From Larsenimonas salina (lineage in GTDB: Bacteria > Pseudomonadota > Gammaproteobacteria > Pseudomonadales > Halomonadaceae): a DNA stretch of 64,000 nt. Within the stretch, counting starts at the first letter, position 1, and the number at the start of each line of letters is the position of its first letter. The DNA lies in NCBI RefSeq assembly GCF_023736155.1, contig NZ_JAMLJJ010000001.1, positions 372,001 to 436,000 on the forward strand, given 5' to 3'. Positions 1-64,000 of this stretch are shown here, piece by piece. The translations under genes and the position numbers were made by a program. The notes under the pieces are model-generated. The model searched no databases and was not told where the DNA came from. It worked only from the letters and a program-made list of their open reading frames with translations.

Positions 1-154
1 AATTGGATAAAAAAATGGTAATAAGTATGTGATAGGCCAAAGTTGACTGATCCAATGTTAATTTATATTTATTTGGTAGTAGTTTGGTTATTCGATCTCG
101 ACAATACGTTCCAATTCACTAACTATCGGCGCCGATTACATCGGAGCTTCAATA
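1..154. other. Left-edge intergenic region
   Basis: This AT-rich stretch precedes the acyltransferase gene. No partial gene could be supported on either strand. It presumably carries the acyltransferase promoter; GGAG about 8 bases before the ATG at 155 is a good ribosome binding site. Confidence 0.5.
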
Positions 155-1219
155 ATGACGACATCAAGCCAACCCAATTCACGCATCGATTGGATCGATG
201 CGGCCAAAGGCGCCTGTATCGTTCTGGTCGTGTTTTATCACGCCGTCTATTTCATGATGGACGCCTCGCCTTTTCAGGACACGCTCGCCCACACCCTGTG
301 GTTTAAATTGATGGTCGCATTAAAGCCCTTGAGGATGCCGCTGTTCTTTCTGATTTCAGGGCTTTTGGCGCACTCCGCGATCGTAAGCCGCCCCTGGCGG
401 ATTACTCTCAAGCCTCGGCTTGCGATGATGCTGTGGCTTTATGTGCTGTGGGTGATTCTTAGAACGGTTTCCGCGTTTCTGCTGGTCCAGTTTGCCAACC
501 CCGAGTATGTGCCGAACGCCGGCACACTGCCGTTAACGCTTGATGAGCAGATCGAAACGGTGCTGTTTGGCACCAACGGCGTCTGGTACCTCTATGCGCT
601 TGCGGCCTATTTCGTGGTGTTCAAGGCGCTTAATCGCTGGGCGGCGCTTGTCGTGCCTGTCACGTTTTTATTGTCGATTTTCTCGATTGTCTTGATCGAT
701 AACTGGGGCATTCGTGGCATCGTCGAAAACGCCTTCTTCTTTGCCGCAGGCTGTTTTTACAAGCAGCGTTTTTTCGAGGCGTTTTCCACGTTCAAGCCCA
801 AGCGGTTCATGCTGACCACCACCATGACGCTGATCATCTTGCCGATCGAAATCCTGAACGACTGGTTCTACGCACCGGGTGGGCGAACGCTCCTGGCGGT
901 CTTCATGGTGCTTGCGGGAATGGACGCCTGCTGCTGGGCATCAACGCGCTTCAGCCTTAAAACGCTCAAGACGCTGGGCCAAAAAACACTGCCAATCTAC
1001 GTCATGCACAAGATCACGATTCTGATCACCTGCCAGTTCGTATTTGCGCTTGGCGCCTATCAGTTGAACGCCGAAGTTGTGGCAGCGCTTGCACCGCCCG
1101 TTGCGGTCGTTTTAAACATCGCAGCCTGTTTGATGCTCTACCGGTTACTCAATATCGGTGCCGGCAAGCTTCTTTTCGATGTGCCGACCCTGACGCTTCG
1201 ACGTGCACGGCCTGTATGA
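155..1219 (+). CDS. Acyltransferase family 3 integral membrane protein
   Basis: This 354-residue protein belongs to the acyltransferase-3 family, whose members move acyl groups onto extracytoplasmic glycans, lipids or sugars. The N-terminus has the family signature: an Arg-Ile-Asp-Trp-Ile-Asp-Ala-Lys start to the first helix, then FYHAV with the conserved histidine, and later MPLFFLISG in a membrane segment. About ten hydrophobic segments follow. It resembles the OpgC-like branch, but the acceptor cannot be read from sequence and no glucan genes lie nearby. The ATG at 155 has GGAG upstream. A strong terminator follows at once, so the gene is probably monocistronic. Confidence 0.85.
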   Translation: MTTSSQPNSRIDWIDAAKGACIVLVVFYHAVYFMMDASPFQDTLAHTLWFKLMVALKPLRMPLFFLISGLLAHSAIVSRPWRITLKPRLAMMLWLYVLWVILRTVSAFLLVQFANPEYVPNAGTLPLTLDEQIETVLFGTNGVWYLYALAAYFVVFKALNRWAALVVPVTFLLSIFSIVLIDNWGIRGIVENAFFFAAGCFYKQRFFEAFSTFKPKRFMLTTTMTLIILPIEILNDWFYAPGGRTLLAVFMVLAGMDACCWASTRFSLKTLKTLGQKTLPIYVMHKITILITCQFVFALGAYQLNAEVVAALAPPVAVVLNIAACLMLYRLLNIGAGKLLFDVPTLTLRRARPV

Positions 1220-1256
1220 GAGCTTGTCTCGATAAGAAATTCCAAATAAAAGACAT

Positions 1257-1284
1257 AAAAAAAGCTGCCCGAGGGCAGCTTTTT
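1257..1284. terminator. Bidirectional Rho-independent terminator
   Basis: A perfect stem AGCTGCCC/GGGCAGCT with a two-base loop is flanked by A and T runs. It can end both the plus-strand acyltransferase and the minus-strand small peptide gene. Confidence 0.85.
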
Positions 1285-1299
1285 CATACTGACTGGCTA

Positions 1300-1434
1300 T
1301 CAGTTGCAGATGGCAGCCGGTACAGAGTCACCGCTGAATACACTGGTAGAAGTGTAAGAGGTGGTCTGTGAGTAAGCGTAGGCGCCTGCGCTGACAGTTA
1401 CAGTTACAACGATAGAAGTGATGATCTTGAACAC
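1300..1434 (-). CDS. Putative 44-residue secreted peptide
   Basis: A short reading frame begins with GTG (1432-1434), with AAGGA seven bases upstream, and ends in TGA directly before the terminator at 1257-1284. The product starts with Phe-Lys and a hydrophobic run (IITSIVVTVTV), then SAGAYA, which fits signal peptidase I cleavage after AYA. About 24 residues remain, rich in Ser and Thr (SQTTSYTSTSV) and ending AAICN with one cysteine. The ribosome binding site, signal peptide and terminator together argue that this is a real gene. I do not recognise the family. The codon pattern looks non-random but the frame is too short to prove coding. It could be a small secreted or surface peptide, or a peptide precursor. 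Confidence 0.6.
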   Translation of the reverse strand: MFKIITSIVVTVTVSAGAYAYSQTTSYTSTSVFSGDSVPAAICN

Positions 1435-1576
1435 GTCATGTTCCTTGTGCGTTGGTGGAGTTATGGTGAAGCCCTAACTGCGCTTCGCCGCTAATGGTAG
1501 GGAAGGATACAACTAATGTCTGTGCAAAGATGCCCAAGAAGGCGTAATTTATGTAGCAATATGTTATTTTATGGCC

Positions 1577-1606
1577 GTATTAGAAAGGTAAGTAGAAATA
1601 CTGCAA
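1577..1606 (-). promoter_or_regulatory. Possible sigma-70 promoter for the small peptide gene
   Basis: Read on the minus strand, TTGCAG is followed 18 bases later by TAATAC. These are reasonable -35 and -10 matches in an otherwise gene-free AT-rich stretch. A transcript from here would have a leader of roughly 130 bases. This is a motif match only. Confidence 0.3.
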
Positions 1607-1671
1607 ACGTTTTGAAATAAAGCGGACTAGAAGACCCACTTTATAACGTCATTTAAGAAGGCGTTTGGTAT

Positions 1672-1701
1672 TAAAAAAGCAGCCCTTGGGCTGCTTTTTT
1701 T
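1672..1701 (-). terminator. purH: Terminator downstream of purH
   Basis: The stem GCAGCCC/GGGCTGC is flanked by A6 and T7 runs, which makes it symmetrical. It lies 20 bases past the purH stop and closes the prmA-dusB-fis-purH group. Confidence 0.85.
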
Positions 1702-1719
1702 GTGGCGTCCATACTGCGG

Positions 1720-3294
1720 TCAGTGACGGAAGTGGCGCATGCCGGTAAAGATCATGGCAATGCCCGCTTCGTTGGCAGCGTCAATGACTTCCTGGTCACG
1801 CATCGAGCCACCTGGCTGGATAACGGCCTTGATGCCTGCCTTGGCGGCGTTATCGATGCCGTCACGAAACGGGAAGAACGCATCGGAGGCCATGACCGAG
1901 CCCGCGACATCAAAGCCTGCGTGTTCGGCCTTGATGCCTGCGATGCGCGCAGAGTTGACCCGGCTCATCTGGCCTGCGCCAATGCCAACGGTCTGCTCGG
2001 CTTTCGCATACACGATGGCGTTCGATTTGACGAACTTGGCCACTTTCCAGGCAAAAAGGAGGTCATTGATTTCCTGATCGCTTGGCGTGCGCTCGGTCAC
2101 GACCTTGAGGTCATCCACGCCAACCATGCCTTGATCACGGCTTTGAACCAGAAGGCCGCCCTTGACACGCTTCAGATCCCAATCCGGGGTCACTTCGGCG
2201 CCATCCCACTGGCCACATTCGAGCACACGCACGTTGGTCTTGGCGGCAAGAATTGGTCGAGCCTGTTCCTCGACGCTTGGCGCGATGATGACTTCAACGA
2301 ACTGCCGGTCGATGATGGCGCGTGCCGTTTCCGCATCCAGTGGGCGGTTGAAGGCGATGATGCCGCCGAACGCGGATTCACTGTCGGTCTGGAAGGCGCG
2401 CTCATAGGCCTCGAGCTGGCTTTCCTTGCTGGTGGCCACACCGCAGGGATTGGCGTGCTTGACGATCACGCAGGCGATGTCATCAAGCGCCTTGACGCAC
2501 TCAAGCGCGGCATCGGTGTCTGCCACGTTATTGTAGGAAAGGGCCTTGCCCTGAAGCTGCTCGGCGGTGGATACGCTCGGCTCGCTTGCCTCGGCTTCGA
2601 CGTAAAACGCCGCACTTTGATGGGGGTTTTCGCCATAACGCATGGACTGTTTCTTAAGATACTGCGTGCTCCAGGTCGCGGGGAATCCGTCACTTTCCTG
2701 TTGGCGGCTCAGATACGTCGCAATCGCTGAATCGTAGCCTGCCGTATGCTCGAAGGCCTTGACCGCGAGTGCGTAGCGCAGCGGTTTCGGGACTTCCCCA
2801 TCGTGCTCGCCAAGTGCCTTTAAAACCGCGTCATAATCGCCGTGATTGACCACGATGGTGGTGTAGGCGTGGTTCTTGGCGCAGGAGCGCACCATGGTCG
2901 GGCCGCCGATGTCGATGTTCTCGATGGCGTCTTCAAGGGTGCAGTCGTCCTTGGCAACGGTTGCCGCGAACGGGTACAGGTTGACCACTACCAGATCGAT
3001 CGGCGCGATATCATGCTCGGCCATGACAGCATCGTCCTGTCCGCGACGGCCCAGAATACCTCCGTGGATGCGAGGGTGTAGCGTCTTGACTCGGCCATCC
3101 ATGATTTCCGGAAACCCGGTGTGTTCAGACACCTCGGTGACCGCGATGCCCTCGCTTTTCAGAAGACGGTAGGTGCCGCCGGTGGAAAGAAGCTCGACGC
3201 CACGCTCTTCAAGGGCGCGTGCGAACGGAACGAGGTCGGTCTTGTCGGAGACGCTTAAAAGGGCGCGGCGGACTGGAGTTGCGTGTTCAGCCAT
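1720..3294 (-). CDS. purH: Bifunctional AICAR transformylase / IMP cyclohydrolase
   Basis: PurH (524 residues, the usual length) carries out the last two steps of de novo IMP synthesis: formylation of AICAR with 10-formyl-THF, then ring closure. The N-terminal IMP cyclohydrolase domain (about 1-200) shows [21 protein letters not shown] and [19 protein letters not shown]. The C-terminal transformylase domain contains the KHANPCG motif and the RYGENPHQ block. It is the last gene of the minus-strand group and sits 42 bases after fis, so it may be co-transcribed with dusB-fis. In many gammaproteobacteria fis-purH adjacency is conserved. Confidence 0.98.
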
Positions 3295-3336
3295 GATGAT
3301 TCAGCTCGATAGAGTGTGTGAGGCGTTAGGAACGCG

Positions 3337-3627
3337 TTATAGAAGATCGTACTGTTTCAGTTTCTTGCGCAGCGTTCCCCGGTTCAAACCGAGTACCTGA
3401 GACGCCACTGTCTGGTTGCCCTGGGTGTGCACCATGACGGCCTGGAGCAGCGGCGCTTCGACTTCAGCCATCACCATGGCGTAAAGGTCGGTGACGTTGC
3501 CGCCGTCAAGGTGCTCGAAATAGCGCGCCATCGATGTTTCCACGGCTTCTCTGAGTGTTTGAGACGTGGGCGCCTCGGCCGGAGATGCGTCATTCATGGT
3601 AGTGACAATCATCGGTCTGCTGTTCAT
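3337..3627 (-). CDS. fis: DNA-binding protein Fis
   Basis: Fis is a nucleoid-associated homodimer that bends DNA and tunes rRNA, tRNA and recombination activity with growth rate. The 96-residue product has the C-terminal helix-turn-helix GNQTVASQVLGLNRGTLRKK, typical of Fis. Its ATG overlaps the dusB stop (ATGA), the conserved dusB-fis arrangement that implies translational coupling. An internal methionine at residue 11 could be an alternative start. Confidence 0.96.
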   Translation of the reverse strand: MNSRPMIVTTMNDASPAEAPTSQTLREAVETSMARYFEHLDGGNVTDLYAMVMAEVEAPLLQAVMVHTQGNQTVASQVLGLNRGTLRKKLKQYDLL

Positions 3628-4622
3628 GCGGCAACGGTTCCATCCGGCAGGGTGTGAGGGAGGGGGTGGCTCAGGACGTCGTCCACGAACGCGTGCTGAT
3701 CAGACGGGCTCTCAAGCGTATTGAACGCTTTCTTGGCATCCATGCTTGCGTGTGCGGCCAGATACCAGCCAACGTGTTTGCGGGCGATGCGCGTGCCCAT
3801 ATGCTCGCCGTAATGGGCGTAGAGCGCATCGAGATGCTCATGCATGATGAGGGCGCGTTCTTCTCGAGTGACCGGCGGCAGCCGTTCGCCATGGTTCAGA
3901 TAATGGACGATGTCGCGAAAGATCCAGGGGTTGCCCTGAGCCGGCCGACCGATCATGAGCCCGTCGGCGCCGGTGTTTTCAAGAACCTGTACGGCCTTCT
4001 CCGGTGAGTCGATGTCGCCATTGGCGATCACCGGGATCGACACCGCCTGTTTGACCGCGGCAATGGTTGCGTACTCGGCAGCGCCTTCATAGCGTTGCGT
4101 GCGGGTGCGGCCATGCACGGCCAGCGCTTGAATGCCTGCTTGCTCGGCCATGCGGGCGATGCGCACCGCATTGCGGTTATCCTCTGACCATCCGGTTCGC
4201 ATCTTGAGTGTGACCGGGATGGAGACGGCGTTGACCACGGCCTCTAGAATTCGCTCGACCAGTGCCTCATTGCGCATCAGCGCCGAGCCTGCGGCCTTGT
4301 TGCAGACTTTCTTGGCCGGGCAGCCCATGTTGATGTCGATGAGCTCAGCGCCGTGGTCGGCGTTGGCTCGCGCGGCGTCGGCCAGCATGTCCGGGTCGCC
4401 GCCCGCGATCTGTACGCTTTTCAAGCCGTGTTCACCGCTATGATCCAGACGCAACCGTGATTTCGGGGTGTGCCAGAGCCGCTTGTCGGCAGTAACCATT
4501 TCCGACACGGTCATGCCGGCGCCGAGCCGATAGCACAGCGTTCGAAAGGGGCGGTCGGTCACGCCGGCCATCGGGGCGAGAACCACGCGATTATCAAGGG
4601 TGTACGGACCAATTCGAAGCAT
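3624..4622 (-). CDS. dusB: tRNA-dihydrouridine synthase B
   Basis: DusB is an FMN enzyme that reduces specific uridines in the tRNA D-loop. The 332-residue protein opens with the TIM-barrel signature VVLAPMAGVTDRPFR, has the catalytic cysteine in DINMGCPAKKV and FMN-phosphate contacts in the NGDI and GADGLMIGRPAQGNPW regions. It lies 105 bases after prmA and overlaps fis by four bases. Co-expression with fis is the known pattern in enteric bacteria. Confidence 0.97.
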   Translation of the reverse strand: MLRIGPYTLDNRVVLAPMAGVTDRPFRTLCYRLGAGMTVSEMVTADKRLWHTPKSRLRLDHSGEHGLKSVQIAGGDPDMLADAARANADHGAELIDINMGCPAKKVCNKAAGSALMRNEALVERILEAVVNAVSIPVTLKMRTGWSEDNRNAVRIARMAEQAGIQALAVHGRTRTQRYEGAAEYATIAAVKQAVSIPVIANGDIDSPEKAVQVLENTGADGLMIGRPAQGNPWIFRDIVHYLNHGERLPPVTREERALIMHEHLDALYAHYGEHMGTRIARKHVGWYLAAHASMDAKKAFNTLESPSDQHAFVDDVLSHPLPHTLPDGTVAA

Positions 4623-4727
4623 CGAAGATCACATAGCCTGTCTAGGTGGTGTAATGGACGGTCACAGAAAGCGCTCTATGATACCGAGCGCTGGCGCCAT
4701 ATTGAAGGGAAAATGCATGTGTTTCGT

Positions 4728-5648
4728 TCAGGCGGTGTGCTCGGAGCGAAACCCGTCCAGCCGAACCCAGCCGTCTTCTTCAGCCGGTGAGTTCATGATC
4801 AGCCCTTGCGCTTCATAGGCGCTCATGACGCTGTCGGCCTGGTGCGCAAGAATGCCTGACAAGGCAATCAGTCCGCCCGGGGCGACGCTGCCGGCAATCT
4901 GGGGGGCGAGCTCGATCAGCGGCGCGGCCAGAATGTTGGCGATCACGATCGGGTAGTGCGCAGACGGGGCGTGTTCGGGGTAGTGAAGTTCGAACCGGTC
5001 GTCCTCGATTTGATTGCGCTGCGCATTGTCGCGGCTGGCCTGAAGGGCCTGGGGATCGATGTCGGTACCTACCGCATGAGCTGCGCCGAGTTTCAGGGCT
5101 GCAATCGCCAGAATGCCTGAGCCACAGCCGACGTCGAGTACATGCTGATTCGCTAGACGATTCTGGGTGGCAAGACTATCGAGCCAGCGCATACACAGCG
5201 CCGTGGTCGGGTGGGTTCCGGTGCCAAAGGCAAGGCCTGGGTCCAGCAGAAGGTTGACGGCCTCGGGGTCCGGGGCCTCGTGCCAGCTTGGGACAATCCA
5301 GAGCCGGCTGCCCATCTGCATCGGATGGAAGTTGTCCATCCAGGCCCGGTTCCAGTCCTGATCATCGAGGATTTCATAGGTAATGACCGGGCAGGGTTCG
5401 CCGGGCTGGGCGATGGACCAGCCGGCGGCCACACGGGCGAGCATGGCGTCGGCGCCTTCGAGATCATCATAGAGACCGGTCAGTACGGTCTGGTTCCAGA
5501 GCGGCGTCGAGCCTCGCTCGGGCTCGAACACCGGCGTGTCCTCGGCGTCCTCGAGTGTGATGGCGTTGGCGCCTTCTGCGAGAAGCAGCTCTTCGAGCGG
5601 TTCCGCGTGTTCGGGGGGGATATGGGCTTTGAGTTGTAGCCAGGGCAT
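4728..5648 (-). CDS. prmA: Ribosomal protein L11 methyltransferase
   Basis: PrmA trimethylates ribosomal protein L11 using S-adenosylmethionine. The 306-residue protein has the N-terminal L11-recognition domain and the C-terminal Rossmann methyltransferase domain with VLDVGCGSGILAIAALKLGA (motif I) and the NILAAPL motif. FGTGTHPTT, typical of the family, precedes motif I. It is downstream of accBC, but a strong terminator at 5673-5696 separates them, so prmA probably has its own promoter or relies on read-through. Confidence 0.97.
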   Translation of the reverse strand: MPWLQLKAHIPPEHAEPLEELLLAEGANAITLEDAEDTPVFEPERGSTPLWNQTVLTGLYDDLEGADAMLARVAAGWSIAQPGEPCPVITYEILDDQDWNRAWMDNFHPMQMGSRLWIVPSWHEAPDPEAVNLLLDPGLAFGTGTHPTTALCMRWLDSLATQNRLANQHVLDVGCGSGILAIAALKLGAAHAVGTDIDPQALQASRDNAQRNQIEDDRFELHYPEHAPSAHYPIVIANILAAPLIELAPQIAGSVAPGGLIALSGILAHQADSVMSAYEAQGLIMNSPAEEDGWVRLDGFRSEHTA

Positions 5649-5672
5649 GGGGCAAATCCTGAGTGCTCAAAC

Positions 5673-5696
5673 AAAAAAAGGGCGATGCAATCGCCC
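5673..5696 (-). terminator. Terminator between accC and prmA
   Basis: On the minus strand GGGCGAT and ATCGCCC form a perfect 7-bp stem around a three-base loop, followed by seven Ts. It lies between the accC stop (5719) and the prmA start (5648). Confidence 0.85.
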
Positions 5697-5718
5697 TCAT
5701 GATCCACTGGTGCCGGCG

Positions 5719-7062
<1,344 letters not shown>

Positions 7063-7080
7063 GATGGACCCTATGCCGTC

Positions 7081-7551
7081 TTAGGAAATGATGATCAATG
7101 GCTGATCGAATTCGACCGGCTCGCCGTCTTCCACAAGAATGGCCTCGATGGTGCCGTCTTTGTCGGCCTCGATCTGGTTCATCATCTTCATGGCCTCGAC
7201 GATGCAGATGACGTCGCCTTTCTTGACGCTGTGACCGATCTCGACGAACGGCTTGGCGCCCGGGGCGGGGGAGCGATAGAAGGTACCGACCATGGGCGAA
7301 AGCAGCTCATGGCCTGCAGGCTGTGCCGGTGCGCTTGGCTCTTCGGTCGCCACGGCCTGAGGCTGTTGCGCCTGTTGAGGGGCGGGCGCCTGCTGGGGGT
7401 AATATCCGCCGGCCATGGGCGCGCCGTATTGCGGTGCATTGCCCATGTTTCGACTGATACGAACGGACTCCTCGCCTTCCTGAATCTCGATTTCACTGAT
7501 GTTGGATTCTTCCAGAAGTTCGATCAGTTTCTTGACCTTGCGAATGTCCAT
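7081..7551 (-). CDS. accB: Acetyl-CoA carboxylase, biotin carboxyl carrier protein
   Basis: The 156-residue BCCP carries biotin between the carboxylase and transferase subunits. The C-terminal biotinyl domain has the canonical [10 protein letters not shown], in which the lysine is biotinylated, and the thumb-containing stretch before it ([18 protein letters not shown]). A Pro/Ala/Gln-rich linker joins this to the N-terminal helix. It heads the accBC transcript. The roughly 200 bases between it and dsbD hold its promoter and leader. Confidence 0.98.
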
Positions 7552-7760
7552 AGAGCATATCCTGGCTGTTTAAGACGTGAATGGCCGCATGAATCGACCG
7601 ATGACATGATGAGGTGCGATGCGCTGTTAACCTTATCCTGTTTCGACACGATCACATCATGATCATGCAAGATAACGTGCAAAGCAGTTGTTGGCGGATT
7701 TTGCAGAAAAAACGAGAGTGTGTCCAGTCTGGCACAAAAGGTTAGTAAACACCGTTTGGT

Positions 7761-9686
7761 TCACGTTTTCGGGGCAACGACGCGTAGAACGTCGAGCAGT
7801 TCGGCATGCGTGGGCTCACCCACCAGACGCTGCGCTTTTAGCTCTTTCGAATCGCTGTAAAAGAGAAGGCTCGGCGGCCCGAAAAGGGCCAGTGCCTCAA
7901 GGGCGTTTCGCGTCTGTGGTGTGGTCCTTGTAACGTCGAGCTTGATCAGCGCCATCCGATCGAGATGGGTTCTGATGTCTGGGGCCTTGAATAGCGTGCG
8001 CTCCATCTCGAGGCAGCTGATGCACCAGTCAGCGTAGACATCAACCATCACCGGGCGCTCCTGTTGCCGGGCACGTTCAACGGCGCGCTCAAGCGCATCG
8101 AGCGATGTGACCGTGGTGAACTCGGGCTCGGTTGCATCGATTGATGCGCGATGTTCGCCGCTGTAGTGCGACAGCGGCGAAAGAATCGCTTGTCCGCCGC
8201 CCAGCGCACCAACAAGCGCCGCCGTGCCATACAGCGTGAGCGGGAGTGCGATCAAAAGCGGCAGGGTTCGAAGAGGCTTTTTGAAGAGCAGTACTGCGTT
8301 CAAAGCCCCCACCGCAAGGGCCAGTCCGATACCGAGTGCCAAGAGCCCCCACAGTGCCAGGCTGAGTGTGGGCGGTAGCCAGCGCATGGAAAGCCACAGG
8401 CTCATCGCGAGCATCAAGACACCAAACGCGTATTTGATACTGGTCATCCACGGGCCGCTTTTAGGAAGCAGGCGAACGCCGAGCGTTGTGATCAGGATAA
8501 GCGGCGCGCCCATGCCGAGCCCGAGCGCAGCAAGCGCGAGCGCGCCCTTGATGACGTCACCGGTGGTCGACAGATAAAGAAGGATGCCGGCCAGTGGTGC
8601 GGAAATGCACGGTGAAACGATCAGTGTTGATAGCGCCCCTGCGCCTAGGAGGCCCAGAGTGCCATGCCCGTGAAGCCGGTCCTGCAGGCGGCTCAGGCGC
8701 TGTTGCAGTGCGCCACCGCTTGGCAGATGAATCCGGTCAAAAAGCCACAGCGCAAATACGATGAACAGCAGTGAAAACCCGCCAAGCACCCACGGCGATT
8801 GAAGCTTCGCCTGCAGATTGAGCTGCGCCCCGAAAAGGCCGATCAGACTGCCAAAAAGGGTGTAGGCGCCGACCATGCCCAGCACATAGCTGCACGACAG
8901 TGTAAATGCCCGGCGGCGTGTGGCGTGTTGGCCCGCGATCAGTGAAGAGAGGATGGGAAGCATCGGCAATACGCACGGGGTAAAGGTCAGCCCCAGGCCT
9001 GCCAGAACGTACAGGCCGAGTTGCCACCACGAAAACGCGGTCGGACTCTTGGGCGTAAGCGCTGGCGAAGTGCTTGGCATCGATTCTCGCGCCTGAGCGC
9101 TGGAATTGGCCGGCTCAGTGCTTTGAGAAATGCCAGTGCTTTGAGCGATGTCAGTACTGAGCGTTTGATCGGTACGTTGCGACGATGGGCCCGTGGCCGC
9201 CGGGGGCGCTTTGTGTGTTTCTGATGCTGCCGATAGGGTGCGACTTTCCGGCGGATAGCAAAGGCCCTTGTCAGCGCAGCCCTGAAAGCCGAGCGTTGCC
9301 TGAACGGTTTCGAGGTCATTGCGCGCTGTTTGAAGTGGCGCCGATAGGGTTGTTTGCCCGTAATAGGCCACGATGTCGCCCAGATAGTCATCGTGTTTTG
9401 GGGTGCCCGGCGGGAGCGTCAGAGGCCCAAGAGTGACGCCTTTGGTGGTGCTTTCAAGTGAAAATTGGCGTTTATAAAGGTAGTAACCGTCGGCGTTATC
9501 GAAGCGGACGTAAAGTCTGCCGTCGTCGACCCAGCTAGTGTAGGGGAAGGCGCGATCAACCGGAAGAAACTGATGCTCGCTGAGCGGTGCCGAGGTGTCG
9601 TTATCGCTGAACCAGTCGCTTCTGGCCTGAGACGACACTCCGAGTAGACACAGAAGGGCCATGCAGGAAAGAAGGCGAGCAAGCAT
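7761..9686 (-). CDS. dsbD: Thiol:disulfide interchange protein DsbD
   Basis: DsbD carries electrons from cytoplasmic thioredoxin across the inner membrane to periplasmic DsbC, DsbG and cytochrome c maturation proteins. The 641-residue protein has all three modules: a signal peptide and N-terminal domain with redox cysteines in GCADKGLCYPP, eight hydrophobic segments with TPCVLPMLP and VSPCISAPL, and a C-terminal thioredoxin-like domain with YADWCISCLEME. A low-complexity Ser/Thr/Gln linker (about 150-205) separates the first two and is longer than in Escherichia coli. It is followed on the same strand by accB. Confidence 0.97.
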   Translation of the reverse strand: MLARLLSCMALLCLLGVSSQARSDWFSDNDTSAPLSEHQFLPVDRAFPYTSWVDDGRLYVRFDNADGYYLYKRQFSLESTTKGVTLGPLTLPPGTPKHDDYLGDIVAYYGQTTLSAPLQTARNDLETVQATLGFQGCADKGLCYPPESRTLSAASETHKAPPAATGPSSQRTDQTLSTDIAQSTGISQSTEPANSSAQARESMPSTSPALTPKSPTAFSWWQLGLYVLAGLGLTFTPCVLPMLPILSSLIAGQHATRRRAFTLSCSYVLGMVGAYTLFGSLIGLFGAQLNLQAKLQSPWVLGGFSLLFIVFALWLFDRIHLPSGGALQQRLSRLQDRLHGHGTLGLLGAGALSTLIVSPCISAPLAGILLYLSTTGDVIKGALALAALGLGMGAPLILITTLGVRLLPKSGPWMTSIKYAFGVLMLAMSLWLSMRWLPPTLSLALWGLLALGIGLALAVGALNAVLLFKKPLRTLPLLIALPLTLYGTAALVGALGGGQAILSPLSHYSGEHRASIDATEPEFTTVTSLDALERAVERARQQERPVMVDVYADWCISCLEMERTLFKAPDIRTHLDRMALIKLDVTRTTPQTRNALEALALFGPPSLLFYSDSKELKAQRLVGEPTHAELLDVLRVVAPKT

Positions 9687-9759
9687 CTAACGTCCTCGGT
9701 GGGAAAAAGCGGCGACTTGGCGTGAATGAGGCAACGGTTTGGAAAAAACGTTCACAATC

Positions 9760-9789
9760 GACAGGGCCACCTCGAAAGGTGGCCCTGTT
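9760..9789 (-). terminator. Terminator-like hairpin downstream of ppa
   Basis: The stem ACAGGGCCACCT/AGGTGGCCCTGT with loop CGAA is followed on the minus strand, after a short gap, by a run of six Ts. It lies past the ppa stop. Confidence 0.6.
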
Positions 9790-9820
9790 GGAACGTACAG
9801 CTGAATAGGCGTTTAAGCGC

Positions 9821-10357
9821 TCAGCGTGCGTCGTTCTGGTACGCGGCGACGGATTTTTCGATGGCTTTCTTGGCCGCGTCGGCGTTGTCCCAGGACTCGA
9901 CCTTGACCCACTTGCCTTTCTCGAGATCCTTGTAGTTCTCGAAGAAATGGGCGATCTGCTGGCGGAGAAGCTCGGGCAGGTCGGTTATTTCATGAACGTC
10001 GTCATAAAGAGCGCTCAGTTTTTCATGCGGGACACAGACAAGCTTGGCATCTTCGCCGGCTTCGTCGGTCATGTTGAGTACGCCGACCGGGCGAGCGCGG
10101 ATGACAGAGCCTGGCTGGACCGGATACGGCGTGACGACGAGCGCGTCGAGGGGGTCGCCGTCATCGGCCAGAGTGTTGGGGATAAAGCCGTAGTTGGCCG
10201 GGTAGAACATGGGGGTCGCCATGAAACGGTCGACGAGCAGCGCGTCCATTTCCTTGTCAATTTCGTACTTGATGGGCGCGTGATTGGCGGGAATCTCGAT
10301 CGCTACGTAAATGTCGTTCGGAAGGTCTTTCCCGGCCGGAATCTTGTCGAAACTCAT
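9821..10357 (-). CDS. ppa: Inorganic pyrophosphatase, family I
   Basis: This soluble Mg2+-dependent enzyme hydrolyses pyrophosphate to phosphate and so pulls biosynthetic reactions forward. The 178-residue product matches family I: the YEIDKE start of the core, the substrate loop [24 protein letters not shown] containing the DxDPxD aspartates, and a C-terminal [16 protein letters not shown] block. It is divergent from the PP2C/kinase-like gene and about 2 kb from a PPi-dependent phosphofructokinase, so two PPi-consuming enzymes sit in one neighbourhood. Confidence 0.98.
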
Positions 10358-10561
10358 GGGTGAGTCCTTGGTCTGGTCAATAGAATACAGCGTTAAAGTA
10401 GAAGGAATTATACGAATTGCCCATCCCGATTACCAATAGGCTGCAAGGATTGTTACGCTTTGGCACAATTTTGTGCATTGCATCAAACGGCGACTCAACG
10501 CGCCCGCCCGAATGCTTTACCATAACAACAACTTCAAGCTGTACGCACCGTGAGACGCTTT

Positions 10562-12298
10562 ATGGAGCACGCCATCCAACTGAGTTACGGCCAGGCCTTC
10601 GTGGCGACCGACAAGCGCCACCATCGCTCCTCGATGGCGGTTCAGGTGCCCGTCGATGACACCTTGGTGTCTCAGGGCGCTTGTGCGCTCATTGCCGATT
10701 CCACCTCGAAAAACGCCATTGCGCGTCAGGCCGGGGATCTATCGATTCGCGGGTTTCTTGCCGATTATTACTCGACGCCTGAACACTGGGATGTAAAAAC
10801 CGCTGCGACCCGGGTATTGCGCGCTCTTAACGGGTGGTGCTTCAGCCAAAGCCGCTTCGTCAAGGGCGGTGGGTATGTCAGTTCATTGTCGGCGCTGGTG
10901 CTCAAGGAGCGCCAGGCCCATCTGTTTCATGCCGGTGACACGCTGGTGTTTCGGCTGCGTGGCGCCGAGTTCGAGCAGATTTCCCGCGATCACGTCACCG
11001 ACATCGGCGGCTACCTTTATCCTTCCCGCGCACTCGGCATGGACGCAAGCGTTGATATCGATTATCTGACGCTGCCCCTCAAGCAGGGCGATATTTTCCT
11101 GTTCACCACTCAGGCCGTGCGCGGAACGCTGTTGCCGTCGGATTACGTCAGTGAAATTCGACGGCATGCGCACTCGCTTGACGAGGCGTGTCGGTATTTG
11201 GCGAAAGCCGCTGCCGAGCGGGCAAGCGAGCGCGGCTATGACGGTCATTCCTTCTGCTTTCAGATGGTGCGGGTCGACCAGCTGCCCGAAGAGCGAGTCG
11301 AGGCGCCCAATCTGCATTATGGCAAGCTGCCGATTCCGCCGGAGTTGAATGATGGTGATCGTTTCGAAGGGTTCGAGGTGCTCGAAGGGTTATCGCCACG
11401 GGGCAAGGCGCGCGTCTATCGGGTTCGAGATATTGACAGCGGTCAGCATCTGATCATGAAAACGCCCAGCCCCGAACTTGCCCTCAAGGACACGTATCTG
11501 AAGCACTTCATGCTTCAGCAGTGGGTGGCCGAACGAATCAACTCGCCGTTTATCGTCAAATCGGTCGCTCAAAAGCGCCCGCGGCGCTATCTCTACTACC
11601 TGATGGAAAACGTGGAAGGAGAGCGGCTGAGCACCTGGCTCGAGCGTCATCCAAACGCCACGCTTGCCCAGCGCCTCGACATCGCCCAGCAGCTTTGCAA
11701 GGCCGTTCATGCGCTTAATCGCAAGAACGTACTTCACCAGCGGATCTGCCCCAGCAACATCATGCTCGATCAACATGATCAGGTGATTCTGATTGACTTC
11801 GGGACCTGTCATTTCCTCGAGCAGGACAGTCAGGAAACCGCGCGGGAGCTGGTCCGGGAGGTCGGTCTCACGCCGCACAGCGCGCCTGAGTATGCGCTCG
11901 ATGGCAATATCAGCCGGCGCAGTGATCAGTACTCACTGGCCTCGGTGATCTACTGGATGATTGCAGGGCATCTGCCCTATGGGGAGCGTGTGCTGTCTGT
12001 CAAACGCGAAACTGACCTGGAGGCAATGGTATATACCCCATTGAGTACGTCTGGATCAGTGCTGCCACCGGTGCTCGACGAAACGCTCGAACGGGCCTTG
12101 ATGCCGAAGAAACCGTTGCGGTTTCGGCGCTTGTCGGAGCTGGTTTACGGGCTCAAGCTGACACGTCAGGCCATGCATGGCCCCGTGGAGGAGGACTCGT
12201 TGGATGTGGACCCTGCCTCGCTTGGAGACCCGGCTCGGCGCTGGAAATGGCTGACCGGTCTTTTGATCATTGCGCTGATCGCGAGTTTCTGGTTATAG
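10562..12298 (+). CDS. PP2C-phosphatase/protein-kinase fusion, apparently catalytically degenerate, membrane-anchored
   Basis: The 578-residue product has a PP2C-like domain (about 1-230), a protein-kinase-like domain (about 260-535) and one C-terminal membrane helix (WLTGLLIIALIASFWL). It is related to the bifunctional Ser/Thr phosphatase/kinase family. Key residues look changed. In the PP2C half the usual IADG motif reads IADS (Asp46 kept), and the later DG motif reads TTQAV with Gln184 where a metal-binding Asp is expected. In the kinase half the HRD loop reads HQRICPSN (392-399), so the catalytic Asp is Arg394 and the usual Lys is Cys396, while Asn399 and the DFG Asp412 remain. By family rules both activities may be lost and the protein may be a signalling scaffold; this is inference. 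The ATG at 10562 was chosen; a GTG at 10550 is possible. Confidence 0.85.
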   Translation: MEHAIQLSYGQAFVATDKRHHRSSMAVQVPVDDTLVSQGACALIADSTSKNAIARQAGDLSIRGFLADYYSTPEHWDVKTAATRVLRALNGWCFSQSRFVKGGGYVSSLSALVLKERQAHLFHAGDTLVFRLRGAEFEQISRDHVTDIGGYLYPSRALGMDASVDIDYLTLPLKQGDIFLFTTQAVRGTLLPSDYVSEIRRHAHSLDEACRYLAKAAAERASERGYDGHSFCFQMVRVDQLPEERVEAPNLHYGKLPIPPELNDGDRFEGFEVLEGLSPRGKARVYRVRDIDSGQHLIMKTPSPELALKDTYLKHFMLQQWVAERINSPFIVKSVAQKRPRRYLYYLMENVEGERLSTWLERHPNATLAQRLDIAQQLCKAVHALNRKNVLHQRICPSNIMLDQHDQVILIDFGTCHFLEQDSQETARELVREVGLTPHSAPEYALDGNISRRSDQYSLASVIYWMIAGHLPYGERVLSVKRETDLEAMVYTPLSTSGSVLPPVLDETLERALMPKKPLRFRRLSELVYGLKLTRQAMHGPVEEDSLDVDPASLGDPARRWKWLTGLLIIALIASFWL

Positions 12299-12320
12299 CG
12301 CCAGGGCATCGCCCTGGCGC
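12297..12320. terminator. Convergent hairpin between the kinase-like gene and pfp
   Basis: The near-perfect stem GCGCCAGGGC/GCCCTGGCGC lies between two convergent genes. It lacks a long T run, so it may act as a weak or Rho-assisted terminator or as an mRNA 3' stabiliser. Confidence 0.5.
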
Positions 12321-12331
12321 ACATACGCTGT

Positions 12332-13591
12332 TTACAGAGAGAACGGCGCCAGTTTCTGAGGAACGCCGACCAGCTTGAGCTGGGCGTAATCCGGCAGGCC
12401 GTTGACGTAGGGCGGCTCGTCTTCACCCTGAATCAGGGGCTCCAGGTAGTCGCGGCAGGCTTGCGTAATGCCGAAGCCGTCTTCACGGATGTACTCTTCC
12501 GGCATGAATTTTTCCTGATTGGCGACCTCGGACAGCGGTGCGTCGAAGATCGACCATTCAAACGGTGACTGATTGTCGCGACGGATAGCCGGCATTACGG
12601 CGTTCTTGCCTTCGATCGCGCACTCGACAGCGCGTACGCCGACGGCGTAGGCCTGTTCGACATCGACCTTGGACGCCAGATGGCGCGCCGAACGCTGAAG
12701 GTAGTCAGGCACGGACCAGTGGTACTTGTAGCCCAGATCCTGCTTGATCATGCCCGCAAGCGTCGGAGCGACGCCGCCGAGCTGGCGGTGGCCGAAGGCG
12801 TCGGTGTTGCCTGCGTCGGCCAGGAAGGTGCCGTCTTCGTAACGAACGCCTTCGGAGACCACGATCACGCAGTAGCCATACTGCTTGACGGTTTCGTCGA
12901 CCTTGCGCATGACCCGGCGGCGATCAAACGCGATCTCGGGAAACAGCACCATGTGTGGCGGTGCACCGCCTTCGCCACCGCCTAGGGCGCCGGACGCCGC
13001 GATCCAGCCGGCGTGGCGGCCCATCGCTTCCATGACGAACACCTTGGTGGAGGTAGCGCACATGGACAAAACGTCAAGCGCGGCTTCTCGTACCGAGGTG
13101 GCGATGTATTTGGCGACCGAGCCAAAGCCCGGCGAGCAATCGGTCAGCGGCAGGTCGTTATCGATGGTCTTTGGAACGTGAATGGCCTGAAGCGGATAGC
13201 CCATGCGCTCTGAGAGCTGGGAGACTTTCAGACAGGTATCTGCGCTGTCGCCGCCGCCGTTATAGAAGAAGTAACGGATGTTGTGGGCTTTAAAGACTTC
13301 GATCAGGCGCTCGTACTGGACGCGATGGGTGTCGATGTCCTTGAGTTTGTAGCGGCAGGAGCCGAATGCACCGCCTGGCGTATGACGAAGGGCGGCAATC
13401 GATTCATCGCTTTCTTCGCCGACGTCAATCAGATTCTCCGTCAAGGCGCCGATGATGCCATTGCGCCCGGCGTATAGCGTGCCGATCTTGTCACTGTGTT
13501 TGCGGCACGTTTCGATCACGCCACATGCGCTGGCGTTGATTACTGATGAAACGCCACCGGACTGCGCATAAAAGGCATTGTATCTGGTCAT
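12332..13591 (-). CDS. pfp: Pyrophosphate-dependent 6-phosphofructokinase
   Basis: This 419-residue PfkA-superfamily enzyme interconverts fructose 6-phosphate and fructose 1,6-bisphosphate. Two positions decide the phosphoryl donor. Where ATP enzymes read GGDGS this reads GGGDSA (Asp at the Gly104 position), and where ATP enzymes read PGTIDND this reads PKTIDNDL. Both substitutions are known to mark PPi use, which would make the step reversible. MGRHAGWIA (the usual MGR motif) and GGVAPTLAGM are also present. It converges on the PP2C/kinase-like gene and is divergent from mpl. Confidence 0.92.
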   Translation of the reverse strand: MTRYNAFYAQSGGVSSVINASACGVIETCRKHSDKIGTLYAGRNGIIGALTENLIDVGEESDESIAALRHTPGGAFGSCRYKLKDIDTHRVQYERLIEVFKAHNIRYFFYNGGGDSADTCLKVSQLSERMGYPLQAIHVPKTIDNDLPLTDCSPGFGSVAKYIATSVREAALDVLSMCATSTKVFVMEAMGRHAGWIAASGALGGGEGGAPPHMVLFPEIAFDRRRVMRKVDETVKQYGYCVIVVSEGVRYEDGTFLADAGNTDAFGHRQLGGVAPTLAGMIKQDLGYKYHWSVPDYLQRSARHLASKVDVEQAYAVGVRAVECAIEGKNAVMPAIRRDNQSPFEWSIFDAPLSEVANQEKFMPEEYIREDGFGITQACRDYLEPLIQGEDEPPYVNGLPDYAQLKLVGVPQKLAPFSL

Positions 13592-13765
13592 GGAAGCATC
13601 CTGCTGTTTTATGTGTTCTGCTCTCTCTCATCCCGCGGGCATCGCTGTCGGCCGTCGGGTGCGGCCGCCATCTTAGTCGAAAGCGATGACAGCCGCGAGA
13701 CTGAGACTGACGACTTATCGATCCCCATGCTAGTCTGATCCGGCTTTATCGATGAGTCATAAATC

Positions 13766-15142
13766 ATGCATGTTCATATTCTAGGTATTTGCGGCACCTT
13801 TATGGGAAGCCTTGCGCTTCTGGCCAAGGCCCGGGGCGACCGGGTTACCGGCAGTGACGCCAAGGTCTATCCGCCCATGAGTACCCAGCTCGAGGCGCAG
13901 GGCATCGAGTTGCTCGATGGCTTTGATCCAGCCCATCTCGATCCGACGCCGGATCTGGTGATCATCGGCAACGCGCTCTCTCGGGGCAACCCCGAGGTCG
14001 AGGCGGTGCTCGATCGCAAGCTTCCCTATACCTCAGGGCCTGAATGGCTTGCGCGTCATGTGCTGCCCGGCCATACGGTGCTTGCGGTGGCGGGCACGCA
14101 CGGCAAGACCACGACCAGCAGCATGCTGGCCTGGATCCTTGAGCATGAAGGGCTGGCCCCTGGCTTTCTGATCGGCGGCGTGCCGGATAATTTCGGCCTT
14201 TCTGCGCGCCTTGCGGGCGGGGATAAACCGATGTTCGTGGTCGAGGCCGACGAATACGACACGGCGTTTTTCGATAAGCGCTCCAAGTTCGTGCATTACC
14301 GTCCCGATGTGGCGGTGCTCAATAACCTCGAGTTCGATCACGCCGACATCTTTCCAGACCTCGCCGCAATCGAGCGTCAGTTTCACCATTTTGTGCGCAC
14401 TGTTCCCGGGAAGGGTCGCCTGGTCGTTGCCGACGACACACCAGCACTCGACCGAGTATTGGCGCTTGGGGCGTGGACGCCCATCGAGCGTTTCGGAAGC
14501 GCCGGCAGCGACTGGCAGGTATCGATTGCCCGTGGCGGGCGCTCGCTGACGCTTTATCACGCCGGGGCCTCGTTTGAGCTTGAGTGGACGCTTTCCGGTG
14601 CGCACAACGCTCAGAACGCACTGGCGGCGCTTGCGGCCGCACACGCGGTCGGTGTGCCAGTCAGTCGCGGCGTCAAGGCGCTGCACGCGTTCAAATCGCC
14701 CAAGCGGCGACAGGAGGTGCGCGGTGAGGTGCGGGGTGTCATGGTCATCGACGATTTCGCCCATCACCCGACGGCCATTGCGGCCACGCTCGACGGGCTT
14801 AAATCCCAGAGCGATGAACGAGGTGGGCGACTTTGGGCCGTGATCGAGCCACGCTCGAACACCATGCGTCTGGGCACCATGAAAGCGCGGTTGAATGAAA
14901 GCGTCGTATCCGCTGACGGCGTCTGGTGGTATCAGCCGCCGACACTGGACTGGTCGCTTGAGCATCTTCTCGATACGGCTGAGCGCCCGGCAGAAGTGCA
15001 CCGCGATATCGACGCACTGGTCGAGCGTGTCTGCGAGACCGTCGAGGCCGGCGATATGATCGTTGTTATGAGCAACGGCGGGTTCGAAGGCGTGCACGAG
15101 CGCCTTCTCAAGGCCCTCGCGACACGCTCACACATCGATTGA
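13766..15142 (+). CDS. mpl: UDP-MurNAc:L-Ala-gamma-D-Glu-meso-DAP ligase
   Basis: Mpl returns the recycled murein tripeptide to UDP-MurNAc. The 458-residue protein is a Mur ligase, with N-terminal HILGICGTFMGSLA (Rossmann UDP-binding), ATP loop AGTHGKTTTSSM, central-domain NNLEFDHADIF and C-terminal DDFAHHPTAI. The GICGTFMGS signature separates Mpl from MurC. It ends 26 bases from the convergent DedA-PAP2 gene. Elsewhere in the window are several other peptidoglycan-turnover genes. Confidence 0.97.
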   Translation: MHVHILGICGTFMGSLALLAKARGDRVTGSDAKVYPPMSTQLEAQGIELLDGFDPAHLDPTPDLVIIGNALSRGNPEVEAVLDRKLPYTSGPEWLARHVLPGHTVLAVAGTHGKTTTSSMLAWILEHEGLAPGFLIGGVPDNFGLSARLAGGDKPMFVVEADEYDTAFFDKRSKFVHYRPDVAVLNNLEFDHADIFPDLAAIERQFHHFVRTVPGKGRLVVADDTPALDRVLALGAWTPIERFGSAGSDWQVSIARGGRSLTLYHAGASFELEWTLSGAHNAQNALAALAAAHAVGVPVSRGVKALHAFKSPKRRQEVRGEVRGVMVIDDFAHHPTAIAATLDGLKSQSDERGGRLWAVIEPRSNTMRLGTMKARLNESVVSADGVWWYQPPTLDWSLEHLLDTAERPAEVHRDIDALVERVCETVEAGDMIVVMSNGGFEGVHERLLKALATRSHID

Positions 15143-15148
15143 CTGATT

Positions 15149-15183
15149 TTGACCGGCGGGAAGGTACCCTAGACCGGCGGGAA
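15149..15183. repeat. 13-bp direct repeat across the mpl / DedA-PAP2 junction
   Basis: GACCGGCGGGAAG occurs twice, 22 bases apart. The right copy encodes the last residues of the DedA-PAP2 protein. It looks like a small tandem duplication. Confidence 0.6.
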
Positions 15184-16623
15184 GAACAGTACACGGGTGG
15201 CCATCAGAAGTACGGTGGCTGCCCCCAGCGCCTTCCAGGGCAGTTGGGTGATTGGCCGGTAGGCAAACCGGTGGTAGCTGATGCGCACGACCGCGCACAT
15301 CGCGAATCCGAGCAGGGTGCCGCCGAGTAGGTCGCTGACCCAATGAACCCCCATCATCAGGCGTGACCACGCCATCAGCGCGATCAAAAGCGTTGCACCG
15401 CAGTAGATCCAGTGGCGCCGTGCCGGGCTTTTAACGCCGTCTGCCATGAAGGCCGCTGCCAGGCCGTAAACGACCACCGCGCCCGAGGTGTGCGCGCTCG
15501 GAAATGAAAATGAGCCCTCCAGGTAGTCCGGTGTCATCGGGCGAGGTCTACCGACCCAGGCCTTGAACAGGATATTGGCAAGCCCAATGCCGCCGATGGC
15601 GAGCGCCCAATGGAGCAGGGCCGTGCCATAGCGCTGCCAGATGAGCCACAGTGTCCAGGGGGCTAGCAAAATGACGATGCCGAGTTTGTCGCCGACTTTT
15701 GCAAGCACCAGCGCCAGTTGAGATGCCAGCGGCACATCGAGCGATTTGAAAAACGCGTTGGCGTTGTGATCGAGCGCGAACGGCGCCGGATGATGCGCGA
15801 CAATCACTGCAAGTACGCCAAAGCCTGTCGCTGAGGCAAGAAAAAGCGTCAGAGACGGTATGGGAGGCGCGCCGCCGGGGACGTTCATTCGAAATGAAAG
15901 CCAGGTGCGCCGGCCCCATTTCGAGCGCCTGGCGCCTGTCAGCGCAAGCCGGTAGAGCGCGCCCATGCGCTCTGCGTGCTGGCGGCCCCAGGTAAACATC
16001 CACGCCAGAAAAATCAAGACGCCGCCAAGGGCAAGAAGCCAGCCGAAACTCTCCTGATATGGGCCAAGAAACGCCTTCCAGGTTCGACCCAGATAATACC
16101 CCGGCAACACGTAGACGGGCGCCCAGGCAAGCGCCGAGGCGACGTTGACCACAAAAAATCGGGTCGAGGGCATGTTGCACATGCCGGCAATAAGCGGGAT
16201 AACCGGGCGAAGCGGGCCGATGAAGCGGCCGAGCACGACGGAGGTGGCGCCGTAGCGCTCGAAAAATCGTTGCCCTTTTTCCAGTGCCTCAGGATAACGA
16301 CTCAGCGGCCATACCGAGGCGACCCGGTGGCGATAGCGGTGGCCGAGCCAGAAGCTGATCGCATCCCCGAGCACGGCGCCTGCGGCGGCAAAGGCCAGGG
16401 CAAGGGGGACCGACATCGAGTCGTGGCCGGCCAGTGAGGCGAGCGCGGCAATGACGACCACGCCGGGGAAGGCAAGCCCGACCAGGGCAAGCGATTCCAG
16501 TAGTGCCACCAGCCCCAGCGCGGCAAACAACAGAAGTGGGTCTCGGGCCAGAGGCTCGAGCCAGTTCATGACATCCATGTGATTGCGTATCCAAACGTTT
16601 GGCAGAGGTGGCCATTCTGCCAT
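15169..16623 (-). CDS. DedA family / PAP2 phosphatase fusion membrane protein
   Basis: This 484-residue membrane protein joins two enzyme-like modules. Residues about 1-200 are DedA/SNARE-associated: FWLGHRYR, the RFIGPLRPVIPLIAGM signature and a re-entrant helix. DedA proteins translocate lipid phosphates such as undecaprenyl phosphate. Residues about 290-480 are a PAP2 phosphatase with KAWVGRPRP, the catalytic PSAHTSG and SRLMMGVHWVSDLLGG, covering the three acid-phosphatase motifs. The pairing suggests dephosphorylation and flipping of a lipid carrier in the inner membrane. The ATG at 16623 has AGGG upstream; MDVMNW further in could also start. It is divergent from proA. Confidence 0.9.
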   Translation of the reverse strand: MAEWPPLPNVWIRNHMDVMNWLEPLARDPLLLFAALGLVALLESLALVGLAFPGVVVIAALASLAGHDSMSVPLALAFAAAGAVLGDAISFWLGHRYRHRVASVWPLSRYPEALEKGQRFFERYGATSVVLGRFIGPLRPVIPLIAGMCNMPSTRFFVVNVASALAWAPVYVLPGYYLGRTWKAFLGPYQESFGWLLALGGVLIFLAWMFTWGRQHAERMGALYRLALTGARRSKWGRRTWLSFRMNVPGGAPPIPSLTLFLASATGFGVLAVIVAHHPAPFALDHNANAFFKSLDVPLASQLALVLAKVGDKLGIVILLAPWTLWLIWQRYGTALLHWALAIGGIGLANILFKAWVGRPRPMTPDYLEGSFSFPSAHTSGAVVVYGLAAAFMADGVKSPARRHWIYCGATLLIALMAWSRLMMGVHWVSDLLGGTLLGFAMCAVVRISYHRFAYRPITQLPWKALGAATVLLMATRVLFFPPV

Positions 16624-16714
16624 AGGCAACCCTGCGTATTGTCATTTTTACTTGTACAAGGCGCTGCCTTATAGTGGGTTTTCAATTATTCAAAAACATC
16701 GGTGAAGGTGCTTC

Positions 16715-17992
16715 ATGACGCAGACTGTGGCTGATACCGCTTCCGTGAACGATTATATTCGCCGCTTGGGCCGTACTGCCCGAGAGGCTAGCCAAGTCCT
16801 GCGCAGTGCGCCAACCGCGATCAAGAACCAGGCATTGCTGGCCATGGCGCAGGCGCTTGAAGCTGAACGCGAGGCGCTCAAGGTAGCCAACGACGAAGAT
16901 TTGACGCGTGCGCGCGCCAATGGGCTCAGCGAGGCCCTGATCGACCGGTTGGCCCTGACCGATGCGCGCATCGACAGCATGATCAAGGGGCTTGAAACGG
17001 TCGTGTCCCTGCCGGACCCTGTCGGCACCATCGATCAATTGAAAGCGCAGGCCAATGGGCTTCGCATCGGCAAGCGTCGTACCCCGATCGGCGTCATCGG
17101 CATCATTTATGAGTCGCGGCCGAACGTGACCATCGATGCCGCGGCGCTGTGCCTGAAGGCCGGCAATGCTGCGATCCTGCGCGGTGGCTCTGAGGCCAGT
17201 GCCTCCAATGCAGCGATCGCGCGGTGCGTCGTACGTGGCCTCGAGGCGGCAGGGCTCCCTGCGCACTGCATCAGCGTGGTCGAGACCACCGATCGAGCCG
17301 CCGTGGGTGCTCTTATTCAAGACAGTGAACACGTTGATCTGATCATTCCGCGCGGTGGCAAGTCGCTGATCGAGCGCATTTCCCGTGACGCCACGGTGCC
17401 GGTGCTCAAGCATCTGGAAGGCCTGTGCCACGTGTATATCGATGCGTTCGCGGACCTCTCCATCGCGGAGGATATCGCGTTCAATGCCAAGTGTTTCCGG
17501 TACGGCATCTGCGGCGCGATGGAAACCCTTTTGGTGCATGAGTCGGTCGCTGCTCAGGTGCTGCCGTCACTGTGCGCACGCCTTGAAGCGTACGGCGTTG
17601 AACTGAAAGGCTGCCCCGCTACACGTGAGGTCGTCGAGATGGCCCCTGCCGATGATGAAGACTGGGCGACTGAATACCTCGGTCCGACACTTTCGATCAA
17701 GACGGTCGCCTCGCTCGATGAGGCGATGACACACATCAATCACTACGGCTCGCACCACAGCGACGCGATCGTGACCGAGCACCTCTCCAATAGCGAGCGG
17801 TTCATGTCAGACGTTGATTCGAGCTCGGTCATGCTCAACGCGCCGACCTGCTTTGCCGACGGCGCTGAATACGGGCTCGGCGCCGAAATCGGTATTTCCA
17901 CCGATAAACTGCACGCCCGTGGGCCTGTGGGCCTTGAAGGGCTCACCACCCAGAAGTACATCGTGCTCGGGCAGGGCCAGCTTCGTGGTTAA
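16715..17992 (+). CDS. proA: Gamma-glutamyl phosphate reductase
   Basis: ProA reduces gamma-glutamyl phosphate to glutamate semialdehyde with NADPH, the second step of proline synthesis. This is relevant in salt-tolerant bacteria, where proline can be an osmolyte. The 425-residue protein has the aldehyde-dehydrogenase-like fold with [22 protein letters not shown] and the active cysteine in [11 protein letters not shown] (the usual motif has Thr-Cys-Asn). It overlaps nadD by a few bases, so the two are probably co-translated. Confidence 0.98.
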
Positions 17993-18623
17993 ACGCTGGG
18001 CCATGCTTGGAGGAACCTTCAACCCGGTGCATCTGGCGCACCTGCGAAGTGCCATCGAGCTAAAGGAAACACTTGGGCTTGATGAGGTGCGCATGGTGCC
18101 GTGTCACGTGCCGCCCCACCGGGATGAACCACAAACGCCCGCGCATCAGCGCCTTGAAATGCTGTCACTGGCCCTTGAGGGCGTGCCTGGGGTGATTGCC
18201 GATGATCGAGAGCTTCGTCGTGATGGGCCCTCGTTTTCACTCGATACGCTCAAGTCGTTTCGCGATGAGCTGGGTGAAGATGACCAGTTGATCATGGCGA
18301 TCGGCGAGGATGCGTTTTCCAAGCTTGACCGCTGGCGCGCCCCCGAAGCGCTGTTTGAGCTTGCCCATGTGGTGGTGATCGCCCGCCCGGATCATGGCCT
18401 TGATGTGCCGGCCGGGCTCAGTGATTTTCTTGCCGCGCGCCGAGCTCATTCGGCCGAGGCACTGTCCGGGCCAAGCGGGCGTTGGCTTGCATTGAGCCTC
18501 GCCTCGCCCATGGCTATTTCCTCGACCGATATTCGCACACGACTCAGTCGCGGTCAGGATATTCGGTATCTGGTGCCCGAGGTGGTTCGACATTACGTGG
18601 AACGCCACGGGCTGTACCTTTAA
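17985..18623 (+). CDS. nadD: Nicotinate-nucleotide adenylyltransferase
   Basis: NadD joins nicotinate mononucleotide and ATP to form deamido-NAD, with pyrophosphate as by-product. The 212-residue protein carries [15 protein letters not shown] (the GGTFDP/HxGH nucleotidyltransferase motif) and the C-terminal SSTDIRTRL motif (ISSTxIR). A longer reading frame extends back inside proA. I chose the GTG at 17985, giving [12 protein letters not shown], because family members begin only a few residues before the motif. ATG 18003 would cut into the first strand. Confidence 0.95.
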
Positions 18624-18688
18624 TTAATACTGGCGAAAGTTGATCGGCCCAGTACAATGCCGCTTTTTCATCGAACTGACAGGACACT

Positions 18689-19048
18689 ATGCAAACCGAA
18701 GCCCTGAAGACACTGGTTGTAAATGCGCTAGAAGACACCAAGGCGCAGGATGTAGTCACCATGGATGTTGCCAAGTTGACCAGCGTGACCGACGTGATGG
18801 TCGTTGCCAGCGGAACCTCGAGTCGCCACATCAGTGCGTTGGCCAACGGGGTTGTCAAGGACGTTAAGGAACAGGGCATACAGCCCATCGGCGTTGAAGG
18901 CAAACAGGGCAGTGAGTGGGTGCTGGTCGACCTTGGCGATGTGGTCGTACACATTATGACGCCGGCGACTCGTGAGCTTTATGATCTAGAGCGCCTCTGG
19001 AGCGACCTGCCGACCGACCTGGAACGCGATGGCAAGGCCCGTTCGTGA
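18689..19048 (+). CDS. rsfS: Ribosomal silencing factor RsfS
   Basis: RsfS (119 residues) binds ribosomal protein L14 and blocks subunit joining during starvation. The conserved core is visible: KAQDVVTMDV, SVTDVMVVASGTSSRHISAL and EWVLVDLGDVVVHIM. The nadD-rsfS-rlmH order is conserved widely. GACACT precedes the ATG, and the stop overlaps the rlmH GTG. Confidence 0.97.
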   Translation: MQTEALKTLVVNALEDTKAQDVVTMDVAKLTSVTDVMVVASGTSSRHISALANGVVKDVKEQGIQPIGVEGKQGSEWVLVDLGDVVVHIMTPATRELYDLERLWSDLPTDLERDGKARS

Positions 19049-19512
19049 AGCTTCGAATACTCGCGGTCGGCACCAAAATGCCGGGGTGGGTGGAACAAGG
19101 CGTTTGTGAGTATGTCAAACGCATGCCGCGCGAGATGCCGGTGGAGTTTGTCGAAATCGCGCCGGGCACACGTTCGAAAAACAGTGTGACCGATAAGGCG
19201 ATTGCCCAAGAAGGGGATCGCATGCTGAGCAAGCTCCGCGAGCAAGATCTGGTGGTCACACTCGAGGTGACCGGGCGCGCCTGGAGCACCGAAACCCTGT
19301 CGAACCGGCTCGGCGAATGGCGGCAAGAGGGGCGTGACGTTGCCCTGATGGTCGGCGGACCGGATGGGCTCGACCCGCGTGTCAGCGCCCGCGCCGAACA
19401 GCGCTGGTCGCTGTCGGCATTGACGCTTCCGCACCCGCTGGTCCGGATCGTGCTGGCCGAGCAACTGTATCGCGCCTGGAGTCTGCTGGCGGGGCATCCT
19501 TATCACCGCTGA
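19045..19512 (+). CDS. rlmH: 23S rRNA pseudouridine-1915 N3-methyltransferase
   Basis: RlmH methylates pseudouridine 1915 in helix 69 of 23S rRNA on assembled 70S ribosomes. The 155-residue SPOUT protein has the knot motifs LMVGGPDGL and WSLSALTLPHPLVRIVLAEQ and the C-terminal YHR residues. The GTG start overlaps the rsfS stop by four bases. Confidence 0.97.
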   Translation: MKLRILAVGTKMPGWVEQGVCEYVKRMPREMPVEFVEIAPGTRSKNSVTDKAIAQEGDRMLSKLREQDLVVTLEVTGRAWSTETLSNRLGEWRQEGRDVALMVGGPDGLDPRVSARAEQRWSLSALTLPHPLVRIVLAEQLYRAWSLLAGHPYHR

Positions 19513-19535
19513 TCTGACCTGAAGTAAGAATCGAC

Positions 19536-21440
19536 ATGCGTTCACGCCGAAGGGCGACACTCAACAACACTCAGGAAGAACTCGGTCTATTCAGGCGTCG
19601 GTCAATCGTCGCCATGGTCGTTGTTCTCATCATGCTGTCCACGCTGGTCGGGCGGCTGGTGTATCTGCAAGTGATCAAGCATGACGTATTTATTACCCGC
19701 TCGGACAGCAACCGCATGCGGGTCGAGCCCCTGCCGCCGAACCGTGGGCTGATCTTTGATCGAAATCACAAGGTGCTGGCGGAAAACCGGCCTACCTATA
19801 ATCTCACGATCGTGCGTGAGCGCGCCGATGATCTCGATCAGACGCTCGACCTTTTGGTCGACATCCTCGGGCTCAGCGACGACAAGATCGACACCTTCAA
19901 GAAGCGCTCGCGCCAACGTCAACGGCCGTATCAGCCGGCACTTCTGATGAGCGATTTGAGCGAGGCTCAGATCGCAAGCCTTGCGGTCAATCGCTACCGT
20001 TTGCCCGGCGTAAGTGTCGAGGCGCAGCTTCTTCGTTACTACCCTGAAAGCGTTGCGATGTCGCATGTGCTGGGGTATGTCGGCCGCATCAGCGAAAGCG
20101 ATCTTGAGCGTCTGGACAGCAGTAACTACGCCGGCACCCACTTTGTCGGCAAGCTCGGCGTCGAGCGTTTTTACGAAGATGAACTTCATGGCAAGGTGGG
20201 GTATCGCACCGTCGAAACCAACGCCCGGGGGCGGGCACTTCGTGAGCTTGACCGCACGCCGCCGGAATCCGGCAAGAACCTCACGCTTACCATCGACAGC
20301 GACCTTCAGGCGTTGGGGTACAAACTTCTAACCGGCAAGCGCGGTGCGATCGTTGCGATCAACCCGCAGACCGGCGGTATTCTCGCGATGGTATCGACGC
20401 CTGGGTATGACACCAATCAGTTTGTGACCGGCATCGGCAGCAAAAGCTATCGGGCGCTCCAGGACGATCTGGATCTGCCGCTCTATAACCGCGCCGTGCG
20501 GGGCCAGTACCCCCCGGCCTCGACCGTCAAGCCCTACATGTCACTGGCAGGGCTCGAAAACGGCGTGATTACGCCTCAGACCACGGTCTATGACCCTGGC
20601 TACTATAAGCTCCCCAACGATTCACGGCGTTATCGCAACTGGCTTAGATGGGGCCATGGTCGTGTGGACATGCGTCGCGCCATTCGCGTGTCCAACGACA
20701 CTTATTTCTATACGGTGGCCCACCGCCTCGGTATTTCCCGCCTATCAGAGTTCATGCACCGCTTCGGTTACGGAGAGGCACACAGCCTTGATGTTTGGGG
20801 CGCCCAAAGCGGCATCATGCCCTCCAAGGAGTGGAAGCGGGGGCGTTTTGGTAAGCCTTGGTACCCCGGCGAAACGCTTTCTGTCGGTATCGGGCAGGGC
20901 TACTGGCTTGCAACGCCGCTTCAAATGGCGACCGCGGCGTCGGTGCTTGCGAACAAGGGCAAGTGGATTCGACCGCATTTGGCCAAGGAGATTGGCGATA
21001 CGCCGGTGACGCCTCCGTTTCCGAAGACGCCCCCAGATATCAAACTCAAGAACAGCAACTGGTGGAATCTGGTCGACCAGGGGCTTGAAGATGTGATTCA
21101 AAGCGGCGAGGGGACAGCGCGATCGCTTCAAAAAGGGCTTCAATACACTATGGCCGGCAAGACCGGAACCGCTCAGGTGTTCACGCTCGGTCAGAACCAG
21201 AAGTACAACGCCTCGGAGCTTCGTGAGCGACTGCGTGATCACGCGCTGTTCATTGCCTTCGCACCGGTTGACAACCCGCAGATCGCGATTGCGTTGATCA
21301 TTGAAAACGGTGGCGGTGATCACCTGGCGGCCCCCATCGGGCGCAAGATGCTGGATGAATGGTTATTGCCGCGGCTCGACAAGGCCGGCAGCGAAACGCC
21401 TCGGCTGGATGAACTGGCTCGTGGGGCCTCCGATCACTAG
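19536..21440 (+). CDS. mrdA: Penicillin-binding protein 2
   Basis: MrdA is the transpeptidase of the rod-shape elongation machinery. The 634-residue class B PBP has a short cytoplasmic tail, one membrane anchor (about 22-44), a pedestal domain starting RMRVEPLPPNRGLIFDRN, and the transpeptidase domain with catalytic Ser-x-x-Lys in PASTVKPY, SxN as SND and KTGTAQ. It lies eight bases before rodA, its glycosyltransferase partner. Confidence 0.98.
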   Translation: MRSRRRATLNNTQEELGLFRRRSIVAMVVVLIMLSTLVGRLVYLQVIKHDVFITRSDSNRMRVEPLPPNRGLIFDRNHKVLAENRPTYNLTIVRERADDLDQTLDLLVDILGLSDDKIDTFKKRSRQRQRPYQPALLMSDLSEAQIASLAVNRYRLPGVSVEAQLLRYYPESVAMSHVLGYVGRISESDLERLDSSNYAGTHFVGKLGVERFYEDELHGKVGYRTVETNARGRALRELDRTPPESGKNLTLTIDSDLQALGYKLLTGKRGAIVAINPQTGGILAMVSTPGYDTNQFVTGIGSKSYRALQDDLDLPLYNRAVRGQYPPASTVKPYMSLAGLENGVITPQTTVYDPGYYKLPNDSRRYRNWLRWGHGRVDMRRAIRVSNDTYFYTVAHRLGISRLSEFMHRFGYGEAHSLDVWGAQSGIMPSKEWKRGRFGKPWYPGETLSVGIGQGYWLATPLQMATAASVLANKGKWIRPHLAKEIGDTPVTPPFPKTPPDIKLKNSNWWNLVDQGLEDVIQSGEGTARSLQKGLQYTMAGKTGTAQVFTLGQNQKYNASELRERLRDHALFIAFAPVDNPQIAIALIIENGGGDHLAAPIGRKMLDEWLLPRLDKAGSETPRLDELARGASDH

Positions 21441-21448
21441 GAGTTGTC

Positions 21449-22567
21449 ATGCAGGAACATACGTCCGCGCGTCGGCGCCGGGTCGCTTTCAACTGGCGGC
21501 GCTGGCGCATCGATCCCTGGCTTTCGCTGTTGCTTTTGGTGCTGGTCGGCAGTGGGCTGGTCGTACTCTATAGTGCCGGGGGTGAGTCTAGGTATCTGGT
21601 TGAAGCCCAGTCGATGCGGTTTCTCGCCGCATTCGCCGTGATGGCCATCGTGGCGCAGTGCCCGCCTCATTTTCTGATGCGCATGGTACCAGTGCTGTAT
21701 CTTTTGATCATCGCGATGCTGGTGGCGGTCGATGTCATTGGCTCACACGCCATGGGCGCCACGCGCTGGCTCGAAATTCCGGGGGTGATCCGATTTCAGC
21801 CCTCCGAGCTCATGAAGATCGTGATGCCGATGATCATCGCTGCGTATCTGTCCAAGCGTGACTTACCGCCGAACTGGACCGACCTTGGTGTGTGTCTGCT
21901 GCTGATGGGGCTTCCGGTGGCGTTGATTGCCAAGCAGCCGGATCTCGGGACGTCGCTTCTGGTGGCGTCATCGGCGATATTCGTGGTGCTTTTGGCAGGG
22001 CTTTCCTGGCGGCTAGTGGGCTTCTTTTTCGTGCTGGCCCTGGCGGCCTTGCCGCTTCTCTGGCTCAACATGCACGGCTATCAGAAACAGCGCGTACTGA
22101 CCTTTTTGAACCCGGAAAGTGACCCACTCGGTGCAGGCTGGAACATCATCCAGTCAAAGACCGCGATCGGCTCGGGGGGGCTTACCGGCAAGGGGTGGAT
22201 GGACGGCACGCAGTCACAGCTTGAATTTCTGCCCGAGCGTCATACCGATTTCATCGTCGCAGTGCTTGGTGAAGAGTTCGGTCTAATGGGTATGCTATTG
22301 CTTTTATTGTGCTATCTGCTGATCATCGCCCGAGGGCTTTATATGGCCAACAAGGGCGCTGATACCTTTGGTCGGTTGTTGGCCGGTAGCTTGATACTTA
22401 CATTTTTTGTCTATGTGTTCGTCAATATCGGGATGGTCAGTGGACTGCTGCCGGTGGTCGGCGTGCCGTTGCCGCTGGTCAGTTATGGGGGCACAGCCAG
22501 CGTGACCTTGATGGCCGGCTTCGGTATCCTGATGAGCATTTATACCCACCGCAAGTCCACGTCGTGA
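21449..22567 (+). CDS. rodA: Peptidoglycan glycosyltransferase RodA
   Basis: RodA is the SEDS-family glycosyltransferase that polymerises lipid II during elongation with PBP2. The 372-residue protein has about ten membrane segments and the family motifs IPGVIRFQPSELMKI, KQPDLGTSLL, FLPERHTDFIVAVLGEEFG (with the catalytic Asp loop) and GVPLPLVSYGGTA. AGGAG precedes the start. Confidence 0.98.
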   Translation: MQEHTSARRRRVAFNWRRWRIDPWLSLLLLVLVGSGLVVLYSAGGESRYLVEAQSMRFLAAFAVMAIVAQCPPHFLMRMVPVLYLLIIAMLVAVDVIGSHAMGATRWLEIPGVIRFQPSELMKIVMPMIIAAYLSKRDLPPNWTDLGVCLLLMGLPVALIAKQPDLGTSLLVASSAIFVVLLAGLSWRLVGFFFVLALAALPLLWLNMHGYQKQRVLTFLNPESDPLGAGWNIIQSKTAIGSGGLTGKGWMDGTQSQLEFLPERHTDFIVAVLGEEFGLMGMLLLLLCYLLIIARGLYMANKGADTFGRLLAGSLILTFFVYVFVNIGMVSGLLPVVGVPLPLVSYGGTASVTLMAGFGILMSIYTHRKSTS

Positions 22568-22583
22568 ATACAGGGAGTGGTGC

Positions 22584-23615
22584 ATGACACTACGGGGTGT
22601 TATCGGAAAGAAGCTGGCGATCGCGTGTGTGCTTGGCGCGCTTGGCACGAATGCATCGCTTGCCACGGCAGCCGGTGAGTTCAATCCGGCCGACAACGCA
22701 GACGTTCGAAAGATGGTCGACGAACTGACTCAACAGGGGTATACCCGCTCGACCCTAAACGCCATCATGGCCAAGGCGAGTCATCAGCAAAGTATCATCA
22801 ATGCGATGAACCGGCCTGCGGAGCGTCATTTACGCTGGGACGAATATCGCAACATCTTCATCCAGCCAAAGCGTGCGCGTCTTGGCGCCGAGTTCATCCG
22901 TACTCACCGCGAGGCGATGGATAAGGCTGAGCGTGAATACGGTGTGCCGCCTGAAATCATTGCGGCGATCATTGGTGTCGAGACCAACTACGGTGGCAAC
23001 AAGGGCTCTTACCGAGTGCTCGATGCGCTGTCGACGCTCGCCTTCGATTACCCCAAGCGCGCCACGTTCTTTCGCAAGGAATTGATTTCCTACCTGCAGA
23101 TCACGCTAGCGCAAGGGTTGGATCCGGCTGAAATGAAAGGCTCCTACGCAGGCGCCATGGGCTATCCCCAGTTCATGCCAAGCAGCTATCAGGCCTATGC
23201 GGTGGACTTCAACGGTGATGGCATCAAGGACCTGTGGGATGAGCCCGAGGACGCCATTGGGAGTGTAGGCAACTATTTTGCCAAGCATCATTGGCGAAAG
23301 GGGGCACCAATCTACGTTGAGGCGAATGGTCCGGCCGACAAGCCCGACAATATCGACTTCAACAACGTGCGAAATGGTGGGCTCAACACTTCGATCCAGG
23401 CACTTGAAAGCGCCGGTGTCACTGCGGCGGGCAACCTGCCAAGCGATGCCAAGGTGCTTCCAATGGCGCTCGATTTCGAAGATGGCCATTACCGGTATGT
23501 GCTCGGCATGCACAACTTCTATGTGATCACTCGGTACAACCACAGCCATATGTATGGCATGGCCGTGGCAACCCTTGCCGAGCAGATCAAGGCAGCTCTG
23601 GCACAGGAGTCCTAG
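22584..23615 (+). CDS. mltB: Lytic murein transglycosylase B
   Basis: MltB cleaves the glycan strand to leave 1,6-anhydroMurNAc ends. The 343-residue protein has an N-terminal signal sequence without a convincing lipobox, then IIGVETNYGGNKGSYRVLDALSTLAFDYP, which contains the catalytic Glu, and GSYAGAMGYPQFMPSSY. It also has a DFNGDGIKDLW calcium-loop-like motif as in the family. It sits between rodA and rlpA in the conserved order. Confidence 0.96.
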   Translation: MTLRGVIGKKLAIACVLGALGTNASLATAAGEFNPADNADVRKMVDELTQQGYTRSTLNAIMAKASHQQSIINAMNRPAERHLRWDEYRNIFIQPKRARLGAEFIRTHREAMDKAEREYGVPPEIIAAIIGVETNYGGNKGSYRVLDALSTLAFDYPKRATFFRKELISYLQITLAQGLDPAEMKGSYAGAMGYPQFMPSSYQAYAVDFNGDGIKDLWDEPEDAIGSVGNYFAKHHWRKGAPIYVEANGPADKPDNIDFNNVRNGGLNTSIQALESAGVTAAGNLPSDAKVLPMALDFEDGHYRYVLGMHNFYVITRYNHSHMYGMAVATLAEQIKAALAQES

Positions 23616-23616
23616 T

Positions 23617-24492
23617 GTGTCGAAGTTGTGCTGGATAGTGGCGTTTGCTGTCGTGCTTTCCGGGTGTGCCGCGACCGGTGGAGGAAGCGGCTCATCCGGC
23701 GGTGGGCGCTACAGTCAAAGCAATGACGGGTATCCAGAGGGGATGCCCGACATGTCTCACATCGTGGATGCGGTACCAAAGGATGAGCCGAGGTCTCGAA
23801 GCGGCAACCGCTCGACGTATTCCGTCTGGGGCAAGACCTACCACGTGCTCGACACCAGCAAAGGGTACGCCGCTACTGGGCTCGCCTCCTTTTATGGTAC
23901 GAAATTTCAGGGCTACGCCACGGCCAGTGGCGAGCTTTACGATATGTACACGATGAGCGCGGCGCACAAGACCCTGCCGCTGCCGACCTATGCACGGGTC
24001 ACCAACCTCGACAATGGCCGAAGCGTCATCGTCAAGGTCAACGACCGCGGCCCGTTTCATGACGACCGCCTGATTGATCTGTCCTACGCCGCAGCTTACC
24101 GCCTTGATATCCTGAAGCAGGGAACGGGTCGTGTGCGGGTCGAGGCCATCGATCCCAAGACCTGGAAACCCCGCCAGGCGCCTGCGCCGACTGAGGCCAT
24201 AAAGACTGTGAATGCGCCTGCTTCATCAGCCCCAACGGCTAGCTCGGGGCAGTCGACCGGGCCAGGGCGCTTCATTCAGGTGGCAGCGCTTGGCGAGCGT
24301 TCGGCGGCTGAGCGGCTCAAAAGCACGCTCGAGGCGCGGGTCGGTCATCCGGTACGCATTATCGCCGCGCCCGGCGCCTACAAGGTTCAGGTCGGTCCAC
24401 TGACGGATCCAATCATGGTGGAGTCGACCAAATCGACACTCAAGCGCGCAGGTTACGATCAAGCGTTTACGGTTACTCCTTCCACCGAATAG
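23617..24492 (+). CDS. rlpA: Septal ring lytic transglycosylase RlpA lipoprotein
   Basis: RlpA is an outer-membrane lipoprotein with a double-psi beta-barrel that, in Pseudomonas, cuts denuded glycan strands at the septum. From the GTG at 23617 (AGGAG upstream, one base past the mltB stop) the 291-residue product starts with a signal ending in LSGC, a clear lipobox. The barrel has GLASFYGTKFQGYATASGE and VNDRGPFHDDRLIDLS, with the catalytic Asp and His. A C-terminal SPOR domain (about 215-290) should bind denuded peptidoglycan. An upstream ATG in the same frame lies within mltB and lacks a lipobox context. Confidence 0.95.
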   Translation: MSKLCWIVAFAVVLSGCAATGGGSGSSGGGRYSQSNDGYPEGMPDMSHIVDAVPKDEPRSRSGNRSTYSVWGKTYHVLDTSKGYAATGLASFYGTKFQGYATASGELYDMYTMSAAHKTLPLPTYARVTNLDNGRSVIVKVNDRGPFHDDRLIDLSYAAAYRLDILKQGTGRVRVEAIDPKTWKPRQAPAPTEAIKTVNAPASSAPTASSGQSTGPGRFIQVAALGERSAAERLKSTLEARVGHPVRIIAAPGAYKVQVGPLTDPIMVESTKSTLKRAGYDQAFTVTPSTE

Positions 24493-24514
24493 CAGGCTAA
24501 ACGAGAGAAGCCCT

Positions 24515-25732
24515 ATGATTTTTTCTGCAACTCCCTTGTCCCTTCTTCGCCGCTGTTCCCTGGCGGTCTCGATGAGCATGGCGCTCGTCGCTGCCGGCCC
24601 GACGCTTGCCGCCGACCCGGCGCCGAAGCCTGGCCCGCAGCCGAACGTGTCGAGTTTCGTGCCGGCCCCGCCCGAGCTCAATGCCAAATCCTGGGTGTTG
24701 ATGGACGCAAAGACGGGCAAGCTTCTGGTGCAGCACGATGCAGACATGCGCCTGCCGCCTGCAAGTCTTACCAAGATGATGACGGCCTACATCTCCGAGT
24801 ACGAGATCGACAGTGGTGGACTGTCGCCGGATGACAAGGTGCGCATCAGTGAAAATGCCTGGCGCACGGGTGGCTCGCGGATGTTCGTCAAGGTCGGCTC
24901 CTATGTGCCGGTCAATGAGCTGATGCAGGGCATCGTGGTGCAGTCGGGCAATGACGCAACGGTTGCCATGGCGGAGCACATTGCCGGCAGCGAGTCGTCC
25001 TTTGCCGACCTCATGAACCAGTTTGCAAGCCGCATGGGGCTAAAGAACACGCATTTCATGAACCCGACCGGGCTCCCGGACGATGAGCACTATTCGAGCG
25101 CCCATGATCTGGCGACCATCGCACGCCATATCGTCGAGGACTTCCCGGACCACTATAAGCTCTATTCCGAGAAGTACTTCACCTGGAATGGCATCCGTCA
25201 GCCCAATCGCAACCTGCTGTTATGGCGTGATTCCCGCGTGGATGGTCTGAAGACCGGCCACACCGAAGCAGCGGGCTTTTGCCTAGTGTCCTCAGGCGTT
25301 GAAAATGGCACACGGCTTATTTCTGTGGTCATGGGCACCAATTCAGAAAACGCCCGTGCCCAGGAATCGCAAAAGCTTTTAAGCTACGGATTCCGTTACT
25401 TCAAATCCCAGAAGGTGTATGACAAAGGCGCCGAGCTTAAGACCGTTCGTGTCTGGGGCGGTAAGAGCAACGAGCTGTCAGCGGGCGTTAATCATGACGT
25501 CTTCATCACGCTCGGCCGTCAAGGCGACACCAACCTGACCGCTCGGATCAATGTCGACCAAGAGCTCAATGCGCCGATCAAGAAAGATCAAAAGATTGGA
25601 ACCGTCGACATTGTCCAAAACGGCAGCGTGATTCATACCGAGCCGCTGGTGGCGCTCGAGGCGATCGACGAGGGCAGCTTCTTCAAGCGCATCTGGGACA
25701 AGGTTGTTCATTTCGTGATGGATCTGTTCTAG
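24515..25732 (+). CDS. dacA: D-alanyl-D-alanine carboxypeptidase (PBP5/6 type)
   Basis: DacA trims the terminal D-Ala from pentapeptide stems. The 405-residue protein has a signal peptide, SxxK as SLTKMM, SGN as VQSGNDA and KTGHT, then the C-terminal beta-rich domain and an amphipathic tail (FFKRIWDKVVHFVMDLF) that anchors it to the outer face of the inner membrane. Confidence 0.97.
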   Translation: MIFSATPLSLLRRCSLAVSMSMALVAAGPTLAADPAPKPGPQPNVSSFVPAPPELNAKSWVLMDAKTGKLLVQHDADMRLPPASLTKMMTAYISEYEIDSGGLSPDDKVRISENAWRTGGSRMFVKVGSYVPVNELMQGIVVQSGNDATVAMAEHIAGSESSFADLMNQFASRMGLKNTHFMNPTGLPDDEHYSSAHDLATIARHIVEDFPDHYKLYSEKYFTWNGIRQPNRNLLLWRDSRVDGLKTGHTEAAGFCLVSSGVENGTRLISVVMGTNSENARAQESQKLLSYGFRYFKSQKVYDKGAELKTVRVWGGKSNELSAGVNHDVFITLGRQGDTNLTARINVDQELNAPIKKDQKIGTVDIVQNGSVIHTEPLVALEAIDEGSFFKRIWDKVVHFVMDLF

Positions 25733-25777
25733 AGCCTAAGCTGTTTTGAGCCACAATGGGCTCATGCGTACGGGCTG

Positions 25778-25813
25778 AAAAGGCGATCCGGCTGACGGAT
25801 CGCCTTTTTTTGC
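25778..25813 (+). terminator. Terminator after dacA
   Basis: A 13-bp perfect stem AAAAGGCGATCCG/CGGATCGCCTTTT around a five-base loop is followed by a T run. It separates dacA from the ybeD-lipB-lipA group. Confidence 0.9.
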
Positions 25814-25853
25814 GTAGAATATCCGGCAATTGTTTTGACATGGAGAACAGGTC

Positions 25854-26129
25854 ATGTCTTCGACCGATAACACGCCGGAGATCGAATATCCACGCGACTA
25901 CGGGCTTCGCGTGGTGGGCGATAATGTGGATCAGCTCGAGCGCGATGTGGTCGCGATTTTAGAGCGCCATTGCCCGAAGAGCTTCGATTCGAGCAACGTT
26001 ACGTCTCAAAAAAGCACCAGCGGGAACTACAAATCCGTTCGAGTGCGTTTTCGGGCCGAAAGCGCCGAGCACGTTTCCGTGGTCTATCAGGCGTTGAGCG
26101 GCCACCAGCTCGTGCGGATGGTGCTTTGA
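25854..26129 (+). CDS. ybeD: YbeD/DUF493 family protein
   Basis: This 91-residue protein belongs to the YbeD family, a small ACT-like alpha/beta fold of uncertain function conserved beside lipB. The N-terminal [15 protein letters not shown] and central [21 protein letters not shown] match the family. AGGTC lies before the ATG. Its stop overlaps the TTG proposed as lipB start. Confidence 0.93.
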
Positions 26130-26821
26130 CCAAGACCAACCCCATTCGGGTGTTTGAGCTCGGTGTCGTGCCTTATGAAACCGCATGGCGCGCCATGAAG
26201 ACTTTCACCGATGAGCGCACGGAAGACGACCCGGATGAACTCTGGGTCGTCGAGCATCCGCCCGTGTTCACGCAAGGCCAGGCGGGCAAGGCCGAGCACG
26301 TGCTCAAGACGTCCAATATCCCAATCGTTCAGACCGACCGAGGCGGGCAGGTCACCTACCACGGCCCCGGTCAACTGGTGATCTATCCGCTTATCAATCT
26401 GCGCCGGCGCGGGCTTGGCGTGCGCGATATGGTCAGCGCGCTCGAAAACACCATCATTGACAGCTTGTTGGATCATGGACTTAACGCCCATGCTCGACCG
26501 GATGCGCCGGGTGTTTATGTCGAGGCGCGCAAGATTGCCTCGCTTGGCTTGAGAGTGCGAAAGGGGGCCAGCTACCATGGCGTGGCCTACAACGTATCGA
26601 TGGATCTATCGCCGTTTGGGTACATCAACCCCTGCGGATACGCAGGCCTTACGATGACGGATCTTTCCACCGAGCTTGCCACGTGCATGGATCCAGCCCA
26701 TGAGCGCGAGCGCGTTGTTTCACATCTCACACGTCACCTGAATCACGCCGCCTGGTTTAAAGAGTCGGGGTTGCCCGCGTCCCTGACTGACACTTCTTCC
26801 GATGTAGGATCGCTTAAATGA
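26126..26821 (+). CDS. lipB: Octanoyl-[acyl carrier protein]:protein N-octanoyltransferase
   Basis: LipB moves octanoate from acyl-ACP to lipoyl domains through a thioester on a conserved cysteine. The 231-residue protein shows [50 protein letters not shown] and the active-site [13 protein letters not shown] (Cys and Lys pair). The reading frame extends far upstream across ybeD. I chose TTG 26126 because it overlaps the ybeD stop and gives the usual family length, but the start is uncertain. It overlaps lipA by four bases (ATGA). Confidence 0.93.
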
Positions 26822-27792
26822 CTGAAACACATGCTTCCTCCCAAAAGCGCCGAGTGGAACGTGGTGTAAAACTGCGCGGCGCAGACAAGGTGTCACGCAT
26901 TCCGGTCAAGGTCATTCCGACCGAAACCCTGCCCAAGAAGCCGGACTGGCTGCGCGTACGCATGCCCGTCTCTCAGGAAGTGACACGCATCAAGGAAACG
27001 CTTCGAAAGCACAAGCTCCATACGGTATGCGAGGAAGCGTCCTGCCCGAACCTGGGCGAGTGCTTCAACGGCGGGACAGCCACGTTCATGATCATGGGCG
27101 ACATCTGCACGCGGCGCTGCCCGTTCTGCGATGTGGCCCACGGTCGCCCCAACGCGCTCAATGAAGATGAGCCGCGCGAGCTTGCCGACGCCATCGCCGA
27201 GATGCGCCTCAAGTATGTCGTGATTACCTCGGTCGACCGTGACGACCTTCGTGACGGCGGCGCTCAGCATTTCAACAACTGCATTCGCGAGATTCGTGCG
27301 TCCAGCCCCAACATCGAGATCGAAGTGCTGGTGCCGGATTTCCGCGGTCGTATGGATGTCGCCATCGATACCATGCGACAAGAGCCGCCCGACGTCTTCA
27401 ACCACAACCTCGAGACCGTGCCGTCGCTTTATCGCAAGGTGCGCCCGGGTGCCGACTATCAGTGGTCGCTGGATCTTCTAAAGCGCTACAAGGAGACGCG
27501 GCCGGAAGTGCTGACCAAATCCGGCCTGATGCTGGGTGTGGGTGAAACGGACGAACAGGTGGTCGAGGTCATGAAAGACCTTCGTGCGCACAACGTCGAC
27601 ATGCTGACCCTTGGCCAGTACATGCAGCCCTCGCGCAACCACCTGCCGGTGGATCGTTGGGTGCATCCGGATACGTTTGACTGGTTCGCCGAAAAAGGGC
27701 GCGAGCTGGGCTTTGTCCACGTGGCCTCCGGGCCGCTGGTTCGCTCGAGCTATCACGCCGACAAACAGGCGCACGGCGAAACAGTGAAGTAA
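26818..27792 (+). CDS. lipA: Lipoyl synthase
   Basis: LipA is a radical SAM enzyme that inserts two sulfurs into the protein-bound octanoyl chain. The 324-residue protein has the auxiliary-cluster cysteines in [12 protein letters not shown] and the radical [11 protein letters not shown]. The C-terminal [12 protein letters not shown] supplies the serine ligand seen in the family. It is translationally coupled to lipB, and a terminator follows at 27820-27843. Confidence 0.99.
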
Positions 27793-27819
27793 CTCGTCAC
27801 CTCGACCGTGTATGACAGG

Positions 27820-27843
27820 AACCCGCCGCCATGGCGGGTTTTT
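27820..27843 (+). terminator. Terminator after lipA
   Basis: The stem AACCCGCC/GGCGGGTT with a five-base loop runs into a T stretch 28 bases after the lipA stop. Confidence 0.85.
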
Positions 27844-27958
27844 CATGAGCGCGGCTCATGGCGCGCACGCGCAATTTTCAACGGATACGATTACCGCTCA
27901 TCGAGTCGTTTTCTATAGAATGCCTTCCCTTGACCCACGCTCAAGGAATGCCTGTCCC

Positions 27959-28996
27959 ATGATGCCGCTCCGGCCGTTTTTGAATACCGCCCTGATGATC
28001 TCCGCCCTTTTGCTTGGCGTGGGCGTTCATGGCGCCGAGCGTGAGCACACTCGATACCCGCTGACGATCGATAACTGCGGCCATGAGCAGACCTTTACGG
28101 CACCTCCAAAGCGCATCGTGACGCTTGGGCAGCTTGAGAGCGAGCTGTTGATGGCGCTTGGCGTGGCGGATCGCATCAAAGGCACCTCGGTCTGGCTGGG
28201 GCCGGTGAGTGGAGACCTTCAAGCGGTCAGCGAAACAGTGCCGGTACTTAGTCGCAGTGTGCCGAGCTTCGAATCGGTCACTCAACTGCGCCCGGATCTG
28301 GTAGCCGCTCAATTCACCTACCATCTCGGTCAGCGGGGTGAGGTGGCCACACGCGAGCAGTTCGAGCAGCTCGGAATCGCGACCTGGGTCTCGCCAAGCG
28401 ATTGTCTTGGCAAGCAGATTACCGAGTCGTCCAACAGCGATGGGGCGCGAAAACGCCCGTTTACCATGGCAATGATCCGTGACGAAATAAGCCAGCTTGC
28501 TCGAATACTGGATGTGATTCCGCAAGGGCAGGCGCTGATCGAGCGATTGGATGCCCGTCTTGCCGCGGCTCAACACCTTCGCCCACATACCCACAAGCAC
28601 CCGACGGTCATGTATTGGTTTTCGAGTACGCGCCTTCGGGGCGATGCCTGGGTCGGTGGCAGCTATGGCGCGCCTGAAGCCATTTCCCGGGCGCTGGGTC
28701 TCAAGAACGTGATTGAAAGCGATCAGGAGTGGCCTGCGGTCAGCTGGGAGAGGATCGCCGACCTGAACCCTGACATTATCGTGATTGCCTCGATGGACCG
28801 GCGCAATTTTGCCGCCGATGATGCCGCCAAGAAACGCGCTTTTTTGGAATCGGATCCGGTAGCACGTGAGCTTAGTGCTGTCAGGCACGGGCGTATCATC
28901 ACGGTAGACGCTCAGGGCCTTAACCCGTCGTTGCATGTGCTCGATGCCATGGAGACAATCGCCGAGCACCTCGATACTGCCCGCGTCGCTGAGTGA
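27959..28996 (+). CDS. ABC importer substrate-binding protein, iron/cobalamin type
   Basis: This 345-residue protein has an N-terminal signal sequence and a helical-backbone periplasmic-binding fold: the start of the domain reads IDNCGHEQTFTAPPKRIVTLG, followed by LLMALGVADRIKGTS and, near the C-terminus, LNPDIIVIAS. This architecture is shared by BtuF, FhuD and related siderophore, heme or corrinoid binders. The ligand is not readable. No cobalamin riboswitch was recognised in the 166 bases upstream and no TonB-dependent receptor lies nearby. The ATG at 27959 places the signal peptide at the N-terminus. It overlaps the permease gene. Confidence 0.87.
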   Translation: MMPLRPFLNTALMISALLLGVGVHGAEREHTRYPLTIDNCGHEQTFTAPPKRIVTLGQLESELLMALGVADRIKGTSVWLGPVSGDLQAVSETVPVLSRSVPSFESVTQLRPDLVAAQFTYHLGQRGEVATREQFEQLGIATWVSPSDCLGKQITESSNSDGARKRPFTMAMIRDEISQLARILDVIPQGQALIERLDARLAAAQHLRPHTHKHPTVMYWFSSTRLRGDAWVGGSYGAPEAISRALGLKNVIESDQEWPAVSWERIADLNPDIIVIASMDRRNFAADDAAKKRAFLESDPVARELSAVRHGRIITVDAQGLNPSLHVLDAMETIAEHLDTARVAE

Positions 28997-30024
28997 TGTT
29001 CCCTCCTAAATCCGCGCTCACGCTCTGGGCCATATTCCTGGCGGCTTCGCTGTTACTGGGTGTCAACATCGTGCTGGCGGCGTCCATCGGCGAAATGCGC
29101 ATTCCCTTTGTGATTACTCTTCAAAGCATTGCTCATGGGCTCGGCGTCAGTGATGTATCACTTGATCCAATTCAGCAGGGCATCATCTGGCAATACCGCA
29201 TGAGCCGCGCGCTGATTGCGGCGTTCAGCGGAGCGGGACTTGCGCTGTGCGGGGTGGTATTGCAGGCCTTGCTTCGAAATGCCCTGGCCGAGCCTTACGT
29301 GCTCGGTGTGTCGGCGGGTGCCTCGACCGGAGCGGTTTCGGTGATGCTTGTTGGGGTTGGCGGAGGCGCCATTGGTGTGTCGGCCGGTGCGTTTCTTGGG
29401 GCGTTAATGGCGTTTGCGATAGTGATGTTTCTGGCGTCTGGCGTTAGACGGGGCGTTACGCGTGTGATTCTGGCAGGCGTCGCTGCCGCGCAGCTTTTCA
29501 ATGCGATAACGGCGTGGCTTGTAAGTACGTCGGCCAACGCCGAGCAGTCACGAAGCATCATGTTCTGGCTGTTGGGGAGCCTTGGTGGCGTGCGGTGGTC
29601 CGATGTCGAACTCGCCGCTGTCGTGGTCAGTGTGGGCTTCGTACTGTGTTTTTATTTTGCCCGGACGATGGACGCCTTTGCGTTCGGTGAAGACGCCGCC
29701 GCCTCGCTCGGTGTATCGGTGCGGGGCGTGCGAGCGGTGCTTTTAATACTGACCGCACTCATCACGGCAACGCTTGTCAGTATCGTCGGTGCAGTGGGCT
29801 TCGTCGGACTGGTTATCCCACACGCCGCGCGCTTTCTGATCGGGCCGGGGCATGTGCGGCTCTTGCCCGCCACGGCCTTGATCGGGGCCAATTTCATGGT
29901 GCTGTCCGATATCGTGTCTCGTGTCATCGTTGCCCAGCAGACGCTGCCCATCGGCGTGGTAACGGCGCTTTTTGGGGCGCCGGCCTTTGCGCTCATTCTC
30001 TACCGCGTAAGAACCGAGGAATGA
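28996..30024 (+). CDS. FecCD-family ABC importer permease
   Basis: This permease (342 residues from ATG 28996; a GTG three bases earlier is possible) has about ten membrane helices and the FecCD landmarks: YRMSRALIAAFSGAGLALCGVVLQALLRNALAEPYVLGVSAGAS in the N-terminal half and the GAVGFVGLVIPHAARFLIG coupling region. It would form the homodimeric channel of a type II importer. It overlaps the binding-protein stop by one base. Its own stop lies inside a 16-bp tandem repeat leading to the ATPase. Confidence 0.92.
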   Translation: MFPPKSALTLWAIFLAASLLLGVNIVLAASIGEMRIPFVITLQSIAHGLGVSDVSLDPIQQGIIWQYRMSRALIAAFSGAGLALCGVVLQALLRNALAEPYVLGVSAGASTGAVSVMLVGVGGGAIGVSAGAFLGALMAFAIVMFLASGVRRGVTRVILAGVAAAQLFNAITAWLVSTSANAEQSRSIMFWLLGSLGGVRWSDVELAAVVVSVGFVLCFYFARTMDAFAFGEDAAASLGVSVRGVRAVLLILTALITATLVSIVGAVGFVGLVIPHAARFLIGPGHVRLLPATALIGANFMVLSDIVSRVIVAQQTLPIGVVTALFGAPAFALILYRVRTEE

Positions 30025-30074
30025 AAGAACCGAGGAATGAAAGAACCGAGGAATGAAAGGACCGAGGAATGAAT
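30011..30074 (+). repeat. Four tandem 16-bp repeats carrying Shine-Dalgarno-ATG cores
   Basis: The unit GAACCGAGGAATGAAA occurs three times exactly and once with two changes (GGACCGAGGAATGAAT). Each copy contains GAGGA directly followed by ATGA. The first copy supplies the permease stop (TGA 30022-30024) and the last supplies the ATPase start (ATG 30069). Slippage expansion of a stop/start junction is the simplest explanation. Confidence 0.95.
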
Positions 30075-30830
30075 ATCGAGGGGCGTGAGCTCAGCTGGAC
30101 ACGGCAGCACCAACGTATTGTCGATGGCGTCACGCTCGCTGTCGGGCCGGGCGAAACGCTTGGGCTGATTGGCCCCAACGGGTCAGGTAAGTCATCGCTT
30201 CTGCATTTGATGGCAGGGCTTCGTCGACCAAGCGGCGGGCGTGTGTATCTCGATCATGAGCCCATTGACGGGTTGTCACGACGCCAAGTGGCGCAAAAGG
30301 TTGCATTGGTGGCGCAGCACTCGACCACCGACGCTGATCTGAGAGTCGAAGAGGTGGTCAGGCTGGGTCGAATTCCTCACAGAGGGCCTCTGCAGGGCTG
30401 GACCCGAAGCGATGTTGAGCACGTCGAGCAGGCGCTAGTTCAGGCGGGGCTGGTTGTACTGAGACACCGTCGCTGGCATACGCTCTCCGGTGGCGAACGC
30501 CAGCGCACTCAGCTGGCACGCGCGATGGCGCAGCAGCCTGGCGTGCTATTGCTGGATGAGCCGACCAATCACCTGGACATTCAGCATCAGCTCGATCTCT
30601 TGACGCGAGTGCGGGCTCTGGCCACGTCGAACATCATTGCCTTGCATGATTTGAATTTGGCCGCGATGTTCTGTGACCGACTGGTGGTTTTGAGCGAGGG
30701 ACAGCTGGTCGCGCAGGGGGCGCCCGAGGACGTATTGACGCCCGCCTTGATCTGGCGAATCTATGGCGTCGACGCGGCGGTTGAGCGATCGCCTCACCAC
30801 GGAAAGGCTCAGGTTCACTATCTCGTCTAG
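30069..30830 (+). CDS. ABC importer ATP-binding protein, iron/cobalamin type
   Basis: This 253-residue ATPase powers the importer. It shows Walker A GPNGSGKSS, Q-loop VALVAQHS, signature LSGGERQRTQLARAM, Walker B VLLLDEPTNHLD and the switch histidine in ALHDLNLA. Closest in type to BtuD/FhuC/FecE. The ATG lies in the last of four tandem repeats, with GAGGA immediately upstream. That spacing is short, so initiation efficiency may be modest or helped by the repeats. Confidence 0.93.
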   Translation: MNIEGRELSWTRQHQRIVDGVTLAVGPGETLGLIGPNGSGKSSLLHLMAGLRRPSGGRVYLDHEPIDGLSRRQVAQKVALVAQHSTTDADLRVEEVVRLGRIPHRGPLQGWTRSDVEHVEQALVQAGLVVLRHRRWHTLSGGERQRTQLARAMAQQPGVLLLDEPTNHLDIQHQLDLLTRVRALATSNIIALHDLNLAAMFCDRLVVLSEGQLVAQGAPEDVLTPALIWRIYGVDAAVERSPHHGKAQVHYLV

Positions 30831-30942
30831 CGGCTGGAGCGACGGACCGCGCTGATCGAACTGAATCGATGGGGTGACTGCGTTTGGTGACCCGGCCATG
30901 CCAAGTGGGGGTACGAAGCGGCGGATTGGTACGAATGAAACA

Positions 30943-30984
30943 CTAAAAACGCCGCTCGGCATGACCCGTTAGCGGCGTTTTTAG
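30943..30984. terminator. Bidirectional terminator between the ABC importer and tRNA-Pro
   Basis: A perfect 14-base inverted repeat, CTAAAAACGCCGCT and its complement, with a 14-base loop. A and T runs flank the GC core, so it can end the importer operon on plus and tRNA-Pro on minus. Confidence 0.85.
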
Positions 30985-30991
30985 TTGTATC

Positions 30992-31068
30992 TGGTCGGAG
31001 CGACAGGATTCGAACCTGCGACCTCTGCAACCCCATTGCAGCGCGCTACCAAGCTGCGCCACGCTCCG
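30992..31068 (-). tRNA. tRNA-Pro (anticodon GGG)
   Basis: The 77-base gene folds as a cloverleaf. The acceptor stem CGGAGCG pairs with CGCTCCG, the anticodon stem CTGCA/TGCAG encloses the loop ATGGGGT, and the T loop GTTCGAATCC is standard. The encoded 3' end is ACCA. It reads proline codon CCC (and CCU by wobble). Confidence 0.96.
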
Positions 31069-31206
31069 GCTCCGAAGGCTTGCCTTCAGAACGCTGCGTA
31101 TCCTACACCACTGTTTAGAAAAAGGAAAGAGAAGACTTTTTATTGTTTATTGATCAAGGGATGGCCGAAAATGAGGTGATGCGTGGGTCAATGGATCGAG
31201 GGATAA

Positions 31207-31575
31207 ATGGCGGTATTGATTGGGTTTGTGGGGTTGCTGGCGTGCCAGCTTCTGGGTGAGTTGATCGTCAAGGCGGGGCATCTGCCGATTCCAGGGCCCG
31301 TAGCGGGCATGATCGTGATGCTTATCGCCCTGATGGTGAGAGGGCGCGTGCCAGACGGCGTGCGCTTTGTATCCGAGGGGCTTTTAAAGTACCTGACTCT
31401 TTTATATGTGCCGGCAGGGGTCGGCATCATGGTGTACTTCGCAACGCTTGGCCAGAACCTGCTGACGATTGCGGTCACGCTGGTCGGCTCGATCGTGCTG
31501 ACCCAGATCGTGACTGCTCTGGTGCTCAAGGCGCTGACGCGAAAGCGCGGCCAAAACGAGGCTGATTGCTCATGA
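31207..31575 (+). CDS. lrgA: CidA/LrgA family holin-like protein
   Basis: This 122-residue protein has four hydrophobic segments and the LrgA/CidA pattern: GLLACQLLGELIVK, LPIPGPVAGMIVML and FVSEGLLKYLTLLYVPAGVGIM. The family is described as holin-like or as part of a pyruvate/carboxylate transporter with LrgB. It overlaps the next gene by four bases (ATGA), which is the standard two-gene operon. Confidence 0.92.
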   Translation: MAVLIGFVGLLACQLLGELIVKAGHLPIPGPVAGMIVMLIALMVRGRVPDGVRFVSEGLLKYLTLLYVPAGVGIMVYFATLGQNLLTIAVTLVGSIVLTQIVTALVLKALTRKRGQNEADCS

Positions 31576-32297
31576 CGCCAGCGATCGATCAGCTTTGGGT
31601 CTATCTGACCTCTGAGCCGCTCCTTAATCTCTTGCTGACGTTTGTGGCGTACATGGTTGGTGTGACGCTGCACCGTTTTTTCCGAGGGTTCGCGCTGTTT
31701 CATCCGGTGATCGTTGCCACGACGCTGATCGTTTTGACGTTGCTCGGCACAGGGACGTCCTACGCGCGTTACTTCGATGGCGCGCAGTTCATTCACTTTC
31801 TTCTGGGGCCTGCGACCGTCGCTTTGGCCATTCCGCTGTACGACCATCTGGGCAAGGTGCGCCAAATGCTGTTTCCGATCATGAGTGCCTGTGTGATCGG
31901 CATTCTGGTCGCCGCGGTCACGACGCTTGGCATCGCCTACGCGATGGGGGCGTCTCATGAGCTCTTGATGACGCTGGCGCCTCGGTCGGTCACAACGCCG
32001 ATCGCCATGGGCGTGGCCGATGAGCTGGGTGGTATCCCGTCTCTGGCCGTTGGGTTCGTGATGTTGACGGGCGCCGTTGGTGCAACGACGGGGCCGCTTT
32101 TGTTCAAGCTGTTGCGCATTGACGACCCTGCCGTGCAAGGGTTCACCATGGGGCTTTCTGCGCATGGGTTTGGAACCGCACAGAGTTTTTCGACGCTCGG
32201 GCCGGTTGCCGGCGCTTTTGCGGGGCTGTCGATGGGGCTGACGGGTCTTGTCACCGCCTTTTTGCTGCCGGTATTGGTGATGTGGTTAGGTGGTTAG
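31572..32297 (+). CDS. lrgB: CidB/LrgB family membrane protein
   Basis: This 241-residue membrane protein is the LrgB partner. Typical blocks are FLLGPATVALAIPLYDHL, LAPRSVTTPIAMGVADELGG and MGLSAHGFGTAQ. I chose the ATG at 31572, which overlaps the lrgA stop, over a TTG two codons earlier. Confidence 0.92.
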   Translation: MTPAIDQLWVYLTSEPLLNLLLTFVAYMVGVTLHRFFRGFALFHPVIVATTLIVLTLLGTGTSYARYFDGAQFIHFLLGPATVALAIPLYDHLGKVRQMLFPIMSACVIGILVAAVTTLGIAYAMGASHELLMTLAPRSVTTPIAMGVADELGGIPSLAVGFVMLTGAVGATTGPLLFKLLRIDDPAVQGFTMGLSAHGFGTAQSFSTLGPVAGAFAGLSMGLTGLVTAFLLPVLVMWLGG

Positions 32298-32344
32298 ATC
32301 GCTGTTGCCGGCACACGCATTCAACGCTTGATGGAGAACACTGC

Positions 32345-33133
32345 ATGAGTACGCTCGATATCACCCTGGTTCAGCCCGACCTTCATTGGGAGCAGCCCGA
32401 AAGAAACCGGGCCGAGCTCGAGCGTCTGCTCGAGCCCCTGGCGCCGACCGACGTGATCGTGTTGCCGGAGATGTTCGCCACCGGCTTCACGATGAACTCC
32501 CGAGAAATGGCGGAGCCCATGGCCTCGAGCGAGACGTTGGCCTGGATGATCGACATGGCTCGCAACACCGGCTCGGTCATGACCGGAAGCGTTGCGATCG
32601 AGGACGATGGGGAGTGCTATAACCGAATGCTCTGGGTCACCCCGGAAGGCGAGGTCGTTCACTACGACAAGCGTCATCTCTTTCGAATGGCCGGCGAGCA
32701 TGAGCGTTACGGCGTGGGCGCCAAGCCTGTCATCGTCGAGCGCAATGGCATCAAGCTGATGCTGAGTGTGTGCTACGACCTGAGGTTTCCCGTATGGCAT
32801 CGCAATACCACGCTTCGCTATGACGCGCTCCTGTGCATCGCGAATTGGCCGGCGCCTCGCCGCATGGCGTGGCGGACGCTGCTCATGGCGCGTGCGATCG
32901 AAAATCTGAGCTACGTCATCGGCGTCAATCGAGTGGGGGAGGATGCCAAGGGGCTTGCGTACAGTGGTGATTCGATGGCCATCGATTTCAAGGGGACACC
33001 GCTGTTGGACGAGCCCGAGGGGCAGCCCTTCATTAAAACGGTACGTCTTGATAAAGCGGAGCTCGACCGCTTTCGCGATACTTTCCCAGCCTGGCAGGAC
33101 GCCGATGCGTTCGAGCTTCATATCGGCTCGTGA
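32345..33133 (+). CDS. Nitrilase-superfamily omega-amidase (YafV-like)
   Basis: This 262-residue enzyme belongs to the carbon-nitrogen hydrolase superfamily. The catalytic triad is visible: Glu in VLPEMFATGF, Lys in YDKRHLF and Cys in SVCYDLRFP. The CYDLRFP form with RFRMAGE-type flanks and length matches omega-amidases such as E. coli YafV, which hydrolyse alpha-ketoglutaramate and similar amides in methionine salvage or glutamine transamination. Start chosen at ATG 32345; an earlier in-frame start lies in the end of lrgB. Confidence 0.88.
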   Translation: MSTLDITLVQPDLHWEQPERNRAELERLLEPLAPTDVIVLPEMFATGFTMNSREMAEPMASSETLAWMIDMARNTGSVMTGSVAIEDDGECYNRMLWVTPEGEVVHYDKRHLFRMAGEHERYGVGAKPVIVERNGIKLMLSVCYDLRFPVWHRNTTLRYDALLCIANWPAPRRMAWRTLLMARAIENLSYVIGVNRVGEDAKGLAYSGDSMAIDFKGTPLLDEPEGQPFIKTVRLDKAELDRFRDTFPAWQDADAFELHIGS

Positions 33134-33144
33134 ACTGCGCAAAC

Positions 33145-33183
33145 ATCGAGAGCGAACGTCGAGAGCGAACGTCGAGAGTGAAT
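33145..33183. repeat. Three tandem 13-bp repeats
   Basis: The units ATCGAGAGCGAAC, GTCGAGAGCGAAC and GTCGAGAGTGAAT stand head to tail just after the amidase stop and before a terminator hairpin. They look like slippage in non-coding sequence. Confidence 0.9.
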
Positions 33184-33187
33184 ATTG

Positions 33188-33213
33188 AAAGGGCCGCCCG
33201 CGGGCGGCCCTTC
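33188..33213. terminator. Terminator between the convergent amidase and mltD
   Basis: GGGCCGCCCG followed directly by its complement forms a very GC-rich 20-base palindrome flanked by AAA and TT. Its U tract is weak. Confidence 0.65.
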
Positions 33214-33238
33214 GTTCAACTAGGCAGATGTAACTAAC

Positions 33239-34546
33239 CTATTGCAGGTGCAGGCGTTGCCCTGGGTGGATTGGGCTGTCGGTCTTTAAGTCGTTGAGGC
33301 GCGCAAGGCGGCGCGTGGATAGCCCGTTTCTTGCGGCAATAGCGCTTAGAGAGTCACCCGAGCGCACGGTCACCGTGGCGCTTTGAGCGGTGCTGCTTGC
33401 AAGCATCTGATCGGTACTTCCGGGCACCAGCAGTGTCTGGCCGGCCCGTAACCGGTTTCCGCTCAGTTGATTGCGCGCCTTGATGACGCTTACCGGTGTG
33501 CCATAGCGCTGGGCGATCACCGACAGCGCATCGCCTGACTTGACGGTGTAGGACGACCATACCGTGCGCTCACTGGCCGGGAGCGATGCGAGCGCGCGCT
33601 CAAAGCGCTGCTTGCTTTTTGCGGGAATCAAAAGCGGCCCATTGCCAGCCGGTCGAGTGGCCCAGCGGCGATACCCCGGATTCAACGCCCGTATTTCTTC
33701 AATGCTTGTGTTTGCAAGGCGGGCGGCGAGCTCGAGATCCAGCTGGCCGTTGGTCTCGACCTCGGCGATCGCCTTGTGATCCGGGACACTTGGCAGGTCC
33801 AGCCCGAATTTTTGCGGATCGGCAACGATCGCTGAAAGCGCCAGGAGCTTGGGCACGTAGTCCATGGTTTCGCTGGGCAGTGTCAAATGCCAGTAATCGG
33901 TCGGCTCACCTTGCGTGGCCGAACGCGCCTGGGCGCGATTGACCGTGCCGGGGCCGGCATTATAGGCGGCAAGGGCCAGCGACCAGTCGCCGCTGTACCA
34001 GCGGTTTCTCATGGTGTCGAGGTAGGTCAGCGCTGCGGTGGTGGCGGAAATGACGTCCTTGCGGCCGTCGTACCACCAGGTGCGATCCAGCCCCATCTCA
34101 TCGCCGGTGACCGGCATGAACTGCCACATTCCGGTTGCGCCGCTGTAAGGGTGGCGGGCGGTCGGATTGTAGCCGCTCTCGACGAAGGGCAGCAGGGCAA
34201 TTTCGCTCGGGATGTGTCGGTGCTCGACCTGTCGGGTCACGAAGCGAAGCCAGGGGCGCGCGTGTTCGACGACACCACGCAGGTGCTGAGGGTGGGTCTG
34301 ATACCAGGTGATCCAGGCCTGCACGCGGGGGTTGTCGGTATCATGGTTCAGCCGAAAGCCGCCACGAAGCCGTTGCCAGAGATCGTTGAAGGGCTTTTCA
34401 TCCAGTACAAGCTCTGTGTAGAACCCGTTGTCGGTACTGGCCGCGGTGGCCGGCGCTGCAAGGCTTGGCGGTGACAAGAGTAACGAGGCCATGGCCAGCG
34501 AGCCGGCAAGGCCTGAGGTAGTGCGTATGACAAATTTAGTGATCAT
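33239..34546 (-). CDS. mltD: Lytic transglycosylase MltD with LysM repeats
   Basis: This 435-residue periplasmic murein hydrolase combines a signal peptide, a goose-lysozyme-like SLT domain and two LysM domains. The SLT domain has LLPFVESGYNPTARHPYSGATGMWQFMP (split here by the catalytic Glu in VESGYNP) and LAAYNAGPGTVNRA. LysM modules start SSYTVKSGDALSVIAQRYG and VTVRSGDSLSAIAARNG. Unlike E. coli MltD no lipobox cysteine is seen; the signal ends SLAAPA. Start chosen at ATG 34546, which gives the signal sequence at the N-terminus. It follows gloB on the same strand, as in E. coli, with 20 bases between. Confidence 0.94.
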   Translation of the reverse strand: MITKFVIRTTSGLAGSLAMASLLLSPPSLAAPATAASTDNGFYTELVLDEKPFNDLWQRLRGGFRLNHDTDNPRVQAWITWYQTHPQHLRGVVEHARPWLRFVTRQVEHRHIPSEIALLPFVESGYNPTARHPYSGATGMWQFMPVTGDEMGLDRTWWYDGRKDVISATTAALTYLDTMRNRWYSGDWSLALAAYNAGPGTVNRAQARSATQGEPTDYWHLTLPSETMDYVPKLLALSAIVADPQKFGLDLPSVPDHKAIAEVETNGQLDLELAARLANTSIEEIRALNPGYRRWATRPAGNGPLLIPAKSKQRFERALASLPASERTVWSSYTVKSGDALSVIAQRYGTPVSVIKARNQLSGNRLRAGQTLLVPGSTDQMLASSTAQSATVTVRSGDSLSAIAARNGLSTRRLARLNDLKTDSPIHPGQRLHLQ

Positions 34547-34566
34547 CGAAGGGAATATCCTGAGGA

Positions 34567-35334
34567 TTAAAAGCGGTCCTTCCATGACCGGAGCGTGGTA
34601 AAGGTGCTCAAAGCGTCATCGGCTGCGCCGTGGGTCGACGCTGTCGCTTGAATGTCAGGGCGGTCGGTGCGCAGAAATGGATTGAGCGTTTTTTCACGAC
34701 CGATGGTACTTGGCAGGGTCGGCCGGCCGAGCGAACGTTCGCGCTCGCACGCTTTTTCGAACGCCTCGAGCGCCGTGTTGTCGGGATCTGCCGCGCGGGC
34801 AAACGCCACGTTGGCCTGGGTGTATTCATGACCTGCAAAGACCAGCGTGTCGTCGCCGAGACTGCTCAGGCGTTTGAGCGAGGAGAACATCTGCTTTGAG
34901 GTGCCCTCGAACAAGCGGCCGCACCCGGCGCAGAACAGCGTGTCACCGCAAAACAGCAGGCTCGGGGTGCCAGCGGCGAGAAAGCTCACGTGATCGAGCG
35001 TATGGCCCGGAGTGGCAAGCACTTCGAAGGCCCGGCCCATGACGCGCACGGTATCGCCGTCACTGACCGGGTCGGTCACTTCGTCGATGACTGAGTTGGC
35101 CGGGCCAATGATGCGTGGGTTGAAGCGCTCGGCGAGTGTTTTCAAACCGCCGGTATGATCCTTATGGTGATGCGTCACCAGAATCGTTGTCAGTACACGC
35201 TCGTTGCGCTCGATGTAGTCGATGACAGGCGCGGCGTCGCCCGGGTCAACGACGGCAATCTGGGGGTCATTGTCCTGCTGTAGAATCCATATATAGTTGT
35301 CTTGAAACGCAGGAAGGGGTTTCACGGTCAACAT
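34567..35334 (-). CDS. gloB: Hydroxyacylglutathione hydrolase (glyoxalase II)
   Basis: GloB hydrolyses S-lactoylglutathione in methylglyoxal detoxification. The 255-residue metallo-beta-lactamase-fold protein has the Zn motif VTHHHKDHTGG (THxHxDH), LATPGHTLDHVS, FCGDTLFCAGCGRLFEG and FAGHEYTQANVAFA. The ATG at 35334 gives the usual start MLTVKPLPAFQDNY. It is divergent from the methyltransferase gene. Confidence 0.97.
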   Translation of the reverse strand: MLTVKPLPAFQDNYIWILQQDNDPQIAVVDPGDAAPVIDYIERNERVLTTILVTHHHKDHTGGLKTLAERFNPRIIGPANSVIDEVTDPVSDGDTVRVMGRAFEVLATPGHTLDHVSFLAAGTPSLLFCGDTLFCAGCGRLFEGTSKQMFSSLKRLSSLGDDTLVFAGHEYTQANVAFARAADPDNTALEAFEKACERERSLGRPTLPSTIGREKTLNPFLRTDRPDIQATASTHGAADDALSTFTTLRSWKDRF

Positions 35335-35415
35335 GAAGACCTCGATATAAGTTACGCGATAAACGGGGATGGTCTTGCCTTTGAACGGCGTAAACCTTGC
35401 GTGGGAGTGTGGCAT

Positions 35416-36210
35416 ATGTCAAATCTCGAGCACCTGATGCGCCCCTCCGGGCCTTGGGCCGAGTGGTACGCGCGCAATGAGGCGTTCTGGGCCGAGCCTG
35501 GTGGTCAACGTCTTTTGCGTAACGAGCGCGCTGTACTCGGGCCACGACTGGAGCAGGCGCGCGGTCGATTTGGCCTTGAGCTCTCAAGCGTCGATGCCTT
35601 TCTCGATGCCGCGCCCGTGGGCAAGCGCATCTACTGGGCGCCGAGTGTCGAACACGTGGCCAAACCCAGTTCGCTCGTGTGTTTTCCGACCGCGTTGCCA
35701 CTGCCGGATGCGAGCATGGATGCGGTGGTGCTTCACCACATGCTTGAGAGCATGTCGTCGCCACACCAGGTGTTAAAGGAGGCGGCCCGCGTTACCTCCG
35801 ACAAGGGGCGTCTGTTCGTTGTGGCCTGGAACCCGCTTGGCGCGTCACGCTTTAGTGGTCGCTATTTAAGTGCACTTCGGCGTGAGTCGCGTACCGTCTG
35901 GCGTACAGCTCAACAGCTTGGCGACTGGCTTGCGTTCGTGGACTTCAAGGTGGTCGGCGTGCATTACTGCAATTTCCCTTCTGCGTTTCGCAAGGAGGGC
36001 CGTTTCGAAACGCTCGGGCGACGTTACAACATGCCGCTTGGCGCCGATTCGTTTGTCATCGAAGCCTCACGCAAGGGGGTGCCCGTGCAGCCGATCCCGG
36101 TGCGTCAGGCGCTCGGGAAATGGTTACCGGCGTCGTTCACCAACCGCGCCGGCATTGCCTGTGATGGGGTTGAGCCTGGCCCGCCTCGGGCGAAAAAGAG
36201 CGGTCAGTGA
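35416..36210 (+). CDS. Class I SAM methyltransferase (YafS-like)
   Basis: This 264-residue protein sits where E. coli has yafS, between gloB and rnhA. The methyltransferase-11 signature is FPTALPLPDASMDAVVLHHMLE with the following EAARVTSDKGRLFVVAWNP. The SAM-binding glycine motif is poorly conserved, as in YafS relatives. Substrate unknown. I placed the start at ATG 35416 because an earlier in-frame start overlaps gloB. Confidence 0.8.
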   Translation: MSNLEHLMRPSGPWAEWYARNEAFWAEPGGQRLLRNERAVLGPRLEQARGRFGLELSSVDAFLDAAPVGKRIYWAPSVEHVAKPSSLVCFPTALPLPDASMDAVVLHHMLESMSSPHQVLKEAARVTSDKGRLFVVAWNPLGASRFSGRYLSALRRESRTVWRTAQQLGDWLAFVDFKVVGVHYCNFPSAFRKEGRFETLGRRYNMPLGADSFVIEASRKGVPVQPIPVRQALGKWLPASFTNRAGIACDGVEPGPPRAKKSGQ

Positions 36211-36248
36211 TAAACTCGACCGCCCATGTATGCTAGACAGGTTCCGAT

Positions 36249-36701
36249 GTGCGTGAACGACCGAGTGTGACGATCTATACCGATGGAGGCTGTCGTGGAA
36301 ACCCGGGTCCGGGCGGTTGGGGAGCAGTGCTCCAATCCGGCGGCCATGAGAAGTGCCTTAAAGGCGGGGATCCGGCCACGACCAACAATCGCATGGAACT
36401 GATGGCAGCGATTCAAGCGCTGAAGGCGCTGACCGTGCCCTGCACCGTGGATCTCTGGACCGATTCACAATACGTTCGAAAGGGCATGACGGAGTGGATT
36501 CAGGGCTGGATCAAGAAAGGCTGGAAAACCGCGTCCAAGCAGCCGGTCAAGAACGACGATCTTTGGAAGGCGTTGCTCGAGGAATGTGAGCGTCATAATG
36601 TCGAGTGGCATTGGGTCAAGGGACACAATGGCCACCCAGGCAATGAGCGCGCCGATCAATTGGCGAATGAGGCCATGGACGAGGCGAAAGCGAGTTCGTG
36701 A
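36249..36701 (+). CDS. rnhA: Ribonuclease HI
   Basis: RNase HI removes RNA from RNA-DNA hybrids. The 150-residue protein shows the catalytic carboxylates: Asp in [17 protein letters not shown], Glu in [14 protein letters not shown], Asp in [12 protein letters not shown] and the last Asp near [11 protein letters not shown], with HVKGHxGHPGN-type loop ([11 protein letters not shown]). The likely start is GTG 36249. The gloB-yafS-rnhA-dnaQ order matches enteric bacteria. Confidence 0.98.
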
Positions 36702-36740
36702 CGCACGCTTTAATCAAACAGTTACTCAGGTAGGTCTGTA

Positions 36741-37508
36741 ATGGCGGGCAGAAGTATAGTGCTTGATACCGAAACCACTGGTATCGACCCCAAAGAAGGG
36801 CATCGGCTGGTTGAAATTGGTGCGGTCGAAGTGGTCAATCGCCGGTTTACCGGGCGTGTTTACCATCAATACATCAATCCTGAGCGTCATATCGATGACG
36901 AGGTCGTGGCCATTCATGGCATAGATAACGCAAAGGTGGCCAATGAGCCCACCTTTCGCGAGGTGGCCGACGAGTTCTGGACCTTCATTCAGGGCGCAGA
37001 GCTGATTATTCATAACGCGGCCTTCGATGTCGGATTTCTCGATTTTGAATTCGACATGCTCAACAAGGAACGCGGTTCGCCGGTTCTTGGGCCGATCAAG
37101 TCGCACTGCAGTGTGCTCGATACGCTGAAGATGGCGCGCGACCGCCATCCAGGGCAGCGAAACAACCTCGATGCCCTGTGCAAGCGTTATGATGTGAACA
37201 ATAGCCATCGTGAGCTTCATGGCGCCCTGCTGGACGCTGAAATCCTGGCCGACGTCTATCTTGCCATGACCGGCGGCCAAACCGCGTTGGTGCTCGGTGA
37301 CTCAGACCATCAACAGACTCAGGAGAATCAGCGCCTGGCCGATGATCATGCCTCGATTTCGATTCAGGCCGACCGGCAAGCGCTTCGAGTCGTTGCACCG
37401 ACCGACGCCGAGTGGCAGGCGCATCGGCAAAAACTCGACAACATTCGAAGCAAAGCCGGCAGCTGCTTTTGGGACACATTGACCGTTAGTCAAACGGAGC
37501 GTGATTGA
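36741..37508 (+). CDS. dnaQ: DNA polymerase III epsilon (proofreading) subunit
   Basis: DnaQ is the 3'-5' exonuclease of the replicative polymerase. The 255-residue protein has ExoI VLDTETTGIDP, ExoII IIHNAAFDVGFLDFE and ExoIII HGALLDAEILADVY, so all acidic residues are present. The C-terminal tail after about residue 185 would bind the alpha subunit. Confidence 0.98.
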   Translation: MAGRSIVLDTETTGIDPKEGHRLVEIGAVEVVNRRFTGRVYHQYINPERHIDDEVVAIHGIDNAKVANEPTFREVADEFWTFIQGAELIIHNAAFDVGFLDFEFDMLNKERGSPVLGPIKSHCSVLDTLKMARDRHPGQRNNLDALCKRYDVNNSHRELHGALLDAEILADVYLAMTGGQTALVLGDSDHQQTQENQRLADDHASISIQADRQALRVVAPTDAEWQAHRQKLDNIRSKAGSCFWDTLTVSQTERD

Positions 37509-37511
37509 GCC

Positions 37512-38276
37512 ATGTTCGAACGGTCTCTGGTAGGGCTTGATCGCACACGAAAAGGGGCGCTGATTCGAATGAACGGGGTTGGGGTCTGCCCTGGAGACGA
37601 CGGGGTACTCGCCCTCGACCGACGTTGGCCGGATCATGCCGTCGCGCTCGGATGGTTTCGAACGCACCCCGTGGCAGTTGTGTTCGAGCCTGAAAACACC
37701 GAGGAGTGGCCCGGCGCCCGCGGCTGGTTTTCCCAGCTCGATGGTGCACAGACTGAACTGTTATCGACAGCACTCCAAGTGGCGAGCTGGCAGCGGGATC
37801 ATCGCTTTTGTGGCCGCTGCGGTCATGAAATGCGCCGCAAGCCGTTTGAGTTCGCCATGGTCTGCCCGTCGTGCAGGTTCGCAAGCTTCCCCCGAATCTC
37901 GCCATGCATCATTACGTTGATCACGCGTGGCGATGCGCTTCTGCTGGCAAGAAGCCCCCGATTTTCCGTCGGCCGATTCAGTACGCTTGCAGGCTTCATC
38001 GAGCCGGGTGAGACGGTCGAGGCCGCGGTGCGCCGTGAGGTAATGGAGGAAGTAGGCGTTCGTGTCGGTGAGGTCGAGTATTTCGGCAGTCAGTCCTGGC
38101 CGTTTCCCCATTCGCTGATGATGGGGTTTTATGGTGAGGCACTGAGCGAGGAGATTACCATTGATGGTGTCGAGATCGAGGCAGCGGACTGGTTCTACCC
38201 AGACCAGCTGCCGGGACTTCCGCCCTCATTTTCGATTGCGAGAGCGCTGATCGATAATTTCATTGAAGGTCGGTGA
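37512..38276 (+). CDS. nudC: NAD+ diphosphatase / RNA decapping hydrolase NudC
   Basis: NudC hydrolyses NADH/NAD and removes NAD caps from RNA 5' ends. The 254-residue protein has the zinc ribbon CGRCGHEM...CPSC, the Nudix box GFIEPGETVEAAVRREVMEE and the NudC-specific SQSWPFPHS motif (SQPWPFPxS). It starts three bases after dnaQ, so is probably co-transcribed. Confidence 0.97.
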   Translation: MFERSLVGLDRTRKGALIRMNGVGVCPGDDGVLALDRRWPDHAVALGWFRTHPVAVVFEPENTEEWPGARGWFSQLDGAQTELLSTALQVASWQRDHRFCGRCGHEMRRKPFEFAMVCPSCRFASFPRISPCIITLITRGDALLLARSPRFSVGRFSTLAGFIEPGETVEAAVRREVMEEVGVRVGEVEYFGSQSWPFPHSLMMGFYGEALSEEITIDGVEIEAADWFYPDQLPGLPPSFSIARALIDNFIEGR

Positions 38277-38286
38277 GACTGCTCGA

Positions 38287-38613
38287 TCAGGCCTGCATGT
38301 GTGGAAACAGACGCTTTAAGCGGGTGGCCACGATCCAATCGCCCTTGACCTTGATGTCGCCCATCATCATGGCGGTTGCGCCGCTGGCTTCCCCGTTGAA
38401 AATCTTTTTGAGTGTGTCCCGGTCGGTCATGAAAACGATGTCGGGGGTAGGGTGTGAGCCCTCATGGAACTGCATGGTGCCGTCATCAACGGTCAGCGTG
38501 TAGGTGTCGCCGTCGCTGAGTTCGAACATGAAGACATTATGGATGTTGCGTGCGGCTTTGGGGTTGAAATGCTGATGCAGCTTGGCCTTGATGCTTTCGA
38601 CCAGTGTTGACAT
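38287..38613 (-). CDS. SCP2 sterol-binding domain protein
   Basis: This 108-residue protein consists of one SCP2 domain, which forms a hydrophobic tunnel for lipids. Conserved stretches are FELSDGDTYTLTVDDG, PDIVFMTDRDTLKKIFNGE and AMMMGDIKVKGD. Related small proteins occur in proteobacteria but their ligand is not established. The ATG at 38613 has AGGATA upstream. It converges on nudC with ten bases between. Confidence 0.87.
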   Translation of the reverse strand: MSTLVESIKAKLHQHFNPKAARNIHNVFMFELSDGDTYTLTVDDGTMQFHEGSHPTPDIVFMTDRDTLKKIFNGEASGATAMMMGDIKVKGDWIVATRLKRLFPHMQA

Positions 38614-38697
38614 GTGTGTATCCTCTAACGTTTCTGCCGTCAAACGGGCCCGTGATGGGCGCAGGGCGGTGGCCGAGTATTCAGCATAGGAACAATC

Positions 38698-39750
38698 ATG
38701 GATTGGTTATTCGAATTCGGGCTTTTTTTCGCCAAGGTGGCGACGTTTGTTATTGCCTTCGGGGCACTCATCGTCATCATCGCCAAGGCCCGTGGTGGTT
38801 CAACAACGCGTCAGCACCTCCGAATTCGCGATCGTCAGGAGTATTATCGCCAGTATCGCGAACAACTGGAGGCTGCTCAGCAGGAAAAAAGTGCACGCCA
38901 GCAGTTCAAGAAAGCCCGCGCCAAGGCGGATAAAAAAGCCTTGAAGTCTGCCAAGAAGGTGCACAAACAGGATAAGGATGTTCCTTCGACGCCAACGCTC
39001 TGGGTGCTCGATTTTAACGGTGACATACGCGCCTCACGGGAGCCGTCGTTCAGCCAGGAGATAACAGCGCTGTTGCCGCTTTTGAAAAAAGGCGATGAGG
39101 TGGTCGTTCGGCTCGAGTCAGGAGGGGGGCTGGTGCATGCCTATGGGCTGGCTGCTTCCCAGATCGAGCGGCTCAAGCAGGGCGGCGCTCGCTTGAGCGT
39201 GTGCGTGGATAAAGTTGCGGCCAGTGGCGGTTACATGATGGCCTGCTGCGCCGATCATGTGGTAGCTGCGCCCTTTGCGGTGATTGGTTCGATTGGCGTC
39301 GTCGCGCAGGTACCCAATTTTCATCGGTTTCTCAAGAAAAACGATGTGGATGTCGAGGTTCTGACGGCGGGCCGTCATAAGCGAACGCTGACACTCCTTG
39401 GTGAAAATACTGAAGAAGGCCGCCAGAAGTTTCTGGAGGATTTGAAAAGTACTCACCAGCTGTTCAAGTCCCACGTCAGTGCGCGCCGCCCTGAACTGGA
39501 CATCGAACAAGTGGCCGATGGCGAAATCTGGTACGGCCAGCAGGCGCTCGACAAGGGGTTGATCGATCAGGTGACGACAAGCGATGAGTACATCGAATCG
39601 AAGTCGGCGTCATTCAAGGTGCTCGAGATCACACTGGTCGAGAAACAGTCGCCGCTTTCTCGTCTGGGCGGGCGCGTTCAGTCGCTGGTCGAGCGCGGAG
39701 TGGATGCTCGAATCAAGCAGGTGATGGAGCAGGAGTGGCAGCGTTATTAG
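38698..39750 (+). CDS. sohB: Inner-membrane serine protease SohB (S49)
   Basis: SohB is a signal-peptide-peptidase-like membrane serine protease. The 350-residue protein has an N-terminal membrane helix (about 3-30), a charged Lys/Gln-rich coil (35-90), a further domain with VVRLESGGGLVHAYGLA, the nucleophile serine in KVAASGGYMMACCADHV and the general-base lysine in the GRHKRTLTLL region. It ends before a strong terminator at 39781-39808. Confidence 0.94.
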   Translation: MDWLFEFGLFFAKVATFVIAFGALIVIIAKARGGSTTRQHLRIRDRQEYYRQYREQLEAAQQEKSARQQFKKARAKADKKALKSAKKVHKQDKDVPSTPTLWVLDFNGDIRASREPSFSQEITALLPLLKKGDEVVVRLESGGGLVHAYGLAASQIERLKQGGARLSVCVDKVAASGGYMMACCADHVVAAPFAVIGSIGVVAQVPNFHRFLKKNDVDVEVLTAGRHKRTLTLLGENTEEGRQKFLEDLKSTHQLFKSHVSARRPELDIEQVADGEIWYGQQALDKGLIDQVTTSDEYIESKSASFKVLEITLVEKQSPLSRLGGRVQSLVERGVDARIKQVMEQEWQRY

Positions 39751-39780
39751 TCGTCCTAATAAGGTGGTGTGTTCCTCATG

Positions 39781-39808
39781 AAAAAAGCCGGCAAATGCCG
39801 GCTTTTTT
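39781..39808. terminator. Bidirectional terminator between sohB and the arsR-type gene
   Basis: AAAAAAGCCGGC and GCCGGCTTTTTT around AAAT: a strong symmetrical Rho-independent terminator between convergent genes. Confidence 0.92.
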
Positions 39809-39844
39809 GTGCTCGACAGGACGCCGAGACGGTGTGTATAGCGA

Positions 39845-40159
39845 TTAGCCCTGAAGGGTGCCGAGCGTTTTCAGTACGGCCTTGGCGTGCTCACCTTTGA
39901 GCGAATAGTAGATGGTCTGTGAGGCGCGACGTGTGCTCACCAGGCCTTCACGGCGAAGTACTGCCAGGTGCTGGGAAAGCGCGGACTGACTGAGCTCAAG
40001 TTTTGCATTCAGTTCTGAAACCGATTGCTCGCCTTCCTGCAGGAGACACAGGATGCGCAGACGGTTTTCGTTGGCCATGGCCTTGAGTATTGGAGTAGCT
40101 TCAAGAATAACCATTTCGGACTCGGTGCTGTTGGTGTGTGCGGTATCAAAAAGGCCCAT
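39845..40159 (-). CDS. ArsR/SmtB-family transcriptional repressor
   Basis: This 104-residue winged-helix protein has the ArsR pattern NENRLRILCLLQEGEQSVSEL and the recognition helix SQSALSQHLAVLRREGLV with the wing TRRASQTIYYSL. It resembles BigR/YgaV-type sulfide or redox sensors, but only one cysteine (in LCLL) is present where those have two, and the ArsR CxCxxC motif is absent. The inducer is therefore unclear. A perfect palindrome at 40184-40207, just upstream of the start, is a candidate for its own operator. Confidence 0.88.
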   Translation of the reverse strand: MGLFDTAHTNSTESEMVILEATPILKAMANENRLRILCLLQEGEQSVSELNAKLELSQSALSQHLAVLRREGLVSTRRASQTIYYSLKGEHAKAVLKTLGTLQG

Positions 40160-40183
40160 AAGACATCCTCAAGTGTTTAGGAA

Positions 40184-40207
40184 AAATGATTAAGGGAATA
40201 ATCATTT
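40184..40207. promoter_or_regulatory. Palindromic operator candidate upstream of the arsR-type gene
   Basis: AAATGATTA and TAATCATTT are perfect 9-bp inverted arms separated by AGGGAA, 25 to 48 bases before the start codon. Size and AT-richness suit a dimeric ArsR repressor overlapping a promoter. Confidence 0.6.
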
Positions 40208-40324
40208 AAATACCCCTCATTGTACAAATGCCGAATTAAACGTTTTTTCATCGCTATCAACGTTTTCACCTGCGATGGAGATTTTGGACAACGTTCACGT
40301 CTCTGGTTAAAATCGGTTTCCGTT

Positions 40325-40357
40325 CAAGGGGTTCCCTTACCCCCTTAGTTAAAAAGG
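40325..40357 (+). promoter_or_regulatory. preQ1-I-like riboswitch before the queuosine-precursor transporter
   Basis: The sequence allows P1 (AAGGGG with CCCCTT), a loop TTCCCTTACC and an A-rich tail AGTTAAAAAGG whose AAGG can pair with CCTT in the loop, giving an H-type pseudoknot. The tail contains the only good Shine-Dalgarno sequence for the gene at 40367, so ligand binding would hide it. The downstream gene fits: YhhQ-type proteins import preQ0/preQ1. Assignment is by eye from the class I consensus. Confidence 0.65.
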
Positions 40358-40366
40358 CATTTTTCA

Positions 40367-41020
40367 ATGGTATTTGGCCGTCATTCAACGACCCCCCTCG
40401 AAGCCAGACTGGTTCTTGCGCACCTCACGATAATTTGTATCAGTAATATATTGGTACAATATCCCTTAACCTTGTTTGGATGGCACACCACTTGGGGAGC
40501 GTTCAGTTTTCCGCTTATTTTCGTGTTGACGGATCTGACCGTACGGCTGGTTGGCCAAAGCTCGGCCAGAAACGTGGTCTTTATGGCAATGCTGCCCGCG
40601 CTTGCACTTTCTTACCTTGCTTCGCTCATGCTCAACCACGAAGGGCCACTGTTTTCGCTAAATACGCTTTTGGACCCGATCGGTGCGCGAGTGGCTCTGG
40701 CAAGTTTCGGTGCCTACGTGGCAGGACAGCTATGTGATGTCATTTGTTTCGCACGCCTTCGTAAACGCGGATACGGGGCGGGAGCGCCGGTGCTTTCGAC
40801 GATTTTTGGAAATTTGCTCGATACATTTACGTTTTTTGCCATTGCGTTTTACGCAAGCTCCAATACGTTCATGGCCGCTCATTGGGTCGAGATCGCTTGG
40901 GTGGATTACCTGATCAAGCTCACGGCAAGCGCCTTTATATTTTTGCCGCTCTATGGCCTCGGTGTCAGTGTGCTTAAACGTCGGATCAGTACGTATACTG
41001 TGTCGTTGTCCAGCCACTGA
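40367..41020 (+). CDS. yhhQ: Queuosine precursor transporter (YhhQ/VUT family)
   Basis: This 217-residue membrane protein has about six helices and family motifs AFSFPLIFVLTDLTVRLVG and ASFGAYVAGQLCDVICFARLRKR, plus the central FGNLLDTFTFFAIAFYAS. YhhQ imports preQ0 and preQ1, precursors of queuosine at the tRNA wobble position. A preQ1-I-like leader overlaps its ribosome binding site. The A/T-richer codons at the start differ slightly from neighbours. Confidence 0.9.
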   Translation: MVFGRHSTTPLEARLVLAHLTIICISNILVQYPLTLFGWHTTWGAFSFPLIFVLTDLTVRLVGQSSARNVVFMAMLPALALSYLASLMLNHEGPLFSLNTLLDPIGARVALASFGAYVAGQLCDVICFARLRKRGYGAGAPVLSTIFGNLLDTFTFFAIAFYASSNTFMAAHWVEIAWVDYLIKLTASAFIFLPLYGLGVSVLKRRISTYTVSLSSH

Positions 41021-41050
41021 TGCGCCGTCGCGCACTTCAAGGATGTTTTG

Positions 41051-41962
41051 ATGACCAGTCGTATCACCCTCCGTCAGCTCAGTGTATTCGTGGCCGTTGC
41101 ACGGTCGGGGTCTGTGAGCGCTGCGGCTCGAAAGCTTGGGTTATCTCAGTCGGCGACCAGCCAGGCCTTGACCGAATTTGAACGCCAGCTTGGTGTGAGT
41201 GTGGCCGAACGGCTGGGTCGCCGGCTCGAGTTGAACGCTGTCGGACAGCGGCTTCTTGCCCGCGCTGAGCGGCTGCTCGATGAAGTCGATCAGTTTGAAA
41301 GCGAAGCACAGGAGCCGGATGGGCCCCTGAGCGGTGAGCTGCGACTCTCGGCCAGCGCCACCGTCGGGAGTTATCTCATGCCGCGCATTATCGGCGAATT
41401 TACTGCGCGCTACCCAGACGTTCGGCTGGACTTAAAGCTGCGCAATACGTTCGATGTTATTGAAAGCGTGCGCAAGTTCGAGGCTGACCTAGGACTGATC
41501 GAGGGAATCTGTAATCAGCGAGAGTTGATCAGCGTGCCGTGGCAGGAAGATCGCCTGGTCATTGTTGCAGCGCCTACGCATCCGCTGGCCCTTCAAGGGA
41601 CGGTGACCGAGCAGGAGCTTGCCAAGGCCGATTGGGTGTTGCGCGAGGAGGGGTCGGGCACGCGCGCTGTTTTCGAGGCGGCCATTCATGAACGTCTCGA
41701 GCGGTTGAATATCCGACTGGAGCTTGGTCAGCACGAAGCCATCAAGCAGGCCGTACGTGCAGGGCTGGGGCTTGGGTGTCTGTCAGAGCTTGCGGTGGAG
41801 GAGGAGTTGGCGTCGGGCAGTCTGGTCGAGCTGAACCTTGAGGGGTTGTCACTCAAGCGCCACTTTTACATGGTCTGGCATGCCAGCCGCTATCGAAGCC
41901 CGGTCTGGCAAGCCTTCAAGGTCCATCTTGACGATATGACCCGAGCCGCGCGTTCGGTGTAA
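41051..41962 (+). CDS. LysR-family transcriptional regulator
   Basis: This 303-residue protein has the LysR helix-turn-helix (RQLSVFVAVARSGSVSAAARKLGLSQSATSQAL) over residues 5-40 and a LysR substrate-binding domain with LRLSASATVGSYLMPRIIGEF. The pattern GSYLMPRIIGEF and DLGLIEG is shared by regulators of the CysL/CbbR-like branch, but the ligand and targets are not predictable. It is followed after nine bases by a hydrolase gene, which may be co-transcribed. Confidence 0.92.
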   Translation: MTSRITLRQLSVFVAVARSGSVSAAARKLGLSQSATSQALTEFERQLGVSVAERLGRRLELNAVGQRLLARAERLLDEVDQFESEAQEPDGPLSGELRLSASATVGSYLMPRIIGEFTARYPDVRLDLKLRNTFDVIESVRKFEADLGLIEGICNQRELISVPWQEDRLVIVAAPTHPLALQGTVTEQELAKADWVLREEGSGTRAVFEAAIHERLERLNIRLELGQHEAIKQAVRAGLGLGCLSELAVEEELASGSLVELNLEGLSLKRHFYMVWHASRYRSPVWQAFKVHLDDMTRAARSV

Positions 41963-41971
41963 GGAGTAATC

Positions 41972-42748
41972 ATGAGCGTGACATTGGCGTCACTGGACAG
42001 CGGAGAGGCATCGGGCGGGTTCTTGCCGGTTGTTATCCTTCACGGATTAATGGGCAGCGCAGATAACTGGCGCTCCTACATCAAGGAGTGGAGTGCCCAC
42101 ACCCGAGTGGTTGCTTTTGATCTTAGAAATCACGGGCGCTCACCTCATGTTACGGGCATGAATTATGACGCCATGGCCGATGACGTGATGGCGGGGCTCA
42201 AGACGCACGGCATCACGCGGTGCTGTCTGATCGGGCACTCCATGGGGGGGAAGGTTGCCATGACGCTTGCAAGGCGCGATCCCGAGTGCGTGGAACGCTT
42301 GGTCGTAGCCGATGTGGCGCCAGTGGCCTACCAGCACGGTCACGACGATATCTTCAAGGCCATGCGGGCTGTCGAATCCGCGCGACCCAAAAGCCGCTCC
42401 CAAGCCGATGCGGTCATGAAAGACGTGATCGAGAGCGTCGCCACGCGTCAGTTTTTGGCGACAAACCTCACGCGCGCCGAAGGCGAGTTTGTCTGGCGCG
42501 TCGGGCTTGATGAAATCGAGGCCGATTATGACTCGATCATCGCCGCACCGGGGGGCTCCAAAACGTTCGAAAAACCCACGCTGTTTCTCAGAGGCGGGGC
42601 GTCATCGTACGTTGACGAGGAAGGCATCGAGGCAGCACGTTCTTTGTTCACGGATCTAACGATTGAAACGCTGGAGGGCGTCGGTCATTGGGTTCACGCC
42701 GAGGCGCCCAAGGCGTTTCGTGAGCATGTTGTACGTTTTTTGACTTAA
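41972..42748 (+). CDS. ybfF: Alpha/beta-fold hydrolase (YbfF-like esterase)
   Basis: This 258-residue protein is a canonical alpha/beta hydrolase with oxyanion HGLMGSADNW, nucleophile elbow GHSMGGKVAM and the catalytic His in VGHWVHAEAP. HDLRNHGRSPH-type block (FDLRNHGRSPH) and VADVAPVAYQ identify the YbfF group of short-chain acyl/CoA esterases. AAGGAG precedes the ATG. Confidence 0.9.
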   Translation: MSVTLASLDSGEASGGFLPVVILHGLMGSADNWRSYIKEWSAHTRVVAFDLRNHGRSPHVTGMNYDAMADDVMAGLKTHGITRCCLIGHSMGGKVAMTLARRDPECVERLVVADVAPVAYQHGHDDIFKAMRAVESARPKSRSQADAVMKDVIESVATRQFLATNLTRAEGEFVWRVGLDEIEADYDSIIAAPGGSKTFEKPTLFLRGGASSYVDEEGIEAARSLFTDLTIETLEGVGHWVHAEAPKAFREHVVRFLT

Positions 42749-42811
42749 ATTGCCTTATGACCTGAGCCATTTTTGACCTGGTGCGTTTTTGATAGGGAGC
42801 GCACGTATTGA

Positions 42812-44077
42812 TCAGAGTTCGTCCAGCGGAACGAGAGTGAGAGTCTGCCTAAGCGCCGGTTTCATAAGGTATCGGTTGAGAAGGTGATAGATGTCGACAT
42901 CGAACGGTGCGCTTTTCACATTCGTGTTCTCTCCGAGCTGGCCCAGGTAGCACCAGTGATCGAACACGTGGCCTCGTTGCGTGTCATCGCCTTCAAAAAT
43001 GGCCACCGGGCCCTCCCAGGGCCATGCGGTAACGCGCCAGGCCTCCAGCGCGGTTTCGGCCCGTGCGTCATGATCCCCTAGAGGCTCGATGCCCTGGCAG
43101 GCACCTCGGCATCGACCGATCTGATGGGCAAAGCATCGACCCTTGGCCGACTCCAACCCCATGAGCTTGGGGCACAGGGCATTGTCTCGGGTCAGCGTCG
43201 TCATGGCGTCAATGGCGTCGCGTTTTCGACGAAAAAGCCCGTAATACGCGCCGTCGCTGTCTGTATGGCGCTCCGTGGTCAAGACTGGTCGCGTTTGCCC
43301 TATGTCCCAGTGCCAACTGAAAAGTGTCTTCGCGCGTCTAAGCTTCCGATTGAACAAAGGCGCGCGTGCCTTGATCAATGTGCTCTCGATGAGCTGGGCG
43401 CTGAAGTCCCCACCCGTCAATCGATACTCGATGCGCTCGATCTGCTGGGTCATCTTGAGTGTGCGGTCGTCCTGCAATGCGCCGGTGAAATGACTCGCGA
43501 TGCGTGTTTTCAGATCGACGCTCTTGCCAATATAGAGCAGTATGTCGTTGTGCCCGTAAAACAGGTACACCCCTGGATGGTGGGGAATGCGTTGCCACTC
43601 GTTCGGTGATACATGCGCCGGCAGGCTTCGGGAGCGCCACTGCATCTCGATCTGTTGATCGACCTCGACCTGACCCACGCGGTCGACCAGGGCCTGCCAA
43701 GCCTTTTGTAGATCGGCTGCGCACTCAAGGATTGAAAGCGGTTCGCTGTCGAGCCCAAGTGCGGAATAAAGCCGCTTTACGCCGATGGTATGGCGAGCAG
43801 TCGGCATCGCGTGGGGGGCGGCACGTTTCAAAAAGGCAAGCCATAGTCGCGCGTCGAGAACAACCAGCCTCGATGACGCACACCAGGCAATCAGGTCGTT
43901 CACGGCGCCTTGTTCGTGGCCCTTGGGCACGTGTTGTTGCCAGAAAAAGGTACCTGAGCTCGAATGCGTCTGGGCGCAGAGCAGGGTGATGCGGTCTCGA
44001 GACGGTCGGGGGCCCGACGTCTCGAAGTAAATAAAGGTGGTCTGAGGTTCGGCGCCCGGTGAAGGAGTATCGGTCAT
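42812..44077 (-). CDS. GIY-YIG nuclease fused to a degenerate DnaQ-like domain (Cho-type)
   Basis: This 421-residue protein follows the architecture exonuclease domain + GIY-YIG + UvrC-like C-terminus seen in Cho/UvrC-related proteins. The GIY-YIG part (about 168-250) is intact: GVYLFYGHNDILLYIGKS, arginine in LKTRI and Glu in LIESTLIKARAPLFN. C-terminal cysteines in GRCFAHQIGRCRGAC match UvrC/Cho. The N-terminal 160 residues resemble DnaQ but ExoI reads FIYFETSG, with Tyr in place of the first Asp, and ExoII and ExoIII carry no recognisable Asp/His set. Thus the nuclease role would rest on GIY-YIG, and the N-terminal fold may be structural or bind DNA. Convergent to ybfF; mntR is 26 bases upstream on the same strand. 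Confidence 0.82.
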   Translation of the reverse strand: MTDTPSPGAEPQTTFIYFETSGPRPSRDRITLLCAQTHSSSGTFFWQQHVPKGHEQGAVNDLIAWCASSRLVVLDARLWLAFLKRAAPHAMPTARHTIGVKRLYSALGLDSEPLSILECAADLQKAWQALVDRVGQVEVDQQIEMQWRSRSLPAHVSPNEWQRIPHHPGVYLFYGHNDILLYIGKSVDLKTRIASHFTGALQDDRTLKMTQQIERIEYRLTGGDFSAQLIESTLIKARAPLFNRKLRRAKTLFSWHWDIGQTRPVLTTERHTDSDGAYYGLFRRKRDAIDAMTTLTRDNALCPKLMGLESAKGRCFAHQIGRCRGACQGIEPLGDHDARAETALEAWRVTAWPWEGPVAIFEGDDTQRGHVFDHWCYLGQLGENTNVKSAPFDVDIYHLLNRYLMKPALRQTLTLVPLDEL

Positions 44078-44103
44078 GTTGGGCGTTTTGTGCCCCTTGA
44101 CGT

Positions 44104-44541
44104 CTAGCGGGAGGTCGTTTCGAGGTCGGCGTGATAGCGCTGGATAAATCGGCGCATGGCCTCGACGGTTTCGTCACTGCAGTGGTGTTCGATGCCTTCG
44201 GAATCGGCGCGAGCGACGGCATCTGGCACACCGAGTGCGAGCAGCGTGTTCAACACGACTTCGTGGCGCTTGGCGACCTTGAGTGCCAGGTTCTCACCCT
44301 GTTCGGTCAGGAAAATACCACGGTAGGGGCGTGCATTGACCAACCCGTCGCGCTTCAAGCGAGTAACCACTTTTGATACCGCCGCAGGGCTCACGCCAAA
44401 GCGCTCTGCGAGATCGCTGGCTCGAGCTTCACCTAGATGCTGGTGGAGATGGGCGATCTCTTCCACATAGTCTTCGACGAGTTCACGTTGATGATCCTGC
44501 CGAACGCGCTCGAAATGCTCGTGATGTGGGGTTGCAGTCAT
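44104..44541 (-). CDS. mntR: Manganese-responsive regulator MntR (DtxR family)
   Basis: MntR represses Mn(II) importers and activates exporters. The 145-residue protein has the winged helix ARASDLAERFGVSPAAVSKVV and the metal-binding core with EGIEHHCSDETVEAM, containing Glu, His, His and Cys typical of the family, plus an N-terminal His-rich tail (TPHHEHFERVRQDHQRE). No Mn transporter gene is present in the window. It is encoded between the Cho-like gene and thiY, all on minus. Confidence 0.93.
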   Translation of the reverse strand: MTATPHHEHFERVRQDHQRELVEDYVEEIAHLHQHLGEARASDLAERFGVSPAAVSKVVTRLKRDGLVNARPYRGIFLTEQGENLALKVAKRHEVVLNTLLALGVPDAVARADSEGIEHHCSDETVEAMRRFIQRYHADLETTSR

Positions 44542-44733
44542 GAGTCTCTCTTTATCACTCGCTATGGCACGTAAGATAACATAAAGCGGTCATTCGGTAA
44601 CGGGCGGGGCGCACGGCTGCCGAACATCGACGTTATTCAGTCGACACACCACTTTGAGTCATATAGTACCACGACGGTATTGAATCGCCTAAGAGGCGCA
44701 CTGCATCGCGTGCATGCACCTCGACTACTGAAC

Positions 44734-45786
44734 TCAGGCGTTGATGTCGATTGCAAGTGAGCCAATGTCATTGGATTGAGCGATGACACCACTGTCATGC
44801 AGGAAGCGATCAAAACGGCGGTAGCGCCCCGTATCAAGCGCCGCGGGCCTTAACGCAAACCGAACGATGCTATCGAACCAGGCGCTTTGATTGACCGGGT
44901 TATCAAGTACCGGATCATACTGCTTGAACGTTTCCCAGCCCTCTTGTGGGTGATTGACGATCCATAGCGCGGCTTGCTCGAGGGCGGCCATGAATCGGGC
45001 GTAGGCTTCCTTTCGTGAAGCCATTTGATGGCGCTCTGCGATGAAAATCAGCTCTTCATAGGCTGGAATGCCGTGCTCTTCTATAAAGAAGGGTCGGCCT
45101 TCAACGCCTTCCTGACGCATCTGGGCCAGTTCGAAATTTCGAAACGCGCCCGTGACGGCGTCCACCTTCCCGCTGATCAGTGCAGGTGTCAGAGAAAAAT
45201 TGACGTTGACGAGATCGACATCGGCTTCGCTCAAGCCGCTGTCCCTGAGCATGCCATCAAGTAGAACCCGCTCGACACCGCCGACCGAATAGCCAATGCG
45301 CTTGCCTTTAAGATCTGAAAGGCTTTCTATGCCGCTGTCCTTGCGGACTACCAGTACGTTCAGGGGGGTATCGATCAAGGTGCCAATGCGCGTCAGGGGC
45401 AATCCACTGGCTGCATGCAGATGAAGCTGGGGCTGATAGCTCAGGGCAAGATCGATCTTGCCAGCGGCCACCAGTTTTGGGGGGGCTGATGGGTCTGTCG
45501 GCGCCTGAATGGTGAGGTCAATGCCGTGTGCGTCGAAAAGCCCCTTTTGTTTGGCAATGATCAATGGGCCGTGACTTGGGTTGGCGTACCAGTCGAGCAT
45601 GACGGTCAATGATACTGGGGTTGAGCGAGCCTGAGTGTCATTGCCGTGAGCCTGGGCGCTAGGGCTTTGAGACGTCTCGGCACGCGCCGAGTTGGTAAGC
45701 ACCGCACTTGGCAGCAGCGTAGCCGCGCTCAGGGCCGAGGCATGCTTGAGCCAGGCTCTTCGGGAAAACGGACGTTTTATAGACAT
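44734..45786 (-). CDS. thiY: Thiamine-precursor ABC transporter binding protein ThiY
   Basis: ThiY binds the pyrimidine N-formyl-4-amino-5-aminomethyl-2-methylpyrimidine for salvage. The 350-residue protein has the NMT1/THI5-like fold: VSLTVMLDWYANPSHGPLIIAKQKGLFDAHG is the family start, and VNVNFSLTPALISGKVDAV is conserved. The N-terminus reads SRRAWLKHASALSAA with a following ARA cleavage site, a twin-arginine-type signal, so export may be by Tat. The ATG at 45786 was chosen because it has AGAG at proper spacing and gives the signal at the N-terminus. Last gene of the thiZXY operon. Confidence 0.94.
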   Translation of the reverse strand: MSIKRPFSRRAWLKHASALSAATLLPSAVLTNSARAETSQSPSAQAHGNDTQARSTPVSLTVMLDWYANPSHGPLIIAKQKGLFDAHGIDLTIQAPTDPSAPPKLVAAGKIDLALSYQPQLHLHAASGLPLTRIGTLIDTPLNVLVVRKDSGIESLSDLKGKRIGYSVGGVERVLLDGMLRDSGLSEADVDLVNVNFSLTPALISGKVDAVTGAFRNFELAQMRQEGVEGRPFFIEEHGIPAYEELIFIAERHQMASRKEAYARFMAALEQAALWIVNHPQEGWETFKQYDPVLDNPVNQSAWFDSIVRFALRPAALDTGRYRRFDRFLHDSGVIAQSNDIGSLAIDINA

Positions 45787-45835
45787 GGTGCACATCTCTT
45801 TATCGGGTGTGGTGAACGTGTGTCGTATGCGTGCC

Positions 45836-46603
45836 TTATTGCTCACTGAGGCTCTGCCAGGGCACCAGCCAGCGACAGAGCCAATCGACGCCTTGGTAAA
45901 GCAGAACGGCAATGACAATCAAAATGAATAGGGCGGCGAACATAAGATCCGTTTGCATGCGCCCGTTGGCTTGAAGCATCAAGTAGCCCAACCCATGGCT
46001 TGAACCGACCCATTCGCCGATAACCGCCCCGATGGGAGCCGCGGTTGCGGCCATTCGAAGCCCTGAGCAGAGTGATGGCAGGGCAGCCGGGAAGCGAATC
46101 CGAAAGAGCTGCTGGGCGTTCGATGCGCCGAGTGTTTGGCCGAGATCCGTCCAGGCAGAGGGCGTCTGACGAAGGCCGTCGTAGCAGGTTGATGCGATCG
46201 GGAAATAGATGATGAGTGTGGCCATAACTACTTTCGAGGCAAGCCCATAACCCAGCCAGAGCATCAAAATCGGCGCAATTGCAAAGATTGGAATGGTCTG
46301 AGAGGCCAGCAGTAGCGGCAGCACCAGTCGACGCACGGGGTACCAGGCGGCAAGCGTTAGTGCGGTGGTAATGCCCAAAAGCGTTCCGCTGATGAATCCG
46401 AGCACGACTTCAAGTCCGGTGGTGAGTCCATGCGACCACAATAGCGATGAGTAACGGACAAGTGCGGCAAGGACGGCCTCAGGGCTTGGAAGGATATAGC
46501 GAGGCACACCGGTGATACTGACGATGAGTTGCCAGCCTGATATCAAGAGCAGTACGGCCAGTAGGGCAAACGCTGCATTTGACAGTGAACGAGTGTCTTT
46601 CAT
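45836..46603 (-). CDS. thiX: Thiamine-precursor ABC transporter permease ThiX
   Basis: This 255-residue BPD-type permease has about six helices and the EAA-type loop RIRFPAALPSLCSGLRMAATAAPIGAVIGEW. It overlaps thiZ by four bases and precedes thiY by 49 bases. Together with the TPP riboswitch upstream this identifies the thiamine-pyrimidine importer. Confidence 0.93.
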   Translation of the reverse strand: MKDTRSLSNAAFALLAVLLLISGWQLIVSITGVPRYILPSPEAVLAALVRYSSLLWSHGLTTGLEVVLGFISGTLLGITTALTLAAWYPVRRLVLPLLLASQTIPIFAIAPILMLWLGYGLASKVVMATLIIYFPIASTCYDGLRQTPSAWTDLGQTLGASNAQQLFRIRFPAALPSLCSGLRMAATAAPIGAVIGEWVGSSHGLGYLMLQANGRMQTDLMFAALFILIVIAVLLYQGVDWLCRWLVPWQSLSEQ

Positions 46604-47337
46604 TGATGACCTAAAAGGGTGATGAGCTCTTTTTCAGCGTCTGCTCGCTGTGAAAGCGAGAGCGCCTTGGGCGGGCCACCGCAGTCGAAAGGGGCCAGTC
46701 GCCCTGATGGGCTCAACACGAGAATGCGGTCGCTTAAATGCAGGGCTTCACCGGGGTCGTGGGTTACCATCAAAACGGTGCGATCCGACAAAAGCGACGT
46801 GGCCAGTTCGTGCAGGTCGTAACGGGTAATGGCATCGACGGCCGAGAAGGGCTCATCCATCAAAACGATTGGTGATGGGCGCATCAAGGTTCGAGCCAGT
46901 GCAACGCGTTGGCGCTGGCCGCCGGAGAGGGTATAGGGGCGCGCTTCGGCTTTATCCGCCAGATTCAGGGTTTCCAACAATGCGATGGCTTCGGCTCGCC
47001 GGGCTGAATTTTTTGGTCGACCTTGAAGGCGGTCTCCGAGCAGCAGGTTCTCGACCACGCTGAGCCAGGGAAAGAGCGCGTCCTGCTGAGCCATCCAGGC
47101 GAACGCTTGAGCGGGGAGTGCGTGGCCTGCATGGTCACTCAGGCGCACCTGCGTGTCCTTGGAGCCATTCAAGCCAGCGACCAGTCGAAGCAGCGAGCTT
47201 TTACCACACCCGCTTCGACCCAATAGACAGCACCAGCTGCTCGGGGCAAGCTTCAGAGAAAGGTCTCTGAAAAGGGGGGTGCCCTGGTAGGCAAGGCTGG
47301 CCTCCTCAACGGTGAGCCCTAGAGGAGTCGATGTCAC
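46600..47337 (-). CDS. thiZ: Thiamine-precursor ABC transporter ATPase ThiZ
   Basis: This ATPase (245 residues from GTG 47337) shows Walker A LLGRSGCGKSSLLR, signature LSGGQRQRVALARTL, Walker B IVLMDEPFSAVD and the switch VTHDPGEAL. It is the first gene after the TPP riboswitch. An in-frame ATG upstream lies inside the riboswitch, so GTG 47337 is a better start, although no strong Shine-Dalgarno sequence is visible before it. Confidence 0.93.
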   Translation of the reverse strand: MTSTPLGLTVEEASLAYQGTPLFRDLSLKLAPSSWCCLLGRSGCGKSSLLRLVAGLNGSKDTQVRLSDHAGHALPAQAFAWMAQQDALFPWLSVVENLLLGDRLQGRPKNSARRAEAIALLETLNLADKAEARPYTLSGGQRQRVALARTLMRPSPIVLMDEPFSAVDAITRYDLHELATSLLSDRTVLMVTHDPGEALHLSDRILVLSPSGRLAPFDCGGPPKALSLSQRADAEKELITLLGHQ

Positions 47338-47376
47338 GGTGCACAGCCAATTGGCATGAATAGATACATGGGATAT

Positions 47377-47455
47377 CCCTCCGCCGGTATGATCCGGATC
47401 AGGTTCGATGGGTTGTGCGCTGTGCACTCTCAGCCGTAAGGCACCCCAATCCTTT
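47377..47455 (-). promoter_or_regulatory. TPP riboswitch (THI element)
   Basis: On the minus strand the two conserved half-sites are clear: GGGGTGCC...GGCTGAGA and, after the variable arm, GAACCTGATC then ATACCGGCGGAGGGA. It sits 40 bases before the thiZ start, so TPP should repress the transporter operon. Confidence 0.95.
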
Positions 47456-47504
47456 CTGGTACTCTAACGTGTCCATCGTATTGCTGGCTAGCATGTGAGG
47501 TAAA

Positions 47505-48371
47505 ATGCATCTCCCTCCCGAGCGCCTGACGGCTGAGCTTGAACGGTTGCTTCTTGAAGCGCCCCTGACGCCTTTGCCACTGCTGTTTTGTGACAGTGCG
47601 AACTGGTTATGGCGCGCGCCAATGTCAAATCAGTTGATCAAAGTGGCACGCACATCGCCCGTGGAAGACCCCTTTTGGAAAGGGATGGCGACACTCTTTG
47701 GCCATGATCGATGGGAAGACGCGTCTTGTATGCCTGAGCTTCGAGAGCGACTTACGCGAACGCATTCCGGGTTTCTCGAGCTTTACTATAAAGGGCTAGT
47801 TGAGCATCGCCCGGTCTGGGCGCTGCCCTGGGTCGATGGGTGCGAACCGGATGCTCCGCAAGTGGCTGCCTGGCTTGGAGAATGGCTGAAAACGCAGGCC
47901 CAATTCGACGGCTTAAATCGCTTTGAGTATGGCAGTATAACCAGGCCTGAGTGTCGGCGGCCGTTATTGACGTGGCCTCAAGCGCTTACCGCATATGTCC
48001 ACGAACACGTTCCGGCGTCAAGCGTTGCTCAGTTGCCGGACAGTGCCGAGCTTGGGGAAACGCCCGGTGCCGTATATTGTCTGGTCGATGCGCGCCGCGA
48101 TCAGTTCATTCACACGCCGGAGCGCCTTTGGTGCGTCGATTGGGAAGCCTGTGTGATTGCGCCTCTGGAGTTTGCGCTGGCCATGATCGAGCTTGTGTTC
48201 GCGTGTTCGTCACCCTCGGTGCATGCACGCTTCAATGCGCATTTTCGAACTGTATACTCGTTGACGCCATGTCAGCGCGCCTGGTGTCGGTCGGCGTTAT
48301 GGGCAATGAATAGTACTGGGGAACATGATTGGCAATGTGTAATTGATCTGCCGAACTGGCTGGATTTCTGA
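47505..48371 (+). CDS. Aminoglycoside/choline-kinase-like phosphotransferase, divergent
   Basis: This 288-residue protein is divergent from the TPP-controlled thiZXY operon. The C-terminal half resembles APH/thiamine-kinase folds: LVDARRDQFI stands where HGDxxxxN is expected, so the catalytic Asp seems kept but the His-Gly and Asn are not, and LWCVDWEACVIAPLEFALAMIEL matches the DFE/DWE metal-binding segment. A plausible ATP-contact lysine is in NQLIKVA. It could phosphorylate thiamine or its pyrimidine, or have lost activity; the location supports a thiamine link but does not prove it. Confidence 0.65.
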   Translation: MHLPPERLTAELERLLLEAPLTPLPLLFCDSANWLWRAPMSNQLIKVARTSPVEDPFWKGMATLFGHDRWEDASCMPELRERLTRTHSGFLELYYKGLVEHRPVWALPWVDGCEPDAPQVAAWLGEWLKTQAQFDGLNRFEYGSITRPECRRPLLTWPQALTAYVHEHVPASSVAQLPDSAELGETPGAVYCLVDARRDQFIHTPERLWCVDWEACVIAPLEFALAMIELVFACSSPSVHARFNAHFRTVYSLTPCQRAWCRSALWAMNSTGEHDWQCVIDLPNWLDF

Positions 48372-48398
48372 ACCACTCATCGAATATGGGGATGCCCC

Positions 48399-50105
48399 TT
48401 GGGTGATTTGAATAGTATTTATCTGGTTGCCGGGTTACTGGTTGCCTTTAGCATCTTGGCGAGCCGAATTTCGGCGCGCGTGGGCATGCCGTTGCTGCTG
48501 CTTTTTTTATTCATCGGCATGATGGCAGGAGAAGACGGCCTACTGGGTATCAATTTCGATGATTATTCACAGGCGTACGTTATTGGGCAGTTGGCGCTTG
48601 CCATGATACTGCTTGATGGCGGTCTTCAAACTCGGATGTCGACGTTTCGTGTCGGATTGAAGCCTGCGTTGTCGCTGGCAACGCTTGGCGTGTTCATTAC
48701 CAGCGGTCTGGTAGGGGTTGCTGCGGTCTGGCTTCTGGACCTGTCGTGGATTCAAGGGCTGTTGGTGGGCTCTATCGTTGGCTCGACCGATGCGGCGGCC
48801 GTTTTTTCGATGCTCAAGGGTCAAGGCGTCACACTCAATGAGCGCGTCGGGGCAACGCTTGAGATCGAATCGGGGACCAACGACCCCATGGCCATTTTTC
48901 TGACACTGGCTTTCTCTCAGACACTGACAGGCCAGGTGAGTGGTGTGTCTGACAGTCTATTGTTGTTCGTTCAACAATTTGGCTGGGGGTTGGTGTTTGG
49001 GCTTGGCGGCGGATGGTGTGTCGGGCGTTTACTTAAATGGCTTGATCTTGCCTCTGGCTTATACGCACTTTTGACACTTGCGCTTGCACTGGCAATCTTT
49101 GCCGTGACAAACCTTACTGACGGCAGTGGTTTCCTGGCGATTTACCTGGCGGGCTTGATGATTGGCAACATTAAGGGTCGTCATATTGAGCACATCGTGC
49201 CGTTCAACGATGGGCTTGCCTGGCTCAGTCTCATTGTTTTGTTTCTTGTGCTCGGTCTATTGGTGACCCCGACCCAGCTTATGGCATATTTCTGGCCCTC
49301 GGTCGCGGTATCAGTGCTGCTTATCTTTGGCGCGCGACCGATCGCGGTCATTCTAAGCCTGAAACCTTTCTTTCGATTTCGTTGGCGAGAAGTGTTTTTT
49401 ATTTCCTGGGTCGGTCTACGAGGCGCGGTTCCGATCGTGCTAGCGATCCTGCCGGTGATCAGTGGCGTTGAAGACGCCTCACTCTATTTTAATGTCGCCT
49501 TTGTCGTAGTGCTCATGTCGTTGGTGGTCCAGGGCATGAGCATCGGGCCAATGGCAAAATGGATGCGTGTCATCGTACCGCCAAAATCGGCGCCGTCTCG
49601 TCGCAAGGCCCTGGGGGTCTTTCCCGAAAACGATTATGAGATGTTGATGTACAAGATCGATAACCGTGGTGTGGAAGACGTGCCACTGCGCTACTTGAAG
49701 TTTCCTTCCGGCACGTCGCTCGCGGCCGTATTCCGAAGTAATGCCATGATTCATCCGAAAGGCAGTACTCGGCTGGAAAAAAACGATCTTGTATGTGCCA
49801 TTGGACGATCGGAAGACGTTTCTTCGCTCAATAAAATGTTTGATGGCGAAGCACGCCTCAAGCTTGCAAGAGATTTTTATGGCGCATTCATCATGGAAGG
49901 TGATGCTCCGATGAAAGATATTGCCGGTGCGTATGGTCTGACATTGAGCCTTGGAGAGCAGGAGTCAACGTTAGGAGCGTTCATTGCACGTCGTGTGGGT
50001 GGGTACCCGGTTGTTGGTGACGATGTGGACTGGCATGGCATTCACTGGGTGGTGCATGAGGTGGATGGTAATGCAGTTACGAAAGTCGGGCTTAGGTTGC
50101 AGTGA
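48399..50105 (+). CDS. nhaP2: K+(Na+)/H+ antiporter NhaP2/CvrA
   Basis: This 568-residue CPA1 antiporter has about twelve membrane helices with the conserved LALAMILLDGGLQTRMSTFRV and GSIVGSTDAAAVFSMLKG...LEIESGTNDPMA, including the transport-site Asp/Asp region. The C-terminal cytosolic part has a TrkA-C domain (about 405-485) and a CorC/HlyC-type domain (about 490-568), as in E. coli CvrA. TTG at 48399 is the likely start with GGGGA upstream. Suits ion homeostasis in a salt-adapted organism. Confidence 0.95.
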   Translation: MGDLNSIYLVAGLLVAFSILASRISARVGMPLLLLFLFIGMMAGEDGLLGINFDDYSQAYVIGQLALAMILLDGGLQTRMSTFRVGLKPALSLATLGVFITSGLVGVAAVWLLDLSWIQGLLVGSIVGSTDAAAVFSMLKGQGVTLNERVGATLEIESGTNDPMAIFLTLAFSQTLTGQVSGVSDSLLLFVQQFGWGLVFGLGGGWCVGRLLKWLDLASGLYALLTLALALAIFAVTNLTDGSGFLAIYLAGLMIGNIKGRHIEHIVPFNDGLAWLSLIVLFLVLGLLVTPTQLMAYFWPSVAVSVLLIFGARPIAVILSLKPFFRFRWREVFFISWVGLRGAVPIVLAILPVISGVEDASLYFNVAFVVVLMSLVVQGMSIGPMAKWMRVIVPPKSAPSRRKALGVFPENDYEMLMYKIDNRGVEDVPLRYLKFPSGTSLAAVFRSNAMIHPKGSTRLEKNDLVCAIGRSEDVSSLNKMFDGEARLKLARDFYGAFIMEGDAPMKDIAGAYGLTLSLGEQESTLGAFIARRVGGYPVVGDDVDWHGIHWVVHEVDGNAVTKVGLRLQ

Positions 50106-50297
50106 AAAATCATCCTTTTTTGGCATGCGTATAAAGCGTGATCGCGCCGTAATTATTGTGTAACATAGGGTATCTTTTTGGTTTTTTTTGTAGTTCGCTG
50201 GCTAATTAGCTTCGTAAACTTCCTTTTTTCAACCTATGCGTTTATGCCTGCGCGAGTAGACTTAGAACCATAAGCAGTACATAGACAGGAGTCGGCC

Positions 50298-50651
50298 ATG
50301 ACATTAATCGAGCTTTTGGGAAAATACAGGACGGCAACGCTTGAAACAGAGCGTCTAGTTGCCGAAGGAATGACAGGCGGTGCCTCTTCAGATGAGCTCT
50401 TCGAACTGCTGAAGTGGCAGGGCAACATGAAGCATCATTATCAGGTGTTGGTGCGCTTTATGGTTTACCCGTTTATAGCGCCGGATCTTGAATGCGGGCG
50501 CTTGACGGAGCAAGCCTATATTAACAACCTCTGCCACGACCTGACGGTCAAGAACGCTAATACGCTTTCACACATTCTACTCTTCCTTTCCAACGCCTAT
50601 TCAGCTTACGTGCGATGGGATTCCGAGCATGCCCTATCGGCCTCGGTATAG
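50298..50651 (+). CDS. Small helical hypothetical protein
   Basis: This 117-residue frame has a good start (AGGAGTCGGCC before ATG) and its own terminator. No family is recognised. The product appears mostly alpha-helical, with a LFELLKWQGNMKHHYQVLVRFMVY segment of hydrophobic and aromatic residues and an LTEQAYINNLCHDLTV helix. It has no signal or membrane segment. It stands alone between the antiporter and the flhDC leader, in AT-richer DNA. Confidence 0.6.
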   Translation: MTLIELLGKYRTATLETERLVAEGMTGGASSDELFELLKWQGNMKHHYQVLVRFMVYPFIAPDLECGRLTEQAYINNLCHDLTVKNANTLSHILLFLSNAYSAYVRWDSEHALSASV

Positions 50652-50678
50652 CTTCCTCGAATTTCCTCTGGCTCCTTT

Positions 50679-50705
50679 AAAGCGCTTACTAAAGCGCTTT
50701 TTTTA
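50679..50705 (+). terminator. Terminator after the small hypothetical gene
   Basis: AAAGCGCTT pairs with AAGCGCTTT across a short loop and leads into eight Ts. Confidence 0.75.
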
Positions 50706-50822
50706 TTTTCTTTGCGCTGCGTTTGTGTGTTTTAGGTAACAGAACATGTCGACCATGTGAATACAAGCCTCAGGTGAATTCAAGTGGCTTCATCGGTAGT
50801 GTAATTATCCATCTTCTTAAGT

Positions 50823-50868
50823 ATTAGTCTAGTTAATATCTTTGTGCTACATCGATATTTAGACTAAT
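50823..50868. repeat. Nested inverted repeat in the flhDC leader
   Basis: The arms ATTAGTCTA and TAGACTAAT match perfectly. Inside them AATATC and GATATT also pair, giving a 15-bp stem with a three-base bulge and a 13-base loop. It could be an operator or an RNA hairpin. Confidence 0.85.
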
Positions 50869-51007
50869 CTTATGTATGAGGTCTCGAGTTGAAAGGTTAT
50901 CTTCAAGATGCTGTTTCTAAAAGGTTATAGTTATATTCAATCTTTTTTAGGTCTATGGTAGCTATTTTTTTCACAAAAAAGACGGATAAGGAGGGAGAAA
51001 GGTTTGT

Positions 51008-51056
51008 AATCTTTTAGTGCTATGTGTAACCTGTGCTCACAAAGTAACAAAAGATT
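51008..51056. repeat. Second inverted repeat in the flhDC leader
   Basis: AATCTTTT and AAAAGATT form perfect 8-bp arms 33 bases apart, ending 71 bases before the flhD start. Confidence 0.6.
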
Positions 51057-51127
51057 TCATTGCAGCGAAAATCTAGCGAATTAGATTACAAAAAAATACA
51101 TTAACGGCGACACTCGAGGAAATCATC

Positions 51128-51475
51128 ATGAATCCGACTTCTAGCCTGCTTGAAGATATTCGTAACGTTAATCTTTCATATCTTCTTTTGGTTCAGCGAC
51201 TTTTGAACGAAGACCGTGATCAAGCCATGTTTCGACTCAAGCTTGAACCCGAAATGGCGAAAAAGCTGAGCGACCTTCCAGTGTCGGAGCTTGCAAAGCT
51301 TGCAAGTTCTAGCCAGCTGCTTTGTCATTTCGCACTTGATAGCACCGAAGCGTTAACCACTCTGACCGGCGAGGGTCGTACAAATGACCTTCAACGGACT
51401 CATGAAGCCATTTTGCTGGCAGGCCGCTCTGATGCTTCAGAGAAAGTGCTGAGCGGAGGAAAGCGCCGTGGCTGA
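51128..51475 (+). CDS. flhD: Flagellar transcriptional activator subunit FlhD
   Basis: FlhD forms the FlhD4C2 complex with FlhC, which activates class 2 flagellar genes. The 115-residue product has the typical N-terminus LLEDIRNVNLSYLLLVQRLLNEDRDQAMFRL and later LCHFALDS. It overlaps flhC by eight bases. No other flagellar structural genes lie in the window. Confidence 0.97.
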   Translation: MNPTSSLLEDIRNVNLSYLLLVQRLLNEDRDQAMFRLKLEPEMAKKLSDLPVSELAKLASSSQLLCHFALDSTEALTTLTGEGRTNDLQRTHEAILLAGRSDASEKVLSGGKRRG

Positions 51476-52031
51476 GAAAAGTGTCCTAGGGGAAGTCAAG
51501 CAGGTACAAACCGCGATAGAACTTATTGAGCTGGGCGCGCGCTTGCAGGTTCTCGAGTCGGAAACCGACCTGAGCCGAGGACGCCTGATTAAATTGTACA
51601 AGGAAATTAGAGGCGTATCTCCACCCAAGGGCATGCTTCCGTTTTCCGCAGATTGGTTTGTGACATGGTCGCCAAACATTCATTCATCGCTCTTTTACAA
51701 TATCTACCAATACGTTAAAGAAAACGGCGATTGCGACAGACTTAATGCATTAATCAAGAGTTATAAGCTGTATCTGGAGCAAGTGTCATTGCTCGAAGAG
51801 GATGAAGCGGTTCTGGGTTTGACCCGTGCCTGGACGCTGATCCGGTTTTTCGAAAGTGATCTTCTACAATTAACACGATGCACTCGTTGTGACGGCAAAT
51901 TCGTGACTCATGCGCACAGTATTGAACACAACTTCGTGTGCGGGATCTGCCAGCCGCCGTCTCGTGCAGGTAAAACCAGGAAAGCTGCCGAGAAAAAACG
52001 TCTTCAGCAACAAGAGGGAGTCGACCAATAA
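51468..52031 (+). CDS. flhC: Flagellar transcriptional activator subunit FlhC
   Basis: FlhC gives DNA-binding specificity to the FlhDC complex. The 187-residue protein has the zinc-binding CTRC...CGIC pairs near the C-terminus and the family block RLIKLYKEIRGVSPPKGMLPFS. The GTG start has GGAGG upstream and overlaps flhD. A strong terminator follows. Confidence 0.97.
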   Translation: MAEKSVLGEVKQVQTAIELIELGARLQVLESETDLSRGRLIKLYKEIRGVSPPKGMLPFSADWFVTWSPNIHSSLFYNIYQYVKENGDCDRLNALIKSYKLYLEQVSLLEEDEAVLGLTRAWTLIRFFESDLLQLTRCTRCDGKFVTHAHSIEHNFVCGICQPPSRAGKTRKAAEKKRLQQQEGVDQ

Positions 52032-52094
52032 AGGACATGCATGTAAGTACTGTGGTGTTGTCGAATTATTCATACCTAAATTCCTTGCTGTGTT

Positions 52095-52127
52095 AGCCCT
52101 GTTGGATATTCCAACAGGGCTTTTTTT
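52095..52127 (+). terminator. Terminator after flhC
   Basis: AGCCCTGTTGG and CCAACAGGGCT form an 11-bp perfect stem around a five-base loop, followed by T7. Confidence 0.92.
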
Positions 52128-52150
52128 ACTAATTAACAGAATTTGGTACA

Positions 52151-53458
52151 TCAAATGCTAAATTCGAGCTGCACTCCACTTAGATAGCAAAAGGTGCTTC
52201 CAGTAGCTTTTTGCCCCAAGAGCGTCAATTTATCGCCTGTTACTTCAAACCTCATTTTGACGGCTTCGGGCGGATCAAGCGCTGCATCGACACTGTGTTT
52301 ATCGTAGTCGTGGTCTTGAATCTAGAAATCTCCCTTTCGAATGCTGTCGTTTGCTGCTCTACTTGCAATAAGGGTTAGCGTACCACAAAGGCCTTGTGGC
52401 AAGCCGTAGATGGTCAGCGCTTCGAACACTTCATTGTGGCCAGAGTACAATCCGTCCTGAACGAGTGCCGGGTTTAATATGCTGGCTTGTTCAGTGTTTG
52501 ACTCGATCTTTCTGCCTTTGTTGGTATGGCCGCTATACCCCATCGATGTTGCCCAAATGCCATTCAGAGGATGGCCATCGGTTGTAAATATCCGAGAACA
52601 ACCTGCGGCGCCATTCTTTCCGTTCGTCGTGGCAGACTCGTTGCCTGCAATCATGGCGTTGATGCCAGTAAATGCCTTTTTTTGATCTGGGCTAAAGGAA
52701 AGTATTATTTTTTTCCCCTTTGAAATCAGATGCTTTGGCTGGCGGTCTCGAATGCATAAGTTCCCCAATTTTCATTGCCCACCAAGTACGGATTGCACGC
52801 CTCATTGGTATCGAGGGGTGAACATTGTCATCTTGAAGTCAGGGCGACAGCATTCGTGTGAGCGCATAGAAATCCCAGGCGGGTCGGTCGTTTTGCCAAT
52901 CCCAAATCAAGGGAGAAAACTCTTTGATCAATGGCCAGCAAATTTCTCGATTATATGCTGCGGTTTCACGAGGTTTGGACGATTCTGAACGCCTATAAAA
53001 CAATCCAGGTAAATCGGTATCAGCCCCTTATCTTCGATTCCTTTCAAGACGGTTCGCATGCCTTGATTAATTTTCTCGCGTGCTCCTGAGTATGGCTCGT
53101 TTTCACTCACTGAATTACCAGGGCCGTGAACCAAGACCAACCCTTTTTTGGCGCCGTTCATGGGGGCAAGCATGTCGTCTAACTTGCTGACGTAACCTTC
53201 GACAGTTCGGCCGGAAACGGCCATGCCGGTTACCCAGTTCGATGATTGAGGCAGGCCAACTTGGGCTAGCCGAAACTGCATTTCTTCTGCATCTTCATTT
53301 CCGTTACCCGTCATCCACATGATCGATGCCCCAAAAGCCCCGATTCGATCCGTATATTGAGGCATATGAGTGCCGTTGATTGCGCCTGCATACGTGAATA
53401 GTCCATGCGTCACCTCGCGTTTGATAAATGCCGATTGGCAAGGGGCATCATGGAAGTG
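52151..53458 (-). pseudogene. Decayed SGNH/GDSL-hydrolase gene
   Basis: Translated on minus, an SGNH hydrolase can be followed through several breaks. The N-terminal piece (ending at 52928) has FGASIMW as nucleophile block I, GMAVSGRTVEG for the oxyanion Gly and HGPGNSV for the Asn block. After a shift near 52930 the next frame reads WPLIKEFSPLIWDWQ, an in-frame TGA at 52839-52841, then DDNVHPS, the DxxH block with catalytic Asp and His. A second shift probably lies in the seven-A run at 52708-52714; the next part ends at a TAG (52322-52324), after which the same frame continues to FEVTGDKLTLLGQ and a final TGA at 52151. No start is seen upstream (a TAA at 53459-53461). So at least two frameshifts and two nonsense codons, and probable 5' truncation. 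Confidence 0.8.
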
Positions 53459-53898
53459 TTAGATGCGCTTAGCACTGGAAGGGCAGTGTTACAAGAACCG
53501 TTACACCTACAGCTTGTCAGTGCAGGCGCTTAGCTGACACGTTAGTTCGGGCGCTGAGATAAAGTTCGAAAGAGTCCGATAAAAAGTCGCACTGTATCTA
53601 GAGGCTCAAGAGCGGAGCGCATGAAGACCTCAAACGGTTTTGGATCAAATTTGCGCGAGGACGAAGTGTTATAAACACCAGAGGGTTCATTCTTCAAGAG
53701 GAAATGCGTCAGCGTGCTTGGCTTGTAATCGCTTGATGTATGCCGTTCCTGTTCGTGTATGCCATTTATAGACAAGCATACAGCGCGGAAAACCTAAAAA
53801 AGGGGGAGGACGATTATGTAAGAATATACATCATATTCTTTCTGAGGGACACCGCTACTGGGCTTGAAAGAATATCGAGGAAGGGTAATGAATGTCTA
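53459..53898. other. Gene-poor stretch between the SGNH pseudogene and tRNA-Leu
   Basis: About 440 bases without a supported gene. A 77-residue minus-strand frame (53542-53775) has no recognised family or clear ribosome binding site. A weak inverted repeat (AAGAATA...TATTCTT, 53820-53840) may help end the tRNA transcript. GCGCTTAGC occurs twice (near 53466 and 53526). The stretch looks like degenerate remnant DNA. Confidence 0.5.
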
Positions 53899-53983
53899 TG
53901 GTGCGGAAGGAGAGACTCGAACTCTCACGCCTTGCGGCACTGGAACCTAAATCCAGCGTGTCTACCAATTCCACCACTCCCGC
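53899..53983 (-). tRNA. tRNA-Leu (anticodon UAG)
   Basis: The 85-base gene folds as a class II tRNA with long variable arm. The acceptor GCGGGAG pairs with CTTCCGC with one G-T, the anticodon stem CTGGA/TCCAG encloses TTTAGGT, giving anticodon TAG, and the T loop GTTCGAGTC is typical. The encoded end is ACCA. It reads CUA and related leucine codons. The adjacent 3' side contains decayed genes, as is common for integration targets. Confidence 0.95.
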
Positions 53984-54102
53984 GGTAAGACGATGTGCAT
54001 TCTACCGATTTTGTATGCCTATGCAAGCACTTGGTTTTCATTGCTTAAACTATAAATTTTCCCGCCGTTAAAGCGAATCTAGTCGGCAAAAGATTGAGAG
54101 TA

Positions 54103-54840
54103 ATGTCTGTCTTCTTGAATTGGTGCAACATAAGATGCGTGCGATGCCAGTGTTCTGCCATGAAAGGGCAAAGCCTGTGTCGTATGTGTTACGACGCACT
54201 TCCTTTTAATCGACACGCGTGCAGCCAGTGTGCATTGCCCTTATCAGAACTGGGTACAGAGTATTGCGGTCAATGCCTGGTCAAAGCCGTTACACCCTTT
54301 TGCGTTACCGCGCCGTTTGAGTATGGCGGTGACCTTGCCTGGCTCATCACGCGTTTTAAATACCATCACGACTTTCGAGCGGGGCGCATTTTGTTGCAGT
54401 TACTGCTTGAGCATGCATCCTTTCATTCCCTAGGCGTTAAAAATCGCTTATTGCCAGTGCCGTCGCATCCCACACGTCAAAGAGCGCGTGGTTTTGATCC
54501 TGTTGCATGGCTTGCCAATAAGCTTTCCAGGAAGATGGGGTGGCCCTTACTGAGAGCCATTAAGTCCCATTCGGCGCCTGCCCAGCGCACATTAACGCGT
54601 CATCAGCGTCTTCAACTTTCCTCCCGCGTTTTTACACTCGATGAACCGGCCGTAGGCCAAAACATCGTAATTTTCGATGATGTGATGACGACTGGAGCGA
54701 CGCTGACCGCGCTATCAACTCCGTGTTTTCAGGAAACGGCTACCAGCGTAAAAGCACTTGTGATTGCCCGAACCCCGAAAGGAGGTGAGTTTGATAACAT
54801 GCAGGCCAATCCAGGGAGCCCCCATGACACATCCTTTTGA
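54103..54840 (+). CDS. comF: ComF family phosphoribosyltransferase-like protein
   Basis: ComF proteins are linked with DNA uptake and natural transformation; the biochemical role is unclear. The 245-residue product has an N-terminal zinc finger (CNIRCVRCQCS...CRMCYDAL...CSQCALPL...CGQC) and the C-terminal PRPP-binding loop NIVIFDDVMTTGATL. Start chosen at ATG 54103 (a TTG nine bases earlier is possible). Its last 17 bases overlap srkA. Confidence 0.93.
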   Translation: MSVFLNWCNIRCVRCQCSAMKGQSLCRMCYDALPFNRHACSQCALPLSELGTEYCGQCLVKAVTPFCVTAPFEYGGDLAWLITRFKYHHDFRAGRILLQLLLEHASFHSLGVKNRLLPVPSHPTRQRARGFDPVAWLANKLSRKMGWPLLRAIKSHSAPAQRTLTRHQRLQLSSRVFTLDEPAVGQNIVIFDDVMTTGATLTALSTPCFQETATSVKALVIARTPKGGEFDNMQANPGSPHDTSF

Positions 54841-55798
54841 AACCCTTTCCCCCGAACGTGCAATCGACATGATTGAAACACTCGGGTTCATGGTTGATCG
54901 CGACCCCTTCGCACTCAACAGTTACGAAAATCGCGTGTTCGACTTTCAAGATGAAAACCGCCGGCGATTTATACTGAAGGTCTATCGTCCTGACCGCTGG
55001 ACAAGCGCGCAACGCGCCGAAGAGCTTCAGTTTATCGAGTTTCTGGCTCAAAGCGGGGTGCCTGTTGGTACCCCCTGGCAAGCTTCGAACGGTCAGGTGC
55101 TTCATCGATACGAAGACTTCGACTACGCCATATTCAATGCGCTGCCCGGTCAGGCCCCGGAGCTTGATAATCCAAATCACCTATTTGCGCTGGGTGAGCT
55201 TGTCGGGAAACTTCACCATGCCTCCAGAGGGTACTCATTTAGTGAGCGGCCGGTTTGGGCGCCATTGTCTCTGCTTGAGCACGCGGCGAGCGTGGTTCTT
55301 GAAAGCGGATTTCTCAGTCATCGGCAAGCGCAGGTCTACGAGAAACTAACTACGGAATTGATCAGCCAGGCCCGGTCTTGGCCGCTTGAATCATTGACGA
55401 TGTTCCCGGTGCACGGTGACTGTCATATCGGCAATATTCTCGGGCGTGAGGATGAGTTTGGCCTGGTGGATTTTGATGACGCTCGGACCGGCCCGGCCAT
55501 CACGGATCTATGGCTGATGCTGACGGCCAAAGAGGCGTCAGAGGCTCAAGGTCAGCTCTCTGAACTATTAGAAGGGTATGAGCAACACCTCGATTTTGAT
55601 CGGCGCGAGCTTGATTGGGTCGAGCGGTTGCGTGCGGTACGAATGGTGCGCCACGCCGCCTGGATTGTAGAGCGCTGGAGCGACCCGGCCTTTCCGGCGG
55701 CCTTTAACTGGGTGGGCAATGAAGCGTATTGGGACGACCATCTGAAAGCCTTGGAACAGCAGCGTCATGCCTTATCCGATCCGCTCTGGCTCGCTTGA
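54824..55798 (+). CDS. srkA: Stress response kinase A (SrkA/YihE)
   Basis: SrkA is a Ser/Thr kinase that counters stress-induced programmed death and oxidative damage in E. coli. The 324-residue protein has the APH/RdoA fold: NSYENRVFDFQDENRRRFILKVYRP, catalytic loop MFPVHGDCHIGNIL and GLVDFDDARTGPAITDLW metal motif. ATG 54824 with AGGG upstream. It overlaps comF and the mltC-like gene, so the three are tightly packed. Confidence 0.94.
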   Translation: MTHPFETLSPERAIDMIETLGFMVDRDPFALNSYENRVFDFQDENRRRFILKVYRPDRWTSAQRAEELQFIEFLAQSGVPVGTPWQASNGQVLHRYEDFDYAIFNALPGQAPELDNPNHLFALGELVGKLHHASRGYSFSERPVWAPLSLLEHAASVVLESGFLSHRQAQVYEKLTTELISQARSWPLESLTMFPVHGDCHIGNILGREDEFGLVDFDDARTGPAITDLWLMLTAKEASEAQGQLSELLEGYEQHLDFDRRELDWVERLRAVRMVRHAAWIVERWSDPAFPAAFNWVGNEAYWDDHLKALEQQRHALSDPLWLA

Positions 55799-56957
55799 CC
55801 GTCGGCAAGCTCTGCTTGGAATGACGGCGCTTGCCCTGATGCCTTGGAGAGAGAGCAAAGCGGATACGTCAGAAGAGTCCGCGACGTGGCTTGCAAAATT
55901 TCCGGCACTCGAACGGCAGTTCAATGATGCAATGGCCACTCTTGATGAGTGGGGTGGTCAGGCTCAGACATCTCTGTCGGATTATGACGCGCTCTTTGAG
56001 GCGGTTCGATCCAAAGCGGGCGCCTATTGGTCTGAGGTAAAGCTTTCGCAACCCAAGCGGCTGGTTGCCTATGATCAGGCTTACCGCAGTCGAGCCGAAA
56101 TCGATTTCGAGCACGGCGCCGTGATCATTGAAACGCTTGACACGCACGCATCAACCGACGCACTTGTTGAGTTGATCAAGCGAACGCTTTCGACACCAGT
56201 CGATGATCCGAGTGTGGATCAGGGGCAATTGAGTCGAAAAAAACGTGATGGTATCCAGGGGCTTTTGAAGGGTCAGGTTGTCGATCAGGAGGGGCGCAAC
56301 GTACGTTTTGCCTGGCGGACCGATCGCTACGCTAAGTGGCTTGCAACGCACAGGGTTGAAACCGAGCGACAGGCGAACGGTAAAAAAGTACTTAAGGTAA
56401 ATATACCGTTATCTAAAAACCATCTAGGCGTTCGAGCCAAGCAATTCATGCCCTCGGTCGAAAAGGCAAGTCGACACCATAAGGTAGATCCGGCTCTTAT
56501 CATGGCCATTATCTCAACCGAGTCGAGTTTTAATCCCTACGCCGTAAGTCATATTCCCGCATTCGGGCTTATGCAAATCGTTCCTCGTACGGCCGGCAAG
56601 GACGTGTTTCATCGCGTCTATAAGCGCACCGGTATGCCTTCGAAAACCTTTTTATTCGATCCTCGAAAAAACATCGATGCGGGAACGGCCTACCTGGCAC
56701 TTTTAGATACGGTTTATTTGAAAGGCATTCGCAATCCTAAAAGCCGCCGGTGGTGCGTAATTGCAGCCTATAACGGCGGTGCCGGCAACGTATTCAAGGC
56801 ATTCGGTGGCGGGCGCTCGAGCGCTCTTGCGCGCATCAACGCGCTCAGCGCACAGGCTGTCTATCAACATCTGCGCACACGGCACCCTGCCGGAGAAACA
56901 CGTCGATATGTCTTGAAGGTGGGAAAAGCCCATCAACGCTTCAAGCCATTGGTCTAG
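55767..56957 (+). CDS. mltC: Lytic transglycosylase, MltC-like, without lipobox
   Basis: This 396-residue protein has an N-terminal DUF3393-like domain (about 40-235) and a C-terminal SLT domain with the catalytic Glu in IISTESSFNPYAVSH and the later FGLMQIVPRTAGKDV and AAYNGGAGNVFKAF. This is the MltC layout, but E. coli MltC is a lipoprotein. Here the N-terminus reads LDRRQALLGMTALALMP, a twin-arginine-like signal with no lipobox cysteine, suggesting soluble or Tat-type export. It overlaps srkA by 32 bases at the start. Confidence 0.88.
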   Translation: MPYPIRSGSLDRRQALLGMTALALMPWRESKADTSEESATWLAKFPALERQFNDAMATLDEWGGQAQTSLSDYDALFEAVRSKAGAYWSEVKLSQPKRLVAYDQAYRSRAEIDFEHGAVIIETLDTHASTDALVELIKRTLSTPVDDPSVDQGQLSRKKRDGIQGLLKGQVVDQEGRNVRFAWRTDRYAKWLATHRVETERQANGKKVLKVNIPLSKNHLGVRAKQFMPSVEKASRHHKVDPALIMAIISTESSFNPYAVSHIPAFGLMQIVPRTAGKDVFHRVYKRTGMPSKTFLFDPRKNIDAGTAYLALLDTVYLKGIRNPKSRRWCVIAAYNGGAGNVFKAFGGGRSSALARINALSAQAVYQHLRTRHPAGETRRYVLKVGKAHQRFKPLV

Positions 56958-57056
56958 AGCTAAACTCGAACTGCGAAATGCATGAGGGTGCGATACCATA
57001 GGCGCCTTTCGCCGCGCCCGCGGCCAACCTGTCTTTCGAAGAGATTGAATCAGCCC

Positions 57057-57614
57057 ATGTGTGACGAGCTCTCCCACCACTTTCAGGAAATCATCAAGGG
57101 TCTGGGCGAAGACCCGGATCGAGAAGGGTTACGTGATACCCCCACTCGCGCAGCCAAGGCCATGCAGTTTTTAACGCGTGGCTATAATGAGTCGTTGGAA
57201 ACCCTGGTTAATAACGCGGTATTTACGTCAGACACCGATGAGATCGTCCTGGTCAAGGACATCGAGCTGTACTCGATGTGTGAGCATCATATGCTACCGT
57301 TCATAGGTAAATGCCACATCGGTTATCTGCCGGATGGCAAGGTGCTGGGGCTTTCGAAATTCGCTCGCATTGTCGATATGTATGCGCGCCGACTGCAGAT
57401 TCAGGAAAACCTGACACGTCAGATTGCTGAAGCCGTCAGGCAGGTGACCGGCGCCAAGGGCGTTGGGGTCATTATCGAGGCGAAACACATGTGCATGATG
57501 ATGCGAGGGGTCGAGAAACAGAATTCGAGCATGAGCACGTCGGTCATGCTTGGCTCGTTCCGTCGTAACATTGAAACCCGGCAGGAATTTTTATCTCTGG
57601 TACGTCATCAATAA
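57057..57614 (+). CDS. folE: GTP cyclohydrolase I
   Basis: FolE forms dihydroneopterin triphosphate from GTP, the first step of folate synthesis. The 185-residue protein has the Zn site cysteine and histidine in [17 protein letters not shown] and the second Cys in HMCMMMRGV, and [12 protein letters not shown]. Start chosen at ATG 57057 to give the usual length. It is followed by a semialdehyde dehydrogenase 43 bases later. Confidence 0.97.
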
Positions 57615-57657
57615 CCGTACCTTTAAATGCATTACCCGAGATCAGGATGGAAGCGCC

Positions 57658-59115
57658 ATGACTATGCTGCAAGACAATGGATTGTTTCGCCCGTTTGCCT
57701 TTATTGATGGCAGTTGGGTCGCAGCCGACAGCGGTGAACAGATCGAAATTGATAATCCCTCGACCGGCGAGGTTATCGCTCGAGTGCCCAAAATGGGACG
57801 CAAGGAGACCGATCGTGCCATCGACGCTGCGTATGCGGCTTTTGAAGCTTGGTCTGAGCGAACCGCACTCGAACGAGCCGATATCCTCTATCGCTGGTAT
57901 GAGTTGATGATGGAGCATCAGGCTGATCTTGGGCGATTAATGACGTTTGAACAGGGCAAGCCTGTAAAGGAAGCCGAAGGTGAGATCGCTTATGCGGCCA
58001 GCTTTTTGCGCTGGTACGCTGAAGAAGCTCGAAGGGTCTATGGCGATACCATTCCTGGTGCCAAGTCAGGCCAGCGTATCGTTGTACTCAAGCAGCCAGT
58101 GGGTGTCGTTGGGGCAATTACTCCATGGAATTTCCCCTCCTCGATGATTACACGCAAGGCGGGGGCAGCGCTGGCTGCAGGGTGCTCGATCGTGGTCAAG
58201 CCGGCAAGCCAGACCCCGCTTTCCGCGACGGCTCTTGCCGTACTTGCCGAGCGTGCGGGCGTGCCTAAGGGGGTTTTCAATGTTCTCCCAGGCAGTGCAT
58301 CGGAAATCGCGGGCGCACTGACGGAGTCGCCCAAGGTTCGAAAGATCACTTTTACAGGATCTACCGAGGTGGGCCGTACGTTGATGGCCAATGCCGCGCA
58401 GAATATTCAAAAGATCTCGCTTGAATTGGGCGGCAACGCGCCATTTATCGTGTTCGAGGATGCGGATCTGGACGCAGCCGTTCAAGGGGCGTTGGCGTCC
58501 AAGTTTCGAAATGCCGGCCAAACCTGTGTCTGCACCAATCGGTTTCTAGTGCAAAACAGCATCATCAATGCCTTCAGTGAAAAGCTCGCGGCGGCCATGA
58601 ACAGCGATTTGGCGGTCGGTGACGGGTTTGAGAGCGGGGTGACTGTCGGGCCGATGATCGATGACGATGCGGTGAGCAAGATGGCTGAACATGTTGAGGA
58701 CGCGGTCGACAAGGGTGCAGAGCTTCTGTTGGGTGGTCAGCGCCACGCAAAAGGCGGGCGCTTTTACCTACCGACATTGGTCAGCGGCGCGACTCAGGAT
58801 ATGAAGGTCGCTCATGAAGAAACCTTCGGACCATTGGCCGCTGTGTTTGGTTTCGACAGTGAGCGCGAGGCACTTGAGATGGCAAACGATACCGAGTTTG
58901 GCTTGGCTGCCTATTTCTACAGCAGAGACATCGGTCGTATCTGGCGGGTGGCAGAAAAGCTCGAGTATGGAATGGTGGGCATCAATGAGGGCCTGATTTC
59001 CAATGCCGCTGCTCCGTTTGGGGGCGTCAAGGCCTCTGGGCTTGGTCGAGAAGGGTCCAAGTATGGGCTTGATGAATACCTTGAAACCAAGTATCTCTGC
59101 TTGAATATCAGTTAA
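57658..59115 (+). CDS. gabD: NAD(P)-dependent succinate-semialdehyde dehydrogenase
   Basis: This 485-residue aldehyde dehydrogenase oxidises succinate semialdehyde to succinate in the GABA route. It shows GVVGAITPWNFPSSMITRK, KPASQTPLSATAL, the general-base Glu in LELGGNAPFIVF and the nucleophile Cys in RNAGQTCVCTN (with neighbouring Cys, as in GabD). Family substrate assignment is from overall resemblance; close relatives accept other semialdehydes. No GABA transaminase is in the window. A terminator follows. Confidence 0.9.
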   Translation: MTMLQDNGLFRPFAFIDGSWVAADSGEQIEIDNPSTGEVIARVPKMGRKETDRAIDAAYAAFEAWSERTALERADILYRWYELMMEHQADLGRLMTFEQGKPVKEAEGEIAYAASFLRWYAEEARRVYGDTIPGAKSGQRIVVLKQPVGVVGAITPWNFPSSMITRKAGAALAAGCSIVVKPASQTPLSATALAVLAERAGVPKGVFNVLPGSASEIAGALTESPKVRKITFTGSTEVGRTLMANAAQNIQKISLELGGNAPFIVFEDADLDAAVQGALASKFRNAGQTCVCTNRFLVQNSIINAFSEKLAAAMNSDLAVGDGFESGVTVGPMIDDDAVSKMAEHVEDAVDKGAELLLGGQRHAKGGRFYLPTLVSGATQDMKVAHEETFGPLAAVFGFDSEREALEMANDTEFGLAAYFYSRDIGRIWRVAEKLEYGMVGINEGLISNAAAPFGGVKASGLGREGSKYGLDEYLETKYLCLNIS

Positions 59116-59137
59116 GTTTTATGTCTTGCGCTAAAAA

Positions 59138-59160
59138 AACCGGTCTTTGACCGGTTTTTT
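59138..59160. terminator. Bidirectional terminator between gabD and guaD
   Basis: The stem AACCGGTC/GACCGGTT with a TTT loop is flanked by A and T runs. Confidence 0.9.
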
Positions 59161-59191
59161 TATGGTGCGCTTTGGGGGGCGTTTCGTTGTA

Positions 59192-60508
59192 TTAAGGCGC
59201 GAGCTCCATTTTTCTGCCCTGAACATAAGTGGCGTGAATGGCGCGGTCATCGCCCAGTATCATCAAGTTGAACAGCATTTCAAATAACGTGGTTGCTTGG
59301 CTTGCCTTGCGAGCAAGTGCCGGTGATCCCTTCGGGTCGAGGATGACGATATCGGCCTCAAAACCAGGTTTTAGTTGCCCAATGCAGTCATCAAGCGACA
59401 GCATTGCCGCATTGCCATGCGTTACCTGATAAAACCCTTGCCATGGGGTATAGGACACTCCCTGAAGCTGACACACCTGATAGGCTGCCGCCAAGGTATG
59501 TAATTGAGACAGGCTGGTACCTGCGCCAATGTCGCTTGCAATTCCAAGCGTTACCTTGCTCTCACGTGCCGCGTTAAAATCAAAAAGCCCGCTGCCCAAA
59601 AAGAGATTGGAGGTCGGACAGAATGCAATCCGGCCGCCTGCACTATGAAGACGCTGACGAACACTGTCGTCGATGTGAATGGCGTGAGCGAAAATGGAGC
59701 GATCTCTAAGCAGCCCTGCACGGTCGTAAACATCCAGATAATCCCGTGCGCTTGGGTAAAGATCGCTGACCCAGGCAATTTCATGGGTATTTTCGCTCAG
59801 GTGCGTTTGAACGATGAGATCCGGATAGTCCCTTGAAAGGGTGCCGGCCACGTGCATCTGCTCCGGCGAGGAGGTCGGCGCAAATCGCGGTGTGATGGCG
59901 TACTCAAGGCGCCCCTGGCCATGCCAGCGCTCGATCAGAGCGCGACTTTCATGCTCTGCACGTTCTGGCGTGTCGGTCAGCGCGGCAGGTGCATGTCGAT
60001 CCATCATGACCTTACCACCAAGCATTCGGCATCCGCGCGCAGAGGCCGCCTTGAACAAAGCGTCGACCGAGTTCGGGTGGCTGGTACAAAACGCTAGAGC
60101 TGTGGTAGTCCCGTATCTCAGCATTTCTGAAATAAATGCATCGGCCAGTGCTTCGGCATACGCAGGATCAGCAAACCGGGCTTCTTCGGGAAACGTGTAA
60201 TCATTTAGCCAGTCAAGCAGCTGTTTACCGAACGATGCGATGATGTCAAGTTGGCTGAAATGCACATGAGGATCGATAAAGCCCGGCATGATGAGCTTAT
60301 CAGGGTAGTGATGAAGCGCTGTATCGGCCGGTAGGTGAGAGAGAAGCGCACCGGCCTCACCAACATGTTTTATGTGACCTCGCTCGATCCATAACAGACC
60401 GTCCTCAAGATAGACAACACTGTCGTCTTTTGGGATGACGTCGACTCCGGGATCGGCGGAAAAACTTAGCAGTGGGCCACGAAGGGCAAGTGTTGGCTGG
60501 TGGTTCAT
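59192..60508 (-). CDS. guaD: Guanine deaminase
   Basis: GuaD converts guanine to xanthine. The 438-residue amidohydrolase has the metal-binding PGFIDPHVHFSQ, a central TTALAFCTSHPNSV, QTHLSENTHEI, HAIHIDD and the metal Asp in TLGIASDIGAGTSLS. It is convergent with gabD. Start chosen at ATG 60508 (MNHQPTLALRG); an in-frame codon 30 bases earlier is possible. Confidence 0.95.
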   Translation of the reverse strand: MNHQPTLALRGPLLSFSADPGVDVIPKDDSVVYLEDGLLWIERGHIKHVGEAGALLSHLPADTALHHYPDKLIMPGFIDPHVHFSQLDIIASFGKQLLDWLNDYTFPEEARFADPAYAEALADAFISEMLRYGTTTALAFCTSHPNSVDALFKAASARGCRMLGGKVMMDRHAPAALTDTPERAEHESRALIERWHGQGRLEYAITPRFAPTSSPEQMHVAGTLSRDYPDLIVQTHLSENTHEIAWVSDLYPSARDYLDVYDRAGLLRDRSIFAHAIHIDDSVRQRLHSAGGRIAFCPTSNLFLGSGLFDFNAARESKVTLGIASDIGAGTSLSQLHTLAAAYQVCQLQGVSYTPWQGFYQVTHGNAAMLSLDDCIGQLKPGFEADIVILDPKGSPALARKASQATTLFEMLFNLMILGDDRAIHATYVQGRKMELAP

Positions 60509-60667
60509 AACATTGGTCGGTGGTCTACGTATCGGCAATCAGAGCAGTGTCATGCCTATCGGTCTAGGGTTCAACCCGGCTTTCACCAAGCGCCTAACTT
60601 TTTCCGGGCGTCTATCCCACTAGCATTGGGCGTGTTTTTTCATATGCGTTTTTCATTACATTCACTC

Positions 60668-60694
60668 TTCATTTCCAGACCTTGTTGTCGATAA
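60668..60694 (+). promoter_or_regulatory. Possible flagellar sigma-28 promoter
   Basis: GTCGATAA (one change from the -10 GCCGATAA) lies 11 bases after TTCATTTC, a poor -35. It stands about 80 bases before the chemoreceptor start, a context that fits FliA control. Confidence 0.4.
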
Positions 60695-60774
60695 AGCTTA
60701 AGTGAGCGGCTAGGTGCCGAGTCTTGGATGGCTTTAAGCGTTTAATAAACGTTCTTGGTGATGGGAAATCTAAC

Positions 60775-62532
60775 ATGGCGATTCTTGATCGATTGGCAAG
60801 CGTTCGTTACCGACTCATCGGCGCATTCGGTAGCGGGGTGGTGGTGGTTGTAGGTATCGGTGCGTTCGGAGCCTATGGCATTCAAGAAGCCAGTACGGAC
60901 TTGAAGCGTGTATATGAACAAAACCTGCTTTCAACTCAGATGGTTGGGAACATTAAAAGCGAGCTTTCTGAAATACGTGGGCAAGCGCTGAGTACGACAA
61001 CGCTTCGAGATGACCAAGAGACCGCCAAAGTTTTGAGAAATATCGGGGAACCACAAGAGATGCTCAGCACAAGCCTTGCTGCGTATTACCCTGCGATGAT
61101 TTCCTCCGAAGAAGAGCGTCAAACGGCCATTCGGTTCATCAATTCCTATGACCAGATGGAAGCGGGCATGGCGCGCATGCTTCAGGCGATTAAGGGGGGC
61201 GACTATGATCGCGCCCGCGATGCCTATGTTAGTGAGGTCAGGGATGCGTTCGTGGCAACCCGAGGCATCAGCGACGAATTGTTGGACCTTCAAAAAACGC
61301 AATCAAGAACATTCTATGAAGCCGCGGCCAGTCGCGCTCAAACCGAACAGTGGTTGATCTGGCTCGCGATGATTCTGGCGGGCATTTCTACGGCCGCGGT
61401 TGGTTATTGGACGCTTCGCTCCATCATTACTCCGCTATCTCGCGCTCAAGAGCTTACCGGCTCGATTGCGGAAGGGCGCCTTGATAATGCAATCGATACG
61501 CAGCGTACCGATGAATTTGGCGACATGCTGCGAGGGCTGAATGCAATGCAGCAGCGCCTGGCCTCTGTGGTAACTCGAGTGCACGATAATTCCGAATCTG
61601 TCAGTTCGGCTGCCCGGGAAATCGCATCCGGCAATGATGATCTGAGCCGTCGAACACAAGAGCAAGCGGCAAGCCTTGAACAGACCGCGGCGTCCATGGA
61701 ACAAATGACCTCGACGGTGCGCCAGAACGCTGAAAACGCGATTCAGGCCAATGAGTTGGCCTCAGGGGTGAGTGCTCAAGCCCAAGAAGGGGGCGAAGTA
61801 GTAGAGCGGGCCGTTCGGGCCATGAGCGAAATCAATGCGTCGAGTAAAAAGATCGCCGATATTGTCGGAATGATTGATGAAATTGCGTTTCAAACCAATC
61901 TTCTTGCCTTGAACGCAGCCGTCGAGGCTGCGCGTGCCGGTGAGCAGGGGCGCGGCTTCGCTGTGGTTGCCTCCGAGGTGCGCAACCTTGCCCAACGCAG
62001 CGCCAAGGCCGCCAAGGAAATTACGGGCCTCGTCGAGGAAAGTGTTCATAAAGTGGAGTCCGGCTCTCAGCTTGTTACGCTTTCCGGTCAAACACTGACC
62101 GAAATTGTGGAAAGCGTTAAAAAGGTTAGCAACATTGTGGCCGAGATTTCCAATGCGAGTCAGGAGCAGTCGACCGGTATCGATCAGGTCAACCAGGCTG
62201 TTTCTCAAATGGATCAGGGAACGCAACAGAATGCCGCGCTGGTCGAAGAAGCGGCGGCCTCCAGCCGTACGCTTGAAGAGCAAGCTGATCAGCTACGCCG
62301 TGAGGTCGGTTTCTTCAAGCTCAGTGCGTCCGGTGCAAACCAGCGCCTCGATGCTCGGCTTGCGCCGCAAGCCCCCTCGATGAGTGCTCGAAAAACAGGC
62401 CATGCCGCCAGTACCCAAAAGGCGCCACCCACTAAAGCGAAAGCATCTCCTGCATCGTCTCGGTCCACTGGCCCCAAAAAAGCACCGGCCATGACGAGTG
62501 CGGGTGGTGATGATGATTGGGAAACGTTTTGA
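60775..62532 (+). CDS. Methyl-accepting chemotaxis protein with CheR-binding tail
   Basis: The 585-residue receptor has an N-terminal membrane helix (about 12-35), a four-helix-bundle ligand domain to about 190, a second helix (about 195-215), a HAMP domain (about 215-270) and the signalling domain with [37 protein letters not shown] at the hairpin tip. The last residues DDDWETF match the C-terminal pentapeptide that tethers CheR/CheB (consensus xWxxF). Ala/Pro/Lys-rich linker before it. The ligand is unknown. It is preceded by a possible sigma-28 promoter; the start is the ATG at 60775, not a TTG upstream. Confidence 0.94.
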
Positions 62533-62579
62533 TCGTTAAGAAATGAGTCGTTAATAAGAGGTTAATCGGTTCCCCGCTT

Positions 62580-62618
62580 GCCGTGTATGGAGTGCCAAGG
62601 TCCCTACACGGCCTTTTT
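62580..62618 (+). terminator. Terminator after the chemoreceptor
   Basis: GCCGTGTA and TACACGGC pair across a 17-base loop, with T5 following. About 220 further bases before the next gene hold nothing clear beyond a possible promoter. Confidence 0.7.
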
Positions 62619-62834
62619 GCGTTTAACGGACACATTCAAGGTATTTCTCCTCGCGATGAGTCAGGACATTCTTTGCTTGAGCGTTTCAGGCCGACTAGGA
62701 GTTATGTTTAGGTGGTTCCCATGCTCAGCTTTCTCATGATAAAGGCTTTAAATCTTGGGCTTTTAAAGCAGCGAGGGTTTAATGCTGATGGTAGTATGCA
62801 CCGGCAATGATCCGGTGGGTAAGGCGCCAAAACG

Positions 62835-64000
62835 ATGAAAGGCAACAGCCATTTTTTAAGCTTTTTTGCTCAAGTGGGCATGTTTTTAACTCTTGCGTTG
62901 ACGCTGTCGATCGATGGCGGATATAGCTACGGCGCTGTAATAGTGCTGCTGGGGAGTTTTTTGGGGTTGGGGGCGTTCAGGGTATACCGCGGCCAGCACC
63001 TCGCTCATGAGGACAAGCAACTGCTGCTGGTGTTTATTCTGTATGGCCTTAGTTTCTTGTTTTTTCGAGCGTACCACGTGTTTGAATGGAGTGGGCTGGA
63101 TAAGCCGTCGAGGTTCATTCTGGTCTGCTTGATTTTCCTGTTTCTCCGTTCGGTGGCTCTTAAAGGGCATTTGTTATGGCTCGGTGCCGCAGCTGGCACG
63201 TATTCGGGCGTAGGTGTCGCAATCTATCAGCACTTTATCGATGACAAGGCTCGGGCTAACGGCTTTCAGCATCCGATCATGTTTGGAAACTTCGGCGTGC
63301 TGCTGGGCATGATCTGCTTTGCCGGATTCATTTTCTATATTGGCAAAAAACAGTATACGTATGCTGTTTTAATGTTTCTGGCAGGTGTTTCGGGGCTGTT
63401 GGTGTCTATTTTGTCGGGCTCGCGGGGAGGGTGGCTGGCCATTCCTGTCGGCCTTGTCTACCTCTTCTGGCAAAGTCGCGACGTCATCGGTGTTCGGCTT
63501 GTAAAGCAGGCCGCGGCATTTTTTTTGGCTACAATGGTGGCTGTAATTGCGATACCTCAGACCGGCGTATCTCATCGGATTGGCCAGGCCGTATCAGACA
63601 TTGAAAACTATGTTGAGCCTGATGGAAGTGTTCGAACCTCGGTTGGGCTTCGCTTTGAAATGTGGAAAGCAGCCCTTCATCTTTATAAAGAATCCCCCAT
63701 TCTCGGGGTTGGTGAGTTTGACATTCAGGCCAAGAAACAGGTGCTGGCGGACGAGGGGATCATTGATCAAGCAGCTGTTCATTATGGGCACGCTCATAAT
63801 GAGTATCTAACTAACCTGAGCGAATATGGAACGATTGGGTTTATCCTGCTTATGATTCTTTATATCGTGCCGTTGCGTCTTTTTAATCAAAAGATTCGTG
63901 CGTACCCATCAAATTGGAATATTCGGTGCTACGCCATGGCTGGTGGTTTGATTCCAGCGTGTTATATGGATTTTGCGCTGACTCAGTCCATGTTTTCTCA
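62835..64000 (+). CDS. O-antigen ligase / polymerase family protein (partial)
   Basis: An open frame runs from ATG 62835 off the right edge, so at least 388 residues are visible and the 3' end is missing. It is a polytopic membrane protein with about ten hydrophobic segments. The Wzy_C region is present: LSGSRGGWLAIPVGL, GVGEFDIQAKK and AHNEYLTNLSEYGTIGF. The family includes WaaL ligases that attach O-antigen to lipid A-core and related polymerases. A lipopolysaccharide or glycan cluster may therefore continue to the right. Confidence 0.88.
   Translation, partial: MKGNSHFLSFFAQVGMFLTLALTLSIDGGYSYGAVIVLLGSFLGLGAFRVYRGQHLAHEDKQLLLVFILYGLSFLFFRAYHVFEWSGLDKPSRFILVCLIFLFLRSVALKGHLLWLGAAAGTYSGVGVAIYQHFIDDKARANGFQHPIMFGNFGVLLGMICFAGFIFYIGKKQYTYAVLMFLAGVSGLLVSILSGSRGGWLAIPVGLVYLFWQSRDVIGVRLVKQAAAFFLATMVAVIAIPQTGVSHRIGQAVSDIENYVEPDGSVRTSVGLRFEMWKAALHLYKESPILGVGEFDIQAKKQVLADEGIIDQAAVHYGHAHNEYLTNLSEYGTIGFILLMILYIVPLRLFNQKIRAYPSNWNIRCYAMAGGLIPACYMDFALTQSMFS

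Follow-up and report, generated by a model that had tools for sequence, protein, structure and literature searches.

Comparison across the Halomonadaceae shows that this family carries a predicted tail-anchored fusion of a PP2C-like and a kinase-like half, present family-wide, in which residues of both active sites are gone in every aligned orthologue. The gene studied lies in 64,000 nucleotides of Larsenimonas salina (contig NZ_JAMLJJ010000001.1, positions 372,001 to 436,000), and this whole stretch is called the window. An earlier note, made from its letters, had proposed a pseudo-enzyme; comparison with orthologues and intact homologues, a phylogenetic tree, and dN/dS ratios argue strongly for that reading. 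We consider it probable that a signalling enzyme of a nitrate gene cluster, after its partner genes and its two active sites had been lost, became a tail-anchored, non-catalytic binding protein.

The 578-aa reading frame begins with an ATG at 10562 and runs through a stop codon ending at 12298 on the plus strand; an alternative GTG start lies 12 bases upstream of this ATG. A C-terminal hydrophobic segment passes the hydropathy threshold in 101 of 102 orthologues and ends a median of one residue from the C-terminus. The AlphaFold model of the full-length protein has a pLDDT of 72.1 and a pTM of 0.55. The extent of the gene, the PP2C/kinase fusion, and the C-terminal membrane helix had all been proposed beforehand and were confirmed. 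Motif names and residue roles follow general usage for PP2C phosphatases and protein kinases.

Table 1. Features of the pseudo-enzyme locus (positions in the window; residues numbered from the ATG)
Feature	Position	Strand	Basis or remark
Gene, PP2C-like/kinase-like tail-anchored pseudo-enzyme, 578 aa	10562..12298	+	ORF, Pfam, orthologue alignment
PP2C-like half, residues 1-240	10562..11281	+	PstP/tPphA-like predicted fold; motif-1 and motif-8 Asp gone, Asp46 retained
Former PP2C motif 1, residues 21-23	10622..10630	+	HRS here; NED in intact homologues
Former PP2C motif 2, residues 45-47 (A-D-S)	10694..10702	+	Asp retained, Gly gone
Former PP2C motif 8, residues 183-185 (T-Q-A)	11108..11116	+	Asp replaced by Gln184
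Kinase-like half, residues 266-532	11357..12157	+	beta3 Lys300, Asn399, and Asp412 retained
Gln319 where the alphaC Glu is expected	11516..11518	+	Alignment
HQR (residues 392-394) where HQD/HRD is expected	11735..11743	+	Arg394 replaces the catalytic Asp
Predicted C-terminal membrane helix/tail anchor, residues 557-577	12230..12292	+	Model, hydropathy
ppa, head-to-head neighbour	9821..10357	-	Identity to ppa of related loci; NCBIfam match of the homologue in L141
pfp (diphosphate--fructose-6-phosphate 1-phosphotransferase), convergent neighbour	12332..13591	-	NCBIfam

Residues were compared among 102 distinct orthologues, which represent all 24 genus codes of the family, and 25 intact homologues, comprising 20 from outside the family and five from a second gene inside it. 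The alignment omitted nine pieces shorter than 480 aa: a partial orthologue (L135), a partial paralogue (L076), five pieces of a broken copy in L069, and one short piece each in L059 and L077. The orthologue in L069 (genome G222) is split over several frames with stops in an assembly that is 86% complete and 6% contaminated, and its disruption is probably an assembly error rather than a real loss. Split matches to the pseudo-enzyme were also seen in G031.

The kinase-like half is readily recognised as a Hanks-type Ser/Thr kinase. Pfam matched the window protein to PF00069 (Pkinase) at 87.6 bits (cut-off 31.7) and gave no PP2C match, and the predicted fold is bilobal and resembles PknA/PknB (Foldseek E 8.8e-14). 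Alignment with PknB places LHQRICPSN opposite IHRDVKPAN, confirming the kinase register; the HQRICPSN loop thus has Arg394 for the catalytic Asp and Cys396 for the Lys, exactly as first read, and Asn399 and Asp412 do remain. As far as the alignments to PknB and the 25 intact homologues reach, the catalytic Asp does not lie elsewhere. The HRD Asp is present in none of the 102 orthologues, compared to all 25 intact homologues, and its position is occupied by Q (35), R (18), N (12), G (10), A (9), H (8), L (6), S (3), or I (1). Likewise, the alphaC Glu of all 25 intact homologues is Gln in all 102 orthologues. The window protein consequently lacks both the HRD Asp and the beta3 Lys-alphaC Glu pair of an active kinase; the DFG Asp and the catalytic-loop Asn are both in place. 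Across the orthologues, Lys300 is retained in 100, Asn399 in 95, and Asp412 in 101 of 102. From these alignments, the kinase half looks like a nucleotide binder minus its catalytic base, and nucleotide binding would not be strictly required or universal, since a few rows lack Lys300, Asn399, or Asp412. Further erosion of the pseudokinase was seen in L068 (G005), where Lys300 is Ala and Asn399 is Ser, and in L057 (G274), where Asn399 is Ser; these are the two genomes in which no PFK match was found (see below).

The PP2C-like half is predicted to keep its fold. Its AlphaFold model (pLDDT 77.7, pTM 0.81) matches PstP (1txo_A; Foldseek E 1.7e-12, TM 0.66/0.69) as well as tPphA, as expected of a PP2C (PPM) fold. 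At the level of profiles, no Pfam match, to PP2C or otherwise, was found for this half of the window protein at E ≤ 0.01, and an NCBIfam Stp1/PP2C match was weak (33.2 bits, cut-off 230). Four intact homologues matched PF13672 at 52.9–61.6 bits (cut-off 24), and the orthologue in L018 scored 18.1, below that cut-off. The motif-1 Asp is found in 0/102 orthologues vs. 25/25 intact homologues, the NED of the latter being H21-R22-S23 in the window protein. The motif-8 Asp shows the same division (0/102, with Gln in 92 and Arg in 10, vs. 25/25). The motif-2 Asp, D46 in the window, is retained in 101 of 102 orthologues, and the next Gly is gone in all 102. At motif 11, the DN of intact homologues is H229-S230 in the window protein; this column holds Asp or Glu in 76 of 102 orthologues, so the ligand is often retained, with His in the window. 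The window protein therefore lacks the full set of acidic residues of motifs 1, 2, 8, and 11 that marks an active PP2C and, given the loss of the motif-1 and motif-8 Asp, two or more of the usual metal-centre residues are missing from each orthologue. Among the substitutions first listed, Gln184 in TTQAV and the retained GDT (residues 125-127) are as written; the reading of IADS for IADG stands insofar as S47 replaces the Gly, but the Asp itself (D46) is retained. The list as a whole was correct but had missed the losses at H21-R22-S23, Q319, and H229-S230.

We judge it unlikely that the protein is changed rather than dead, with one pocket having gained a new catalytic activity, be it a different transfer reaction for the kinase half or a hydrolase. 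Such a hydrolase could draw on the retained Asp46 together with the clade-specific R22, S23, and Q184; Lys300, Asn399, and Asp412 are mostly retained; and R22, S23, M25, Q319, and an RGY stretch (residues 224-226) are clade-specific and fixed or nearly so. There is also precedent, given that SidJ and SelO are named as pseudokinases with new activities in the available portion of one survey (PMC12599244). However, the nine different residues at the HRD position would be odd for an active site, a few lineages drop Lys300, Asn399, or Asp412, and the alignments demonstrate no alternative catalytic constellation.

We also considered whether the gene is a decaying pseudogene on its way out, given that several catalytic residues are missing across the two halves; this hardly seems credible. 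The family of loci is Halomonadaceae, including Larsenimonas suaedae at 98% protein identity to the window's genome. A match (E ≤ 0.001) was found in 273 of 275 family genomes, including all 254 good genomes and all 24 genera. The best match was below 1e-150 (by eye) in 265 of the 275, and the other ten genomes are all less than 90% complete; for comparison, the best matches of the intact in-family paralogue are about 1e-98 to 1e-90. An order-level search covered 390 genomes, including 18 family members; the best matches of these 18 scored at least 902 bits, and the top score outside the family was 567 bits. A lesion peculiar to one strain was ruled out, since it is common to 102 orthologues. 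The alignment confirms that the residue losses reflect neither chance nor sequencing error, the HRD, motif-1, and motif-8 Asp each standing at 0/102 vs. 25/25. That the same residues are gone in 102 orthologues from all 24 genus codes, while 25 intact homologues retain them, argues against decay.

Selection on the gene was assessed from dN/dS in 13 pairs. With dS saturated in two of them, the other 11 gave ratios of 0.027–0.175, far below 1 in an open frame. Neighbouring genes served for comparison; the names mpl, proA, dsbD, accB, and accC were assigned by eye or follow general usage. Values for the pseudo-enzyme were about in the accC range; in most pairs they exceeded those of ppa, and they were lower than those of dsbD. 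The highest pair (L009/L010, 0.175) was also high in pfp (0.163) and accC (0.121). These ratios show a reading frame kept under strong purifying selection.

A tree of 62 rows was built from 31 of the 102 orthologues, the 20 out-of-family and five in-family intact homologues, and six others, with L159, meant as an outgroup row, left out; it was rooted on three f21 rows, which we take to be Pseudomonas-like. The 31 orthologues form a clade with support of 100/100 on a long stem (0.95 changes per column). This clade, the 20 out-of-family intact rows, and L156 and L157 share a branch supported at 92/79, below the starred level, and the branch does not tie the pseudo-enzyme clade to ppa-linked copies in particular. 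The in-family intact paralogue does not join the clade. The topology is consistent with a single loss of both sites before the family radiated, which is its simplest reading and, being one ancient event, again speaks against ongoing decay.

The two halves differ modestly in conservation. Mean pairwise identity in the PP2C half was 0.656 among 23 pseudo-enzyme representatives vs. 0.616 among 20 intact rows, whereas for the kinase half it was 0.512 vs. 0.552. The five in-family intact rows (0.577 for the PP2C half, 0.561 for the kinase half) did not sharpen the contrast between halves. These figures are at most a hint that the PP2C-like half may carry the present function, the shift in identity being modest.

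We then compared gene neighbourhoods. In the family, ppa is the divergent, directly facing neighbour in 100 of 102 loci, the two exceptions (L066 and L068) having no ppa within ~1.4 kb upstream, and pfp is convergent and no more than 2.5 kb away in 63 (flanks mostly ~1.5 kb). No narK was found in any of the 102 loci, most with ~1.5 kb flanks. Intact relatives were surveyed in 20 out-of-family regions, which are the best-scoring copies rather than a random draw; three of them (L138, L144, and L145) lie on short contigs, L140 covers 10 kb, and L137 reaches its contig end, such that absences there say little. The intact gene adjoins narK in 16 of the 20, and both nirB and nirD were detected in 12; pfp, ppa, and mpl were found in four, four, and five regions, respectively, in orientations that match the window, i.e., mpl co-oriented with the kinase gene, and pfp and ppa opposite. 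All four regions with ppa (L139, L140, L141, and L153) have the order kinase, narK, then divergently nirB, nirD, and ppa, and they come from two lineages (L139, L141, and L153 from f24; L140 from f45). NCBIfam confirmed the gene names in L141 and those of nirB and nirD in L140 as well; genes of the remaining loci were named by BLAST identity. These regions show that the nearest intact relatives, in other families of the order, lie mostly in a nitrate/nitrite gene set, and the window's family has the same gene frame minus narK-nirB-nirD.

Since some intact copies in other families also have ppa, pfp, or mpl nearby, the ppa/pfp neighbourhood would be older than the loss of activity, and by this comparison it looks inherited. 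On the simplest account, adjacency to ppa may be the scar of a deleted narK-nirBD block; with the ppa-linked order known from four regions in two family codes, events may also have run in reverse. Co-selection could explain the adjacency in 100 of 102 loci. In the family today, a close NarK (E ≤ 1e-60) was found in one of 25 genomes, L174 (G134), and NirB scored above cut-off in 17 of 25, always away from the pseudo-enzyme locus. The idea that retention of the gene tracks nitrite assimilation was rejected, given that the 8 of 25 genomes without NirB, the window's genome included, keep it. A shared regulatory motif upstream was likewise discarded: in 12 sequences, a single clearly conserved block lies between the gene and ppa, and it reads as the ppa promoter. 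By eye, this is a minus-strand sigma-70-like promoter, TTGGTAA...TATAAT, in the window (10330-10450) and 11 related loci. Two other frames of the window drew our attention. A 708-aa open frame (5536-7662, plus strand) runs antisense over accB and accC and is most likely a codon-usage by-product of GC-rich genes, and a 486-aa ORF (15169-16629, minus strand) appears by eye to encode a DedA-type membrane protein fused to a PAP2-type phosphatase.

The earlier note had gone on to suggest a sensor or scaffold for the neighbouring pyrophosphate enzymes. A dedicated role of this kind for Ppa and Pfp would accord with the near-constant divergent ppa and the frequent convergent pfp, yet we regard it as improbable. 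The same neighbours stand beside some intact copies in other families. Moreover, a search of 35 family genomes with the PFK profile placed PFK within 6 kb of the pseudo-enzyme in 21 and farther away or on another contig in 12 (a different contig being counted as not close), and gave no match in two (G005 and G274); all 35 keep the pseudo-enzyme. These counts led us to reject an obligate pfp link. In addition, the annotated Pfp of Chromohalobacter salexigens, matched to the window's pfp by name only, acts as a fructose bisphosphatase in vivo according to the available portion of the report (PMC6692947). The suggestion of a scaffold is left unsupported, and the link of the pseudo-enzyme to pyrophosphate is weak.

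A partnership with, or inhibition of, the intact in-family PP2C/kinase paralogue seems very unlikely. Several family genomes do contain this second, intact protein, 31–33% identical (L071-L075), which could serve as the partner. In contrast, a search of the window's genome, covering PF00069 and PF13672 among kinase and phosphatase profiles, found no second copy, no further PF00069 match, and no PF13672 match, and the gene is nevertheless kept there; this makes a role as partner of another such kinase unlikely in that genome. The intact paralogue of L073 adjoins a gene of the formate/nitrite-transporter family (best match below the model cut-off), and in G024, G160, and G197 the paralogue lies within ~20 kb of nirB.

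With respect to known systems, PP2C and kinase fusions have been reported "for the first time" in Pseudomonas, in the words of the available portion of that paper (PMC1262709). By full-length homology to the 25 intact rows, domain order, and tail helix, the window protein belongs to this bacterial fusion family; the length is similar, and the difference is that the catalytic residues are intact in the 25 rows and gone from both sites in 102/102 here. The closest counterparts are the narK-linked intact fusions (L097-L108 and L136-L155), which cluster with the pseudo-enzyme clade (92/79) and in some loci share ppa, pfp, or mpl as neighbours in the same relative orientation; they differ in having intact active-site residues, with narK adjacent in 16/20 and nirB plus nirD in 12/20. 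PstP, tPphA, and other bacterial PP2C proteins are alike in predicted fold, but the motif-1 and motif-8 Asp are missing in all 102 orthologues here.

Seven bacterial pseudokinase families (ActPs1-3, GLW, CP1, DLHK, and DYD) are described in the available portion of PMC12599244, and the present protein is likewise a conserved bacterial pseudokinase. As described there, GLW proteins carry a membrane segment at the C-terminus, the motif GLW occupies their HRD position, and a bulky residue stands where the beta3 Lys would be; the window protein has HQR and Lys300. CP1 proteins are described as linked to COG3899 and without membrane segments; the window protein matches only kinase families in Pfam and has a predicted tail helix. 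The CP1 protein Q8F1M0 of Leptospira (VLIK, HKSLCPGN, DFS) combines an HRD lesion with a kept Lys and DFG Asp in the same source, and that combination is accordingly not unique to our protein. None of the seven families is described with a PP2C domain, and "PP2C" is absent from the main text of PMC12599244; these descriptions set the pseudo-enzyme apart from the seven families, the source classification of that work comprising 42. Among the matches listed in our literature search there was no paper on this protein or kind, which may bear another name. Judged by its alignments, the difference from what is known is a pseudokinase joined to a PP2C-like half that is also without its residues, conserved across a family.

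Taken together, we favour the origin of a non-catalytic binding protein from a nitrate-cluster enzyme. In the ancestor of the family, a narK-nirBD block would have been deleted from the locus, so that the kinase gene came to face ppa directly. The orphaned enzyme would then have lost catalysis and persisted as a non-catalytic protein. Anchored by its C-terminal helix, it may act through a bound partner; the PP2C-like half, the more constrained of the two, would do most of this binding, and the kinase-like half might hold a nucleotide in a structural or regulatory role. This partner could be something other than Ppa or Pfp. A bolder version, which we hold only tentatively and think doubtful as a whole, is that the orphan, with both activities gone, is now an indispensable, membrane-tethered reader of a phosphoprotein or nucleotide through its PP2C-like pocket, relied on by the whole family and founding a class of bacterial double pseudo-enzymes.

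Bacterial pseudokinases are described as "largely unexplored experimentally" in the available portion of PMC12599244. The locus also carries a warning, in that conserved neighbours such as ppa and pfp can reflect an inherited gene order and need not point to a shared function. If our reading is true, the family would provide a clean natural experiment, in which both sites were lost, apparently once, from a near-universal gene under strong selection, and the intact relatives with their gene context would show the origin of the dead fusion. As the gene is single-copy in the window's genome, which has no other PF00069 or PF13672 match, the role of a dead signalling enzyme would be directly testable there.
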